From Bacteroidota bacterium (GTDB lineage Bacteria > Bacteroidota > Bacteroidia > UBA4408), in the NCBI GenBank assembly GCA_963169745.1, contig CAUJCU010000009.1, positions 1-64,000 on the forward strand: a DNA stretch of 64,000 bases. Reading direction: 5' to 3'. This document shows, one piece after another, positions 1 to 64,000 of the stretch; position 1 is the first letter of the stretch, and the number at the start of each line of letters is the position of its first letter. Under the pieces are notes generated by a model that saw only the letters and a list, made by a program, of their open reading frames with translations, was not told the origin of the DNA and made no database searches. Made by a program: the position numbers and the translations under genes.

Positions 1-58
1 CCAAACAGCTAAAAAAAACAGCTTCATGAGCAGTGATTTAAGCCATTATCCGGCATTC

Positions 59-230
59 TCATTTCCAAAAAGCGTGATTCATCATATCTAACAAACCTCA
101 TTATTATGTGCCTGAAATTGGTATTATTTGCGTAGTCTTGCGTAGTAATTTTTGATAAAATTAAGTTTTAAGAGGGGGCTGGCGTTTGCGGTAAGATTAG
201 CCAACCCGTTACGTATCAAGAAAATGAAAA
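59..230. repeat. Repeat/leader module copy A (upstream of GNAT gene)
   Basis: atttccaaaaagcgtgattc...cctgaaattggtattatttgcgtagtcttgcg matches 5249..5340 with few differences; similarity continues weakly (ggcgtt...ccaac) to the start codon region. Confidence 0.7.
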
Positions 231-246
231 AAAGATAAAATTTAAA

Positions 247-744
247 ATGGAAATAAGGCGAGCAGACATACAGAAGGACTACGATAAAGTTTGGGACATT
301 TTTAAAAATGTTATCGCAACGGGCGACACTTATGTTTTTGACCCAAATACACCAAAAGACAGTTTACATAAACATTGGTTTGCTGACTTTATGGACACAT
401 TTGTTGCGGTGGACAATGACGAAATTTTAGGAACATACATTATCAAACCAAACCAAATTGACTTGGGTAGCCATATTGCTAATTGCAGTTATATGGTAAA
501 TCCAAAACATCACGGTCGCGGAACAGGCAAACTACTTTGCGAACATTCAATCCGTTTCGCTAAGGACAAAGGATATTTGGGCATTCAATTCAACATCGTT
601 GTGAGCACAAACGAAGGTGCTGTTAAACTGTGGCAGAAATTCGGATTTGACATCATCGGGACAACACCAAAGGGATTTCGACACAAAGACCTGGGATTTG
701 TTGACACTTACATAATGTTTAAAGACTTGACTACAAATGAATAA
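247..744 (+). CDS. GNAT family N-acetyltransferase
   Basis: 165 aa ORF; acetyl-CoA binding-type motif GRGTGKLLCEHSIRFAKDKG. Confidence 0.85.
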   Translation: MEIRRADIQKDYDKVWDIFKNVIATGDTYVFDPNTPKDSLHKHWFADFMDTFVAVDNDEILGTYIIKPNQIDLGSHIANCSYMVNPKHHGRGTGKLLCEHSIRFAKDKGYLGIQFNIVVSTNEGAVKLWQKFGFDIIGTTPKGFRHKDLGFVDTYIMFKDLTTNE

Positions 745-806
745 AATTATTACTAATAAAGACTTGGTGGTAAGTTTATAAACAGAACCTTACATTCACG
801 AAAATT

Positions 807-1487
807 ATGGTAACAAATTCAAATTTACATTACACATTATTGCGGCACATAATTGACAAGGGCTTTGCACCCAATACAGACGAACTTGCAACATTGTTGA
901 ACACTGACAGACAATCCGTCATTAAAGGTTTGTATGACTTGCAAGAATATCATGGAGTGGTATTACACCCTAATGAACCGAAAGTTTGGGTAATACATCC
1001 ATTCTCATTAGCACCAACAAACTTTTATGTAAAAACCGACAAAGGAGAATGGTGGGGAAATTGTGCCTGGTGTTCGTTGGGCGTGGCAGCGTTACTAAAT
1101 GACAATGTAAAAATAACGACAACGATTGGAGCAGAAACAAAACAAATTGAAATCAACATTATTGACGGAGAACTACAAGAAAAGAACTTGTATATACATT
1201 TTCCAATTCCGATGACTAACGCCTGGGATAATGTAATTTATACTTGTAGCAATATGTTGGTTTTTGAAAACCCGGAACAGGTGGACACTTGGACAAAAAA
1301 ACACAACATACCAAAGGGCGACATCCAACCCATTGAAAAAATATGGAACTTTTCTAAAAAATGGTATGGCAATCACCTAAACCCTGAATGGACAAAGTGG
1401 ACAATAGACGATGCTAAAAAAATATTTGCAGAATATGAACTCAATGACAAAATATGGAACTTGGGCGAATCCAAAGACAGATTTTAA
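807..1487 (+). CDS. Alkylmercury lyase (MerB)-like protein with N-terminal winged-helix region
   Basis: GEWWGNCAWCSLGVAALL and YTCSNMLVFENPEQVDTW resemble the MerB cysteine motifs; N-terminal HTH-like segment. Confidence 0.65.
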   Translation: MVTNSNLHYTLLRHIIDKGFAPNTDELATLLNTDRQSVIKGLYDLQEYHGVVLHPNEPKVWVIHPFSLAPTNFYVKTDKGEWWGNCAWCSLGVAALLNDNVKITTTIGAETKQIEINIIDGELQEKNLYIHFPIPMTNAWDNVIYTCSNMLVFENPEQVDTWTKKHNIPKGDIQPIEKIWNFSKKWYGNHLNPEWTKWTIDDAKKIFAEYELNDKIWNLGESKDRF

Positions 1488-1759
1488 GAAGACCAATAAA
1501 ACTTACCGCTAACAAGCAACTTGGCAATATGGCTGGACACGTGCTACTATAGTGTAGTAGTGCAAGGTTGAATGATAGTAATTCAAAACAGCTTTTTTGA
1601 GAAATTGCCACCAAGTATCCATAACGTTATGCATTCTACTAAGAAACAACTATGCAATAATAAAGCTACAGTGTAATTAGACAGACAAGAAAGCTTTGCA
1701 GAACCAAAAGTGACAATTCCTGCGCATTGATAGACGACAATATAACAAAGGAAATAATT

Positions 1760-2449
1760 TTAAACCTTTTCCACCAACAGCCTTTCACAAACTGTATGGC
1801 TCAATGTTTCCGACAAACGTTTGCCGTAGCTGACAACCATTGTATTGTCAAACGGCTCAACCGATTTTATTTTCACTTTTAACCCTAAGCTCAATTCACG
1901 GCTGTTCAGAAATTTCAAAAATTCGGCAGACGTATTGATTACCGCAGACAGTTTTACTGTGTCCCCTGCCTTACATTCACTCAACTTGTTGTATGCTACC
2001 CAAACCATAGTCCCATTTTTGTCGGGAATGGGCGAACCGTGAGGGTCTAACTTCGGGAAGCCAAGCAATTCGTCCATTTTTGCAAAAAGTTCGGGTGACT
2101 GAATATGCTCTATCTGTTCGGCTATTTCGTGAACCTGTTCCCAACCAAAACCCATTTTCTCTACCAAAAACATTTCTGTAAGGCGGTGTTTGCGGATAAT
2201 CAATGCCGCTTCTTTCTTGCCTTTATCAGTGAGTTTCAAAGGTTTGTAACTTTCGTAATGCACCAATTTTTTTGTTGCCAGTCTTTTCATCATACTGGTA
2301 ACGGTAGGCATTTTTATCTCTAAGCGTTTAGACAAGTCATTAACATTTACTTCCCCTTTATCATTAGATAAGGAAAACATTGCCTTTAAATAATTTTCTT
2401 CCGCCAAAGAGTTCACACGACAAAAATACACATTGATTTTAGTTATCAT
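1760..2449 (-). CDS. DtxR/MntR-family metal-dependent transcriptional regulator
   Basis: EENYLKAMFSLSNDKGEVNVNDLSKRLEIKMPTVTSMMKRL, RKHRLTEMFLVEKMG, DPHGSPIP motifs. Confidence 0.9.
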   Translation of the reverse strand: MITKINVYFCRVNSLAEENYLKAMFSLSNDKGEVNVNDLSKRLEIKMPTVTSMMKRLATKKLVHYESYKPLKLTDKGKKEAALIIRKHRLTEMFLVEKMGFGWEQVHEIAEQIEHIQSPELFAKMDELLGFPKLDPHGSPIPDKNGTMVWVAYNKLSECKAGDTVKLSAVINTSAEFLKFLNSRELSLGLKVKIKSVEPFDNTMVVSYGKRLSETLSHTVCERLLVEKV

Positions 2450-2480
2450 CTAACTTTTTCAAAAATATTCTCAAAATATT

Positions 2481-2511
2481 TTTGTTAGTCTAATCTAACT
2501 TAATATTTTTG
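2481..2511 (+). promoter_or_regulatory. Bacteroidota-type promoter (TTTG-N19-TATTTTTG) with DtxR-like operator TTAGTCTAATCTAACTTAA in the spacer
   Basis: TTTG 2481-2484; TAnnTTTG match 2504-2511; 19-bp box 2485-2503 matches 14/19 of the DtxR/IdeR consensus TTAGGTTAGCCTAACCTAA. Confidence 0.65.
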
Positions 2512-2533
2512 CGGACAAAACAATAATAGAGTT

Positions 2534-4840
2534 ATGCGAAAGAGAAGATACAAGAGCGGCCTGATTTTGACAGGAGCAATGATGTTGGTGTGTATAGTAA
2601 CACAGGCACAAACGGCAACTCTAAGAGGTAAAGTAATGTCCGAGAACCAACCCATCGAGTTTGCAAACGTAGTGTTACAAGTAGAAAATTATAGTGCAGC
2701 AACTGACATGTCAGGTAAATTCCTAATAAACAATATACCTGAAGGGACATACAGAGTGCTTGTTACTGCTATTGGATACGACAAAAAAGAAAAGACGGTT
2801 ACATTAAAAGAAAACGAAATAACGGAATTAAACTTTGAGTTAATTTCCAACAGTTCAACATTGAACGAGATAGTTATTTCGGGAACGATGAAAGAGGTTT
2901 CCAAATTGGAAAGTCCTATTCCTATTGAAGTTTATACTGCCAAATTTTTCAAAAGCAACCCAGTGCCTTCCCTCTTTGATGGACTGCAAAATGTAAACGG
3001 TGTACGTCCACAGATTAACTGTAATGTTTGCAACACGGGCGACATTCACATCAACGGTTTGGAAGGTCCATATACAATGGTGTTGGTTGACGGAATGCCC
3101 ATTGTAAGCGGGCTTTCTACAGTTTACGGATTGTCGGGCATTCCTCAATCCCTAATAGAAAGAGTAGAAATTGTAAAAGGTCCGGCTTCCACGCTTTATG
3201 GTAGTGAGGCGGTTGGCGGGCTTATCAATATCATTACCAAAAAGCCAACCAAAGCATCTACTTTTTCAGCAGACGTATTTGGCACAACTTGGGGCGAAGT
3301 AAACGCAGACCTTGCAGGGAAATTTAACATAGGAAGGAGAGCACAATCCTTAATCGGGGTTCATTATTTTAACTATTCACTTCCTATCGATAATAATAAA
3401 GACGGTTTTACGGATTTAACCCTGCAAAACAGAATTTCCGTTTTCAACAAATGGAATTTTGAACGCAAAGACAAGCGTATTTTTTCTATGGCAGGTCGCT
3501 ATGTATATGAAGACCGTTGGGGTGGCGAAACAAACTGGGAAAAGAAATACAGAGGAGGCAAAGACGTGTATGGCGAAAGTATTTATACCAAACGCTGGGA
3601 GTTTTTTGGCACATATCAATTACCTGTAAAGGAAAAAATAATGTTTCAGTTCAGCGCCAACGGACACGACCAAAACAGCGTTTATGGTAACACGCCTTTC
3701 ATAGCACAACAAAATATTGGATTTGGGCAGTTGGTATGGGACAAACGCCTTAAAAACAACGACCTTTTATTAGGAGTCACGTATCGTTTAACTTGGTATG
3801 ACGATAATACTCCTGCAACCGCAACATTTGACACCATTGGAACAGGAGTGAATATGCCGTCCAAAATAAACCTACCGGGCGTTTTTATACAAGATGAAAT
3901 CAGCATTAACGAGAACAACAAGTTGCTTTTGGGTATTCGCTACGATTACAATTCCATTCACGGAAGTATTGTTACACCAAGACTTAATTATAAATGGAGT
4001 TCAAAAAATAAAAACAATGTATTGCGCTTGGGATTTGGAAACGGCTATCGAGTAGCAAACATATTTACCGAAGACCACGCAGCATTGACAGGCGCAAGAA
4101 AAGTGGAATTTTGGTCGGACTTAAAACCCGAAATGTCTTGGAACGGAAACATCAATTTTGTAAAAAAGATTTATGCTAAAAACGGGACATTCATCGGTTT
4201 AGATGCTTCTGCTTTCTATACTTATTTTACCAACAAAATTATTCCCGATTACACCAATCCGAACAAAATTATTTACGATAATTTAAACGGACACGCAGTA
4301 TCTCAAGGTTTTTCATTAAATATGGATATTGCATTGAAAAATGGTTTAAAATTTCTGATTGGTGGCACTTATATGGACGTTTACAGCGTAGAAGAAGGAA
4401 TTAAAGAACAGCAAATGTTTACCGAACTTTTTACAAGCGTTTGGAATGTAGGTTATACATTCAGAAAGGCAGGCATAACAATAGATTATACCGGCAATGT
4501 GATTAGCCCAATGCGTTTGCCGTTGTTGAGCGACCTTGACCCACGAAGAGAATATTCGCCTTGGTATAGTGTTCAAAATATACAAGTAACAAAGAAATTC
4601 AAAAAAGGATTTGAAATATACGGAGGTGTAAAAAACCTGTTGAACTGGACTCCCAACAAAAACAATCCGTTTATTATAGCAAGAACCAACGACCCTTTTG
4701 ACAAAGACGTGCAGTTTGGTGCTAACGGACAAGCAATGGTTACACCAAACAATCCTTACGGACTGACATTTGACCCTGCATACGTTTATGCTTCCAATCA
4801 GGGTATCAGAGGGTTTTTAGGGATTAGATACACATTTTAG
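2534..4840 (+). CDS. TonB-dependent receptor with N-terminal carboxypeptidase-regulatory-like domain
   Basis: 768 aa; signal peptide, plug motif VLVDGMPIVSGLSTVYGLSGIPQSLIERVEIVKGPASTLYGSEAVGGLINIITK, terminal aromatic residue. Confidence 0.95.
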   Translation: MRKRRYKSGLILTGAMMLVCIVTQAQTATLRGKVMSENQPIEFANVVLQVENYSAATDMSGKFLINNIPEGTYRVLVTAIGYDKKEKTVTLKENEITELNFELISNSSTLNEIVISGTMKEVSKLESPIPIEVYTAKFFKSNPVPSLFDGLQNVNGVRPQINCNVCNTGDIHINGLEGPYTMVLVDGMPIVSGLSTVYGLSGIPQSLIERVEIVKGPASTLYGSEAVGGLINIITKKPTKASTFSADVFGTTWGEVNADLAGKFNIGRRAQSLIGVHYFNYSLPIDNNKDGFTDLTLQNRISVFNKWNFERKDKRIFSMAGRYVYEDRWGGETNWEKKYRGGKDVYGESIYTKRWEFFGTYQLPVKEKIMFQFSANGHDQNSVYGNTPFIAQQNIGFGQLVWDKRLKNNDLLLGVTYRLTWYDDNTPATATFDTIGTGVNMPSKINLPGVFIQDEISINENNKLLLGIRYDYNSIHGSIVTPRLNYKWSSKNKNNVLRLGFGNGYRVANIFTEDHAALTGARKVEFWSDLKPEMSWNGNINFVKKIYAKNGTFIGLDASAFYTYFTNKIIPDYTNPNKIIYDNLNGHAVSQGFSLNMDIALKNGLKFLIGGTYMDVYSVEEGIKEQQMFTELFTSVWNVGYTFRKAGITIDYTGNVISPMRLPLLSDLDPRREYSPWYSVQNIQVTKKFKKGFEIYGGVKNLLNWTPNKNNPFIIARTNDPFDKDVQFGANGQAMVTPNNPYGLTFDPAYVYASNQGIRGFLGIRYTF

Positions 4841-4852
4841 TAAGGAGGTTTT

Positions 4853-5182
4853 ATGTGGGAAACAAATTCACTTTGGTTTGAAATTGCAATAGTAAGTATC
4901 ACGTTTACCTTAGGACATATACTTTTGGGACATTTTGAAGAACGTTCGCCTAGAACTAGAAAACTGATTAAGTATTTGGTAACATTAATGGTGGTAGTCG
5001 GACTATCCTTGTGCTTTGGAAGAACAGTTGCATTTTCAGTTTACTTTATTTTCTTTATTCCTGTTTTATACATACACGGAGTTTTGCTCCCCAAAAATGG
5101 CATAAACGGATGGACGGGCGAAACAAAATCAAAATATTATGAATTTAGAAAATGGGATAAAGACATTTTTAAGGATGTGTAA
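4853..5182 (+). CDS. Small hypothetical membrane protein, likely co-transcribed with the TonB receptor
   Basis: 109 aa with hydrophobic segments; AAGGAGG ribosome-binding-like sequence 12 bp after the receptor stop. Confidence 0.6.
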   Translation: MWETNSLWFEIAIVSITFTLGHILLGHFEERSPRTRKLIKYLVTLMVVVGLSLCFGRTVAFSVYFIFFIPVLYIHGVLLPKNGINGWTGETKSKYYEFRKWDKDIFKDV

Positions 5183-5248
5183 ACTGTCTTGTTCTGCAAA
5201 AGGTTTACACGAAGAAGTGTAAACCTTGGGGAATAATCATATTGAGGT

Positions 5249-5450
5249 TCATTTCCAAAAAACGTGATTTATCTGCTCAAACAAAGCTCATTTTAAGTGT
5301 CTGAAATTGGAATTATTTTCTTAGTCTTGCGAAGTAAATAAGGGGGAAATTGAGTTAATAGACAGATTGGCGTTATGCGTCATGCTTGGGCGACTTACCA
5401 ACTCCGAACTGTGGTGCAAGTAACGAACAGTGACAACTAAAATTTAAAAT
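5249..5450. repeat. Repeat/leader module copy B (upstream of PLD-like gene)
   Basis: See copy A at 59..230; also shares aaaatttaaaat immediately before the start codon. Confidence 0.7.
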
Positions 5451-5455
5451 AGACA

Positions 5456-6361
5456 ATGGCAAAATTTTTAACTGGTAACGAACTCAACTCAGAGTTGGAA
5501 AAGATTTTTGAAAGAGCAGACGAACAAATAATTCTCATCTCTCCTTTTATCAAACTTCACGACAGGTTTATTTCCACTTTGCGGACAAAGAAGGAAAACC
5601 ACAAACTTGAAATCATTATTGTTTTTGGTAAGAACGAAGATGATTTATCCAAGAGCATGAAGCAGGATGACTTCAATTTTTTCAAAGAGTTTCCGAACAT
5701 TCAAATCCGTTACGAAAGACGACTTCATGCAAAGTATTACGCTAATGAAGCTTCTGCGATATTGACCTCAATGAACCTTTACAACTTCTCACAGGACAAC
5801 AACATTGAGGCAGGTGTTATGACCAAAGCAACTTTGTTGGGAAACCTTGCAGGTAATTTTATGACCAATGTAACAGGTGAAGACAGTTTCGACAGACAAG
5901 CATGGAGTTATTTTTCAAGAGTGATTGAACAATCTGATTTACTCTTTCACAAAACACCACAATATGAAAGTGCAATGTTGGGCTTGACAAAAAAATATAA
6001 AGAATCTAAAATTGAAGTTGATAAACTAACCGAGTTCTTTTCTGACAAACAGAAATTTGAAACAAAGTATCGCAAGGACAATTACGAAAAGAAAAAGGTT
6101 GAAGAGCTACCAGCTCCACAACCAACGCAAGCAAAAAGTGTTGGCGGTGGTTATTGCATCAGGACAGGTAAACAGATTCCTTTCAATGCGAAACGACCAT
6201 TTAGCGATGAAGCATATAAAAGTTGGGTACAATTTAGCAATGAAGATTATCCAGAAAAGTTTTGCCATTATTCAGGCGAACCTTCAAACGGTGAAACAAC
6301 ATTTTCAAAACCTATCTTGCGAAAGAATTGGAGCAAAGCAAAAGCGGAACACAAACTTTAG
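5456..6361 (+). CDS. Phospholipase D-like domain protein (single HxK motif) with Cys-containing C-terminal domain
   Basis: ILISPFIKL...RLHAKYYANEASAILTSMNLY; C-terminal CIRTGKQIP...FCHYSGE. Confidence 0.75.
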   Translation: MAKFLTGNELNSELEKIFERADEQIILISPFIKLHDRFISTLRTKKENHKLEIIIVFGKNEDDLSKSMKQDDFNFFKEFPNIQIRYERRLHAKYYANEASAILTSMNLYNFSQDNNIEAGVMTKATLLGNLAGNFMTNVTGEDSFDRQAWSYFSRVIEQSDLLFHKTPQYESAMLGLTKKYKESKIEVDKLTEFFSDKQKFETKYRKDNYEKKKVEELPAPQPTQAKSVGGGYCIRTGKQIPFNAKRPFSDEAYKSWVQFSNEDYPEKFCHYSGEPSNGETTFSKPILRKNWSKAKAEHKL

Positions 6362-6454
6362 ACGATGATAGGTAACGAGCATTTAATAAACAGTTGTGCT
6401 GACTTCGGGCTTGACAGCTTTGTATGCACAGTAGCACGAACGCTAAACATTATG

Positions 6455-6541
6455 CCGAATAGCAAAAAGTCCTAATGTGAAAAAGCCCTGAGCGAAGGAA
6501 ACACTTCAGGGCTTTTTGCTATTCGGTGTTCCGCGACACCG
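6455..6541. terminator. Complex terminator-like structure of overlapping inverted repeats
   Basis: AAAAAGCCCTGA/TCAGGGCTTTTT (6480-6491/6506-6517), CCGAATAGCAAAAAG/CTTTTTGCTATTCGG (6455-6469/6512-6526), CGGTGT/ACACCG (6524-6529/6536-6541). Confidence 0.7.
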
Positions 6542-6751
6542 GTATTTTTAATATAGGAGGTTTTGTAGCTTTTATTTTTTTTGGTATAGTCCGTTTTATA
6601 GTTGCGGCTTGGGCTATTTCGCTTCTTTGAGGTTAAACATATTTAACTTGGGTATTTTGTTAAAGCTTTTAAACAATACAAATATAAATAAGCCCATTGT
6701 TTGTAGTGTTAAAATTTAATATGTTATTTGTATAAATATTAATTTATACCC

Positions 6752-7270
6752 ATGAAAGCTGAAAAAAATAAAGTAGTTACTGTAAATTACACTTTAAGCA
6801 CCTTTGAGCAAGAAGGAATGCCTGAAACCACAGTGGAGGAAACAAATGCCGAGCATCCATTTGTATTTTTATATGGGAGTGGCGATTTACTTGAAGATTT
6901 TGAAAGTGCTTTAGCGAATAAAGTTAAAGGTGATAAGTTTGATTTCAGAATTGCTTATGAACGTGGATATGGCCCAGTACATGTTGACCATATTGTAAAT
7001 GTTCCATTAGAGGCGTTTAAAGATAAAGAAGGCAACATTGATGATGAAATGGTATATGTAGGAAATGTATTACCTATGCAAGATCATGAAGGAAATCATC
7101 TTCAAGGTTTGGTTAGCGAAATAACCGATGTACATGTGAAGATGGATTTTAATCACCCTTTAGCCGGAAAAAATTTACACTTTATTGGTGAGATTTTGGA
7201 TATTCGTCCGGCTTCTTTAGAAGAGTTAAGCCATGGCCATGTTCATGGACCCGGAGGGCATCATCACTAG
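6752..7270 (+). CDS. slyD: FKBP-type peptidyl-prolyl cis-trans isomerase, SlyD-like
   Basis: VNYTLSTFEQEGMPE...PFVFLYGSGDLLEDFESALANKVKGD...FNHPLAGKNLHF, His-rich tail. Confidence 0.9.
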   Translation: MKAEKNKVVTVNYTLSTFEQEGMPETTVEETNAEHPFVFLYGSGDLLEDFESALANKVKGDKFDFRIAYERGYGPVHVDHIVNVPLEAFKDKEGNIDDEMVYVGNVLPMQDHEGNHLQGLVSEITDVHVKMDFNHPLAGKNLHFIGEILDIRPASLEELSHGHVHGPGGHHH

Positions 7271-7314
7271 CACGTTTTAATTTGTTATGATTCACACTTT
7301 GAGGTTAAAGAATC

Positions 7315-7509
7315 TCAAGGTATGTTTTTTTTATTTCTTTTTTGTGAAAAATCTATCAAAATAGGAATAAGAAAAGGTAATATAAAGGGAAGTAAGAAAG
7401 TTGCGTTTTTGTGCATTAGCTTTAGCAGAATTACTAATGCAATTATCAGTACAATGGCAATAATCGCAAATAATCTAATTTTTTTCATTATCATACATTT
7501 TAAATACAA
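7315..7509 (-). CDS. Small hypothetical membrane protein
   Basis: 64 aa ORF, strongly hydrophobic; no family recognised. Confidence 0.35.
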   Translation of the reverse strand: MYLKCMIMKKIRLFAIIAIVLIIALVILLKLMHKNATFLLPFILPFLIPILIDFSQKRNKKNIP

Positions 7510-8744
7510 ACAACTCCTAAGTCTTTTTTAGCTTCGGTGTTACCCATTTGTGCAGCCTTTTCAAGATCACTGCAACAAGCCTTTTTATTATTTAATTTAT
7601 AGTAGCATTTACTGCGAATATAATAGGCATTAGCACTAGGATTAAGCCCTATGCTTTTATTAAAACAATCAAGCGCCTCAGTATATTTAGCCATTAAGAA
7701 CAGCATGTTTCCTCGTCCTTCCCATGCTGCCAAATTTTTTGAATCAGTTTCACAAACACGTTTATAGTCATTAAGTGCCAATGGGTATTTTGACTTTCCT
7801 TGTAAGGTATAAACCTGTGCTCGTAACAAATAAGCAGGTATATGATCGCGGTTAAGTGACACCATTTTATTACAATCTTTAATGGTAGCCGGCCAGTCTT
7901 TTTTCTTAAAATTAGCTTCGGCATGTAATTGATACACTTTAATATCTTTTGTTTTAAAAACATCAATCAGGGTGTTGTAATCTCTTAATGCATCGTCTGT
8001 TTTACCGAGTAACAAATTACATTCAGCACGCAAAGTATATACACTTTCTGTGTTTATTCTGTTGGCTATGCAGGCATTAAAATCGGTTAAAGCCATTTGT
8101 GTTTTTTTTTGAGAAAGATAAATTTTTCCGCGTTCCAATTGGGCTTCAGAAAGGGTAGGGTTTTGGGTTAAAGCTTCATTAAAATCATTTAAGGCCTCGT
8201 TGGTTTTCCCTTTTTTTACCAGTATCAAACCTCTGTAATAATAAAGTTGTGCATGGCCACCACCTAAATCTATGACTTTATTAAAATCAAGAAGGGCTTC
8301 ATTTTCCTGTTGGTTATTAAAGTGAATCAAGCCACGTTTTAGGTAGGCATCAGCTTTTTGGGGGTCAAGTTGTATTGTTTTTGAAAAATCAGCAAGAGCT
8401 TTGGGGTCTTTTAATTTGTAATAGAACAAAGCTCGATAATAGTATGCATTAACGTAATTGTCTTTTAATTTTAGAGCCATTTCAAAGTTTTTTAAGGCCT
8501 CTTCATTTTTTCCCAGCTCAATCAAAGCTCTAGCTTTGTCACAATAAGAAGGAGCATGATTTTTATCTTTCTGAATAGCTATATCAAAATCTTTAATAGC
8601 TTCAGTATAGCTTTTGCCCTCCATTTTTTCTACTCCTTTCTCGTGGAAAATATAAGCGGGTTGTGCTTGTAACGGATTGAAGAGGCACATAAAAAGAACG
8701 AGCAACATGCCCTTATAAAATAACTTTATTGTTGTTTCCCACAT
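7500..8744 (-). CDS. Tetratricopeptide repeat protein (secreted)
   Basis: Signal peptide followed by many TPR units (e.g. AYYYRALFYYKLKDPKALADFSKTIQLDP). Confidence 0.9.
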   Translation of the reverse strand: MWETTIKLFYKGMLLVLFMCLFNPLQAQPAYIFHEKGVEKMEGKSYTEAIKDFDIAIQKDKNHAPSYCDKARALIELGKNEEALKNFEMALKLKDNYVNAYYYRALFYYKLKDPKALADFSKTIQLDPQKADAYLKRGLIHFNNQQENEALLDFNKVIDLGGGHAQLYYYRGLILVKKGKTNEALNDFNEALTQNPTLSEAQLERGKIYLSQKKTQMALTDFNACIANRINTESVYTLRAECNLLLGKTDDALRDYNTLIDVFKTKDIKVYQLHAEANFKKKDWPATIKDCNKMVSLNRDHIPAYLLRAQVYTLQGKSKYPLALNDYKRVCETDSKNLAAWEGRGNMLFLMAKYTEALDCFNKSIGLNPSANAYYIRSKCYYKLNNKKACCSDLEKAAQMGNTEAKKDLGVVCI

Positions 8745-8747
8745 AGC

Positions 8748-9647
8748 TTAGTTAGCTCTTAATTTCTCGTATTTAGTGGTATTACCGGGGTCAATAGTGT
8801 TGAGTAGTGTAACAAGTTTACCTTTAACATCGGGTGTAGCAGCCGAAAAAATATTTACTATTTCATCGGCCTTTGCCAAAAAGAAAAGTTGCATTAAAAA
8901 TGAGCCCATACTAATATTATGTACTTTCATTAATCCCTCAAGGGCTTCGGCAATATTTTTACGGGCCAGTTCCACATCTTGAGTCATTAAATCGAGCCCT
9001 TGGCGATGATATACATACATGCAGGAGCGTAAGGCTTTAAAGTTGGCATTAGATAAGTTTTCGGCAATCCAATACCTGTTTTTAGAGCCTTCAAAAGCTT
9101 TCCATCCCTTATCGGGGGCATTTTGAGCATTATTAACAATACCTTGTGCTTTTTGGTAATAGGGACTACCACCTTCAGGACTAAAGGTATCGTAATCTAA
9201 GCCAATAAAGATATAAGCATAAAAGGCCAAAGTAGAGGTAAGGTTGTTGGTAAAACTGTTATCGTTAAACTCAAAGGGTTGGAAAGGGGTATATTTAAAA
9301 GTAAAATCGTTATCCTGATAATTGATAATGTTCGTGTTATATGAACTTTTATATACCGGTCTGCGTGCTTGTACAATAATATTAGCCTCAAAATCATCAA
9401 CCGAATTTCTTTTGGTTATATTAATAGTTAAGTTGCATTCTATTCTTTCATCTTCTTTAAAGTTATCGTTTGTCCAACGGGTATTGTTCATAAAGTCTTT
9501 GATGGAGGTTTCTAGCGTTTCAAAAACTGTTTTATCCGTACCTTGTATGGCCGGGCTTAATACTTTCACATTGCAATTAAGCTCTTGGGCGCAAAGGGTT
9601 TTGCTAAAAACTAATATAACACCAAACAGAAATAACTTGTTTTTCAT
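8748..9647 (-). CDS. DUF4835/PorD-like protein (T9SS-associated)
   Basis: AQELNCNVKVLSPAIQGTDKTVFETLETSIKDFMNNTRWTNDNFKEDERIECNL resembles the DUF4835 N-terminus. Confidence 0.8.
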   Translation of the reverse strand: MKNKLFLFGVILVFSKTLCAQELNCNVKVLSPAIQGTDKTVFETLETSIKDFMNNTRWTNDNFKEDERIECNLTINITKRNSVDDFEANIIVQARRPVYKSSYNTNIINYQDNDFTFKYTPFQPFEFNDNSFTNNLTSTLAFYAYIFIGLDYDTFSPEGGSPYYQKAQGIVNNAQNAPDKGWKAFEGSKNRYWIAENLSNANFKALRSCMYVYHRQGLDLMTQDVELARKNIAEALEGLMKVHNISMGSFLMQLFFLAKADEIVNIFSAATPDVKGKLVTLLNTIDPGNTTKYEKLRAN

Positions 9648-10012
9648 AGGACTTCAAAAGTACAATCCTAAACGTAAAAGCCAAGCAAATATTTATTAAG
9701 ATTCACTTAAGAAACTATAAAATAGGTATCTTTTATAGTGAAAATTACTTTTTTTTAAATTTTAGATATCACATAATTTCTTTTTACTTATTATCTTTAA
9801 GTAAATTGTAAACAATACATAATCAATTAAATACGATTTTATTTTATTCAAAATATTCATTTGTAAACGGTTGCAAATGGGTTTATTCGAATACAATTAC
9901 TTGATTACCGAGTTCATTTTTGACCCTGCTGCACCTTTGCATCGTCAAACCCCAAAAGATAGGGAATGGCCGATATAAAAAAATTATTAATAACCATAAA
10001 AAATCAATTATC

Positions 10013-10354
10013 ATGAACAATTTAAGAAACTCTGTAAGATTAATCGGAAACCTAGGTATGAATCCGGAAGTTAAAGAAGTAGGAAACAATAAGCTATTGG
10101 CTAAGTTCAGCATTGCTACAACGGAATCGTTTAAGAATGACGAAGGTGAAAAAATTAGCGACACGCAATGGCACAATTTGGTAGCTTGGGGTAATCAAGC
10201 CAAAATAGCTGAGAAATATTTAAAAAAAGGAAATGAAGTAGCCATTGAGGGAAAACTTACTAGTCGCAGCTACAATGACAAAGATGGAGTAAAGCGCTTT
10301 ATTACTGAGATTATTGTACACGAAATACTTATGATAAATACGGGCAATAAATAA
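10013..10354 (+). CDS. ssb: Single-stranded DNA-binding protein (copy 1)
   Basis: MNNLRNSVRLIGNLG...WHNLVAWGNQAKIAEKYLKKGNEVAIEGKL; start chosen by homology to copy 2 rather than the longer ORF from 9920. Confidence 0.92.
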   Translation: MNNLRNSVRLIGNLGMNPEVKEVGNNKLLAKFSIATTESFKNDEGEKISDTQWHNLVAWGNQAKIAEKYLKKGNEVAIEGKLTSRSYNDKDGVKRFITEIIVHEILMINTGNK

Positions 10355-10411
10355 AACAATCATTTTTATAAAAATTAATTCTTAAAATATAAACTATTAA
10401 AAACACGTAAG

Positions 10412-10753
10412 ATGAACAATTTAAGAAACTCTGTAAGACTAATCGGAAATCTTGGAATGAACCCTGAAATTAAAGAAACAGTAAATCATAAAAAACTGGC
10501 CAAGTTTAGAATAGCAACCTGTGAAAGCTATAAGAATAATGATGGGAAATTCGTAAATGACACCACTTGGCATAATTTGGTTGCTTTTGGTAACCAAGCG
10601 AATATAGTAGAAAAATACCTGAAAAAAGGGAGCGAAGTGGCTGTTGAGGGGCGAATAACCAATAGAAATTATACAGACAAAGAAGGGGTAAAAAGGAGTA
10701 TTACCGAAATATTAGTTTCTGAAGTTTTAATGGTAAGCAAAAGCAAGGCTTAA
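10412..10753 (+). CDS. ssb: Single-stranded DNA-binding protein (copy 2)
   Basis: Tandem paralogue of copy 1, same length (113 aa). Confidence 0.92.
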   Translation: MNNLRNSVRLIGNLGMNPEIKETVNHKKLAKFRIATCESYKNNDGKFVNDTTWHNLVAFGNQANIVEKYLKKGSEVAVEGRITNRNYTDKEGVKRSITEILVSEVLMVSKSKA

Positions 10754-10770
10754 TAAGCTACTCATTATGG

Positions 10771-10810
10771 AAAATAAGCGATTGAAGTTTAAACTTCAAT
10801 CGCTTATTTT
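10771..10810. terminator. Perfect 40-bp palindrome, probable bidirectional terminator
   Basis: AAAATAAGCGATTGAAGTTT|AAACTTCAATCGCTTATTTT between convergent ssb and msrA. Confidence 0.85.
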
Positions 10811-11430
10811 TTTTGCAAATCGTTAAAAAGTTTTTCAAACTTCTGTAATTTAGGTTGAATAACGAGGCGACAGTATGGTTCCTGAGTATTATTTCGGTAG
10901 TAATTTTGATGATTCGCTTCGGCCTTGTAAAACACCATAAAAGGAACTACTTCGGTTACAATTGGATGCGCATAAATATGACTCTTGTTTAGTTTGTCAA
11001 TTACATTTTGGGCTGTTTTCTTTTGAATATCGCTATGGTAAAAAATTACAGAGCGATATTGTGTCCCGATATCATCACCTTGGCGGTTCAATGTGGTGGG
11101 GTCATGAACAGAAAAAAAAACTCGTAATAATTCGGTGAGTGAAATTTGTGAGTTATCAAAAGTTATTTGAATGACTTCGGCATGTCCGGTATTTCCTGAA
11201 CAAACTTCGCGATAGGAAGGGTTTTTTACGTGTCCGCCCGAAAAACCAGATTCAATGTTAAGCACCCCTTTTACTTGCTGATAAACAGCTTCAGTACACC
11301 AGTAGCAACCACCACCTAAAGTTATTTTTTCTTGATGTAATGTATTCATAAATATTTTGTTTTGAGCCGTCAAAAATGAATTAAAAAAAAGAAAATTAAT
11401 ACCGAGTATTTTAAAAAAAACAGAAGACAT
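10804..11430 (-). CDS. msrA: Peptide-methionine (S)-S-oxide reductase MsrA
   Basis: ITLGGGCYWCTEAVYQQVKGV, GHAEVIQITFD motifs. Confidence 0.95.
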   Translation of the reverse strand: MSSVFFKILGINFLFFNSFLTAQNKIFMNTLHQEKITLGGGCYWCTEAVYQQVKGVLNIESGFSGGHVKNPSYREVCSGNTGHAEVIQITFDNSQISLTELLRVFFSVHDPTTLNRQGDDIGTQYRSVIFYHSDIQKKTAQNVIDKLNKSHIYAHPIVTEVVPFMVFYKAEANHQNYYRNNTQEPYCRLVIQPKLQKFEKLFNDLQKK

Positions 11431-12011
11431 TATTTTGAATTATCGGGTACAAAATCAAGTACTGCTGAATTCATACAATATCTCTTTCCGGTTGGAGCAG
11501 GACCATCATCAAACAAGTGCCCCAAGTGACCGCCACATCTGCCGCAAAGTGCTTCTATGCGTTGCATACCTAATGAATGATCGGGTTTAAAAATAATAGC
11601 TTCATTAGTAGCTTGTTCAAAAAAGCTTGGCCAGCCGCAACTACTGTTAAATTTAGTATCTGATCGAAACAATTTATTGCCACAGGCTGCACAATAATAT
11701 GTGCCTTTAGTGTTGGTATTGCAATACTTTCCGGTATAAGGGGCTTCGGTATGGGCATTTCTTGAAATTTCATAAACCTCAGGCATAAGAATTTTTTTCC
11801 ATTCGCTATCAGAAACATTTAATTTTTGTGTATCCGTATTGGAATAGTATGGATTTTCTAGTTTTGAATTTTTATTTGGTATCATAACACTATGTTTTAA
11901 ATTTTGTGAATGACTAAGTTCAGACGTGCAGCTCAAAAAAAATGTTGAAAAAATTAATGCAAACACTATAACTATTTTAATTTTAAATAACATATCTGTA
12001 GGTCTATACAA
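11430..12011 (-). CDS. msrB: Peptide-methionine (R)-S-oxide reductase MsrB
   Basis: YYCAACGNKLFRSDTKFNSSCGWPSF, EALCGRCGGHLGHLFDDGP, RYCMNSAVLDF. Confidence 0.95.
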   Translation of the reverse strand: MYRPTDMLFKIKIVIVFALIFSTFFLSCTSELSHSQNLKHSVMIPNKNSKLENPYYSNTDTQKLNVSDSEWKKILMPEVYEISRNAHTEAPYTGKYCNTNTKGTYYCAACGNKLFRSDTKFNSSCGWPSFFEQATNEAIIFKPDHSLGMQRIEALCGRCGGHLGHLFDDGPAPTGKRYCMNSAVLDFVPDNSK

Positions 12012-12209
12012 AGGTATCTATTTTTATAAATATACCTGGTTTTAATGACTTTGCTGTCTTAAATTTCCTAAAAAATAATTTTTATATGCTAACACTTTTA
12101 TACCTGCAAAAAGAGCCCCGAAACAAATTTTATTCTCTCTAAAAATAGTTAAGCTACATGTTTGGGTTTTAATTATTGTTACCTTTGAAAATACTAAATG
12201 TAAACAACT

Positions 12210-13472
12210 ATGTTTAAAAAGTTTTTGTTGTTGTTTGTCGTGTTTTTGACTTTAACATTCAGGAGTTACGCATCATATTTGCTTATTCCAATGGATAGTG
12301 AGCAAAAAAATCATTTAAAGGCTTATGGTATTACGTACTGGACACTAAAAAATGATGTTGAAGTAAGTTGGCTTTTGAACTATCGTGGTGGAAGTTTTAT
12401 GATGAAAAATATAAAGGCAATTGAAAATGAATGCTTGGTTCGTGGGGTAAGTTATGAAGTAATTGCTGATGCTAAGGCAACGGCTATTTTACAGGAGATT
12501 GCCAATCCTGAAGTAAATATGGATGAAGTTAAATTGGAAAAGGCACCTAAGGTGGCCGTTTATTCTCCAAAAAGTAAACTCCCTTGGGATGATGCAGTAA
12601 CCCTTGTACTTACATATGCCGAAATACCGTATGATGTAGTTTATGATGAGGAGGTTTTACAAGGAAAATTACCCATATATGATTGGTTGCATTTACATCA
12701 TGAAGATTTTACCGGACAATATGGAAAGTTTTATGCTATGTACCGTCATACGGCCTGGTATCAAGATGATCAGAGATTAAGTGAGGCTACTGCAGCAAAA
12801 TTGGGGTTTAAAAAAGTTTCTCAGTTAAAATTAGCTGTTGCTCAAAAAATAAGAGACTTTACTCTTGGTGGCGGTTTTCTATTTGCAATGTGTTCCGCCA
12901 CAGACTCCTATGATATAGCCCTGTCGGCCCAAAGTTTAGATATTTGTGAAAGTATGTTTGATGGTGATGGCACTACACCCAATTACAACAGTAAATTAGA
13001 TTTTAGCCAAACATTTGCTTTCTCCAATTTTACTTTAGTTACCAATCCTTTAGAGTACGAGTTCAGTAATATTGATATAAAAGTTCCCCGAGCAGTACCT
13101 CAAAAAAATGATCTTTTCGTTTTGTTTGATTTTAGTGCCAAATGGGACCCTGTACCCAGTATGTTGTGTCAAAACCACGAAACTATTATTAAAGGTTTTA
13201 TGGGGCAAACCACAGCATTCAATAAAAACATAATTAAACCAGGAGTATTGGTAATGGGCGATAATAAATCTATGAATGAAGCTCGTTACATACATGGTGA
13301 GTTTGGGAAAGGCACTTGGACTTTTTATGGGGGGCACGACCCAGAGGATTATCAACACTTTGTGGGCGACCCACCAACCGATTTAAGCTTACACCCGAAT
13401 TCGCCCGGCTATCGTTTAATTTTGAACAATATATTGTTTCCTGCGGCCAAAAAGAAAAAACAAAAAACTTAA
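12210..13472 (+). CDS. Conserved secreted Bacteroidota protein (family often labelled 'asparagine synthetase B')
   Basis: Recognisable conserved segments LPWDDAVTLVLTYAEIPYDVVYDEEVL and WLHLHHEDFTGQYGKFY; signal peptide; no class-II amidotransferase or ATP-PPase motif. Confidence 0.7.
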   Translation: MFKKFLLLFVVFLTLTFRSYASYLLIPMDSEQKNHLKAYGITYWTLKNDVEVSWLLNYRGGSFMMKNIKAIENECLVRGVSYEVIADAKATAILQEIANPEVNMDEVKLEKAPKVAVYSPKSKLPWDDAVTLVLTYAEIPYDVVYDEEVLQGKLPIYDWLHLHHEDFTGQYGKFYAMYRHTAWYQDDQRLSEATAAKLGFKKVSQLKLAVAQKIRDFTLGGGFLFAMCSATDSYDIALSAQSLDICESMFDGDGTTPNYNSKLDFSQTFAFSNFTLVTNPLEYEFSNIDIKVPRAVPQKNDLFVLFDFSAKWDPVPSMLCQNHETIIKGFMGQTTAFNKNIIKPGVLVMGDNKSMNEARYIHGEFGKGTWTFYGGHDPEDYQHFVGDPPTDLSLHPNSPGYRLILNNILFPAAKKKKQKT

Positions 13473-13487
13473 TTTGCTTAGCCCGTA

Positions 13488-15347
13488 TTGGAAAACCCTG
13501 TAAAAATAGTACATGTGAATGCCTCAGGGAAGCTCATGCTGTGCCTGGTTGTTTTAATATTGGCAGTACTGAAATGGATTTTTCCTGAAAGTAATGTGTT
13601 GTCATGGGATGTTTTCGGATATTATTTATACCTGCCGGCAAAGTTTATTTATCACGATCCCTATTTGCTTCATCACAACTGGCTTAATCAAATTATTAAT
13701 GACTACCAAAATACGGCTACCTTATATCAAATAAATCAACATCTCGAAACAGGAAACTGGATTATAAAATACAGTATGGGCATGTCAGTACTATATGCTC
13801 CATTCTTTTTTATTGCCCATACACTGGCCCCGTTTTTTGGATACAACCAAGATGGTTTTAGTACTATTTATGCTTATTTGATAGAGTGGGGGATGTTTCT
13901 TTTTAGTGCATTAGGCTTAGTGTATTGTTATAAAATTTTGATACAATTTTACAGTACTAAAACAGTAGTAATTACTTTAATCCTTATTGTTTTTGCTACT
14001 AATTATGTTCAGCTAAACACCCAATACTCACTACTTACACACGTTCCTTTATTTACTTTATACAGTATATTAATTTATTTTACGCTGAGGTGGAACAAAC
14101 TGTTTGACCATTATTCTTTTTTATGGCTTATGTTTAGTGCCGGATTAATAACACTAATTAGGCCCAATGAAATTATTTGTGTTTTTATACCTTTACTTTG
14201 GAACAATAACACTATAGAGGGGGTTCGTCAAAAATGGACTTGGCTCACACAGCATTATGGTACCGTTTTTATCGGAATTCTTTTGTTTGTTCTCCCTTTC
14301 TTATTGCAAATGTATTATTGGAAAATTGGAACGGGTCACTGGCTGTATTACAGTTATCAAAATCCGGGCGAGGGCTTTGATTTTCTTTCTCCGCACACCT
14401 TCCCCTTTTTGTTTGGCTTTCGTAAAGGATGGTTTGTTTACACACCGCTAATGATAATAGCTGTTGGGGGTATTTTTTATATATTCTTTAAAAATAGAAA
14501 TGTTTTTTGGGCTTTGTTAATTCCTTTTTTATTATCGATTTACATTTCTTCAAGTTGGTCGTGCTGGTGGTATGCCGGAGGCAGTTACAGCCAACGTGCT
14601 ATGGTGTCCATATACCCTTTGTTAGCTATACCTATAGCACAATCAATAGAGTTTTTTTTTACTCGATTAAAGATTTTGATTTGGATTTTGCTGACTTTTA
14701 TAACAACACTCAATCTTTTTCAGGCTTGGCAATTCAAAATTGATGTGCTGGATCATGAACGTATGACGTTTAATTATTACAAAAAAATATTTTTTAAAAC
14801 TCAAAGGCCACATAATTCCGAAGCCTTATTACTGGTGAATCGAAGTGCTGATGAGAACGAAGTACTTCCTGATTTTTCAAAGTATGAATCCAAAATATGG
14901 GTGCACGAAAAGTATATAAAACCTTTGAAAGGAAAAGAATACACTTGGTGCAATTTTATAGGGTATGGCGACACAAGCTCTGTTTTTATGGACGCCACTA
15001 ATCCTTTTGTTGATGCTCTTGCAGCAAAGTATCATGCCATAACCACACAAGACCATTTTTGGTTAAAAGCCAACGTAGATATTTTTATACCGGAAAGTGA
15101 CACCCTGCCAACTCCGAATTTGGTGGTGTTTTTTAAGCATGGTGAGGCCGGAGTATATAAATATCGGAGTACAACACTTAATCCTAAAACAATAAAAAAA
15201 GGATCCTGGAATCATTTGGAATACCTTTATTTAACGCCCGAGGTGCGTTCTGTAAACGATGAGTTAAAAGTGTATTTGTGGTATGAAGGGAATACCCGTA
15301 TTTTTATTGATAATTTTATGCTCACTATATACACTCAGCAACAATGA
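13488..15347 (+). CDS. Polytopic membrane protein, GT-C glycosyltransferase-like
   Basis: Many TM segments, NVLSWDVFGYYLYLPAKFIYHD; paralogous to 41010..42278. Confidence 0.6.
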   Translation: MENPVKIVHVNASGKLMLCLVVLILAVLKWIFPESNVLSWDVFGYYLYLPAKFIYHDPYLLHHNWLNQIINDYQNTATLYQINQHLETGNWIIKYSMGMSVLYAPFFFIAHTLAPFFGYNQDGFSTIYAYLIEWGMFLFSALGLVYCYKILIQFYSTKTVVITLILIVFATNYVQLNTQYSLLTHVPLFTLYSILIYFTLRWNKLFDHYSFLWLMFSAGLITLIRPNEIICVFIPLLWNNNTIEGVRQKWTWLTQHYGTVFIGILLFVLPFLLQMYYWKIGTGHWLYYSYQNPGEGFDFLSPHTFPFLFGFRKGWFVYTPLMIIAVGGIFYIFFKNRNVFWALLIPFLLSIYISSSWSCWWYAGGSYSQRAMVSIYPLLAIPIAQSIEFFFTRLKILIWILLTFITTLNLFQAWQFKIDVLDHERMTFNYYKKIFFKTQRPHNSEALLLVNRSADENEVLPDFSKYESKIWVHEKYIKPLKGKEYTWCNFIGYGDTSSVFMDATNPFVDALAAKYHAITTQDHFWLKANVDIFIPESDTLPTPNLVVFFKHGEAGVYKYRSTTLNPKTIKKGSWNHLEYLYLTPEVRSVNDELKVYLWYEGNTRIFIDNFMLTIYTQQQ

Positions 15348-16216
15348 GAAAATTATTTTTTTACTATTTGTCAATAGGATTTTTTTCTACTATAAATATA
15401 ATGGCTCAACCTGTACCGGATAGCGAAATTTGGTTGGCGGATATTCGCATCAAAGAGCAGAGCATTTATTTTGGCCCTGCCAATAAAATATCAATAAACC
15501 AGGGTTATAATAACCAACCCTTTTTTATGAACGATACAACAATTTTATACGCTCATATTACTCCTGATACCCGATCACATATATTTGAATACATACTCCC
15601 ACTTCAAAAAACAACACAGTTAACACATACTTTACAAAGCGAGTACAGTCCCCGAATGCTTCCATCAAAAGATGGTTTTTCAGTAGTTACTGTTGAGCCC
15701 GACTCTACCCAGCGCTTGTGGGCTTATAATACTGATGGAACTAACGGAAAACTGTTGGCTCCTTTTACCGATTCGGTAGGCTATTACGTTTGGCAAAATG
15801 ATTCTGAGTTTGTTGCTAATATTATTACCGACCCACAGAGCCTCCATTTTTGTAATATAAACAAAAAAAAGACCTTGCCCGCAGCTAAAAACATTGGACG
15901 CTGTATGCAGATTTCGGAGAGCGGTAATTTATATTTTACCATTGTAGGGCAAGATAAGGTGCGCTGGCTGTGTAAAATAGAAGATAACGGAGCTGTAAGC
16001 CCTCAAATTGAGTTTTATCCTGGTGTTGAGGATTTTGTTATTAGTAACAGCAACATCATTTTTTGTGCAAAAGGGGGTTTAATTTATTATACCGATATGA
16101 ATTATAAATTAGGTTGGCGCTTATGTGGAAATTTTGAATCTTATGGGCTCAAAAAAATAGCACGGTTGGCTTTAAGTCCTAACAATAAGAAGATAGCTTT
16201 GGTAGAATTGAAATAG
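15344..16216 (+). CDS. Secreted TolB/WD40-like beta-propeller protein
   Basis: Signal peptide, repeats such as YSPRMLPSKDGFSVVTVEPDSTQRLWAYNTDGTN. Confidence 0.6.
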   Translation: MRKLFFYYLSIGFFSTINIMAQPVPDSEIWLADIRIKEQSIYFGPANKISINQGYNNQPFFMNDTTILYAHITPDTRSHIFEYILPLQKTTQLTHTLQSEYSPRMLPSKDGFSVVTVEPDSTQRLWAYNTDGTNGKLLAPFTDSVGYYVWQNDSEFVANIITDPQSLHFCNINKKKTLPAAKNIGRCMQISESGNLYFTIVGQDKVRWLCKIEDNGAVSPQIEFYPGVEDFVISNSNIIFCAKGGLIYYTDMNYKLGWRLCGNFESYGLKKIARLALSPNNKKIALVELK

Positions 16217-16226
16217 ACACCACAAA

Positions 16227-17177
16227 TTAAATATCATAATCTGCCTCTGTTTCACCTTCTAACATACTTACATAACTGCGATAGCGTGTAAAAGGAATTT
16301 TGTTTTCGTTTAATGCCAGTTTAACCATGCAGCCGGGCTCATTAACATGCAGGCAGTTGTTGAATTTACATTGATTTTTACGGTCGCGAATTTCCGGAAA
16401 ATAGTCTCCTATTTCATATTTATTCATGTCAATTAAGCCAAATTCACGAATACCGGGGGTGTCAATAATAAAAGTGTTTTCGTCAATAGGGTGCATTTCG
16501 GCAAAAGTAGTAGTGTGTTTCCCTTGCAAATGTGCTTCAGATGTTTCGGCTGTTTTAATAAATAGTTTCGTGTTTAAACTGTTTATTAATGTTGACTTTC
16601 CTGTGCCCGAATGACCTATAATTAAATTTACTTTATTTTTTAAAACTTCTTTTAACTGCGCTACAGCACTTGAGCTGGTGGCCGAAATAGGTATAACACG
16701 ATACCCTACATCAGTATAAATAGCTGTCATTTCTGTAGCTAACTTTAGGTCTTTGGCATTCCAAGTGTCTATTTTGTTAATGAGAAGTGTAGCTGGAATA
16801 TGATAGGCCTCGGCTGTAACCATCATACGGTCAATAAAACCATAAGGAGTACGCGGGTTGTTAACAGTAGCCATAATATAAACATGATCTACATTACTAG
16901 CTAAAATATGATACTTTTTAGAAAGGTTAATACTTTTCCTGATAATGTAATTCTTTCGCTCTTCAATCTCTTCTATAACAGCATTAGAGCTGTTAGGTTC
17001 CGGTGTTGTATGAACAATGTCGCCAACTGTTACCGGGTTTGTGGTTCTTAGTTCTTTTAAGCGAATATTTCCCTTTATACGGCAATTAAAAATTTTGCCT
17101 TCCGAAGTAAGTACGGTGTACCAACTTCCGGTTGATTTTATGACACGACCTTTTATCATAACACAAAAGTAACTCAA
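16227..17177 (-). CDS. rsgA: Ribosome small-subunit-dependent GTPase A
   Basis: Circularly permuted GTPase motifs: NKID, GHSGTGKSTLIN, DTPG; C-terminal Cys cluster. Confidence 0.95.
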   Translation of the reverse strand: MSYFCVMIKGRVIKSTGSWYTVLTSEGKIFNCRIKGNIRLKELRTTNPVTVGDIVHTTPEPNSSNAVIEEIEERKNYIIRKSINLSKKYHILASNVDHVYIMATVNNPRTPYGFIDRMMVTAEAYHIPATLLINKIDTWNAKDLKLATEMTAIYTDVGYRVIPISATSSSAVAQLKEVLKNKVNLIIGHSGTGKSTLINSLNTKLFIKTAETSEAHLQGKHTTTFAEMHPIDENTFIIDTPGIREFGLIDMNKYEIGDYFPEIRDRKNQCKFNNCLHVNEPGCMVKLALNENKIPFTRYRSYVSMLEGETEADYDI

Positions 17178-17414
17178 AATATAGAGTTATAAATGGCTTG
17201 TTATAGAAAAGATAATCGAAACATTGCCTTGCCTAATAAGGGTAATGAAATTAAAACTTTGGGATAATAATCATAAAAGCAAACCTTTTCAAGAAAGCAA
17301 TTATTGTATATGATAAGGGGGGCTTTTATTCATATCTTAAAACATCTTTTATCCTGAAGAAGATATTTTTTTAATGAATATTCTGTATATGAAAATAAAA
17401 TCAAATTAAATTGA

Positions 17415-17422
17415 TATCTTTG
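17415..17422 (+). promoter_or_regulatory. TAnnTTTG -7 element for the tRNA
   Basis: TATCTTTG 14 bp upstream of the tRNA 5' end. Confidence 0.5.
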
Positions 17423-17435
17423 CACCTCGAAAAAT

Positions 17436-17509
17436 GGTTCTGTAGCATAATTGGATAGTGCATCTGACTACGGATCAGAAGGTTGGGGGTTCGACTCCCT
17501 CCAGGACCA
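17436..17509 (+). tRNA. tRNA-Arg (anticodon ACG)
   Basis: Acceptor GGTTCTG/CAGGACC, anticodon arm TCTGA-CTACGGA-TCAGA, T arm GGGGGTTCGACTCCCTC; CCA not encoded. Confidence 0.95.
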
Positions 17510-17513
17510 CTAT

Positions 17514-17550
17514 AAAAGGAAGAAGTTTTTTATAAGCTCACTTCCTTTTT
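17514..17550. terminator. Terminator hairpin between tRNA-Arg and cdsA
   Basis: AAAAGGAAG...CTTCCTTTTTT. Confidence 0.6.
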
Positions 17551-17554
17551 TATT

Positions 17555-18367
17555 TTAGCCTTCAGCCAAGATTAGATACACAAAAACAAAAGGAATAACC
17601 ATCAGTAAACTGTCAATACGGTCTAATATACCGCCATGGCCCGGGAGTATAGTGCCCGAATCTTTTATATTTTTACTTCTTTTGTATAAAGATTCTACCA
17701 GATCGCCATAGTTTCCTGCAAGTATTGTAATTAGGGCTATAATGAGCCACTGCTCAGGAAGAAGAACCGTATAAAATCGAGCTATAATAAAGCTCACAAT
17801 AATTGCTAACAAAGCCCCTCCAGCAGCACCTTCCCATGATTTTTTTGGAGAAATACGCTCAAACAATCTTCGCTTTCCGAATTTAATTCCAAATAAGTAA
17901 GCTCCGGTATCATTTGCCCATACCAAATAAAAACAACCAACCAAAATTTCGGGATGAAATTCACCAGGAATGCTCACTAGAAAAGGGATTAAGCTTAAAG
18001 GTAATCCTACCCAAATTATTCCGGTTAATGTAAAAGCTATTTGCCTAAAAGGATTATTTTTTTTACGATAGAGTTCAGTAATAAAGAGAAAACTCAATAA
18101 AAGTATAGTTGTAAGTAAGTACTTTAAAGGCAGCTGATAAAAGGCGCAGAGAAAGGAAAGTAAAAAACCTACAGCAGAAATGAATATACCTGTTAATTTT
18201 TGTGGCGTATTGCCTCCTTTTAGGGCAATATTATAAAACTCATTACTTGCCAATAGTACCATTACAAGAAATAAGATACCTAAGCTAAGTGGATGCAACA
18301 ATGTCATTCCCAGCAAAACAACGACATACATTATTCCCGTAAGGGCTCTTTGCCAGAAATTACTCAC
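17555..18367 (-). CDS. cdsA: Phosphatidate cytidylyltransferase
   Basis: C-terminal KRSKNIKDSGTILPGHGGILDRIDSLL signature. Confidence 0.95.
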   Translation of the reverse strand: MSNFWQRALTGIMYVVVLLGMTLLHPLSLGILFLVMVLLASNEFYNIALKGGNTPQKLTGIFISAVGFLLSFLCAFYQLPLKYLLTTILLLSFLFITELYRKKNNPFRQIAFTLTGIIWVGLPLSLIPFLVSIPGEFHPEILVGCFYLVWANDTGAYLFGIKFGKRRLFERISPKKSWEGAAGGALLAIIVSFIIARFYTVLLPEQWLIIALITILAGNYGDLVESLYKRSKNIKDSGTILPGHGGILDRIDSLLMVIPFVFVYLILAEG

Positions 18368-18566
18368 CCTCGCTATTTTTTAGAATTTCACTTGCCTGAG
18401 CAACAAATTCATCAGGAACATAAAGCAACACAGAACCAAATACAGTATAACTACTGTCCTTTTGATTGATAATAACCGCTTCAATTCCCTCATTTATCAA
18501 AACCGATCTCATGAGTTCGGCATGTTGCAAATCGGTAGTTTCAAGAACTTTTGTCCAGTTTTCCAT
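18360..18566 (-). CDS. DUF2007-like protein
   Basis: 68 aa, MENWTKVLETTDLQHAELMRSVLINEGIEAVIINQKDSSY. Confidence 0.75.
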   Translation of the reverse strand: MENWTKVLETTDLQHAELMRSVLINEGIEAVIINQKDSSYTVFGSVLLYVPDEFVAQASEILKNSEGE

Positions 18567-18584
18567 AACTTTAGTTTAATAAAA

Positions 18585-19205
18585 TTAATCTTTGCTGTTT
18601 ATCAACAAAACATATATTTCCTGTTGTTTTTCTGATGTTTCTTGATAGTTTGGATTGGTAATCATGGAGAGCATATTTGGAAAAACTCCTTGATACTTTT
18701 TTCGTACCTCTATTAAAGCATCTCTCATATTATCTACTAATTGGTTCGTAAAAGCAATAACTACTAAAATGGGGGCATTCAGAAAGGCAGCTTTTTGTGT
18801 CCCTTGTTTTGAAGAGATTAAAATACTTCCAGTACGTGAAATTAAATACTCACAGCTACATACAACAATGGTAGAATCGGCTGTATATTGGTTATTGTAT
18901 GGTATTTCAGCTATTTGGAGAAGTCCTTGGAGCATAGATTCTTGGCAAACAAGCCCCTGATTACACCCATTCTCGGTTACAACAAATTCAATATTTTCAA
19001 CTAAAATTACATTATCTTCACAAAAAATAAACTTTCCTCCAGACTCAGTAAAATTCTGTGCAAAAATTAATTCAGATTCCTCTTCGGCCTTATAAAAGAC
19101 TTCTGTTTCAAAGTCAACAAAAGCAGGTCTCTCTTTAGTTGCTTTGTGTATTAAAGCATTACGTATCTTTTTTAAAACTTTTTCTCTTGACGAACTTTCT
19201 TCCAT
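18585..19205 (-). CDS. LUD-domain (LutC-like) protein
   Basis: SREKVLKKIRNAL N-terminus; ISRTGSILISSKQGTQKAAFLNAPILVVIA. Confidence 0.8.
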   Translation of the reverse strand: MEESSSREKVLKKIRNALIHKATKERPAFVDFETEVFYKAEEESELIFAQNFTESGGKFIFCEDNVILVENIEFVVTENGCNQGLVCQESMLQGLLQIAEIPYNNQYTADSTIVVCSCEYLISRTGSILISSKQGTQKAAFLNAPILVVIAFTNQLVDNMRDALIEVRKKYQGVFPNMLSMITNPNYQETSEKQQEIYVLLINSKD

Positions 19206-19456
19206 AGCAGTTTGTTACTGCAAAGGTACAGATTTACCATTAACTTATAGATGATGTTCCTTTTTTTGCTTTATTAAGCTCATCATATATTCCCTTATTT
19301 TTACTTCCTGTAAGAGAATTTACGCGTTAAATGAGTAGGAGCTGTAAGTGTATATTTTAGGATACTAAAAAGAGAATAAAAGATTCAATAATGAAAAATA
19401 TACCGGAAAGCCGTTTAAATTACATTTTGGAACAATCACACAATAATAATAGGGTA

Positions 19457-19843
19457 TTACAAGGTGTCAACAACCTTTTTGAGTTTTCCTCTAACTTCTT
19501 CGGCTATTGCACCCAGAGTGTCATTTTTAATTGCCATCATTGATGCTATTGGATCAATGGCAGCTATAGTTACTTTACCCGGCTCATATTCCTGAACAAC
19601 AATATTACAAGGTAACATGGTTCCGACCATATCTTCTACTTGAAAGGCCTTATAAGCAAAAGACGGATTACAGGCACCAAGAATCTTATAATTTCGAATA
19701 TCTACATCAAGCTTATTCTTCAGCGTGACTTTCATATCAATCTCGGTAAGTACACCAAACCCTTCATTTTTTAAAGATTCGGTTGTTTTTTTAAGTGCAT
19801 TTTCGAAACTGTCATTAATTGTTTTAGAAAAATAGTAACTCAT
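19457..19843 (-). CDS. DUF302 family protein
   Basis: KNEGFGVLTEIDMKVTLKNKLDVDIRNYKILGACNPSFAYKAFQVEDMVGTMLPCNIVVQE. Confidence 0.9.
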   Translation of the reverse strand: MSYYFSKTINDSFENALKKTTESLKNEGFGVLTEIDMKVTLKNKLDVDIRNYKILGACNPSFAYKAFQVEDMVGTMLPCNIVVQEYEPGKVTIAAIDPIASMMAIKNDTLGAIAEEVRGKLKKVVDTL

Positions 19844-19959
19844 AAGCTATAGTGTATTAAGGTTTAGAAATTACTGCAAAAATACAAATGAAAAACAGCT
19901 TTATATGTTACCAAAGTTACACTTTTAAAACATTAATTTTTACGTGTGCATTCGTGTTG

Positions 19960-22900
19960 CTACTGATTGATAGTTATCTTTTCGGTAAGTATCTGATTGC
20001 CTATATAAAGTTTAAGGAAGTATAATCCATTGGCTTTATCTTTCAAATCGATACTGTATTTGTTACCCGAATATTCCTTAGTATTATGGTTTATTACTTG
20101 CCCTAGTGTGTTGTAAATAGCTATTTCTTTTACAGCCTCGTTGCTTTCAATGTAAAAATTACCTACGTTAGGGTTAGGGTAAACGTGAGTTCGAATAATA
20201 CCGTGTTCTTTCAATGCTGTATGGAAATACTGATATTCTGAAGATACTACAGTACAACCGTTGCTATCGGTTGTTTCAACGCTGTAGTTACCGTCAATTA
20301 ATGGAATATATAGAGAGTCATCTGCTCCATTGATGGCAACTCCGTTCAAATACCATTGGTAGCTGCTTGCTGGACTTGAAAACAAGGTATCGTTACTGAA
20401 GTTAATAATTGGGGTTACAGGAGTTTGAACAGTGATGGTAACCATACTGCTCTCTGTTCCACAACTATTGCTGGCCGCAACGGTATATGTTGTGGTGCTG
20501 TTTGGGCTTACCGTAATACTTGGAGTAGTGGCTCCTCCCGGAGTCCAAAGAATATTACCGCTAACACCGGTTGCCGTAAGGGTTACTTGATTTCCGGCAC
20601 AAATACTTTGATTGTTTGGAGCTGTTACAGATGGTTGAGGATCAACAGTAACGGTAACTTGTGCTGATGTGCTGCCACAAGAGTTTGTAGCAGCAACAGT
20701 ATATGTTGTAGTACTGTTTGGACTTACAGTAATACTTGGTGTGGTAGCTCCTCCTGGAGTCCAAACAATATTGCCGCTAATGCCGGTTGCCGTAAGGGTT
20801 ACTTGATTTCCAGAGCAAATACTTTGATTAGCAGGTGCACTAACTGTGGGTTGTGGGCTTACAGTAACGGTAACTTGAGCAGAAGTACTGCCGCAAGAGT
20901 TTGATGCCGCAACGGTATATGTTGTGGTGCTGTTTGGGCTTACCGTAATACTTGGAGTAGTGGCTCCTCCCGGAGTCCAAAGAATACTACCGCTAACACC
21001 GGTTGCCGTAAGGGTTACTTGATTTCCGGCACAAATACTTTGATTGTTTGGAGCTGTTACAGATGGTTGAGGATTTACTGTAGCAATAACAGGGGTTCTA
21101 GAAGTTGAGCATCCGGGCTGTAAAATTTCCCAATCATAAAAGAAATAGTAATAGCCGGATTGTGAAGCACTGCTTCCTGTTATAGAAACTAAACCAGGTA
21201 TTGTATAGGGATATGACGTGTTATCACTATTTCTAAATAAATTTGGTGTTCCGGTTATTCCTAATTGATATTGTGTTCCTGAAGTGACAGGAAAATTTAA
21301 AGTAACACGACTTTCTCCATCGGGAACATTAGCGGTAATGGATTGTAAAACGGTTCCACTACTGTTGCGCAGTTGAATTGTTCTATTGCCGGAACCCGTA
21401 GCATAAACCTTAACTGAGAGCAAGTTAAATGGACTTAAACAATCAAAAATTAAATATTGATTTCCGGTATAGTTGGCTCCGTTTCCAAAAGAATTAGTTG
21501 CCGGACCCACGTATTGAGTTGGATTCACAGCATTTGTTTCAACATAATAAGTAGTTGTAGCGGTGATTACTGGAGTAGTAAATGAACTTCCTGTACCCAG
21601 TAAATTACCTCCCGAAGAAGCATCATACCAATTTAAGTTATTGTTTCCATTAGCATTGAGCGTAACAGTTCCTGTTCCGCACCTTGAAGCACCGGTTCCT
21701 ATAGGTGGTGCAAGTATAGTTGCAGTAACTAAAGAACGAGGAGACACACAAGGGGCCGTTTTGATCTCCCAATCATAGAAAGAATAATAGTAAGTACCTC
21801 CGGCTGTACTATTCGTAATAGAAACAACACCAGGAATAGTGTAGGGGTAAACAACTCCTGCATTATTACGGTATAAATTAGCATTAGCGGTAGCCCCCAA
21901 TAGTAAGTCAACACCTACAGGTACATTAAAATTGAGTGTTACTCTGCTTGACCCATTAGGAATATTGGTAGTTATACTTTGTAAAACGGTACCACTGCTG
22001 TTTTTTAACTCAATGGTCCGATTTCCCGCTGTGTTGGCATATACTTGTACTGATACCAAGGTAAATGGAGTGGTGGAAGTAAACAGTAAGGATTGTGTTC
22101 CATTAAAATAAGCACCTGTTCCAATGGTATTGTTAGCAGGGCCCACATACTGACTAACCGGAGGAACAGATTCTTCAACATAATAGTTGGTGGTTGTACT
22201 AAGAGCAGGTGTTGTAAATAATGGACCATTACTAAGGGCTGTTCCACCTGTGGGTTGATCATACCATGAAAGAGTTCCACCTGAAAGGGCATCAGCCGAT
22301 AAATTAACTGTTCCCGGATCGCATCTGAACCCGGAGTGAACAGTTGGAGCAAGCGGTTTGTTTATAGTAATGTATGATGTTATGGTATGTGTATTGCTGC
22401 CGTATTGATTAGTTGCTGTTAAAGAAACAGTGTAAGTTCCATTTTGTACATAGGTGTGTATAGGGTTTTGGTCAGTTGATGTATTTCCATCTCCGAAATC
22501 CCAAAGCCAGCTAGTAGGAACAGGAGTGGAGTTGTCGCTAAAAGAAACCTCTCCGGAGCAACTGGTTACAGGAGAAGCCATAAAGCTTACAATTGGAGGT
22601 GAATTAAGTAATACACATGACCAGCTTAAAGCAAACCCAGATTTGTTTATTATTTGATCGGCAGTTTGCCTGATGGTTATTGAGCCGGATGTTGAAAAAA
22701 TGGGGTTTCCATTATTTGGTAAATTAGTTCCGGTGTATTGTCCAATTAGTGGGCTGGCAGTACTTGGACCATCGTAAATATAGAGGTAATCCCAACCGTC
22801 TTCAAGATTAAAGGCTGTAAAATCAACACTAACAGCCGATGCCCCGGGAGGTGAAATAGTCATTGAAACATCGGTATTGTCAATATAATTACCGGTTGAT

Positions 22901-24903
22901 CCCCCATTATCAAACATTGTACCCGTACAGGAACTCTGTATTGGCCCAACTCCGCTCGTTGGCAAAATAGCAATACACGGGTTGTTGGCATCAATATTAA
23001 TGTAGTTGTTTTGAATTTTATCATCAGTCCCACAAGTATTTCCATCAGCATGTAAAGTAACAGTGTAATTGCCGTAGTTTGTATAAGTATGTACTGGGTT
23101 AACCTGAGTGCTTGTAGCGCCATCTCCAAAGTTCCATAGAAAAGTTCCGGCATTGGCACTTTGATTGGTAAAACTAACTGTAAATGGAACAGAACAACCA
23201 ACTGTTGCATCTGCCGTAAAATTGGCGGTAACAACATTATTGAATACAGTTCCAACACCCACAGCATACCAAGCATTTGTGGTAGCTATTACTTGCGAAG
23301 TACAAGCACCAAATAAATCAATTGCAGATTGAATTGCATAAAAACGGGCATCTGCATAGCCAGAATTTTGCCCTAAATAAACGGTTAAATTACGATAGGC
23401 AATTTTTGCAGCATCACTAATTCCAATCCCGGTAACATTAAACGCATTTCCTATATCATTGGTTCCTGATCCTCCTTCGGAAAGTAAATAAAACCAATAA
23501 TTTTGTACTCCGCTATTGTAATGCACGCCACCATTATCACCTGTTCCGGTGTACCAATTTGTTCCTAAATAAGTATCCGGATCACCATAAGCATTGGGGT
23601 TACTCATTGATCGAAACGACACTCCAATATCCTCACCCATAAGCCAATCGGCTTGAGCCGGAGTTGTGTAAAATTCAATTGCAGCTCCAAAAATATCACT
23701 AAATGACTCGTTAAGCGCACCTGATTCATTCTGATAAACAAGTCCTGCGGTGTATTCTGTAATACCATGAGAAAGTTCGTGTCCGCAAATATCTAAAGCC
23801 ACTAAAGGGTTGTTGTTATCCCCATCACCAAAGCTCATTGCAGTTCCATCCCAAAAAGCATTATAATAATTTTCATCGTAGTGCACATAGGCCAGTAATT
23901 GTATCCCATTATTATCTAAACTATTGCGGTTATGTACATTAAAAAAATAGTCGTATGTTTTCTCTAAACCCCAGTGGGCATCAGTTGCGTATTGATCTAA
24001 ATTAGTGTTCACATTGTTCCAATAATTATCGGCATCTGTAAAATCAACAGCATTTCCATAACTAGTTCCCCTATTCATGTTAAATGTGTTAATTCCGTTT
24101 CCTCTTACAGTTTCGCGCAGTCTATAGCTTCCGTTATAGCTATCGGTAGTAATTGTTTGCGTTCCATTATAGCCGGTTACTGCGGTTCCATTTGTATTAG
24201 CATGATGAATACGGTCGTGCATATTTAATATTTGACCATTTTGAGCATCAACGAGCACATCATTAAAAGACATGGGGTCATGTGCATAAATTGAAAACTT
24301 CCAGGCTTTACGTAAAGGTTTATTTTTAAAGTCACCATCCGGAGCATACCAAACTAATTTCCCAACCGGAAAATATGAGGTTCCCTTTACTTTTTGCATA
24401 AACTTTTCTTCTTCGGGAAGTTCCCACTTGTATTTTTTAGCTCCTATATGTTTTAGGGCAGCATTTAAGGCTTGTTGTTCCGAAAACGAAGGGGCATAAT
24501 CGGGTGTGTTAAAACCAGCTAATCGCCCATTAAAAGATATAATTTTCCCATTTTTACTGTGGGTGTTCAGTATTGCTCCATCCACCGGAACACCTTGATA
24601 TAGCTGTTGAAAACGTTGATGCGTTAGGCCAACTTCATCACTATTTGTTTGAGTGAAATTAAATTTTACAGAAGATTCTTTTTCGAATATATTTTGATTC
24701 AACCACATAAAGAATTCCTTTTCATTAACCTCTTTTCCGGGACTGAATTTGACATAGTCAGGCAGGTCTGAAAAGTTTGTAAAGCGGATGTGTTCAGCTC
24801 CTTGAACAAGCTTGTTGGCATCGTCTTTAAAATATTCTTGTGCTTGTATAGAGGTACTAAAAAGCAGACCAATTAAATAAACTGATAAGTATATTTTTTT
24901 CAT
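19960..24903 (-). CDS. Secreted M4 (thermolysin-family) metalloprotease with PKD, CUB-like and Ig-like repeats and T9SS C-terminal sorting domain
   Basis: DICGHELSHGITEYTAGLVYQNESGALNESFSDIFG; PKD motifs FGDGATSTQVNPVHTY; C-terminal VYPNPNVGNFYI...GLYFLKLYIGNQILTEKI. Confidence 0.95.
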   Translation of the reverse strand: MKKIYLSVYLIGLLFSTSIQAQEYFKDDANKLVQGAEHIRFTNFSDLPDYVKFSPGKEVNEKEFFMWLNQNIFEKESSVKFNFTQTNSDEVGLTHQRFQQLYQGVPVDGAILNTHSKNGKIISFNGRLAGFNTPDYAPSFSEQQALNAALKHIGAKKYKWELPEEEKFMQKVKGTSYFPVGKLVWYAPDGDFKNKPLRKAWKFSIYAHDPMSFNDVLVDAQNGQILNMHDRIHHANTNGTAVTGYNGTQTITTDSYNGSYRLRETVRGNGINTFNMNRGTSYGNAVDFTDADNYWNNVNTNLDQYATDAHWGLEKTYDYFFNVHNRNSLDNNGIQLLAYVHYDENYYNAFWDGTAMSFGDGDNNNPLVALDICGHELSHGITEYTAGLVYQNESGALNESFSDIFGAAIEFYTTPAQADWLMGEDIGVSFRSMSNPNAYGDPDTYLGTNWYTGTGDNGGVHYNSGVQNYWFYLLSEGGSGTNDIGNAFNVTGIGISDAAKIAYRNLTVYLGQNSGYADARFYAIQSAIDLFGACTSQVIATTNAWYAVGVGTVFNNVVTANFTADATVGCSVPFTVSFTNQSANAGTFLWNFGDGATSTQVNPVHTYTNYGNYTVTLHADGNTCGTDDKIQNNYINIDANNPCIAILPTSGVGPIQSSCTGTMFDNGGSTGNYIDNTDVSMTISPPGASAVSVDFTAFNLEDGWDYLYIYDGPSTASPLIGQYTGTNLPNNGNPIFSTSGSITIRQTADQIINKSGFALSWSCVLLNSPPIVSFMASPVTSCSGEVSFSDNSTPVPTSWLWDFGDGNTSTDQNPIHTYVQNGTYTVSLTATNQYGSNTHTITSYITINKPLAPTVHSGFRCDPGTVNLSADALSGGTLSWYDQPTGGTALSNGPLFTTPALSTTTNYYVEESVPPVSQYVGPANNTIGTGAYFNGTQSLLFTSTTPFTLVSVQVYANTAGNRTIELKNSSGTVLQSITTNIPNGSSRVTLNFNVPVGVDLLLGATANANLYRNNAGVVYPYTIPGVVSITNSTAGGTYYYSFYDWEIKTAPCVSPRSLVTATILAPPIGTGASRCGTGTVTLNANGNNNLNWYDASSGGNLLGTGSSFTTPVITATTTYYVETNAVNPTQYVGPATNSFGNGANYTGNQYLIFDCLSPFNLLSVKVYATGSGNRTIQLRNSSGTVLQSITANVPDGESRVTLNFPVTSGTQYQLGITGTPNLFRNSDNTSYPYTIPGLVSITGSSASQSGYYYFFYDWEILQPGCSTSRTPVIATVNPQPSVTAPNNQSICAGNQVTLTATGVSGSILWTPGGATTPSITVSPNSTTTYTVAASNSCGSTSAQVTVTVSPQPTVSAPANQSICSGNQVTLTATGISGNIVWTPGGATTPSITVSPNSTTTYTVAATNSCGSTSAQVTVTVDPQPSVTAPNNQSICAGNQVTLTATGVSGNILWTPGGATTPSITVSPNSTTTYTVAASNSCGTESSMVTITVQTPVTPIINFSNDTLFSSPASSYQWYLNGVAINGADDSLYIPLIDGNYSVETTDSNGCTVVSSEYQYFHTALKEHGIIRTHVYPNPNVGNFYIESNEAVKEIAIYNTLGQVINHNTKEYSGNKYSIDLKDKANGLYFLKLYIGNQILTEKITINQ
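20412..21075 (-). repeat. Three tandem 216-bp Ig-like repeats within the M4 protease gene
   Basis: ggttacttgatttcc recurs at 20581, 20797 and 21013 (exact 216-bp period); units 1 and 3 almost identical. Confidence 0.9.
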
Positions 24904-25217
24904 AATTTTAACTGAATTTCAGATGTTTAATTTACGAAATTACTTTTTTTAAATACTGTAAGTATTAAAAATTCATAATATTTTCCACTTTTCCTACATT
25001 TTAACAACTGCCGGCTGGTATTTATTATAGTGTAAAAAGCATAAAATTAAAGCTATTTGTATATGGTTTTTAAAAAATGATAGGAACCCGAAATCAATTA
25101 AATAACCTTATAAGGTTACCAGACAAATTAAACCCAATAATGGAAATTGAGTTTGTAATATTAAAGTATTTTAATTAATTTTACGACAAATTTATCTTAA
25201 ATATAAAAACACCTAAT

Positions 25218-25970
25218 ATGACAACAGAAACAAACAGCAGCGAAATAGATGTAAGAGAACTTATTCCAATTAAAAGACATGAGAAACTTTTAAAGATTTT
25301 TGCCGAACTCCCCGTACAGGAGAGCTTCGTTTTTATTAATGATCACGACCCGCTTCCTTTGTATTATGAATTTCGATCGATACATGGCGATGTGGTAGGG
25401 TGGGAATACCTTAATAAAGGAGGTAGAGATTGGAAAGTTAAAGTAACCCGTACTGAGGCTTCTTTAGGAAAAGAGTTTAAAGATATTTCAACATTAATTG
25501 ATTTACGTAAAGTAGAGAAAACAGATTGGAAGCATGTTGTTTTTCATCGCTATGGAATGATGGAGGAAGGGGATACTATGGAGCTTGTGGCTGAATTGGA
25601 CCCCAAGGAAATTCACGGTATTTTTGTACAAAAGTTTGAAGGAAAGCATCAATGGAATTACAAAAGCAATAAAGAAGGAGAATATGTGGTGCATATTACC
25701 AAAAAGGCACAAAGTGGCTTAGGTGATGATGGTTATGCTATTGTAAGCGAGTTTGATTTAAGACCTTATACCCCAACCGATCGCCATGAAATGTTTTATG
25801 AGGCTTTTGCTGAGATAAAACCGGGCGAAGCATTTGTTTTTATTAATGATCATGACCCTAAGCCTTTATACTACCAAATGGAGGCAGAGAGTAAAGAACC
25901 GTTTAAATGGGAGTATCTGCTTAAGGGACCCGAAGAGTGGAAAGTTAGAGTGATAAAAATTAATAACTAA
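25218..25970 (+). CDS. Protein with tandem DUF2249-like domains
   Basis: FVFINDHDPLPLYYEF and FVFINDHDPKPLYYQM flank a degenerate middle copy. Confidence 0.85.
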   Translation: MTTETNSSEIDVRELIPIKRHEKLLKIFAELPVQESFVFINDHDPLPLYYEFRSIHGDVVGWEYLNKGGRDWKVKVTRTEASLGKEFKDISTLIDLRKVEKTDWKHVVFHRYGMMEEGDTMELVAELDPKEIHGIFVQKFEGKHQWNYKSNKEGEYVVHITKKAQSGLGDDGYAIVSEFDLRPYTPTDRHEMFYEAFAEIKPGEAFVFINDHDPKPLYYQMEAESKEPFKWEYLLKGPEEWKVRVIKINN

Positions 25971-26116
25971 ATTTAAGTATCTAATTTTTTACAGTACTTA
26001 TTGCTGTTGCCTAACTCATATACCAGTAAAGCTGGTATTGATAGTCTTCAATTGGGATAGTCTTACAAAGAGGTATAAAGTTTAACTTTGTAATTTAGTA
26101 CTGAATTTTAAAAATT

Positions 26117-26812
26117 ATGAAGTCAAAAAAAATAGCCCTTATAACCGGTGCTTCTGGAAATCTTGGGCAGGCAGTAGTTAAAAAATTTATTAGTAGTGGC
26201 TATGATGTTATAGGTATAGTGCATAAAAAATCATCATTACCTGACACCCTTAAAGAGTATTATTCCGAGTTCGAGTTAGATTTGAGAGATCAAGAAGTTT
26301 GTGAGCAAACCATTCAAAACATCATTGAGAACAAGGGTTCTATTGATGTTGCCGTTTTAACTGCTGGAGGCTTTGCTATGGGATCTATAATGCATTCTAA
26401 AGCCTCAGATATTTATACTCAATACCAACTTAATTTTGAAACCGCTTACAATATTGCACGCCCTGTATTTACACAAATGATACAACAAAACTATGGGCGT
26501 ATTTTTTTTATTGGCTCCCGTCCGGGGTTTGATGTTGCCCAGGGAAAAGGACTTACAGCGTACGCATTAACTAAATCATTGCTGTATCGGTTATCAGAAC
26601 TTTTAAATGCCGAAGCAAATGAAAAAAATATTGTAAGCTCTGTAATAACAATTAGCACAATTGACACGCCACAAAATCGTAAATCCATGCCTAAAGCAAA
26701 TTTTGCAACATGGGTCAAACCAGAAGAAATTGCAGAAATAATTTCATTTTATGCATCAGAACAAGCTGCTGCCATACGTGAACCGGTAATAAAAATTTAT
26801 AACCAGTCGTAG
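26117..26812 (+). CDS. Short-chain dehydrogenase/reductase
   Basis: ALITGASGNLGQAVV Rossmann motif; YALTKSLLYRLSELL. Confidence 0.9.
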   Translation: MKSKKIALITGASGNLGQAVVKKFISSGYDVIGIVHKKSSLPDTLKEYYSEFELDLRDQEVCEQTIQNIIENKGSIDVAVLTAGGFAMGSIMHSKASDIYTQYQLNFETAYNIARPVFTQMIQQNYGRIFFIGSRPGFDVAQGKGLTAYALTKSLLYRLSELLNAEANEKNIVSSVITISTIDTPQNRKSMPKANFATWVKPEEIAEIISFYASEQAAAIREPVIKIYNQS

Positions 26813-26868
26813 TTCCTTGTTTACTGTAGCTTATATAATTAAATGCTTGCAAAGCAAAAACTAGATAT

Positions 26869-27474
26869 ATGAAACTTGTTGTAGAATCTAACCGCCTGAA
26901 TGATTATTTAAAAGAAATTGCACCTTATATTGTTTACACGACTCGATTAATAAAAAAACAGATTAAAGAAATTGAGTCTAAAGCCAATAGTCCATTTGAA
27001 AAAGCAAAAATAGCTTTTGAAATCGCCAGAGATGAAATAAAACATTCTTTTGATACGGGTGACCCCAATGTAACCATAAGTGCTGATGATGCGCTGCAAA
27101 AAAAGGAAGGGATTTGTTTTGCAAAGGCACATGTTTTGGCAACACTGCTTCGTGGTATGGGAATTCCTGCCGGATTTTGTTACCAGCGTGTTTTGCGAAA
27201 AGGAACTATGGAGTCGGGCTATGCCTTGCACGGGCTAAACGCTGTCTTTTTAAAAGAAATAGGATGGTTTAGAGTAGATCCACGTGGAAATAAACAAGGA
27301 ATTAATACGCAGTTTACTTTCGATATAGAACTATTGGCTTATCCAATTCGAACAGAATTGGGAGAAGTTGACTATCCCAATATATTTGTTGCTCCTTTAC
27401 CTTCGGTAATTTTAGCTATGCAGAATTCAAAAAACAGTCAGGAACTTTTTTATAATAGACCGGAAGTACTTTAA
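26869..27474 (+). CDS. Transglutaminase-like domain protein
   Basis: KKEGICFAKAHVLATLLRGMGIPAGFCYQRV; ALHGLNAV; WFRVDPRGNK. Confidence 0.9.
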   Translation: MKLVVESNRLNDYLKEIAPYIVYTTRLIKKQIKEIESKANSPFEKAKIAFEIARDEIKHSFDTGDPNVTISADDALQKKEGICFAKAHVLATLLRGMGIPAGFCYQRVLRKGTMESGYALHGLNAVFLKEIGWFRVDPRGNKQGINTQFTFDIELLAYPIRTELGEVDYPNIFVAPLPSVILAMQNSKNSQELFYNRPEVL

Positions 27475-27650
27475 AATAAGTATCCAAAATACCGACCAAG
27501 TTTGGAGAAAATGGCAAAACCATAAAATAGCACATGGAAGCGTTGATTTAATTTTCTCTTCTTTATTTTTTGAGGAATACCATATTTCTTAAAGTATGAG
27601 TTAACAATTTATACCTTCGTGTAACTCTTTAAGATACTTTTGAAAGCACT

Positions 27651-28871
27651 ATGAATAAAAAAACTATAGCTATTATTGGGGGTGGTGCTGCAGGATTTTT
27701 TGCAGGAATTAACATAGCTCGTAACAATCCTAATTATAAAGTATTTATTCTCGAAAAGACCGTAAAAACATTACAAAAAGTGAAGGTTAGTGGTGGAGGG
27801 CGATGCAACATCACACATCATTGTTTTGATAATACTCAACTCTCAAAAAACTACCCACGAGGCGAAGAAGAATTATTACAAGCTTTTACTCAGTTTAATG
27901 TTAAGGATACTATTTCGTGGTTTGCACACTATGGTATAAAGCTAAAATCAGAATCAGATGGTCGAATATTTCCGGTGTCCAACACATCTCAAACAATTAT
28001 TGATTGCTTTGAAACAGCATTTAAAGAGTTAAACGGAAAGGTTCACTTGAATACGGAGGTTGTTTCATTACGGAAGGTTGATAGTATTTTTGAAATAAGC
28101 TTAAAAAATGAAAAAACAGTTAAGGCTGATTGCGTTATAGTTACTTGCGGAGGAGCAAATAATACGGGGGCTTATGACTTTTTAAAAGACTTCAATATAA
28201 AATTACGATTACCTATTGCATCACTATTTACGTTTAATTTAAAGGATAAGTCCATTACCCAACTTATGGGCTTAAGTGTGGCTAATGCTCAGGTACAAAT
28301 AAAACATAGTAACTATTCTCAAAAGGGTGTTGTTCTAGTTACTCACTGGGGGTTTAGTGGGCCTTGTGTGCTTAAACTTTCGGCCTTTGCTGCAGAATTT
28401 CTACATCAAAATAATTATCAGTTTGAGATTGAAATTAATTGGGCTTCATATTTTAGCACACAAACTCTTTTCAACAAAATATTAGAGCTTAAAAATTCCG
28501 GTACAAAAACATGGAATTATATTACAGCTGAAGTACAATTACCCAAACGATTAGTTGCCTATTTCTTAACTCAAATTGCTATAGAGCCATCTAAAAAACT
28601 TGCTGAAACAAGTAATAAAAAAATAGAACAATTTTGCCAATTAGTTTGTAGCAGCACTTTTGAAATTAAAGGAAAAACAACGTTTAAAGAGGAGTTTGTA
28701 ACATGTGGAGGTGTTGATTTAAAGGAAGTTGACATAAGAACTATGCAAAGTAAAAAAATAAAAGGCTTATATTTTGCCGGTGAGGTTTTGAATATTGATG
28801 GGATTACAGGTGGTTTTAATTTTCAGGCTGCATGGACTACAGCATATATTGCTGCAATGCTGAAAAATTAA
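27651..28871 (+). CDS. NAD(P)/FAD-dependent oxidoreductase (HI0933/BaiN-like)
   Basis: IAIIGGGAAGFFAGI; KVKVSGGGRCNITH; GLYFAGEVLNIDGITGGFNFQAAWTTAYIAA. Confidence 0.93.
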   Translation: MNKKTIAIIGGGAAGFFAGINIARNNPNYKVFILEKTVKTLQKVKVSGGGRCNITHHCFDNTQLSKNYPRGEEELLQAFTQFNVKDTISWFAHYGIKLKSESDGRIFPVSNTSQTIIDCFETAFKELNGKVHLNTEVVSLRKVDSIFEISLKNEKTVKADCVIVTCGGANNTGAYDFLKDFNIKLRLPIASLFTFNLKDKSITQLMGLSVANAQVQIKHSNYSQKGVVLVTHWGFSGPCVLKLSAFAAEFLHQNNYQFEIEINWASYFSTQTLFNKILELKNSGTKTWNYITAEVQLPKRLVAYFLTQIAIEPSKKLAETSNKKIEQFCQLVCSSTFEIKGKTTFKEEFVTCGGVDLKEVDIRTMQSKKIKGLYFAGEVLNIDGITGGFNFQAAWTTAYIAAMLKN

Positions 28872-28956
28872 AAAATGAGAACAAGCCTTAAGGTCTATAA
28901 TTTAGTTTTATTTTTGTACTTGAAAAAACACTACTTGAAATTTCATTTCCAGACCT

Positions 28957-29859
28957 ATGAATAATTCTATTATAAACGAGATAAAATACAATTTTAAAAC
29001 TGGAAATAATGTATTTCGTTTTATTGCTATTAACGTTTTCATTTTTGTCGTATTGGGTCTTTTTAGTTTATTCGACAGTTTATTTAAGTTGGGTGGTTTA
29101 CTCAAGTTTAACGAGCTGTTTGCTTTTCCCTCTACGATAAACTCATGGATACAAAAACCTTGGTCGATACTTACCTATATGTTTATTCATGGGGGTTTAT
29201 TTCATTTATTAGGAAATATGATTATGCTTTATTTTGGTGGGCGAATATTTACCGATCTTTTAGGAAATAAGAGGGTAGTACCACTTTATTTTGCAGGTGG
29301 TTTATTTGGCGCACTACTATTTATGTTGCTTTATAATATTGTTCCGCTTTTCTCTGAGTCAGGTTTTCATGCTCAACTTATAGGCTCATCGGCAGCTGTT
29401 TTAGCTATATTTTTTGCCATTGCTGCTTATGTTCCCAATTATGAAGTCTTTCTAATTATACTAGGTCCGGTACGATTAAAATATATTGCATTGTTTTTGT
29501 TTGTTTTAGATTTACTTAGCATTGATCAGGGAAATCCGGGCGGACATATTGCTCATATAGGAGGTGCATTGGTTGGAATTTCTTATGCTTATGGTTTAAA
29601 AAAAGGATATGATTTTACACTTTTCTTTAACCGGAATCTCGATAAAATAGCAACCCTGTTTTTAAAGATTCGACAGCCCCAAAAATCAAAAATAAAGGTA
29701 GCTTATAAACATAAAGGCTCCGTTCAACCCAAAGCACCAAACCCTGCCTCAAAGCAAGAAATAATTGATGCTATTCTGGATAAAATCTCTAAGTCGGGTT
29801 ACAGTAGCCTAACCAAAGAAGAGCAAGAAATCATTTTTAGACTAAGCAAAGAAGATTAA
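28957..29859 (+). CDS. Rhomboid family intramembrane serine protease
   Basis: FIHGGLFHLLGNMIMLYFGGRIF; IGSSAAVLAIFFAIA; GHIAHIGGALVGISYAYG. Confidence 0.92.
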   Translation: MNNSIINEIKYNFKTGNNVFRFIAINVFIFVVLGLFSLFDSLFKLGGLLKFNELFAFPSTINSWIQKPWSILTYMFIHGGLFHLLGNMIMLYFGGRIFTDLLGNKRVVPLYFAGGLFGALLFMLLYNIVPLFSESGFHAQLIGSSAAVLAIFFAIAAYVPNYEVFLIILGPVRLKYIALFLFVLDLLSIDQGNPGGHIAHIGGALVGISYAYGLKKGYDFTLFFNRNLDKIATLFLKIRQPQKSKIKVAYKHKGSVQPKAPNPASKQEIIDAILDKISKSGYSSLTKEEQEIIFRLSKED

Positions 29860-29955
29860 TTTCTTTCTTAGTTTTATGGATTGAGTTTTTAAAAATTGAA
29901 ACGCTGCGTTACACTAAATGATTACACTGAAAAATCAAACTTATTCTATTAAAAA

Positions 29956-30936
29956 ATGAAACCAAAAGTACTTGTAACTGGAGCATGTGGGAACGTAGGA
30001 TATGAAGTGTTGAAACAGTTAGTTCAACAAAAAAGCCAATTCGACATTTCAGTATTTGATTTAAAAAATTTAAAAAATGAAAGACTGCTGAATAAGTTTA
30101 AAAATGATGTACATATACATTATGGTGATATTACCCAATATGAGGATGTATCAAAAGCGGTTAAGAATCAAGATGTGGTAATACATTTAGCAGCACTTAT
30201 TCCACCACTTGCATACGACCAAAAAAGTTTAGCACGTAAAATAAATGTTGAAGGTACTACGATGTTAGTGCAGTGTCTTGAAAAATACGCACCTCACGCA
30301 TTTTTGCTCTATAGTTCATCTGTGGCTGTTTATGGAGACCGATTAAAAAATATTCATATCAGAGTTACTGATCCAATTCAACCGGCTACTAACGATAATT
30401 ATGCAGATACAAAAATTGAGGCCGAAAAAATTATTACAAATTCCAAACTCAAATGGAGTATATTTAGACTATCGGCTATTATGGGAGCAGGCAACCATCA
30501 AATATCATATATTATTTTTTTAATGCCCTTAGATACCCCTATGGAAATTACAACTCCCGAGGATACAGCACGTGCTTTTGTAAATGCAATTCAAAATCAA
30601 ATTAAAAATAAGATTTTTAATTTAGGAGGAGGTGTACAAAATAGAATTCTTTATAAAGATCTTTTGAAAAAAAATTTTGACTTATACGGCTTGGGTAATC
30701 TTGATTTCCCAGAACAAGCTTTTGCACTAAATAACTACCATTGCGGTTACTATGCAGATGGCGATAATCTAGAAAATATTTTGCACTTTAGAAAAGATAA
30801 TTTAGAAAGCTATTTCAAAAAAGTAAAAGAGAGCATTTCACCATTACAGTATTTTTTTACTAATTTATTTAAAGGGATCATAAAAAAGTATTTGCTAAAA
30901 AAATCAATTCCCTTTAAATTACACAAGGCAGGTTAA
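29956..30936 (+). CDS. NAD-dependent epimerase/dehydratase
   Basis: VLVTGACGNVGYEVLKQL; VIHLAALIPP; YADTKIEAEKII. Confidence 0.88.
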   Translation: MKPKVLVTGACGNVGYEVLKQLVQQKSQFDISVFDLKNLKNERLLNKFKNDVHIHYGDITQYEDVSKAVKNQDVVIHLAALIPPLAYDQKSLARKINVEGTTMLVQCLEKYAPHAFLLYSSSVAVYGDRLKNIHIRVTDPIQPATNDNYADTKIEAEKIITNSKLKWSIFRLSAIMGAGNHQISYIIFLMPLDTPMEITTPEDTARAFVNAIQNQIKNKIFNLGGGVQNRILYKDLLKKNFDLYGLGNLDFPEQAFALNNYHCGYYADGDNLENILHFRKDNLESYFKKVKESISPLQYFFTNLFKGIIKKYLLKKSIPFKLHKAG

Positions 30937-31008
30937 TTAGGCAATGGTACTTTTAGCTGTAAAAGCTATTACTGCCATTTATGTAGTTTTCTTAGAAGCT
31001 ATTTTAAT

Positions 31009-31035
31009 TCATCAGAAAAAAGATATTTCTGATGA
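31009..31035. terminator. Terminator-like hairpin between convergent genes
   Basis: TCATCAGAAA/TTTCTGATGA. Confidence 0.5.
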
Positions 31036-31045
31036 GGGGCATTCA

Positions 31046-33658
31046 CTAAAAAATATCAAATATATCTTTGCTTTTCTTCTGTGCTTTAATTTTCTCAAGT
31101 AAATCATGTATTTTTTGCTTCTGACTTAAAGCATTATTGTATTGCACAGATTTAGAAGTATTGCCTTTTAACTCATTAATACGTGATTCGTACAGGTCAC
31201 TGATATCTTTAATTTTATTTATAGCATTTAGCCTTATATACCAAAAATCGTTGTGAATTGCCTCTTGCGACAAAACTTCCAGTCCTTGATTAATTATTTC
31301 GTCATTGTGTCCTAATAAGTATTTTCCATACATTTCTATGTACTGATATTTTGAAAAACCGGATGCGCGTTCAAGATTTTTTATAAAAAAACTATTCTCA
31401 TTATCGCCCCCCATAAGTGTATAAACCTTTCCTACAGCTTCTAAAATATAAATATTTGAATCATTTTCAAATTTCTTTGCCATTTCAAAGCTTAAATCAG
31501 CATCAGCTTTAGTAAGTAAATTCAATGCGACAGATTGTACCAGATACGATTTGTCGTTTAAAGCACGTAGAATTACAGGCTTTTGAATTTCATAATTTTT
31601 CTCTATTTTACACCAATACTCAAGAGCATCTGCTCTCACAAAAGACTTCTCATCTTTTTGTGCTATAGTTAAAAATAATGGTTTAAGCACATCGTGATAT
31701 TCCGTGCTGAATTTTTCAGAGAGTACACGTGCGGCTTTGCTTCTGATGTTTTCATGTTTGTCACTTAAGGCATCAATAAGGCAGTTATACACTTGCTTCC
31801 CTTGTTGATTGCTCAGGTTTTCTATTGCTGCATTTCGGGCAATGTAAGAGCTGCAATTTTTATATTGATAAATCCATTCATCTATACTTTTATTTTCAGT
31901 GACGTTTGCCAAAAGCATGTGATCTGCATCAAAGTCAACTAAATTAGGGGCTTGGTTTGCATTAAAGTAAAAAGTTTGCTCACTTTCTAGGAGTGTTATT
32001 TTATAAGATACTTTTGTATTGCCTGTGTAAACATCAACAACAACTGGTAATTGAAATAGTTGTCCATTTTGATTGTTAGATACTTGTTTTACATTAAGTT
32101 CAATTTGCTTATTTAGGGCATTATAACTACTTTCTATAGTTAGTTGAGGATACCCCGAGTTTAAAAACCACTGATTGAAAAACCAGTTTAAATCCTCTCC
32201 AGTTACGCTTTCAAAAGCAAGCCTTAAATCGGCCAATTCAGCCGAGCTAAATTTTTTAGTTTGTAAGTATAATTTTAAAGAGGCAAAAAAGGCTTCGTCT
32301 CCCACATAATTACGGAGCATGTGCAAAACGCAACCCCCTTTGTTGTACGAATGGGCATCAAACATGTCTTCTCTATTATTATAATAATATCGAATCATAT
32401 TTTCATTTTTTAAACGTGCTTCATTAAAATAACCACGCATTTCCTCTTCCCTATGGGCATCTGCATTATCTTTGCCATAGCGGTGTTCGCGCCACAAGTA
32501 CTCACCATAGTTTGCAAACGATTCATTTAAAGGCAAATTGCTCCAACTTTCACAGGTAACCAAGTTTCCAAACCAATGATGAAATAACTCATGAGAAATA
32601 ACATCAATGCCATCATTGTCTAAAAGTTCTTTTTCTGTTCTTTGTATATCTTCACCATGAACGGTTGCCGTGGTGTTTTCCATAGCACCCGAAACATAAT
32701 CACGTACTGAAATTTGAGCATATTTTTCCCAAACATACTCAGTCCCTAATATACTGGAGAAATAAGCCATCATAGCGGGTGTCTCTCCAAAAATTTGTTT
32801 AGCATAAGGAGCGTACGGAGGCTCTACATAATACAGCACATCCATGTTCTTGTATTTATCTTTTACAACTGCAAACTCTCCAATTGCTATCATAGTTAGG
32901 TAAGGGGCTGCCGGTAAAGATTGTTTCCAAAAATCGGTACGGGTTCCATCGGCATTTTCTTTTTTTGAAAGGAGTAGCCCATTAGATAAGGTAGTGAATT
33001 TTTTATCAACAGTTAATGATATATCTTGTGTCATACGTTGATTCGGCACATCAATAGTAGGGAACCATTTGCTATTCGATTGTGTTTCGCCTTGTGACCA
33101 TATTTGTGTAGGAACTCTTTTCTGGCTACCATCTTTATTAATAAAATATAAGCCCCTATCACCTAATAGAGCAATATCCCCATTTTGTTCTTGTTTGTCT
33201 GGAAAAGCTTTGTAATCAATAAATACCGTTAAAGTGTCCTGAACGGTATATGTTTTTCCTAAATTTATTTTTAAAATTTCATTATTGTAGGTGTAGCTTA
33301 AATCTTGTTTTATGTTTTTACCTACACCTTTTACTTCATTAATAGTAAACCCAACAGCATCTAAACAAAGCGTATCAACCGGATAAAAGTGAGGCTTAAA
33401 CCGAATTGTTGCTTGCCCAATAACGGTGGCCTCAAGAATGTTAAACCGAAGTTTAAGCGAGGTATGAATAAGATCGTTAATTTTTTGTGGAGAGGCTCTA
33501 TACTCCGAAGGGGTATATAAAGAAGTACCCCAATTATATAAGGTTGAATCATCAAAAATATTTGTTGATTCGTTAAGCTTATTGGTTTTACATTGTAAGG
33601 TTAAAATACAAGTAAATAGCAATAAGACTATTGTGAATTTGTAATTTCTGCAAAACAT
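31046..33658 (-). CDS. M1 family aminopeptidase (lipoprotein) with HEAT-like C-terminal region
   Basis: SGAMENTTATVHGED; HELFHHWFGNLVTCESWSNLPLNESFANYGEYLW. Confidence 0.95.
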   Translation of the reverse strand: MFCRNYKFTIVLLLFTCILTLQCKTNKLNESTNIFDDSTLYNWGTSLYTPSEYRASPQKINDLIHTSLKLRFNILEATVIGQATIRFKPHFYPVDTLCLDAVGFTINEVKGVGKNIKQDLSYTYNNEILKINLGKTYTVQDTLTVFIDYKAFPDKQEQNGDIALLGDRGLYFINKDGSQKRVPTQIWSQGETQSNSKWFPTIDVPNQRMTQDISLTVDKKFTTLSNGLLLSKKENADGTRTDFWKQSLPAAPYLTMIAIGEFAVVKDKYKNMDVLYYVEPPYAPYAKQIFGETPAMMAYFSSILGTEYVWEKYAQISVRDYVSGAMENTTATVHGEDIQRTEKELLDNDGIDVISHELFHHWFGNLVTCESWSNLPLNESFANYGEYLWREHRYGKDNADAHREEEMRGYFNEARLKNENMIRYYYNNREDMFDAHSYNKGGCVLHMLRNYVGDEAFFASLKLYLQTKKFSSAELADLRLAFESVTGEDLNWFFNQWFLNSGYPQLTIESSYNALNKQIELNVKQVSNNQNGQLFQLPVVVDVYTGNTKVSYKITLLESEQTFYFNANQAPNLVDFDADHMLLANVTENKSIDEWIYQYKNCSSYIARNAAIENLSNQQGKQVYNCLIDALSDKHENIRSKAARVLSEKFSTEYHDVLKPLFLTIAQKDEKSFVRADALEYWCKIEKNYEIQKPVILRALNDKSYLVQSVALNLLTKADADLSFEMAKKFENDSNIYILEAVGKVYTLMGGDNENSFFIKNLERASGFSKYQYIEMYGKYLLGHNDEIINQGLEVLSQEAIHNDFWYIRLNAINKIKDISDLYESRINELKGNTSKSVQYNNALSQKQKIHDLLEKIKAQKKSKDIFDIF

Positions 33659-33754
33659 TTTTATGATGCTTGAAACAAGAACAAAGGAACATTATTTTTC
33701 AATTCATATTAATGATGTTTCGTTAATTATTAAACAAGTTAGGTTAATAACGTT

Positions 33755-34138
33755 TCAATTATTTACTTGTTCAATAAATACTTGGGTTAGCCCTTTACTT
33801 ATAAAATTGAGTTTTTTGGCAGCTGCTTTTGATAAATCTATAATCCGACTTGATTTTTTGGGTAAGCGGTCGTTAATTCTAACATATACCACAGAGTCAT
33901 TACTCAAATTTGTTACTTTTACTATAGTGCCAAAGTGTAATGTTTTATGAGCTGCTGTTAAACTGTCATTTTTAAAGATTTCGCCACTAGCTGTTTTTCG
34001 GTTGTTAAATTTATGTGCGTAGTAGCTGGCTGTCCCTTTAGCTTTATATAGAGTTTGCTGCAAATGTAACGTATTATTTATTTGCACGGGTAGCTGAAAA
34101 AGAATTACAATTAAAAAGCTTTTTAAAAGAAAACTCAT
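33755..34138 (-). CDS. RlpA-like (double-psi beta-barrel) protein
   Basis: GTASYYAHKFNNRKTASGEIFKNDSLTAAHKTLHFGTIVKVTNLSNDSVVYVRINDRLP. Confidence 0.93.
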   Translation of the reverse strand: MSFLLKSFLIVILFQLPVQINNTLHLQQTLYKAKGTASYYAHKFNNRKTASGEIFKNDSLTAAHKTLHFGTIVKVTNLSNDSVVYVRINDRLPKKSSRIIDLSKAAAKKLNFISKGLTQVFIEQVNN

Positions 34139-34232
34139 AAACGTAAAAGTAATAACAAGGCGTTAATATTCCTAAAAAAGATAAAACTTTACTTGTAAAT
34201 ACTATGAATTCGTTTAGGTTTGTAAAAGCAAA

Positions 34233-34949
34233 ATGAACTTGATGAGCAATTTGGTTATCATACCTACTTATAAGGAACGTGAAAATGTGGAACGCATGAT
34301 ACGTAAGGTGTTTTCATTACCTATTGGCTTTGATATACTTATTGTTGATGATGGATCACCGGACGGTACAGCGCAAATTGTAAAAGAACTGCAAAAAGAA
34401 TTTGGCTCTAAGCTGCATTTAATTGAAAGAAGCGGAAAACTGGGATTAGGAACAGCCTATATTACAGGTTTTAATTACGCTTTAGAGCAAAAATTTGACT
34501 ATATTTTTGAAATGGATTGTGATTTCTCTCATAACCCCGATGACTTATTAAAGCTGTACGATGCTTGTCATAATCAGGGCTATGACTTAGCTATAGGGTC
34601 AAGATATGTAAAGGGAGGCAAGGTTATAAATTGGCCTTGGGATCGTATTTTGATGAGTTATTTTGCCTCGGTATATGTGCGTACAATTCTTTGGATTAAC
34701 ATACATGATACAACAGCAGGTTTTAAGTGCTACCGTAGAAAAGTTTTAGAAACATTAGATTTAAGTTCGGTACATTTTATTGGCTATGCTTTTCAAATTG
34801 AAATGAAATATAAGGTAAAGCAGGCCGGATTTAAAATTAAAGAAGTACCCATAACTTTTACTGACCGTACCGCTGGAGAATCAAAAATGAGTAAAGGAAT
34901 TTTTAAAGAAGCTATATTAGGGGTTATTCAAATGCGATTTTCGAAATAA
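34233..34949 (+). CDS. Polyprenol monophosphomannose synthase-like GT2 glycosyltransferase
   Basis: VIIPTYKERENVERMI; DILIVDDGSPDGTAQIV; EMDCDFSHNPDDL; IGSRYVKGG. Confidence 0.93.
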   Translation: MNLMSNLVIIPTYKERENVERMIRKVFSLPIGFDILIVDDGSPDGTAQIVKELQKEFGSKLHLIERSGKLGLGTAYITGFNYALEQKFDYIFEMDCDFSHNPDDLLKLYDACHNQGYDLAIGSRYVKGGKVINWPWDRILMSYFASVYVRTILWINIHDTTAGFKCYRRKVLETLDLSSVHFIGYAFQIEMKYKVKQAGFKIKEVPITFTDRTAGESKMSKGIFKEAILGVIQMRFSK

Positions 34950-34962
34950 ACGAACTCATAAA

Positions 34963-35757
34963 ATGAAAAAGAATATTTTTTCTATACTCATAGTTTTTAC
35001 CCCTTTCTTATTTTGTAAAGCACAATCACCCTGGACTGTACCATCCAAAACTAAGGCTGTTGAAGATACCAGTATCAACAAAAAAGATAAAAATGGGTTA
35101 AAACAGGGTATTTGGCAAGAAATTAGTGGTACAGTAATGGTAGAGGGGCTTTATATTAATGATAAAAAACAAGGGGCATTTAAAACTTATTATGCCGATG
35201 GTTTACTCAGCAAACTTGAAGAGTATGACAAGGGTTTAAAAGAAGGAATTAGTATTGATATAAAAAATACCGGCAAAATAAGGAAGCAATGTTACTATAA
35301 AAATGACTTACTTGAGGGGCCCTATCGCTTGTATTTTGAATACGGAAAAGTCGAAGTAGAACAATACTATACAAAGGGTAAATTAAACGGAATTAAAAAG
35401 GTGTATTACCAAAATGGAAAGCTTCAGGAAGAGTCAACTTACATTAATGACCAACGCGATGGCAAGGCCCAATGGTATAATTTAGAAGGAAAATTATATA
35501 TGGAGTACAACTACCATAACGGGAGTCTTGAAGGTGTGCAGAAAAGTTATTATCCTGCCTTGGGGTCTTTAAATTCAGAAACCATATATAAAAATAACGT
35601 TATGAATGGTACTTATAATGAATATTTTGAAGATGGCAAAACGATAAAAATTACCGGCTCATATTTGAATGACAAAAAAAATGGAGTGTGGAAAGAGTTT
35701 GACCAGTCAGGAAAACTATTAAGTACCAAAAATTATAAAAACGATATACTGCAATAG
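34963..35757 (+). CDS. MORN/YwqK-repeat secreted protein
   Basis: Repeated YYxNGKLQEExxYxNDxxxGxxKxY units; signal peptide. Confidence 0.8.
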   Translation: MKKNIFSILIVFTPFLFCKAQSPWTVPSKTKAVEDTSINKKDKNGLKQGIWQEISGTVMVEGLYINDKKQGAFKTYYADGLLSKLEEYDKGLKEGISIDIKNTGKIRKQCYYKNDLLEGPYRLYFEYGKVEVEQYYTKGKLNGIKKVYYQNGKLQEESTYINDQRDGKAQWYNLEGKLYMEYNYHNGSLEGVQKSYYPALGSLNSETIYKNNVMNGTYNEYFEDGKTIKITGSYLNDKKNGVWKEFDQSGKLLSTKNYKNDILQ

Positions 35758-35766
35758 CAAAAGTCT

Positions 35767-36273
35767 TTATTTTATTTGAAATTTGTATTGATCCTCTCCT
35801 AAAGAACTTTGCAAAACTTTTTCTTTCAATTGTATTTTATACGCTTTCAACTTTTGCTGTAATTGATTATTTCCGGTTCCCAAAATTTGAATAGCAAGCA
35901 AAGCAGCATTGCCAGCTCCATTAAGGGCTACAGTTGCAACCGGTACCCCTGAAGGCATTTGTAAAATAGAAAGAACAGAGTCCCATCCATCAATGGAGTT
36001 CGATGATTTTACAGGAACACCTATTACCGGTAAGATACTTTTTGAGGCCACCATGCCAGGAAGGTGAGCAGCACCACCTGCTCCTGCAATAATAACTTGA
36101 ATACCTCTGATATGTGCATTTTCGGCATATTCCATAAGAAACTCCGGAGTGCGATGTGCCGAAACCACTTTTGCTTCGAAAGGAATTTCAAATTCTTCGA
36201 GTATTTGTGCGGCAGCTTCCATCACATTCCAGTCAGATTTGCTTCCCATTATTAAACCTACCAGTGCTTTCAT
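35767..36273 (-). CDS. purE: 5-(carboxyamino)imidazole ribonucleotide mutase
   Basis: [39 protein letters not shown]. Confidence 0.96.
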
Positions 36274-36291
36274 AAAATTAAATTTAAGTTA

Positions 36292-37452
36292 TTAATTTGT
36301 AGTTGCTTTAATTGTTTTTTGCACCATTCGTGCATTTTTTACAGCTTCTTTTATGTCAGAATGAAGCACGGTAATATGCCCCATTTTTCGAAAAGGTTTA
36401 CATATCTTTTTACCGTAAAGATGCACATAAACATTGGGTATTTTTAAAATATCGTAAAGCCCCTCATACACTACTAAACCATTTCTTTCAGGTTCCCCTA
36501 AAAGATTAACCATAACCGATGGGGTGTGGGTTTGTGTATTTCCGGGAGGCATATTTAATATAGCTCGTAAATGCTGTGCATACTGTGAAGTACGGCACGA
36601 TTCAATAGTTTGATGGCCACTGTTATGCGGACGAGGAGCAATTTCATTTACTAGTAAACGATCGTCATGAGTGAGAAAAAATTCTACAGCCAAAAGACCA
36701 ATAATTCCTGACTCTTCGGCAATTCTGCAAGCAATATCTTGCGCCTTTTGTTGAATTGTATTACTAATTTCGGCAGGCATTTGTAAGAATTCAACTAGGT
36801 TTTGCTGTGGATTAAAATCCATTTCAACTGCATCATAAACACTCATTAAACCTTGTGCGTTGCGCGATACAATTACGGCTAATTCCTTTTTAAAGTCAAC
36901 TTGATGCTCCATTACTGATGGGGAGTCAAAAGCCTCTTCAAAATCGGTCTCACAGCTAAGTTTTACAACCCCCTTTCCATCATAGCCTCCTTTCCTAAGT
37001 TTCTGAACAAATGAACCGCCCTGCTTTTTCCATAAGGCAAAAGCCTCTTCTTTGTCTTCTACCAAAACAAAATCAGCGGTAGGAATTTGGTGATTGGTGT
37101 AAAACAGCTTCTGCAAACCTTTGTCTTGCACCATCTTTAACACTTGTGGTTGTGGATAAACCGGAATACCCTCTTGCTCCAAACAAAACAAGGCATCAAC
37201 ATTTACATGTTCAATTTCAATAGTCACGAGCTCTTGTTTCTTTCCAAACTCATAAACGGTATCAAAATCTTGTAAACTTCCACAGCTAAAGCTTTCACAT
37301 AAAAAACGGCAGGGAGCATCTTTGTCAGGATCAAGAACAGAAATTTTAAGATTATAGTTTACAGCCTCCTGAATGAGCATTTTCCCCAATTGCCCGCCAC
37401 CAATTATACCTAATGCTATTGCTTTAAAACTCATACCTTTTTTGTTATGCAA
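36292..37452 (-). CDS. purK: 5-(carboxyamino)imidazole ribonucleotide synthase
   Basis: LGIIGGGQLGKMLIQEA; RKGGYDGKGVV; NEIAPRPHNSGHQTIE. Confidence 0.96.
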   Translation of the reverse strand: MHNKKGMSFKAIALGIIGGGQLGKMLIQEAVNYNLKISVLDPDKDAPCRFLCESFSCGSLQDFDTVYEFGKKQELVTIEIEHVNVDALFCLEQEGIPVYPQPQVLKMVQDKGLQKLFYTNHQIPTADFVLVEDKEEAFALWKKQGGSFVQKLRKGGYDGKGVVKLSCETDFEEAFDSPSVMEHQVDFKKELAVIVSRNAQGLMSVYDAVEMDFNPQQNLVEFLQMPAEISNTIQQKAQDIACRIAEESGIIGLLAVEFFLTHDDRLLVNEIAPRPHNSGHQTIESCRTSQYAQHLRAILNMPPGNTQTHTPSVMVNLLGEPERNGLVVYEGLYDILKIPNVYVHLYGKKICKPFRKMGHITVLHSDIKEAVKNARMVQKTIKATTN

Positions 37453-37730
37453 AATTAGAGTTATTTTAATTTAAAAAGAAATTACATTTCTTGTTTTGAG
37501 GAGGGGCATAAAAAGAGCATATTACTTAATTCACAATACCAATTTGAAACGAATTAAACAGAAAACAATAGAAAATTATCCTTGTACTTTTTTATATAAC
37601 TTTGTTTTGCACCTTTACCGTAATTTTAAAACGGTATTTAGGCCACAAGGCAAAACGATAGGTGCTTTTATCACAATTAAATTGAAATCATTTCGTTTAT
37701 ACATCATTACTTTTTGCTAAATCCAAACTC

Positions 37731-38984
37731 ATGTTTAAAAATATTACAGGTACTTTTATTACACGTTTGTCGGTATCTGTATTAAATTTCATTCTCATAA
37801 TTTTAACAGCTAAATTTTTGGGAGCTGAAGCTCGAGGTTCTATTAGCTTATGTGTGTTGGCTGTTGCAATTGCAGGATTGGTTAACGAAATAGTGGGAGG
37901 GCCTGCTGTGGTTTATTTAGTACCACGTTTTAATAACCGAAAACTTACTCAGTATGCTTATTTGTGGGCTATTTTTTCTAGTATAACCATTAGTGTGTTA
38001 CTGGCTTTATTTCATTTTTATGATGTAGAGTTTATAATTTTGGTTACAGCATGCAGTTTTGTACTCTGTATGGGTACCATTCATCAATTTATTTTATTGG
38101 GACATCAAAAAATAAGCTCATTTAATACTACGGCTATTGTTCAAACAGCAGTTACATTCTTGGTTTTTTTAGGGAGTGTTGTGTTTAAAGTGAGTTCGTC
38201 TAATTTTTATTTTTATGCTTTACTTTTAGGCTATATAGCAGGCTTTTTAGTGAGCTTTAATGCGTCATTTTTTATCTGGCAAGAAAAGAAAACCAGTTCC
38301 GACAATATAACTTTAAAAATGCTTTTTAATAATGGTTTACTTACGCAAACTGCAAGCTTTTTTCATTTAATGAGCAGCCGGATAACTTTTTATTATTCAG
38401 AATACTTTATTTCATTAGCTTTTGTTGGTGTTTTAAGTATTGCTGTTTCTGTTACAGAGGCCGCCTTACTCTTTAGCACAAGTGTAGCACTTATTACCGC
38501 AAGTGCCGTATCAAACCAAAACGATAAATCACAGGCTGCGACTTTAACTGTGCAGCTAATTAAAACCTCATGGGCAATTTCAGGCCTTATTTTGCTGGTG
38601 CTTTGCCTGTTTCCTGAACAACCCATGTTGCTTATTTTAGGTGCAGATTTCGAAGGAATAAAATTACTCATTTTTACACTTGTTCCGGGAGCAATGGCGG
38701 GAAGTGTGAATCAAATAATCAGCCATTATTATACAGGTATCGGGAAATTTGCAGTAAACACCCGAGCCGGACTAATTTCAATGGGAGTTACTGGCATAGG
38801 CGTACTGCTTTACTTGGCAACTCATTCTGTTTTGCTTCCGGGGCTTATCATTAGTGCAAGTGCTTGGGCTACTAATCTTTATTTTGTACGTTTGTTTCTG
38901 CAAGAAATTAAACAAAGTTGGTATTGCCTTATACCTTCTGCAAAGGATTTTCAACAACTAGTACAAAAAATTATTAAATTCTGA
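37731..38984 (+). CDS. Polysaccharide flippase (Wzx/MATE-like) membrane protein
   Basis: FITRLSVSVLNFILIILTAKFLGAEARGSISL; about 12 hydrophobic segments. Confidence 0.8.
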   Translation: MFKNITGTFITRLSVSVLNFILIILTAKFLGAEARGSISLCVLAVAIAGLVNEIVGGPAVVYLVPRFNNRKLTQYAYLWAIFSSITISVLLALFHFYDVEFIILVTACSFVLCMGTIHQFILLGHQKISSFNTTAIVQTAVTFLVFLGSVVFKVSSSNFYFYALLLGYIAGFLVSFNASFFIWQEKKTSSDNITLKMLFNNGLLTQTASFFHLMSSRITFYYSEYFISLAFVGVLSIAVSVTEAALLFSTSVALITASAVSNQNDKSQAATLTVQLIKTSWAISGLILLVLCLFPEQPMLLILGADFEGIKLLIFTLVPGAMAGSVNQIISHYYTGIGKFAVNTRAGLISMGVTGIGVLLYLATHSVLLPGLIISASAWATNLYFVRLFLQEIKQSWYCLIPSAKDFQQLVQKIIKF

Positions 38985-38989
38985 ACTAA

Positions 38990-40978
38990 ATGTGTGGCAT
39001 TGGGGGAATTGTCAGATTCAACAATACAGTTAAAAACATAAAAGGGGCTGCTCAAATACTTAACGCTAATATAGCACATCGGGGGCCTGATGGCGAGGGG
39101 TATTTCTTTTACAATCAAAGCCAAGCAATACCCGCATACAGCAAACATACCCCTCAGTTGTGCATTCAAAACCGGCTCGATTATGGAGCTGTTAAGTCAA
39201 TTGATGAATTGCATGATGATTTTGATTTGGTGCTCCTTCATCGCAGGCTGGCCATTATTGACTTGAATGCCAGTGGACACCAACCCATGTGCATTGACAA
39301 TGGGAAACTCTGGATAAGTTACAATGGCGAGATATACAATTACAAAGAAATACGCAAAGAGCTCGAACTTAAAGGCTGTATTTTTGTTTCAGAAAGTGAT
39401 ACTGAAGTAATTTTGTATGCCTACAAAATATGGGGAAAGAACTGCCTGCATAAGTTTAACGGAATGTGGGCTTTTGTTATTTTTGATACAGAAAAAAAAA
39501 TGCTTTTTGGAGCCCGAGACCGTTTCGGTGTAAAACCCTTTTACTTTTATAAAGATAAAAATATTTTTTCCTTTGCCTCAGAACAAAAGGCTTTGGTAAA
39601 AATGCCATTTATTCAAACAGCGATTCGGCCCGAAGCGGTATATGACTATTTTGTAAAAGGAGAAATAGAGTATGAACCTTTAAGTTTTTTTAAACATATT
39701 GTAGAGCTTTTCCCGGCCCACTATTTTGAACTATACACGAATACCGGAAATTTTAATATAGAGCGGTATTATGTGCTTCAAACCCATAATGAATTAGAGG
39801 CTTTTGATGAAGAAAATTTTGCACAATCAAAAAACGAAGTTGGGACTTTGCTTAAAGAGGCGGTAAAAATTAGGCTTCGTTCCGATGTTTCAGTAGGAGC
39901 CTGTTTGAGCGGTGGAATTGACAGCAGTGCAATTGTAGCTTTAGTTGATCAACTCTATAAAGAGGAAGGACAAAATGAAAAGATAAAACTTTTCACAGCA
40001 GCATTTCATGACCCTACTGTTGATGAAAGCACTTATGCAGCCCGTGCGGCTGAAAACACAAACAGTACATTTTATAAAGTTTTTCCACAGGCTACTGACT
40101 TAGTAAATGATTTAGAAAGCTTAATTTATAGTCAAGATGTTCCAATTTGGAGCACCAGTACTTATGCTCAATTTCGGGTTATGCAAAAAGCAAAGGAAAG
40201 TGGAATTAAAGTTGTACTCGATGGGCAAGGAGGCGATGAACTTTTTGCAGGATACCACTCCTATTATTATAATTATTGGGCACAACTCCTGTCTAACTAT
40301 AAATGGCTTCGCTTGCATCGTGAAATGAAAGAATTTTTGCCTTGGTATAAACGCTATTCGTTTTTTATAAAACAGCATTTGCGCTTTTCAACCATACATA
40401 AACTTCCTACTTTTATTCAATACCAAATAAATAGAAATTACTTTGGTGATTTTTATTACCTGAATCCTATTTTTTTAAACGATTATAGAAGCCGAATTGC
40501 CACTCGTGAAGTTCCTGGTAATCTAAATCAAATGTTACATCAAGAATTTACCAATACCCGCCTTAAATCGTATTTAAAGTGCGAAGACAGATGCAGTATG
40601 TGGCATGGTGTAGAATCTCGCACCCCTTTTGCAGATGATATTAACTTAATAAATTATGTTTTTAAATTACCGGCCGGGTATAAAATAAAAAACGGCATCA
40701 GTAAATATATATTACGAGAATCGTTACGGGGCTTGGTGCCTGATATCATTTTAAATCGAAAAGACAAAATGGGCTTTGCCACCCCAAACTCGCAATGGAT
40801 AAGAGAAATTAAAGATGCAGTAAGGCCTTATTTTACCAATGATTTAAAAGATTTTATGGATATGGAAAAGGTAAACCGTGATTTCAATCAGATGTTAAGC
40901 TCCAATTTAGATTATAATGACACACGCACGTTTAAATTTATTGCATTTGCTGTTTGGAAAAAAGTTTATGGTCTGTAA
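38990..40978 (+). CDS. asnB: Asparagine synthase (glutamine-hydrolysing)
   Basis: MCGIGG N-terminal Cys2; IAHRGPDGEGYF; SGGIDSSAIVAL; DGQGGDELFAGY. Confidence 0.95.
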   Translation: MCGIGGIVRFNNTVKNIKGAAQILNANIAHRGPDGEGYFFYNQSQAIPAYSKHTPQLCIQNRLDYGAVKSIDELHDDFDLVLLHRRLAIIDLNASGHQPMCIDNGKLWISYNGEIYNYKEIRKELELKGCIFVSESDTEVILYAYKIWGKNCLHKFNGMWAFVIFDTEKKMLFGARDRFGVKPFYFYKDKNIFSFASEQKALVKMPFIQTAIRPEAVYDYFVKGEIEYEPLSFFKHIVELFPAHYFELYTNTGNFNIERYYVLQTHNELEAFDEENFAQSKNEVGTLLKEAVKIRLRSDVSVGACLSGGIDSSAIVALVDQLYKEEGQNEKIKLFTAAFHDPTVDESTYAARAAENTNSTFYKVFPQATDLVNDLESLIYSQDVPIWSTSTYAQFRVMQKAKESGIKVVLDGQGGDELFAGYHSYYYNYWAQLLSNYKWLRLHREMKEFLPWYKRYSFFIKQHLRFSTIHKLPTFIQYQINRNYFGDFYYLNPIFLNDYRSRIATREVPGNLNQMLHQEFTNTRLKSYLKCEDRCSMWHGVESRTPFADDINLINYVFKLPAGYKIKNGISKYILRESLRGLVPDIILNRKDKMGFATPNSQWIREIKDAVRPYFTNDLKDFMDMEKVNRDFNQMLSSNLDYNDTRTFKFIAFAVWKKVYGL

Positions 40979-41009
40979 AAATTAGCTCTGAATTAACCGA
41001 AAAAGGATT

Positions 41010-42278
41010 ATGAACAAACACCGGATGACCATAATAGGACTACTGTTTTTTTTGGGATTCACAATTTTCTTGACACTAAACCGACACACAAAGCATGGTA
41101 TCCAAAATTATCATAGCGAAATATGGGCTGATAAAGCAGGCTATTTTGTGTACTTACCCGCATTTTTTATTTACCATTTTCAGGCCAACGCCATGCCCGA
41201 TAGTATTGCCGTTAAAACCGGAGATGGATTTAAGTTGTATGGAGGAAAAATAATAACTAAATATCCCTGTGGAACGGCCCTTCTTTTAAGTCCTTTTTTT
41301 GCAGTTGCACACCTCCTTTCTACTCCTTTAGGGTATAGTAGTGATGGTTTTTCTATACCTTACCATAAAGCCATTGATATAGCTGCTGTACTATACACCT
41401 TTTTGGCTTTACTGTTACTTTATAAGTTTTTGGTGAGATGTGTTTCAGCCCGGTCTGCATTTCAATGTACTATGGTGTTGTATCTTGGAACCAATGTTTT
41501 TTATTACTCTATTTTTGAAACAGGCATGTCACACATATATTCCTTTTTTCTGTTTTCGTTATATCTCTATTTAGGACCTTTTGCCTTAAACTCATCACAA
41601 AATAGAGTTTATCCTATCCTTTTAGGCTTAGTTGCCGGACTTATTATTTTGGTGCGTCCGGCTAATATTTTGTTTCTCCCGCTTCTTTTTGTATTTAATT
41701 CTTATCCCATTGCCTATTTGAAATCTCAGTACAAAAGCCTTTTCTTAATGTTATTAACGGCTGTGCTTACTACTTTACCACAACTTTTGTACTGGCATTA
41801 TGCACATCAGTCATATCTTTTTTATAGCTATGGAAACGAAGGTTTTACACATATTTTTGCACCTAAGTTTCTGCCTTTATGGTTTGCTCCAAATAATGGT
41901 CTTTTTGTTTACACACCTATAGTACTGCTTGTTTTAGCTGCCCTGCTTTATATGTTTAAAATAAATAAAACACAAAGTGTTCTACTAGGCTTATTTTTTA
42001 TGGGCATTTCGTGGTTTTTCGCAGCATGGCACGATTGGACCTACGGTTGCTCCTATGGCTCGCGCCCTTATGTAGAGTATTTTGCTGTTTTTACACTCCC
42101 TTTGGCTTATTTTTTTGAGATTAAAAAAACAACTTTTTCAAACATCCTGCTTTGGACTTTTATTATTGTTTGTATCGTTATAAATCAAAAAATCATGTTC
42201 ACTTATGATGGCTGCTGGTACCATTCCAATTGGGATTGGCAAGGATACTTGCAGCTCTTGACAGGGCCTACAAAATAA
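41010..42278 (+). CDS. Polytopic membrane protein, GT-C glycosyltransferase-like
   Basis: WADKAGYFVYLPAFFIYHF; PNNGLFVYTP; paralogous to 13488..15347. Confidence 0.6.
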   Translation: MNKHRMTIIGLLFFLGFTIFLTLNRHTKHGIQNYHSEIWADKAGYFVYLPAFFIYHFQANAMPDSIAVKTGDGFKLYGGKIITKYPCGTALLLSPFFAVAHLLSTPLGYSSDGFSIPYHKAIDIAAVLYTFLALLLLYKFLVRCVSARSAFQCTMVLYLGTNVFYYSIFETGMSHIYSFFLFSLYLYLGPFALNSSQNRVYPILLGLVAGLIILVRPANILFLPLLFVFNSYPIAYLKSQYKSLFLMLLTAVLTTLPQLLYWHYAHQSYLFYSYGNEGFTHIFAPKFLPLWFAPNNGLFVYTPIVLLVLAALLYMFKINKTQSVLLGLFFMGISWFFAAWHDWTYGCSYGSRPYVEYFAVFTLPLAYFFEIKKTTFSNILLWTFIIVCIVINQKIMFTYDGCWYHSNWDWQGYLQLLTGPTK

Positions 42279-42283
42279 ATTTG

Positions 42284-43240
42284 TTAAGTTGAGGAAAAAA
42301 GAGATTCTACAAAAGCAGTCTTATTAAAGACTTGCAAATCTTCCATCTTTTCGCCTATCCCAATATATTTAACAGGTATTTTAAACTCGTCTGATATACC
42401 AATAGCAACTCCTCCTTTGGCGGTTCCATCCAATTTCGTTAAGGCTAAGGCATTTACCTCGGTTGCTGCAGTAAACTGGCGGCATTGCTCTATCGCATTT
42501 TGCCCTGTTGAGGCGTCTAAAACTAAAAGAATTTCATGGGGCGCATCGGGAACTACTTTTTGCATAACCTTTTTTATTTTGGTAAGCTCGTTCATTAGGT
42601 TTATTTTATTGTGCAAACGGCCTGCAGTATCAATAATAACCACATCAGCTTCGCGCGAAACCCCGGCACTCAAAGCGTCATAGGCTACCGAAGCGGGGTC
42701 GGCACCCATACCTTGTTGTATTAAGTCAACTTCAGTACGCTTGCTCCAAATTTCAATTTGATCAACTGCAGCAGCTCTAAAAGTATCAGCAGCACCAAGC
42801 AAAACCCTTTTTCCAGATTTTTTAAACTGATAAGCCAATTTCCCAATAGTGGTTGTTTTACCCACTCCGTTTACACCTACAACCATTATAACGTATGGCT
42901 TACTCTTTAAAGGAGCTGAAAAATCAGCAACTTCAAGGGTATTATTTTCAGTAAGCAAGTTGGAAACTTCGGCCTTAAGAATATTTTGAAGCTCTGCTGT
43001 ACTCACATATTTATCACGGGCAACACGAGCTTCAATGCGCTCTATTATTTTTAAAGTAGTATGAACACCAACATCCGAACTAATCAACACTTCTTCTAAA
43101 TTGTCAAGAATTTCGGCATCTACAGTTGATTTTCCGACTATAGCCTTGGTAATTTTTGAAAAGAAGCTCTCTTTTGTTTTGGCCAAACCCTGATCTAGGC
43201 TTTCTTTTTTATCTTTTGAAAAGAAATTAAAAATACCCAT
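42284..43240 (-). CDS. ftsY: Signal recognition particle receptor FtsY
   Basis: MGIFNFFSKDKKES start; GVNGVGKTTTIGKLAY; AADTFRAAAVDQ; DTAGRLHNK; TKLDGTAKGG. Confidence 0.96.
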   Translation of the reverse strand: MGIFNFFSKDKKESLDQGLAKTKESFFSKITKAIVGKSTVDAEILDNLEEVLISSDVGVHTTLKIIERIEARVARDKYVSTAELQNILKAEVSNLLTENNTLEVADFSAPLKSKPYVIMVVGVNGVGKTTTIGKLAYQFKKSGKRVLLGAADTFRAAAVDQIEIWSKRTEVDLIQQGMGADPASVAYDALSAGVSREADVVIIDTAGRLHNKINLMNELTKIKKVMQKVVPDAPHEILLVLDASTGQNAIEQCRQFTAATEVNALALTKLDGTAKGGVAIGISDEFKIPVKYIGIGEKMEDLQVFNKTAFVESLFSST

Positions 43241-43281
43241 AAATTTGTTAAAGTTAACAGTAGAAAATTTGAAACTGCAAG

Positions 43282-43325
43282 ATAATAAAAAAGCCTCTTT
43301 CAATTTGAAAGAAGCTTTTTATTAT
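43282..43325. terminator. Terminator hairpin downstream of the rpmB-rpmG-DUF4295 group
   Basis: ATAATAAAAAAGCCTCTTTCAA/TTGAAAGAAGCTTTTTATTAT. Confidence 0.75.
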
Positions 43326-43341
43326 TTAATATATTGATTCT

Positions 43342-43494
43342 TTATTTAGAGAAAAAATCTTTAACGTGGTCGTTGTGTACAATTTCCTCTTTGAAACTGT
43401 ATGCACCTGTTTTTGGCGATTTGGCCATTTTAATAACCTTTGTAAAGTTATTTCCTTTTCCTGTTTTAAGTGTTGCCACTACTTTCTTTGCCAT
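43342..43494 (-). CDS. DUF4295 family small protein (50 aa), absent from the ORF track
   Basis: Reverse translation MAKKVVATLKTGKGNNFTKVIKMAKSPKTGAYSFKEEIVHNDHVKDFFSK; located beside rpmG/rpmB. Confidence 0.85.
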   Translation of the reverse strand: MAKKVVATLKTGKGNNFTKVIKMAKSPKTGAYSFKEEIVHNDHVKDFFSK

Positions 43495-43518
43495 GGGTCA
43501 AATATAGTTTAAGGATTA

Positions 43519-43701
43519 TTATTTAATTTCTTTGTGAACTGTTTTCTTTTTCAGAATAGAGTTGTATTTTTTTAATTCCAAACGCTCCGGAGTGTTTTTC
43601 TTGTTTTTAGTAGTGATATAACGACTGGTTCCGGGCATACCGCTGGCTTTATGTTCGGTGCACTCCATAATTACCTGAATTCTGTTTCCTTTTTTTGCCA
43701 T
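43519..43701 (-). CDS. rpmG: 50S ribosomal protein L33
   Basis: [47 protein letters not shown]. Confidence 0.96.
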
Positions 43702-43730
43702 GATTTTAAAATACTGCTGTGTGGTAAATA

Positions 43731-43967
43731 TTACTTTAAATAACCATTTTTATATACCTCGTCAATACAAGCACTAATTCCTTTTTTATGAATCGTTTTT
43801 AATGCCGATGTAGATACTTTTAAGGTAATCCATTCATTTTCTTCAGGTACAAAAAACTTTTTTACCTGTAAATTCGGTTTAAATAAACGTTTTGTCTTCC
43901 TGTTTGAAAAAGATACATGATTTCCTACTATGGCCTTTTTCCCTGTTAAATCGCAAATTCTTGACAT
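43731..43967 (-). CDS. rpmB: 50S ribosomal protein L28
   Basis: [34 protein letters not shown]; internal start preferred over the 44000 ORF start. Confidence 0.95.
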
Positions 43968-44124
43968 GACTTTTCTTAGTATTTTGAAAATGGAGTGCAA
44001 ATAACAGAGTTTTTTTTGATTTTACCAAAATTATTTTAAATATTTCCGAATTAAAGTAACTTTGGGCTTGTTTAATGGCCATATAAACCATAGTCATAAC
44101 TCAATTTTGTTGCGTATTGATAGC

Positions 44125-44565
44125 ATGAATTTACCCGAGCCCAATTTAAAATTAAAACAGCAAAAAGGACAAACCTATGTATTTGACCCGATACGCAAAA
44201 AATGGCTTATTTTAACTCCCGAAGAGCACGTTAGGCAAACGCTTATTTATTTTTTGGTACATTATAAAAGTTATCCCGCATCACTAATAAGTTTAGAGCA
44301 AGGACATCGCTTTAACCGATTAAAAAAACGAACCGATATAGTCATCTATAACCGCTTGGGGGTGCCCATAATGCTGCTGGAGTGCAAAGCATCTCATGTT
44401 CCCTTAACTCAAAAAGTAGTTGAACAGGTAAGTGTTTACAATCAAAGTATAGGAGCTAAGTACTTATGCATCAGCAACGGAGTTACGCATTACTGTTGGT
44501 ACTTTGATCGGGAAAAGAGCAAGTTTGTGTTTTTGCAAGAGCTCCCTGACTGGGAAAGTTTGTAA
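44125..44565 (+). CDS. Stand-alone HsdR N-terminal-like (type I restriction R N-term) domain protein
   Basis: FDPIRKKWLILTPEEHVRQTLIYFLV...RTDIVIYNRLGVPIMLLECKA nuclease-type motif. Confidence 0.85.
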   Translation: MNLPEPNLKLKQQKGQTYVFDPIRKKWLILTPEEHVRQTLIYFLVHYKSYPASLISLEQGHRFNRLKKRTDIVIYNRLGVPIMLLECKASHVPLTQKVVEQVSVYNQSIGAKYLCISNGVTHYCWYFDREKSKFVFLQELPDWESL

Positions 44566-44619
44566 AAAAATAATTTTGAAAAACTTGATGAATCCAAGCC
44601 TTCCAAATTGAGAAATCAA

Positions 44620-44651
44620 TTTGCATTTCTACCTCAAAAAGCATACATTTG
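44620..44651 (+). promoter_or_regulatory. Bacteroidota promoter for ahcY: TTTG-N20-TACATTTG
   Basis: TTTG 44620-44623, TAnnTTTG 44644-44651. Confidence 0.65.
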
Positions 44652-44698
44652 CAGTCCTTTTTTAAGGAAAAACTGTAATTTAATCAAAAATTAATACA

Positions 44699-46018
44699 AT
44701 GAACAACGTAAAAACAAGTTCCGCAGAAAAGTTTAAAGTAAAAGATATTTCTTTAGCCAACTGGGGTAGAAAAGAAATTAATTTAGCCGAAGCGGAAATG
44801 CCGGGCCTGATGTCAATTCGTGCCGAATATGGAGATAAAAAACCCCTAAAAGGAGCCCGTATAGCAGGATGCTTACACATGACTATTCAAACGGCAGTAT
44901 TAATTGAAACACTAACGCATTTAGGTGCTGAGGTTTCATGGTCGTCATGCAACATTTTCTCAACTCAGGATCATGCCGCTGCTGCAATTGCTGCTGCCGG
45001 TATTCCGGTGTACGCCTGGAAAGGTATGAACGAGCAGGAATTTGATTGGTGCATTGAACAAACCTTATTTGCCTTTACTGATGGACAACCTTTGAATATG
45101 ATTTTGGATGACGGTGGAGACTTAACCAATATGGTTTTTGATCGCTTCCCTGAATTAGTTAAAGATATTAGAGGCCTTTCGGAAGAAACCACTACAGGTG
45201 TACATCGTTTATATGAACGCATGAAAAATGGGACATTACCTATTCCGGCTATTAACGTAAATGATTCAGTAACCAAATCAAAATTTGATAATAAATACGG
45301 CTGCCGCGAATCATTGGTTGATGCCATCAGAAGAGCTACGGATATTATGCTTGCCGGAAAAGTTGCTGTAGTTGCCGGATATGGCGATGTAGGGAAAGGC
45401 TCAGCACAATCATTAAGCAGCCAGGGAGTACGTGTTATTGTTACCGAAATTGACCCAATTTGTGCTTTACAGGCAGCTATGGACGGTTATCAAGTAATGA
45501 AAATGGATCATGCAGTAAAACAGGCAGACATTATTGTTACAGCAACCGGAAACAAAAGCATTATTGTTGACCGCCATTTCAAAAGCATGAAACATAATGC
45601 TATTGTATGTAATATCGGCCATTTTGACAATGAAATTGATATGGCTTGGTTAAACAAAAACTACGGAAAGACTAAAGATGTGATTAAACCACAAGTTGAT
45701 AAATACACCCTTGATGGAAAAGATATTTTGGTTCTTGCCGAAGGCCGCTTGGTTAATTTAGGTTGTGCTACGGGCCATCCATCATTTGTAATGAGCAACT
45801 CCTTTAGTAATCAAACTTTGGCTCAGTTAGAACTTTGGCATCATTCCAAAGAGTATAAAAATCAAGTTTATACCTTACCTAAACATTTAGATGAAAAAGT
45901 AGCTTCATTGCACTTGAGCAAAATAGGTTGTGAATTAGACACCCTTTCGCAGGAACAAGCCGATTATATTGGAGTAACCGTAAAAGGGCCATTCAAATCA
46001 GATATGTATAGATATTAA
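44699..46018 (+). CDS. ahcY: Adenosylhomocysteinase
   Basis: [52 protein letters not shown] terminus. Confidence 0.97.
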
Positions 46019-46041
46019 CAGAACTTGTTTGACTTTTATTT

Positions 46042-46080
46042 AAAAATCTCTGTTTTATTTCAAAACAGAGATTTTTTTTT
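46042..46080 (+). terminator. Intrinsic terminator of ahcY
   Basis: AAAAATCTCTGTTTT-ATTTC-AAAACAGAGATTTTT plus T run. Confidence 0.9.
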
Positions 46081-46209
46081 CAAACAATCTTGTTTTCTAT
46101 TTTCACCCATCAGTAACACCCATAAAACTCGAAAAGGTTAAAACCTAAGCAATGACTTTGCATCCAAAATAAACAAAACCCACATTTTTATACTAATATT
46201 GCTTCATAA

Positions 46210-47256
46210 ATGAATAAGCAATTGATTACAGCAACTTTACAAAACGATATATTACTAAGGGCAGCTCGTGGAGAAAAAACCGAGAGAGTTCCCGTATGGC
46301 TTATGCGACAAGCCGGACGCGTATTACCTGAATACCGCGCTGTACGAAAACAAATGGGCAGCTTCAAAGACTTGCTGAAGACCCCCGAATTTGCCTGTGA
46401 AGTTACTTTGCAACCAGTAGATATTTTAGGGGTAGATGCAGCCATTATTTTTTCAGACATACTCGTAATCCCCGAAGCTATGGGGCTTAATTACGAAATG
46501 ATAGAAAGTAAAGGGCCTTTGTTTGAAAAAACAATTAAAAACAAACACGATATTGAGGCACTGCAAATAACACAAGCTAATGACTTGGCTTATGTTATAC
46601 AGGCTATAAAGCTTACTAAGAGGGCCTTAAATAACCGTGTTCCACTTATAGGTTTTGCCGGTGCTCCATGGACAATTTTTGCCTATATGATTGAAGGAAG
46701 TGGCTCTAAAACATTTGCCCAAGCTAAAAAATTTTTATACACCCAACCTGAATGGGCCCATCTGCTTTTAGACAAAATTACCCAAAGTACCATTCACTAT
46801 TTACAAGCACAGGTTGCTGCAGGTGTCAACTTGCTTCAAATTTTTGACAGTTGGGCGGGAATTTTATCACCACAGCAATACACAAGCTTTTCCTTACCCT
46901 ATTTAAAACGAATTTGCGATGCTATACCGCAAGTTCCCATAACACTTTTTGCAAAAGGAGCTTTTTTTGCCCGCCAGCAATTAAGTGAATTAAACTGTGC
47001 GGTAATTGGTCTTGACTGGAATATGGATATTGCAGAAAGTAGGGCTATGATTGGGCCTGATAAAACCCTTCAAGGAAATATGGACCCCTGTTTGCTTTAT
47101 GCCGATTACAACACAATTAAGACTGAAACAATAAAAATGCTTCAACAGTTTGGAGGGCATAAGCACATAGCTAATTTAGGCCATGGATTATATCCAGATA
47201 TTGAAAAAGATAAGGTAAGGTGCTTTATTGATACGGTAAAGGAATATAAAATATAA
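46210..47256 (+). CDS. hemE: Uroporphyrinogen decarboxylase
   Basis: [36 protein letters not shown]. Confidence 0.96.
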
Positions 47257-47262
47257 GGCAAT

Positions 47263-48276
47263 ATGGCTGTACAAACTGATTTTACAGCACTTAAAGAAAA
47301 GATAAACCAATCTTCAGGAGCTTGTTTTGTTTTATGTGATAGCAACTCGTATCAGTTCTGTTACGATATATTTTGCCAGCAAGTTGGAAAAATAATTAAT
47401 CCAATAGTAGTGAATACCGGTGAGGAGCATAAAAATATTGAAACCTGCATATTTATATGGCAAAAATTGATTGAATACGAAGCAGCAAAAGATAGTTTAC
47501 TAATTAATTTAGGAGGTGGAGCAATAAGCGATTTAGGAGCTTTTGCAGCAGCCACATACAAACGAGGAATTGCTTATATAAATGTACCTACAACATTACT
47601 GGCCATGGTAGATGCTGCAATTGGAGGAAAAAATGGGATTAATTTTAATCAATATAAAAACATAATAGGAACCATTTTACTTCCTGAATTTGTAGTTATT
47701 TATACACCGTTTCTACAAACACTGGCACCGGTTCAAATAAAAAATGGTTATGTCGAGATGTTTAAACATGCCCTATTACAAGGGGCATCAGAAACCGAGA
47801 ATTTGATAGTTGCTTGTAAAGAAACGTATAAGCCTAATTTAGAGGACATCATTAAAAGTATTTCCTTTAAAGAAAAAATTACAAGTACCGATTTGCAGGA
47901 GAAAAGTATCCGAAAAATTTTAAACTTGGGGCATACAGTAGGACATGCCATTGAGTATGCTGCGCAAAAAAATAAGCAAATCATTTTACATGGTCATGCC
48001 GTGGCTTTGGGCATTATTTCATCGTTAAAATTATCGGTATTAAAATGTGGATTTAGCCCCATTCAGTCACAAAATATTATCACTTTTTTACAGTCTCATT
48101 ACCCTACTGAATTTTGGATGAAAGCGGCAGAGAAAGAAGTTTTATCAGCTTTAATTCACGATAAGAAAAACAACCATAGACAAGTTAATATGGTGTTATT
48201 AGAAGATTTTGGTAGGCCTGTTTATAATGTAGTTTGCTCAACAGCAGAAATACAGAGCCAACTGCCATGGAACTAA
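47263..48276 (+). CDS. aroB: 3-dehydroquinate synthase
   Basis: LLINLGGGAISDLGAFAAATYKRGIAYINVPTTLLAMVDAAIGGKNGIN; NLGHTVGHAIE. Confidence 0.95.
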   Translation: MAVQTDFTALKEKINQSSGACFVLCDSNSYQFCYDIFCQQVGKIINPIVVNTGEEHKNIETCIFIWQKLIEYEAAKDSLLINLGGGAISDLGAFAAATYKRGIAYINVPTTLLAMVDAAIGGKNGINFNQYKNIIGTILLPEFVVIYTPFLQTLAPVQIKNGYVEMFKHALLQGASETENLIVACKETYKPNLEDIIKSISFKEKITSTDLQEKSIRKILNLGHTVGHAIEYAAQKNKQIILHGHAVALGIISSLKLSVLKCGFSPIQSQNIITFLQSHYPTEFWMKAAEKEVLSALIHDKKNNHRQVNMVLLEDFGRPVYNVVCSTAEIQSQLPWN

Positions 48277-48330
48277 TTTTTAACAGATTCAATTGAAGAG
48301 TTGGGTTTATATGTAATTCCAAACAAAAAG

Positions 48331-49268
48331 TGAACAAAAACCTATTACCGTTAAGTTGCATTTTTTCCAGTAAACGCGAAGCTGTGCTTCGTGTTTTTTT
48401 AATAGTTAGAGCTTTGCTCGGCTTTATAGTGCAGCAAGTTTAATTTAAAATGAGCAAGTGCAACATGCTCCATTAAAGGAAAGCGAAGCAGTGCTTCGCT
48501 TTTACGTGTGAGGGGTAAACCGCAAGTACAACTTGCGTAATTATAGAAAGCGAAGCACAGCATCGCTTTTACGTGTGAGAGGTAAACCGCAAGTATAACT
48601 TGCTCCAGTAAACGCGAAGCTGTGCTTCGTGTTTTTTAATAGTTAGAGCTTTGCTCGGCTTTATAGTGCAGCAAGTTTAATTTAAAATGAGCATGTACAA
48701 CATGCTCCATTAAAGGAAAGCGAAGTACAGCATCGCTTTTACGTGAAAGCTGAATTTATGCCACTAATGCAACTTTTGGTGTAAAGCTATTTTAGATCAA
48801 GAGAATATTCTGTTATAAACACCTTTAAGTTGCACTTTTTCCAGTAAACGCGAAGCTGTGCTTCGTGTTTTTTAATAGTTAGAGCTTTGCTCGGCTTTAT
48901 AGTGCAGCAAGTTTAATTTAAAATGAGCAAGTACAACATGCTCCATTAAAGGAAAGCGAAGTACAGCATCGCTTTTACGTGAGTGGGGTAAACCGCAAGT
49001 ACAACATGCTCCATTAAAAGAAAGCGAAGCACAGTATCGCTTTTACGTGAGTGGGGTAAGCCGCAAGTACAACATGCTCCATTAAAGGGAAGCGAAGCAC
49101 AGCATCGCTTTTACGTGTGTGGGGTAAACCGCAAGTTCAACGTGCTCCATTAAAGGAAAGCGAAGCACAGCATCGCTTTTACGTGAAAGTTGAATTTAAG
49201 CCAATAATACAACTTTTGGTGTAACCCTATTTTAGGACAAGAGAATATTCAGTTATAACCACAATAAT
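48331..49268. repeat. Structured intergenic repeat array: three long units (starts 48367, 48605, 48841) and 68-bp tandem units (48941 onward)
   Basis: Recurring ccagtaaacgcgaagctgtgcttcgtgtttttt...gcaagt.caacatgctccattaaaggaaagcgaagcacagcatcgcttttacgtg; ctccatt at 48941, 49009, 49077, 49145. Confidence 0.95.
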
Positions 49269-49322
49269 GTGCTCAGCTCAATTTTTTATGCAATGCGCAA
49301 ATATTTGGGAGAAATGGGTATA

Positions 49323-49934
49323 TTATAATTCTTCCCAACTAAATTCAATGGTTCTTGAATATATATAATCATTTATAGCCATATTTTTTACTCCAATCAT
49401 ATCAATAGTCCCTTTTGTTGTAAATCTTAGTTTATTGTTCTTTTTAGAAATGTAAAGGTTTCCTCCTTGGCTTATAAAATAATAATATTCTCCATTATCC
49501 GTTAAAGTTAAATTTATACTTAAACTATCACCATTAGGCGTATAACCAACAGATTTCGTTTTACTAATGGGAAATTCTTTATATCCTCCTTCTGGTATTT
49601 TACTCCTTATTTCTCTATAAATACTATCATTTGAATATCCATCATTTCTATCAAAACTTATTTGACAATAACCATTATTTGGAAAAGGCTTACTTAACCC
49701 AGCATGAGTAGCGGGAATACTTACGCTAAAGGCATCGGCACTCGAATCATTCTTAACATTATTTATTTTCCAAAAATTTATTGTGGGAGGCGTAAACCCT
49801 GTTGGTGGATTATTATTGTTAGTATTATTGGTGTTATTGTTGGTATTATTATTGACTTCATTTGTCTTCTCTTTTTTGCAAGATAATGTTAATGCAATAA
49901 AACATATAGCAGGGATTAATAGAATTTTTTTCAT
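49323..49934 (-). CDS. Hypothetical lipoprotein with Asn/Thr-rich linker
   Basis: ICFIALTLSCKKEKTNEVNNNTNNNTNNTNNNNPPTG. Confidence 0.7.
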   Translation of the reverse strand: MKKILLIPAICFIALTLSCKKEKTNEVNNNTNNNTNNTNNNNPPTGFTPPTINFWKINNVKNDSSADAFSVSIPATHAGLSKPFPNNGYCQISFDRNDGYSNDSIYREIRSKIPEGGYKEFPISKTKSVGYTPNGDSLSINLTLTDNGEYYYFISQGGNLYISKKNNKLRFTTKGTIDMIGVKNMAINDYIYSRTIEFSWEEL

Positions 49935-50049
49935 AGTCTAAATTTTACTTTGTTGATGATTAATTTGAAATTTATTTTTGTTTCAATTCGTATGACTTTT
50001 TAGTTCCGCCCTGTTTTTGTTATTAGTGTTTAAGGCATTCACTTTCAAA

Positions 50050-50235
50050 CCCAATAAACGTGAAGCCGCACTTCGTGTTTTTTTAATATTTAGAGCTTGG
50101 CTTGGCTTCAACGTGCAGCAAGTTTAATTTCGAAATTCGGATTTGTTTTTCATAAATAGAATTAGTTCTATATCTATGCAAGTAAAACTTGCTAAAAAAT
50201 AAAGAAAGCGAAGCATAGCTTCGCTTTTATGGTGA
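50050..50235. repeat. Diverged single copy of the 48.3-49.3 kb repeat family
   Basis: aataaacgtgaagccgcacttcgtgtttttttaatatttagagctt...gtgcagcaagtttaattt...gcaagtaaaacttgc...aaagcgaagcatagcttcgctttta. Confidence 0.85.
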
Positions 50236-50325
50236 TGTTTCAGTATAGTTTTACCATCTTGTTTGCTATATAAAACATACATGTAATAATAATTCACAAG
50301 TAAAATTTATAATTATTGCACAGCG

Positions 50326-51957
50326 TTAAAAAGCCCGAACTGCACGTACATTGTAAACGAGATCCTTATAGTTGTAGTAGGGATACCCACTGGAGAAGTA
50401 GTAGAACCACGCGCTGTGGTTGCCGAACTCTGTACTACTCCAATACTTGTCCGAAACCGACAAAGTTGTAGCACCACCGATTGCTGATAAAGTTTTATTT
50501 ACATTAAATCGGGATTGCCAAAGATGGCTTAATTCATCAATTGACGGCAAATACCAATCACTCTGCCCACCATTGTTCGAATTTAAACAAAGTCGTGCAG
50601 CGCTGCTTGTATGCCCATCTTGCCCCACTATAGCATTGCTGTTTCCTAAGCCATCCCAAGTACTACTTGCAGAAGGGCCAATTAACGTTGATTGAATATT
50701 GCTCCATGCTATCGCTGTGCTTAAATCTGTTTTATCAACAATCAAACCATGTTCAACACCTTGTGCATCTTTCCATAAATGAAAAATCACTCCACCGCCA
50801 AATGCCTCGCCTATGTTGTGGGTGAAACCTCCTGACCCTGCCGGCCCCTGTGGACCTTGCGCCCCTGTTGTACCGGTAGCTCCATTACATACATATTGGG
50901 TTAATGATGCATTGATTTCGCCTGCGTCTAATACTCCATTTGTATTTACATCTAAACCGTACTCAAGTTTCACACCACCGGTTGTACAATTAGCACCAGC
51001 AGATTCTGTAGTAGTTTTAACCAATGAATTTTGTCCGTTTGTTCCGTTTGTACCATTGGTTCCATTTGCACCTGCCGGACCTTGCGCTCCGGTAGCTCCA
51101 TTACATACATATTTGGTTAATGATGTATTGATTTCGCCTGCATCTAATACTCCATTTGTATTTACATCTAATCCGTATTCTAGCTTCACACCACCGGTTG
51201 TACAATTAGCACCAGCAGATTCTGTAGTAGTTTTAACCAATGAATTTTGTCCATTGGTTCCGTTTGTACCATTGGTTCCATTCGTACCTGCAGGCCCCTG
51301 TGGACCTTGCGCTCCTGTTGCACCGGTAGCACCATTACATACATATTGGGTTAATGATGCATTGATTTCGCCTGCGTCTAATACTCCATTTGTATTTACA
51401 TCTAAACCGTACTCAAGTTTCACACCACCGGTTGTACAACTAGTACCAGCAGATTCTGGAGTAGTTTTAACCAATGAATTCAGTCCATTGGTTCCGTTTG
51501 TACCATTGGTCCCATTCGTACCTGCCGGACCTTGTGGCCCTGGCGTAGAACTTCCAGAGCTTGCTGCATATAGAGCATAAGGAACACTCAGCAACTGGCT
51601 TGTTCCTGTTATACTGTAACTTGATCCGCCTGCTGGGTCGGTTTCGGTTTTAATGAAATAGGGCCCGTATGCCCAATCAATAGCCGAGAAAGTACCACTT
51701 ACCACCGAACCTGCACCAATTTCCACGCTCACCAAACCGTTGGCATTGGTGCTTGGCATTTGGGTTTCCACATACACTGCTGAGCCACTTGCAGAGCCTT
51801 GCAAAATACTTATTTGCATACCTACTTGTTGGTTGCTTACTAATGCATTACTGCTGTTTCGAATAACCGCTTGATAGCTCATTTTGTTTGGTGATTGAGC
51901 AAACACGCTTGCTGCCATTAAAATTGCAGCACAAATTGTAATTATTTTTTTACTCAT
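50326..51957 (-). CDS. Secreted collagen-like/DUF1566-type protein with DGR-like C-terminal variable region
   Basis: [19 protein letters not shown] collagen-like tracts; [19 protein letters not shown]-terminus [39 protein letters not shown]. Confidence 0.85.
50329..50448 (-). other. Candidate DGR variable region (VR)
   Basis: 40 terminal codons; 21 candidate variable codons all NNY (16 end in C, 5 in T). Confidence 0.7.
50885..51540 (-). repeat. Three tandem ~216-234-bp collagen-like repeat modules inside the gene
   Basis: ttacatacatatt(g/t)gg anchors at 50885, 51101 and 51335. Confidence 0.9.
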
Positions 51958-52007
51958 AATTTTTATATTTATTTTTAGAATTCGCGAATCTTCGATTTCA
52001 TCATTTT

Positions 52008-52496
52008 TTAGTTTTTGATGATTTTAAATGATTGGAATTTCTTATTTTTTTGGTTTACAACATTAATGAAGTAGGTAGCTGCTGGTAAACTTTTCATATT
52101 AATCTGGGTTTGCAGTGCAGTTACCTGTCCATTGCTTAGCTGTTTACCCTGCATGTCAAACAGTTGATACGACAAATTTTCATTGTTGTAGTCGCTAATT
52201 TGCAAGGTTAGATTATCAGTTGATGGGTTGGGGAATGCTGTCAGAGAAATGTTTAGCTCTGCTTCCATAAAGTCAACGGTAAAAATTTCGTAAGCATGTT
52301 GCACACCTTGGGCTATACTACCAGAGCTTCCTGTATTGTTTGTGTATATTACCTGTCCAATACTGTATGCTACAGTTCCTCCGCTCCCTGAGGCATCACC
52401 ACCTGAGGTGTTTGCACTTTCCTGGGCTTGTGCGAGACCCGCCCATAGCATTACAGCGATGAGGAACAAAATGGATTTTGATTTTTTTTTGATCAT
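52008..52496 (-). CDS. T9SS type A sorting-domain protein
   Basis: Signal peptide; [36 protein letters not shown]...[26 protein letters not shown]. Confidence 0.88.
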
Positions 52497-52932
52497 TTTG
52501 TTTTTTAAAAAATTTCTAACTCTGTTTAAAAGGCTTTTCGATTTCGCTTGTCAAATTTATTATTTTATTGTCGTTTTTTAACAATGAACGCTAATATAAG
52601 TCCGTCTAAAAAATCTTATTAAATTCAGATTTCATTTCAAAAATAACGGAATAAATCAATTTTAAAAGAGTTCCTTTAGAGAAATAGGTTATGGAACAGT
52701 TAAATGAGATATAAAACAGAAGCAAACAGCCTGTTAAAAAAAGGAAGGTATTTTTTGACCATTTAGCACTATGTTGTTGCGGGCACCTATTAAAAAAAAG
52801 AATCTATTAATCAAATTACTGCATTATTCATAGCAGAAAGCCAAATTATGTAACCTATGTTACGTACAAGATGTTTTAAAATGAATAATTTTGTCGTTCA
52901 AATTACAAACATATAGCTAACTGAATACAATT

Positions 52933-53247
52933 ATGATTTCTTTTTTAAAAAACCTGTTAGGGTTACAACCGGCTGCTAATTACAAAGAACTTTTAAAAAA
53001 TGGGGCACAAATAATTGATGTGCGTACACCGGGTGAATTTTCGGGAGGGCATATTCAGGGTTCGGTAAATATCCCTTTACAAAGTTTGAATGCTGGACTT
53101 AACAAAATAAAGAAAGATAAGCCTGTTATTACATGTTGCGCTTCAGGCATGCGAAGTGCCTCGGCTAAAAATATTTTAAAAGCGAAAGGCTATACCGAGG
53201 TGTATAATGGTGGAGGGTGGATGAGCCTCAGAAGCAAACTAAGATAA
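52933..53247 (+). CDS. Rhodanese-like domain protein
   Basis: IDVRTPGEFSGGHIQGSVNIPLQ; VITCCASGMRSA. Confidence 0.92.
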   Translation: MISFLKNLLGLQPAANYKELLKNGAQIIDVRTPGEFSGGHIQGSVNIPLQSLNAGLNKIKKDKPVITCCASGMRSASAKNILKAKGYTEVYNGGGWMSLRSKLR

Positions 53248-53311
53248 GCAAGACAGGGCAGTATTAAGACCCATGAACGAGAACATGATTAAATTGAAAT
53301 ATTAAATTTTT

Positions 53312-53608
53312 ATGGCAACTTTTTCAGAAATAATAAACTCAGAGAAACCGGTATTAGTTGACTTTTTTGCAGAGTGGTGTGGCCCTTGTAAAATGATGAA
53401 ACCTATACTTGAAGAACTTAAGAATAACTTAGGCGAAGCGGTAACCATAATTAAAGTTGATGTAGATAAAAATCAGCAAGCTGCAGCCACATACCAAATT
53501 CAAGGAGTTCCCACCTTGATTTTATTTAAAAATGGTCAAACATTATGGCGACAGTCAGGAGTAGTACCGGCAAACACATTACAACAAATAATTAAACAAC
53601 ACCAATAA
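53312..53608 (+). CDS. Thioredoxin
   Basis: [32 protein letters not shown]. Confidence 0.95.
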
Positions 53609-53611
53609 AAC

Positions 53612-54328
53612 ATGATGAAATACTTTTTTTCCTTCCTATCACTTATTTTATTAACAATGGCGTCTTGCACAAGCAATAATGCCCAAGTATCTAATACTAA
53701 TTTATCGGCTCAGGCATTTGCCGATAAAATAAAAGAATTACCCAATGCACCCATAATTGACGTTCGTACTCCGGAAGAATTTTTAAAAGGACATGTGGAG
53801 CATGCTCAAAATATTAATTGGAATGGTTCTGATTTTGAAGCCGAAATTTCAAAAATCAATCATGATGAACCGGTATTGGTATATTGCTTAAGTGGTGGAC
53901 GCAGTGCCTCGGCAGCTAACTTTATGAGGAATAAAGGATTTAAACAAGTATTTGAAATGCAAGGCGGAATGATGCAATGGCGGGCAGCAAATTTACCGGA
54001 AACCACAAGCACATCTGCTAAAACAAAAGGAATGAGTAAGAATCAGTTTAATGAAATTACAGCTTCCAATACCATTGTTTTAGTTGACTTTTATGCTGAC
54101 TGGTGCGTTCCTTGTAAAAAAATGAAACCTTATTTAGATGAAATTTCGCAAACCATGAGCCCCAAAGTAAAGGTGGTTCGTATTAATGTAGATGATAATT
54201 TGGAACTCTGTAAGGAATTAAAAATAGACGCTTTGCCGGTACTGCATTTATATAAAAACAATACACTTGCTTGGTCTAACATAGGCTATATTGATAAGGA
54301 GCCTGTGGTAAAAAAGATAGAGGAATAA
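53612..54328 (+). CDS. Rhodanese-thioredoxin fusion lipoprotein
   Basis: Lipobox-like TMASC; IDVRTPEEFLKGHVEHA; VYCLSGGRSA; VDFYADWCVPCKKMKPYL. Confidence 0.9.
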   Translation: MMKYFFSFLSLILLTMASCTSNNAQVSNTNLSAQAFADKIKELPNAPIIDVRTPEEFLKGHVEHAQNINWNGSDFEAEISKINHDEPVLVYCLSGGRSASAANFMRNKGFKQVFEMQGGMMQWRAANLPETTSTSAKTKGMSKNQFNEITASNTIVLVDFYADWCVPCKKMKPYLDEISQTMSPKVKVVRINVDDNLELCKELKIDALPVLHLYKNNTLAWSNIGYIDKEPVVKKIEE

Positions 54329-54349
54329 GAAAAGAATCAGATCGCTTTT

Positions 54350-57001
54350 TTAAGCGCCTACTACTTTTTTTATTTCATTTAATTTCATTAAAGCTTCAAC
54401 AGGTGTCAGGGTATTTATATCAATTTGAAGCAGTTCGTCTTTTATTTGGCTTAAAACCGGATCATCCAGCTGAAAAAAACTCAACTGATAATCTTGTTTA
54501 GGTAAGCTCATCTGGGAGTTCGTTTGTTGGTTTTCTTGTTGCTTATGAATACTTTCTAAATGAACTAAAATTTCGGTTGCTCGCGTTATTACTTGTTTAG
54601 GCATTCCGGCCATGCGTGCCACGTGAATACCAAAACTATGGGCACTGCCACCGGGCATTAGTTTCCGCAAAAACAAAACTTTATTGTCTATTTCTTTTAC
54701 AGACACATTATAATTTTTAATCCGTTTAAAACGGTCGGCCATGTCATTCAACTCATGATAGTGGGTAGCAAAGAGCGTTTTGGCTTTGTTTAGTTTGTTT
54801 TCATGAATATATTCTGCAATACTCCAAGCAATTGAAATACCATCGTAAGTACTGGTACCACGACCTATTTCATCAAGCAGCACCAAGCTCCGGTTTGATA
54901 AGTTGTTTAATATACTCGCTGTTTCATTCATCTCAACCATAAAAGTTGATTCGCCCGATGATATATTGTCTGAGGCTCCCACACGAGTAAAAATCTTATC
55001 TACCAAGCCTATTTGAGCATGTTTAGCCGGCACATAACTACCCATTTGAGCCATAAGCACGATAAGGGCTGTTTGGCGTAATACAGCCGACTTTCCAGAC
55101 ATATTAGGACCGGTTATGACAATTATTTGTTGTGTTTTATGATCTAAATAAATATCATTACAAATATACTGTTCGCCTGCCGGCAAAAGCTTCTCAATAA
55201 CCGGATGCCTCCCATCAACAATGTTTAATATGTCGCTTTCATTAACCTCCGGTTTTACATAATTATTTGCAACGGCACAACGAGCAAAGCCTAGTAAACA
55301 ATCAAGCCGCGCTACTAAGCCGGCATTAAGTTGTATGGCCTGAATAAAATCCATTAAAGCCATAACTAAATCGTAAAATAGTTTCGTTTCAAGAGCAAGA
55401 ATTTTTTCTTCTGCTCCTAAAATTTTCTCTTCATACTCTTTCAGTTCTGGTGTAATATAACGTTCGGCATTCGTTAATGTTTGTTTCCTAATCCAATGAC
55501 CAGGAACTTTATCTTTGTGTGTATGGGTTACTTCAAGATAATACCCAAAAACATTATTAAACGATATTTTTAATGATGGAATACCAGTTGCTTCGGACTC
55601 TTTAATCTGCATTTGTATTAAGTAATCCTTTCCACTGTGAGCCAAATACCTAAGTTCATCAAGTTCGGGATGAACACCCGATTGTATTACTTCTCCTTTA
55701 TTAACTAATGCAGGTGGGTTAGGTTGTATTTCTTTTTCAAGACGTTCAGCAATAATCATACAAGGGTTAAGTTGTTCCCCTATTTTTTCTAGGTGATTGT
55801 TGCTGCTCCCAACACAAATTTCTTTAAGCTTTTTGATTCCATAAAGTGCATTTTTTAGTTGCACTAATTCTCGTGGTGATACTCTGTTTACAGCTACTTT
55901 ACCAATCAATCTTTCTATATCACCCATCCCTTTTATTAGCCCCAGCATTGTTTCGCCCATATCTTCATGATGTATGAGATAGCTTACCAAATCAAGTCGC
56001 TCAGCAATCGGATGTAAGTCTTTTAAGGGCATTCCTAACCAACGTTTTAGCATACGCGAGCCCATTGCCGAAACGGTAAAGTCTATAATATCTAACAACG
56101 ACTTTCCTTTTTCTAATTCGCCATAACCCGAAGGTTGAAAAAGTTCAAGATTACGAATTGTAAATCGATCAAGCCACATATACCGATCTTCATCAATTCG
56201 TGACAAATGGTTGATGTGTTGTACTTTGTCATGTTGCGTTTCGGCTAAATAGTGCATAGCAGCCCCTGCAGCAATAATGCCATATTTCATAAGATCCACA
56301 CCAAAACCCTTTAGTGAGGTGGTTCCAAAATGTTTAAGTAAGGTATCGTGTGCGTAATCATCAGTAAAAACCCATTCATCTAATGGAAAAGTGTAAAACC
56401 GGCTGCCAAAAAGTTCAGTAAAGTCTTTGCGTTTACTTTTCTGAAAAAGTACTTCACTGGGTTTTAAATTCTGCAATAGCTTGTCAGCATAGTCCATACT
56501 TCCTTCAGCTAGAAAAAATTCTCCGGTTGAAATGTCTAAAAAGGCTAATCCGGCTTTATTGTTTTCCATAAACACAGCCGCCAAAAAATTATTAGAATAA
56601 TTTTCGAGAACCTTATCATTATATGAAACTCCTGGAGTTACTAGCTCGGTAACACCTCTCTTTACAATTGTCTTGGTTAACTTGGGGTCTTCAAGCTGGT
56701 CGCAAATGGCCACCCGATAGCCGGCTCTTACTAATTTAGGCAAATAAGAATCGAGCGAGTGGTGTGGAAATCCGGCCAGCTCAATATATGCTGCAGCACC
56801 ATTAGCTCTTTTTGTTAATACAATACCAAGTATGTGAGCAGCTTTTACAGCATCTTCGCCAAAAGTTTCATAAAAATCGCCAACCCGAAACAGTAACAAG
56901 GCATCAGGGTATTTTGCCTTTATCGTATTGTACTGTTTCATTAATGGAGTTTCCACCACTCCGTTTACTTGATGGGGCGCTTTATTTCTCTTGGCAGTCA
57001 T
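54350..57001 (-). CDS. mutS: DNA mismatch repair protein MutS
   Basis: [47 protein letters not shown]. Confidence 0.97.
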
Positions 57002-57468
57002 AAGTGGTCAAAGTTAAAGTTTAAGCCTCTATTTTCTATAAATCTGTTAATAAATAAGCCCTTTTGGTGCATTAAATGAAAATAGAAGTTGCAATCAATT
57101 TTTACCTTGTTAATAATCAAATGGTTAAGTTTTTGTTCTAAATTGATACAAAAGGAATTATAATGGCTACCTGAGATGATGCTTTTGCAAACTTTAAATC
57201 ACCCTGATTAAAGCTATTAGAAAAATCATAAAGACCTGAATAGTAGCAAGTTTTTCTATTTTTTAAGGGAAAATGAAAAATTCAAATACCAATTTGTGAA
57301 TAAACGGAATAACTATAAACAATTTTACGGCTTGTAAACACGCTAAGTAATCATTTTCTAAATGCTTTAAAACGCCTGAAAGCCATAATTAACAGCCTTT
57401 TCCAGATAATTTCTTTTAAAAATTAACAGGTCTAAAAACATTGAAAATCAAAAAGTTTTCAACAAAAG

Positions 57469-57493
57469 TGGGAAATAATGGTAAAAAGTGGGA
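57469..57493 (+). promoter_or_regulatory. MraZ box: three TGGNN repeats with 5-nt spacers
   Basis: TGGGA-AATAA-TGGTA-AAAAG-TGGGA. Confidence 0.8.
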
Positions 57494-57532
57494 AATAATT
57501 CCATATTTTTACGCAAAAAAATAAAAAGCCCC

Positions 57533-58015
57533 TTGTACCAACTGTTAGGAACATACGAATGCACTGTAGATGCTAAAGGAAGAGTGATGCTTCCGGTAGC
57601 CTATAAAAAGGCATTGACTGCTGTATTAGAGAAGGGCTTTGTATTAAAACGCAGTGTTTTCGGTTCTTGTTTGGAGCTTTATACTATGGACGATTGGCAA
57701 CGCACCAAAAAAGATGTGGATCGCCTAAATCGGTTTAAAAAGGAAAATATCGAGTTTATAAGAGTTTTCTCGGCAGGCCTTAAGGCAATTGAAATAGATA
57801 ATAGTGGCCGCCTGCTGTTGCCTAAAGACCTGATGACATTTGCCGGTATAACTAAGGATGTAGTGATGAGTGTTACTTCAAACAACATTATTGAAATATG
57901 GGATAAGAAAAAGTATGAAGACTCGGTAAATATGCCAAACGATGACTTTGAAAACTTAGCAGAACGTGTAATGGGAAGTATGGGAAATAAAGCAGATGAA
58001 GGAGATGTATCATAA
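57533..58015 (+). CDS. mraZ: Division/cell wall cluster transcriptional repressor MraZ (TTG start preferred)
   Basis: (L/M)YQLLGTYECTVDAKGRVMLP; ORF-track start at 57488 lies inside the MraZ box. Confidence 0.9.
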   Translation: MYQLLGTYECTVDAKGRVMLPVAYKKALTAVLEKGFVLKRSVFGSCLELYTMDDWQRTKKDVDRLNRFKKENIEFIRVFSAGLKAIEIDNSGRLLLPKDLMTFAGITKDVVMSVTSNNIIEIWDKKKYEDSVNMPNDDFENLAERVMGSMGNKADEGDVS

Positions 58016-58898
58016 CCCGGTTTTATTAATGGAAAGCATGAATGGTTTAAACATAAAGGCAAACGGAACTTATGTAGATGTAACGTATGGCGGAGGTGGG
58101 CATGCAGCAGCAATTTTAGAACAATTAACTACGGGTAAACTGTATGCTTTTGACCAAGACGAAGATGCGCATAGAAATAAAATAAATGATGAAAAACTAG
58201 TACTGATTAAGCAAAACTTCAGATACATGAAAAACTTTTTAAAGATGTATAATGCAGTTCCTGTTGATGGAATTTTAGCTGATCTAGGCGTTTCATCACA
58301 TCAGTTTAATGAAGCATCAAGAGGTTTCAGTACACGCTTTGAAGGGGCCTTGGATATGCGTATGGACAAACATGCAACACTTACTGCAGCCGAAATAATA
58401 AATACTTATGAAGAAGTAGATTTAGCAAAATTATTTAGAAATTTTGGAGAGGTTGACAACAGTCGGAAACTTGCAGCTTGTATAATTGAAGCAAGAGAGA
58501 AGAAGCCGTTAAATACTATTCAGCAGTTTAAAGAAGCAATTGCCCGTTGTATTCCAAAATTTAAAGAACAGCAATATCTCGCAAAAGTTTTCCAAGCTCT
58601 TAGAATAGCTGTAAATATGGAATTAGAAGCCCTTAAAGATTTACTTACACAAAGTTTTGAGGTGCTAAAACCCGGTGGTCGTTTGGTTGTGATATCATAC
58701 CACTCCCTTGAAGACCGTTTGGTAAAAAACTTCATCAAGTCAGGAAACTTTGAAGGGCATATAGAACAAGATTTTTATGGCAACAAAATAGTAGGATTTA
58801 AGACCATAAATCGTCACATTATTACTCCAAATGAAGAAGAAATAATAAACAATAATAGGGCGCGGAGTGCCAAGTTACGTATTGCCGAGAAAATATAA
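57996..58898 (+). CDS. rsmH: 16S rRNA (cytosine(1402)-N(4))-methyltransferase
   Basis: YHNPVLLMESMNGL; YVDVTYGGGGHAAAIL; RFEGALDMRMD; SYHSLEDRLVKNF. Confidence 0.96.
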   Translation: MKEMYHNPVLLMESMNGLNIKANGTYVDVTYGGGGHAAAILEQLTTGKLYAFDQDEDAHRNKINDEKLVLIKQNFRYMKNFLKMYNAVPVDGILADLGVSSHQFNEASRGFSTRFEGALDMRMDKHATLTAAEIINTYEEVDLAKLFRNFGEVDNSRKLAACIIEAREKKPLNTIQQFKEAIARCIPKFKEQQYLAKVFQALRIAVNMELEALKDLLTQSFEVLKPGGRLVVISYHSLEDRLVKNFIKSGNFEGHIEQDFYGNKIVGFKTINRHIITPNEEEIINNNRARSAKLRIAEKI

Positions 58899-58901
58899 AA
58901 T

Positions 58902-59348
58902 ATGCAAAAAGAGCCCGTACATACTATAGATAAGTCGCCTGTGGAGAAGCATGTTGCCGAGCCTGTAAGCCAAGCACAAAAGCCCAATGCACCTAAAGCA
59001 AAGATGCATAAAGTGGTGGTACGTTCTTTTTTTGATGTAATTAATGGCAACATTTTAATTAATAGAGCCAGCCTAAAACAAGCACCCTTTGTTTTGTTTT
59101 TGACAGGAGTGGCCTTAGTGTACATAGCCAACACCTATTTTGCCGAAAGAAAAATTCGACAAATAAATAAAATATCAAATGAACTCAAGGAGCTCCGTTC
59201 TGAGTTTATAACCTCAAAGTCGCAGCTCATGTTTGTTAGCAAGCAGAGCGAGGTGGCTAAAACAGCCGAAATGATGGGTTTGCAAATACAAGAAAGCACT
59301 ACCCCTCCGGGAAAAATAATTTTTAACCATTCGGAAAAACAGAAATAG
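58902..59348 (+). CDS. FtsL-like cell division protein
   Basis: Single TM plus coiled-coil ORF between rsmH and ftsI. Confidence 0.75.
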   Translation: MQKEPVHTIDKSPVEKHVAEPVSQAQKPNAPKAKMHKVVVRSFFDVINGNILINRASLKQAPFVLFLTGVALVYIANTYFAERKIRQINKISNELKELRSEFITSKSQLMFVSKQSEVAKTAEMMGLQIQESTTPPGKIIFNHSEKQK

Positions 59349-59349
59349 C

Positions 59350-61473
59350 GTGAAGGAAACCAAGGATATTAAAAAGGATTTTTTATGGCGCATTTATTTA
59401 ATGTACTTTTTTATAGTGCTTTTTGGTATTGCTGTATTGTTTAAAGCAGGTACAATTCAAATTGCAGAGGGTGACTATTGGAAGGCAAAACACGATCGTG
59501 AACAGGTAAAAAAAGTAAGTATTAATGCCTCAAGAGGAAATATTTTCTCTGCTGATGGCAGCTTGCTGGCAACCTCTGTTCCTATTTTTGAGTTGAGAAT
59601 GGATCTTATTTCGGACCCTATTACCGATAAATTATTTTATGAAAATCTTGATTCATTAGCCTTGTGTCTTTCGCAAACATTTCCAAACCGCTCAAAGAGC
59701 ACATGGAAAACACAACTAAAGAAAGCTCGAAAAAACAAGGATCGTTACTTCTTGATTGCCCGCAAGGTAGATTATCCAACACTTAAAAAAGTAAGAACCT
59801 TTCCTATTTTTAAATTAGGAAAATATAAAGGCGGCCTGCTGGTACAACAACAAAGTCGTAGAGAACTTCCATTTAAAAATATGGCTATGCGAACTATTGG
59901 ATACGATCGTGTTTCAAATAAACCATTAGGGCTTGAAGGGGCTATGAATAAAGAGTTGGCGGGAGTTAAGGGAAAGCGTTTAGTTCAAAAAATAGCAAAT
60001 GGAGTTTTTAGGCCTGTTAACCAGGATAATGAAATAGAACCACAAGATGGAAACGATATTGTGGCTACCATTGACGCTAACATTCAAGATGTGGCTCATC
60101 ATGCTTTAGAGAAGCAATTAATTAAGGAAAAGGCGCATCATGGTTGTGCTATTTTAATGGAAGTTAAAACAGGTGCTATTAGAGCTATGGTAAACCTTAC
60201 ACGATTAGATAGCATAACTTATGCCGAAACATTTAATTATGCCATTGGCGAAGGGGTAGAGCCGGGATCTACATTTAAACTGGCCTCAATTATGGCGGCT
60301 ATGGAAGATGGCTATACCGACCTAGATGAAATTGTTGATACCGAAGGAGGAAAAAAGGCACTAGCCGGAGGCTATGTTTTGAAAGATTCGCACGATGGCG
60401 GATATGGAAAAATTTCAGTAAAGCAGGTTTTCGAAAAATCATCAAACGTAGGTACAGCAAACATTGTTCTCAAGTATTACAAAAAACAACCTCAAAAATT
60501 TATTGATAGGCTTTACTCCTTCGGAATTAACAAGCCTTTGGGAATCATTCTTCCTGGAGAGCATAACCCTTATATTAAGGATGTAAAATCAAAATTTTGG
60601 AGCGCTCTTTCTTTGCCTTTAATGAGTATTGGTTATGAGGAAAAACTTACTGCTCTTCAAATACTTAATTTTTATAATACAGTAGCTAATAATGGGAAAA
60701 TGATGCAACCGCAGTTTATTAGCGAAGTGCAATCAAAAGGACAAAAAGTAAAAACCTTTGAACCTGTTGTGCTTAACCCGTCTATTTGCTCTCAAAGCAC
60801 TATTGATAAGGCACGCGAAATGATGGAAGGTGTTGTTAAAGAAGGTACCGCCACCTATTTAAGAACAGCTCCTTATCAAATAGCAGCCAAAACCGGAACA
60901 GCACAAATTGCTCAGGGAAAAACAGGCTATGGCAGCACCAATAAAAAGTATCTCGCATCATTATGCGGCTATTTCCCGGCTAAAGATCCTTTGTATTCTA
61001 TAATTGTTATGATTTATGATCCTTCACGTGCTTCTATCTATGGAAATGAAGTAGCCGGGCCTGTATTCAGAGAAATTGCCGATAAGGTTTACAGCAACAA
61101 TAAAAGTATTCATAAACCTTTACAAAAAGATACTAGCGCACTATTGGTACATGTACCAATAATAAAATGTGGCAAGAAAGAAGATATTCAAAAAATAGCG
61201 CAGGAGCTTTCGTTAAAAACCGCGTTAGAAGGTAATCAAAAAAGCTATTTGCGAGTAAAACAAGAGAACGATGGCTTTGTGGGCACTACTATAATTCTAA
61301 ATGATTCTGAAGTGCCTAAGTTAATTGGCTTAGGATTAAGGGATGCCTTGTCAATATTAGAAAATCAAAAAATTACGGTAAAAGTTATTGGACGCGGAAC
61401 AGTAAGAAAGCAATCCTTGACTGCTGGAACTAAAGTTACCCAAGGTGCAGTAATAACTATTGAACTTTCGTGA
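59350..61473 (+). CDS. ftsI: Penicillin-binding protein (FtsI-like) with PASTA domain
   Basis: EPGSTFKLASIMAAM; KSSNVGTANI; AKTGTAQIA; C-terminal VPKLIGLGLRDALSILENQ. Confidence 0.94.
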   Translation: MKETKDIKKDFLWRIYLMYFFIVLFGIAVLFKAGTIQIAEGDYWKAKHDREQVKKVSINASRGNIFSADGSLLATSVPIFELRMDLISDPITDKLFYENLDSLALCLSQTFPNRSKSTWKTQLKKARKNKDRYFLIARKVDYPTLKKVRTFPIFKLGKYKGGLLVQQQSRRELPFKNMAMRTIGYDRVSNKPLGLEGAMNKELAGVKGKRLVQKIANGVFRPVNQDNEIEPQDGNDIVATIDANIQDVAHHALEKQLIKEKAHHGCAILMEVKTGAIRAMVNLTRLDSITYAETFNYAIGEGVEPGSTFKLASIMAAMEDGYTDLDEIVDTEGGKKALAGGYVLKDSHDGGYGKISVKQVFEKSSNVGTANIVLKYYKKQPQKFIDRLYSFGINKPLGIILPGEHNPYIKDVKSKFWSALSLPLMSIGYEEKLTALQILNFYNTVANNGKMMQPQFISEVQSKGQKVKTFEPVVLNPSICSQSTIDKAREMMEGVVKEGTATYLRTAPYQIAAKTGTAQIAQGKTGYGSTNKKYLASLCGYFPAKDPLYSIIVMIYDPSRASIYGNEVAGPVFREIADKVYSNNKSIHKPLQKDTSALLVHVPIIKCGKKEDIQKIAQELSLKTALEGNQKSYLRVKQENDGFVGTTIILNDSEVPKLIGLGLRDALSILENQKITVKVIGRGTVRKQSLTAGTKVTQGAVITIELS

Positions 61474-61474
61474 G

Positions 61475-62938
61475 ATGAAGCAATTGAGCGACATAATATA
61501 CAAAACGGGAATACTTGAAGTTTATGGAATAGTCCATAAAAATATGGCTAAGATTTGTTTTGACTCTAGAGAAGTTGAAGCAGATACTCTGTTTATTGCG
61601 GTAAAAGGAACGATTCAAGATGGCCATTTGTATATTGAAAAAGCTATTGCTAAAGGTGCCACAGCAATTATCTGCACCCAAAAACCACAAAATATTAATC
61701 CTGAAATTACGTATGTTATAGTTCATGATACTGCCTACGCATTGGGTATAGTAGCCAGTAATTTTTATGATCACCCCTCGGCTAAACTCAAATTAATTGG
61801 AATTACGGGTACTAATGGAAAAACAACTACGGTTACTTTACTATACCATTTATTTCAATCTTTAGGATATAAAACGGGCCTTTTGTCAACGGTAAAAAAC
61901 TTTATCGGCAATCATGAATATAAAGCTACCCATACCACTCCTGATGCCATAAAACTGAATGAGCTATTGGCCGAAATGGTAGCTCAAAAAATAGATTATT
62001 GTTTTATGGAAGTAAGTTCTCATAGTATTGTTCAACACCGTATTAACGGATTGCAATTTACGGGAGCTGCGTTTTCAAATATTACCCATGATCATTTAGA
62101 TTATCATGGAACGTTTGAAAATTATTTAAAAGCCAAAAAAGAATTTTTTGATCAGCTTCCATCCTCTGCATTTGCTTTAGTAAATCGTGACGATCGCCAT
62201 TATTCGGTTATGATCCAAAATACAAAAGCTCAAAAAGTGACATGTGCACTAAATCAACCTGCCGATTTCAAAGCCAAAATAATTGAGAGCTATTTTGAAG
62301 GCTTACACTTACAGCTTGATGGTGTTGAGGTGTGGACGAAGCTCATTGGCCGTTTTAATGCCTACAACATGTTAATGGTGTATGCTGTTGCTAGGTTGCT
62401 TCATCAAGATAAAAACAAGGTGTTAACCGCTATAAGCTTATTAGAACCTGTAGATGGTCGTTTCCAGTTTATTCGTTCGGCCTCAGGAATTACCGGCATT
62501 GTAGATTATGCACACACTCCTGATGCTTTACAGAATGTACTCAAAACAATTCAAGACATTAGAAATGGGAATGAAAAAATAATAACCGTAATTGGTTGTG
62601 GGGGAAATCGAGATGCCATGAAAAGACCACTTATGGCCGAAATAGCTTGCAGCTTGAGTGATCGTGTTATCCTTACTTCAGACAATCCGAGAAACGAAAA
62701 CCCCGATGAAATTATTGCCCAAATGATGGGCGGTGTTGGGGCTGCCTCTGTATCTAAAACCTTGTGTATTACCGATCGCAGACAAGCTATTAAAACGGCC
62801 TTTGCTTTTGCTGCAGCAGGCGACATTGTTTTAATTGCCGGAAAAGGTCATGAAAAATATCAGGAAATAAATGGTGAAAAATATCCTTTTGATGACATGT
62901 ATGAACTAAGTGAATTATTTAAAAACCAAACAACATAA
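61475..62938 (+). CDS. murE: UDP-N-acetylmuramoyl-tripeptide synthetase MurE
   Basis: GITGTNGKTTTVTLLYHL; HTTPDAIKL; TSDNPRNENPDEII. Confidence 0.95.
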   Translation: MKQLSDIIYKTGILEVYGIVHKNMAKICFDSREVEADTLFIAVKGTIQDGHLYIEKAIAKGATAIICTQKPQNINPEITYVIVHDTAYALGIVASNFYDHPSAKLKLIGITGTNGKTTTVTLLYHLFQSLGYKTGLLSTVKNFIGNHEYKATHTTPDAIKLNELLAEMVAQKIDYCFMEVSSHSIVQHRINGLQFTGAAFSNITHDHLDYHGTFENYLKAKKEFFDQLPSSAFALVNRDDRHYSVMIQNTKAQKVTCALNQPADFKAKIIESYFEGLHLQLDGVEVWTKLIGRFNAYNMLMVYAVARLLHQDKNKVLTAISLLEPVDGRFQFIRSASGITGIVDYAHTPDALQNVLKTIQDIRNGNEKIITVIGCGGNRDAMKRPLMAEIACSLSDRVILTSDNPRNENPDEIIAQMMGGVGAASVSKTLCITDRRQAIKTAFAFAAAGDIVLIAGKGHEKYQEINGEKYPFDDMYELSELFKNQTT

Positions 62939-62959
62939 ACCTCAAAAGAAAATTTAAAT

Positions 62960-64000
62960 ATGCTGTATTATTTATTCGATTTTCTTGACAAAAAGTATGA
63001 CTTCCTGGGAGCCGGAGTGTTTCAGTACATCTCGTTTCGTGCTGCTATGGCTATTATTACTTCACTCATTATATCGCTGATTTTCGGGAAAAAAATTATT
63101 GCTTATTTACAATTGAAACAAGTAGGCGAAACGGTTCGCGACTTAGGCCTTGAGGGACAAATACAAAAACAAGGAACACCTACTATGGGTGGTCTTATTA
63201 TTTTGGGCGCTATTCTTATTCCTACCTTATTGTTTGCAAAACTTCATAATATTTATATTGTTTTGATGCTGTTTTCTACAGTATGGCTCGGATTAATTGG
63301 CTTCTTAGATGACTACATTAAAGTATTTAAAAAAGATAAACAAGGACTAAAAGGGATTTTTAAAGTAGTAGGTCAAGTAGGCTTAGGACTTATTGTTGGA
63401 AGTGTATTGTATTTTAACCAAAATATAGTAATTAAGGAAAAAATCAGAAACTCGAATGAAGTAGTTATTGATGGACATGTGTTTGAAAATACCGTAGATT
63501 CTCAAAATTTACCCAAATACTCTGCACAACACAAATCAACTAAAACCACCATTCCGTTTATTAAAAATAATGAGTTTGATTATGCCTCTGTTCTTAAGTT
63601 TTTAGGCAACAATTATCAAAATTGGGCTTGGCTAATCTTCATCCCTATGGTGGTTGTTATCATAACAGCAGTTTCTAATGGGGCTAATATGACTGATGGT
63701 TTGGATGGTTTAGCTTCAGGAACTTCGGCTATAATTGGCGCCACATTGGGTATCTTTGCTTATGTGTCGGGAAATACGGTTTTTGCCAATTACCTCAACA
63801 TAATGTACATTCCTAACTCCGGAGAGCTCGTAATTTTTATTGGTGCCTTTGTAGGAGCCTGTGTAGGATTTATATGGTACAATACATTTCCTGCTCAAGT
63901 TTTTATGGGTGATACCGGAAGTTTGGCTCTTGGAGGAATTATCGCAGTGTTTGCTTTAGCCATACGCAAAGAGTTGCTGATTCCTATTTTATGCGGAATC
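62960..64000 (+). CDS. mraY: Phospho-N-acetylmuramoyl-pentapeptide-transferase, truncated by window end
   Basis: [71 protein letters not shown]. Confidence 0.95.

Follow-up and report, generated by a model that had tools for sequence, protein, structure and literature searches.

Diversity-generating retroelements (DGRs) randomly rewrite a portion of another gene. DUF1566 is among their commonest target domains (PMC4159848, PMC6642488). In the phage BPP-1, a hairpin just past the variable region (VR) is required for efficient target recognition (PMC3240598), and in Thiohalocapsa PB-PSB1 both degenerate and remote DGR loci have been described, the DGR 7 VRs lacking a template to match them anywhere else in the reference genome (PMC10907252). 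A survey based on the reverse transcriptase (RT) states that remote targets would be missed (PMC8144416). Here, we describe a locus in a 64,000-nucleotide stretch of a Bacteroidota genome (the window, by which we mean the whole stretch analysed) that is probably an orphan, frozen VR and not an active DGR. Targets with a DUF1566 domain are already known, as are degenerate DGR loci; what we add is the repeated loss of the DGR cassette within one adhesin family and an overlap between the VR and the ligand face of the Legionella protein Lcl.

The target gene (50326..51957, minus strand) encodes a secreted collagen-like protein of 543 aa. A signal-peptide-like N-terminus and an N-terminal domain come first, then three DUF7151 repeats joined by collagen-like linkers, and an Lcl_C/DUF1566 domain forms the C-terminus (Pfam E 1.6e-54 for DUF7151, 1.4e-13 for Lcl_C and 1.8e-10 for Collagen). 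The Lcl_C domain (PF07603/DUF1566; 50335..50730, minus strand) is C-type-lectin-like: its AF2 model (pLDDT 78.5) matches the C-terminal domain of Legionella Lcl, 8q4e, with a Foldseek E of 1.4e-6, and a sequence profile finds the same Lcl domain at E 6.3e-22. These matches agree with the proposal, first made from the letters alone, of a VR at the C-terminus of a collagen-like protein with a C-type-lectin/DUF1566 fold. With its collagen-like repeats and C-terminal Lcl_C domain the protein falls among the Lcl_C/DUF1566 collagen-like adhesins, and we infer that it is a secreted, collagen-stalked adhesin of the Lcl/DUF1566 type. The upstream partner gene (52008..52496, minus strand) encodes a Por secretion-system C-terminal sorting domain according to Pfam, and this gene pair recurs in a Flavobacteriales MAG (L017) and in a genome of the same genus as the window (L010); no second Lcl_C protein of the same kind was found in the window's own genome. 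Elsewhere in the window, a short Asn/Thr-rich tandem repeat with a 12-bp unit (49809-49854) lies near the N-terminus of the neighbouring lipoprotein-like ORF (49323-49934).

The last 40 codons of the target gene (50448..50329, minus strand, with the stop codon at 50328..50326) carry a distinct codon imprint. They open with a constant 5' anchor, KYWSSTE (50428..50448), and run through four variable blocks, FGNHS (five codons, 50413..50427), FYYFS (five, 50392..50406), YPYYNY (six, 50368..50385) and DLVYN (five, 50350..50364), to a constant 3' end, GTACGTGCAGTTCGGGCTTTTTAA (50326..50349), all on the minus strand. This constant end is the counterpart of the homing site (IMH) in intact cassettes, and its final 15 nt are identical to those of the VR in one of them (G107). 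All 21 codons in the blocks are NNY, 16 ending in C and five in T; on re-reading the sequence, the codons, coordinates and counts given for 50329-50448 in the preliminary description proved exact. NNY codons with a fixed third base at the diversified positions are the pattern of a DGR VR.

One possible explanation for the imprint is that no DGR ever acted here, and that the Tyr/Phe/Asn-rich loops of an ordinary Lcl_C domain are NNY-encoded by chance. The YWSSTE...VRAVRAF framework is indeed common in Lcl_C proteins without DGRs, and the run of NNY codons alone is weak evidence (P = 0.018, given the amino acids and local usage), because Phe, Tyr, Asn, His and Asp have only NNY codons. It is the third base that makes this explanation very unlikely. 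The 21-codon mask holds 16 C-ending codons versus 5.1 expected from local usage (P = 3e-7), and this excess is confined to positions at which the homologues mostly have template adenines; across the window, TTC accounts for only 14% of Phe codons. The 21-of-40 mask was also slid over every ORF of 100 aa or more in the window and in further pieces of its genome; of the 20,730 placements, none outside the gene held more than 10 C-ending codons and none was 21/21 NNY. In addition, most homologues from RT-free genomes that bear no relic have NNY at 11-17 of 20-21 positions, with 2-11 NNC.

Homologues with complete cassettes connect this imprint to DGR activity. The L017 homologue, found by genome scan, is 63% identical over the C-terminal domain, and where the window gene has its 21 NNY codons it too is NNY throughout (21/21). 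Directly behind it, within 2 kb, bAvd comes first (Pfam E 1.3e-22), then a template repeat (TR) rich in adenine, then an RT (RVT_1, E 1.9e-23) bearing the motif IGNLTSQ, which is typical of DGR RTs. Homologues in two other genomes (G037 and G107) have the same adjacent bAvd/TR/RT arrangement, and all three intact cassettes are in cis. TR and VR differ at 18, 15 and 21 template adenines in the L017, G037 and G107 cassettes, respectively, and at 2, 1 and 3 other sites, all within the last 9 nt; upstream of these, 54/54 differences are at template adenines. A mismatch in the last 9 nt is expected in a DGR, where it separates IMH from IMH*. The G037 VR has only 18 NNY codons, though its cassette is intact, because A or G is the third base of three of its template codons. 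These three loci are textbook DGRs targeting the window's protein family. The original reading of the window gene's 3' end as a DGR VR is thus well supported by homologous targets that share its NNY positions and stand under cis DGRs, directly upstream of complete cassettes with adenine-specific TR/VR differences.

Two of these genomes carry further loci of the kind. On contig C16 of the L017 genome there is a second complete DGR (L061) with a different Lcl_C target, its TR and VR differing at 25 template adenines and 1 other site over 129 nt. A further DGR-like locus in G037 (L071, contig C275) has an Lcl_C target, an Avd-like ORF, a template-like repeat and a partial RT match that spans only 122 residues of a 186-aa frame in the piece examined.

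The distribution of substitutions over codon positions was also compared. Between the window gene and the L017 homologue, 29/42 sites at codon positions 1-2 and 6/21 at position 3 differ within the 21 VR codons, as against 67/288 and 75/144 in the rest of the domain (P = 1.2e-4 for the contrast). A similar contrast holds between the window gene and the homologue L033 (P = 6e-5). A pair of homologues without a DGR (L016 and L018) shows a weaker tendency of the same kind at surface-loop positions (P = 0.01), and since such a tendency occurs in some DGR-free pairs, the codon-position contrast is supporting evidence and not proof.

The genome that carries the window appears to lack every part of the machinery. 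In its assembly (2.99 Mb in 24 contigs, 99.96% complete), the RVT_1 model found no match at E<=1; the same model scores in control genomes and recovers the RTs of the L017 genome. Likewise, no bAvd was found at E<=0.01, and the L017 RT used as a query had no match. For a template, blastn with the VR region and an IUPAC pattern allowing A at every VR position, with 3 mismatches, each returned only the VR itself. None of the components of a complete DGR, an RT with [IVL]GxxxSQ, a matching TR and an Avd/bAvd, was therefore found in this genome. The target gene is interior to a 193-kb contig, and a cis cassette is therefore truly absent. The preliminary description had held that two findings together would speak against a VR, a genome with neither TR nor DGR-type RT and homologues varying at third codon positions; the first is what the assembly presents, whereas the window gene and the L017 homologue differ in the opposite way.

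Several other candidates were set aside. The L017, G037 and G107 cassettes, compared with the window by tblastn and blastn, matched the target gene and gave short, scattered, chance-like hits elsewhere, with no DGR remnants. RT frames in two relatives, one of 350 aa with the motif GAPTSP in a genome of the same family (G004) and one of 576 aa with QGPQPS in a genome of the same genus (G001), have no DGR signature IGxxxSQ. A viral origin was also rejected, a protein scan and a template-like pattern run over viral contigs having found no related gene or template.

An absent cassette could also mean that the VR is an active remote target, served in trans by a DGR in an unassembled part of the genome, in other strains or on mobile elements. 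The window VR, at 21/21 NNY with 16 NNC, is cleaner than the homologues that bear relics (18-19/21), as expected if diversification were recent; 24 contigs imply gaps; and trans action, together with cells holding intact copies, is documented in Thiohalocapsa PB-PSB1 (PMC10907252). Nonetheless, we consider this improbable, given a nearly complete assembly without RT, bAvd or TR, related cassettes that are all in cis, viral contigs in which no related gene or template was found and the sequence downstream of the stop codon. In DGR-linked homologues, the stop codon is followed by a CTATTTA-type sequence, a short GC-rich hairpin and then the start of avd. The conserved hairpin of the intact loci is ACCGCGAAGCGGT; its stem, ACCGC-GAA-GCGGT, occurs in four loci (L069, L070, L061 and L012), and L017 has a longer loop. 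In the window, similarity to the DGR loci stops at the stop codon. Comparison with the DGR-linked homologues shows the conserved hairpin to be missing from the 75 nt past the stop (50251..50325, minus strand), and no hairpin or cruciform is present just 3' of the VR. The site is therefore without a known recognition element, even if machinery were to act in trans. Of the two possibilities raised at the outset, a DGR acting from elsewhere or a relic, the relic is favoured over trans action because RT, bAvd and template were not found and the post-VR hairpin is missing.

Lying 98 nt past the stop codon is a perfect 10-bp inverted repeat (50205..50227), followed on the minus strand by a T-rich stretch, which is a probable operon terminator and belongs to the same palindrome family as repeats at 48.4-49.2 kb. 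The palindrome AAAGCGATGCTGTGCTTCGCTTT, which matches the window 8 times versus 0 expected, is the core of intergenic arrays at 48351-49186 and 50205-50227 whose tandem units measure 236 bp and 68 bp; these are possibly a REP-like repeat family of the window's genome.

Among 20 class-level genomes that carry a homologue, the L017 type of RT is confined to G037 and G107. A truncated avd lies behind the homologue in three genomes (G003, of the same genus, G273 and G276), G167 has a decayed cassette remnant, and G287 has kept the hairpin but no avd or RT. The NNY counts are 21/21 in the window and L017, 20/21 in G107 and G287, 17/18 in G096 and 18-19 in the relics; G070 has 19 NNY and no visible trace of a cassette. 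Because a truncated avd or a remnant hairpin has persisted in relatives, one of which belongs to the window's genus, cassette loss is recurrent in this adhesin family, and the window, with no avd or hairpin fragment left behind its gene, is at the clean end. When a tree is built from the domain minus its VR, homologues linked to a DGR and those with relics are not united in a single clade and support is mostly weak, and therefore a single loss or gain of the cassette cannot be dated. L010, the relic from the same genus, shares only 42% identity with the window gene in the domain and sits on a different branch, so it does not prove that the window gene itself had a cassette.

Some of these loci deserve mention in their own right. 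The VR in G287 (L032/L093, contig C51) has 17 C-ending codons and the post-VR hairpin in a genome without an L017-type RT, and we read this locus as a second orphan or a remote target. The VR in G096 (L033/L081, contig C66), which compared with the window lacks three codons in frame and has no cassette, looks like another orphan. In addition, a repeat, AAAAGTGGCGGTTCAGTG...AAAATCGCCACCTTCG, starts just past the truncated avd in G003 and just past the RT in G107 (L070), recurs in L085 (contig C86 of G003, 1700-1860), and may mark a deletion end point.

The main variant of our explanation is that horizontal transfer or recombination brought in the gene, or its 3' half, but not the cassette, from a relative with a DGR. 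Consistent with this, the nearest homologues (L033, L032 and L017) belong to other families, of the three genomes from the same genus only one yields a match at E<=1e-6, and similarity to the DGR loci ends at the stop codon. The surroundings point the same way: the target is downstream of a sahH-(hemE)-aroB block conserved in three sister genomes (hemE was not found in G001), and in the sister genomes the block's other neighbours in the window, the target and mutS, were not found in the 18-19 kb around aroB, nor was the partner gene. However, third-position usage in the domain outside the VR (NNC 0.15) equals that of the window ORFs (0.16), and in a genome of the same genus the gene pair is followed by a truncated avd. 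We therefore regard transfer without the cassette as unlikely, though less so than action in trans, and judging from the relatives, what took place at the window locus would have been loss of the cassette.

Altogether, we consider it likely that 50329..50448 is a real DGR VR whose cassette has since been lost, the current sequence being frozen and kept as an ordinary adhesin. This explanation rests on the codon imprint, the homology to DGR-linked targets, the absence of RT, bAvd, TR and hairpin from the assembly and the relic cassettes in relatives. Past DGR activity on the window gene itself, A-to-N copying included, is what the codons suggest. A DGR reverse transcriptase would have copied an adenine-rich template with AAC/AAT codons, making random errors at A, and the mutated copy would have replaced the segment 50329..50448. 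The amino acids of the ligand-binding face would thereby have been shuffled, but neither the framework motifs nor the C or T in third position would have changed. The cassette of hairpin, avd, TR and RT, which is directly behind the gene in intact relatives, would then have been lost, leaving the present VR as the frozen product of earlier diversification, retained as an ordinary adhesin.

A broader idea, which we put forward only tentatively, is that the family diversifies and then freezes: its DGR cassettes would be lost repeatedly and the diversified receptor kept, with the window as the clean end state. If so, a DGR would serve a lineage for a time in the search for a binding specificity, and loss of both the machinery and its recognition hairpin would then fix the winning version. 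Whatever the history, VRs whose DGR is gone are invisible to surveys that start from the reverse transcriptase, and a codon imprint (21/21 NNY with an excess of C) together with a cassette-bearing relative detects orphan VRs from the target side. The presence of intact, truncated and fully lost cassettes within one family also makes it possible to ask how often diversification ends for good, and whether a frozen receptor remains under selection.

The locus shares features with each of the systems described above. As in bacterial DGRs with DUF1566/CLec-fold targets (PMC4159848, PMC6642488), the VR is C-terminal in DUF1566 with NNY at template-A positions, and the homologues have bAvd, TR and RT in the same order, whereas the window genome is without avd, TR, RT and hairpin. 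Like the Thiohalocapsa PB-PSB1 loci, the window has a target gene with a VR and lacks key machinery; in that system, however, variation was seen in metagenome reads, as were structural variants in which RT/TR were intact (PMC10907252), while the assembly that carries the window is without any DGR RT. The position of the VR at the 3' end of the gene and its IMH-like constant end resemble the BPP-1 DGR and its target Mtd (PMC3240598), as does, in the intact homologues, the short GC-rich hairpin past the stop that the window is missing; the BPP-1 type acts on phage tail proteins, but the targets here are cellular adhesins.

The protein itself is closest to Legionella Lcl (8q4e; PMC11162425), which likewise combines a collagen-like stalk with a C-terminal DUF1566 domain and whose description makes no mention of DGRs. 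Alanine mutants of Lcl Lys369, Lys380, Lys385 and Lys391 bind significantly less glycosaminoglycan, binding is not reduced by mutation of Glu368, and mutation of Asp386 also has no effect (PMC11162425). A profile alignment, numbered back from the terminal Phe401, pairs the 40 C-terminal residues of Lcl with those of the window protein and needs no gap; the four lysines coincide with variable positions in blocks 1, 2, 3 and 4, respectively, Glu368 on the constant E and Asp386 on a variable position. With a chance of about 8% that all four lysines would do so, this overlap is suggestive only, a hint at the kind of face that is varied. In the window protein, aromatic and polar residues take the place of the lysines at those positions, and its ligand is therefore probably different from that of Lcl.
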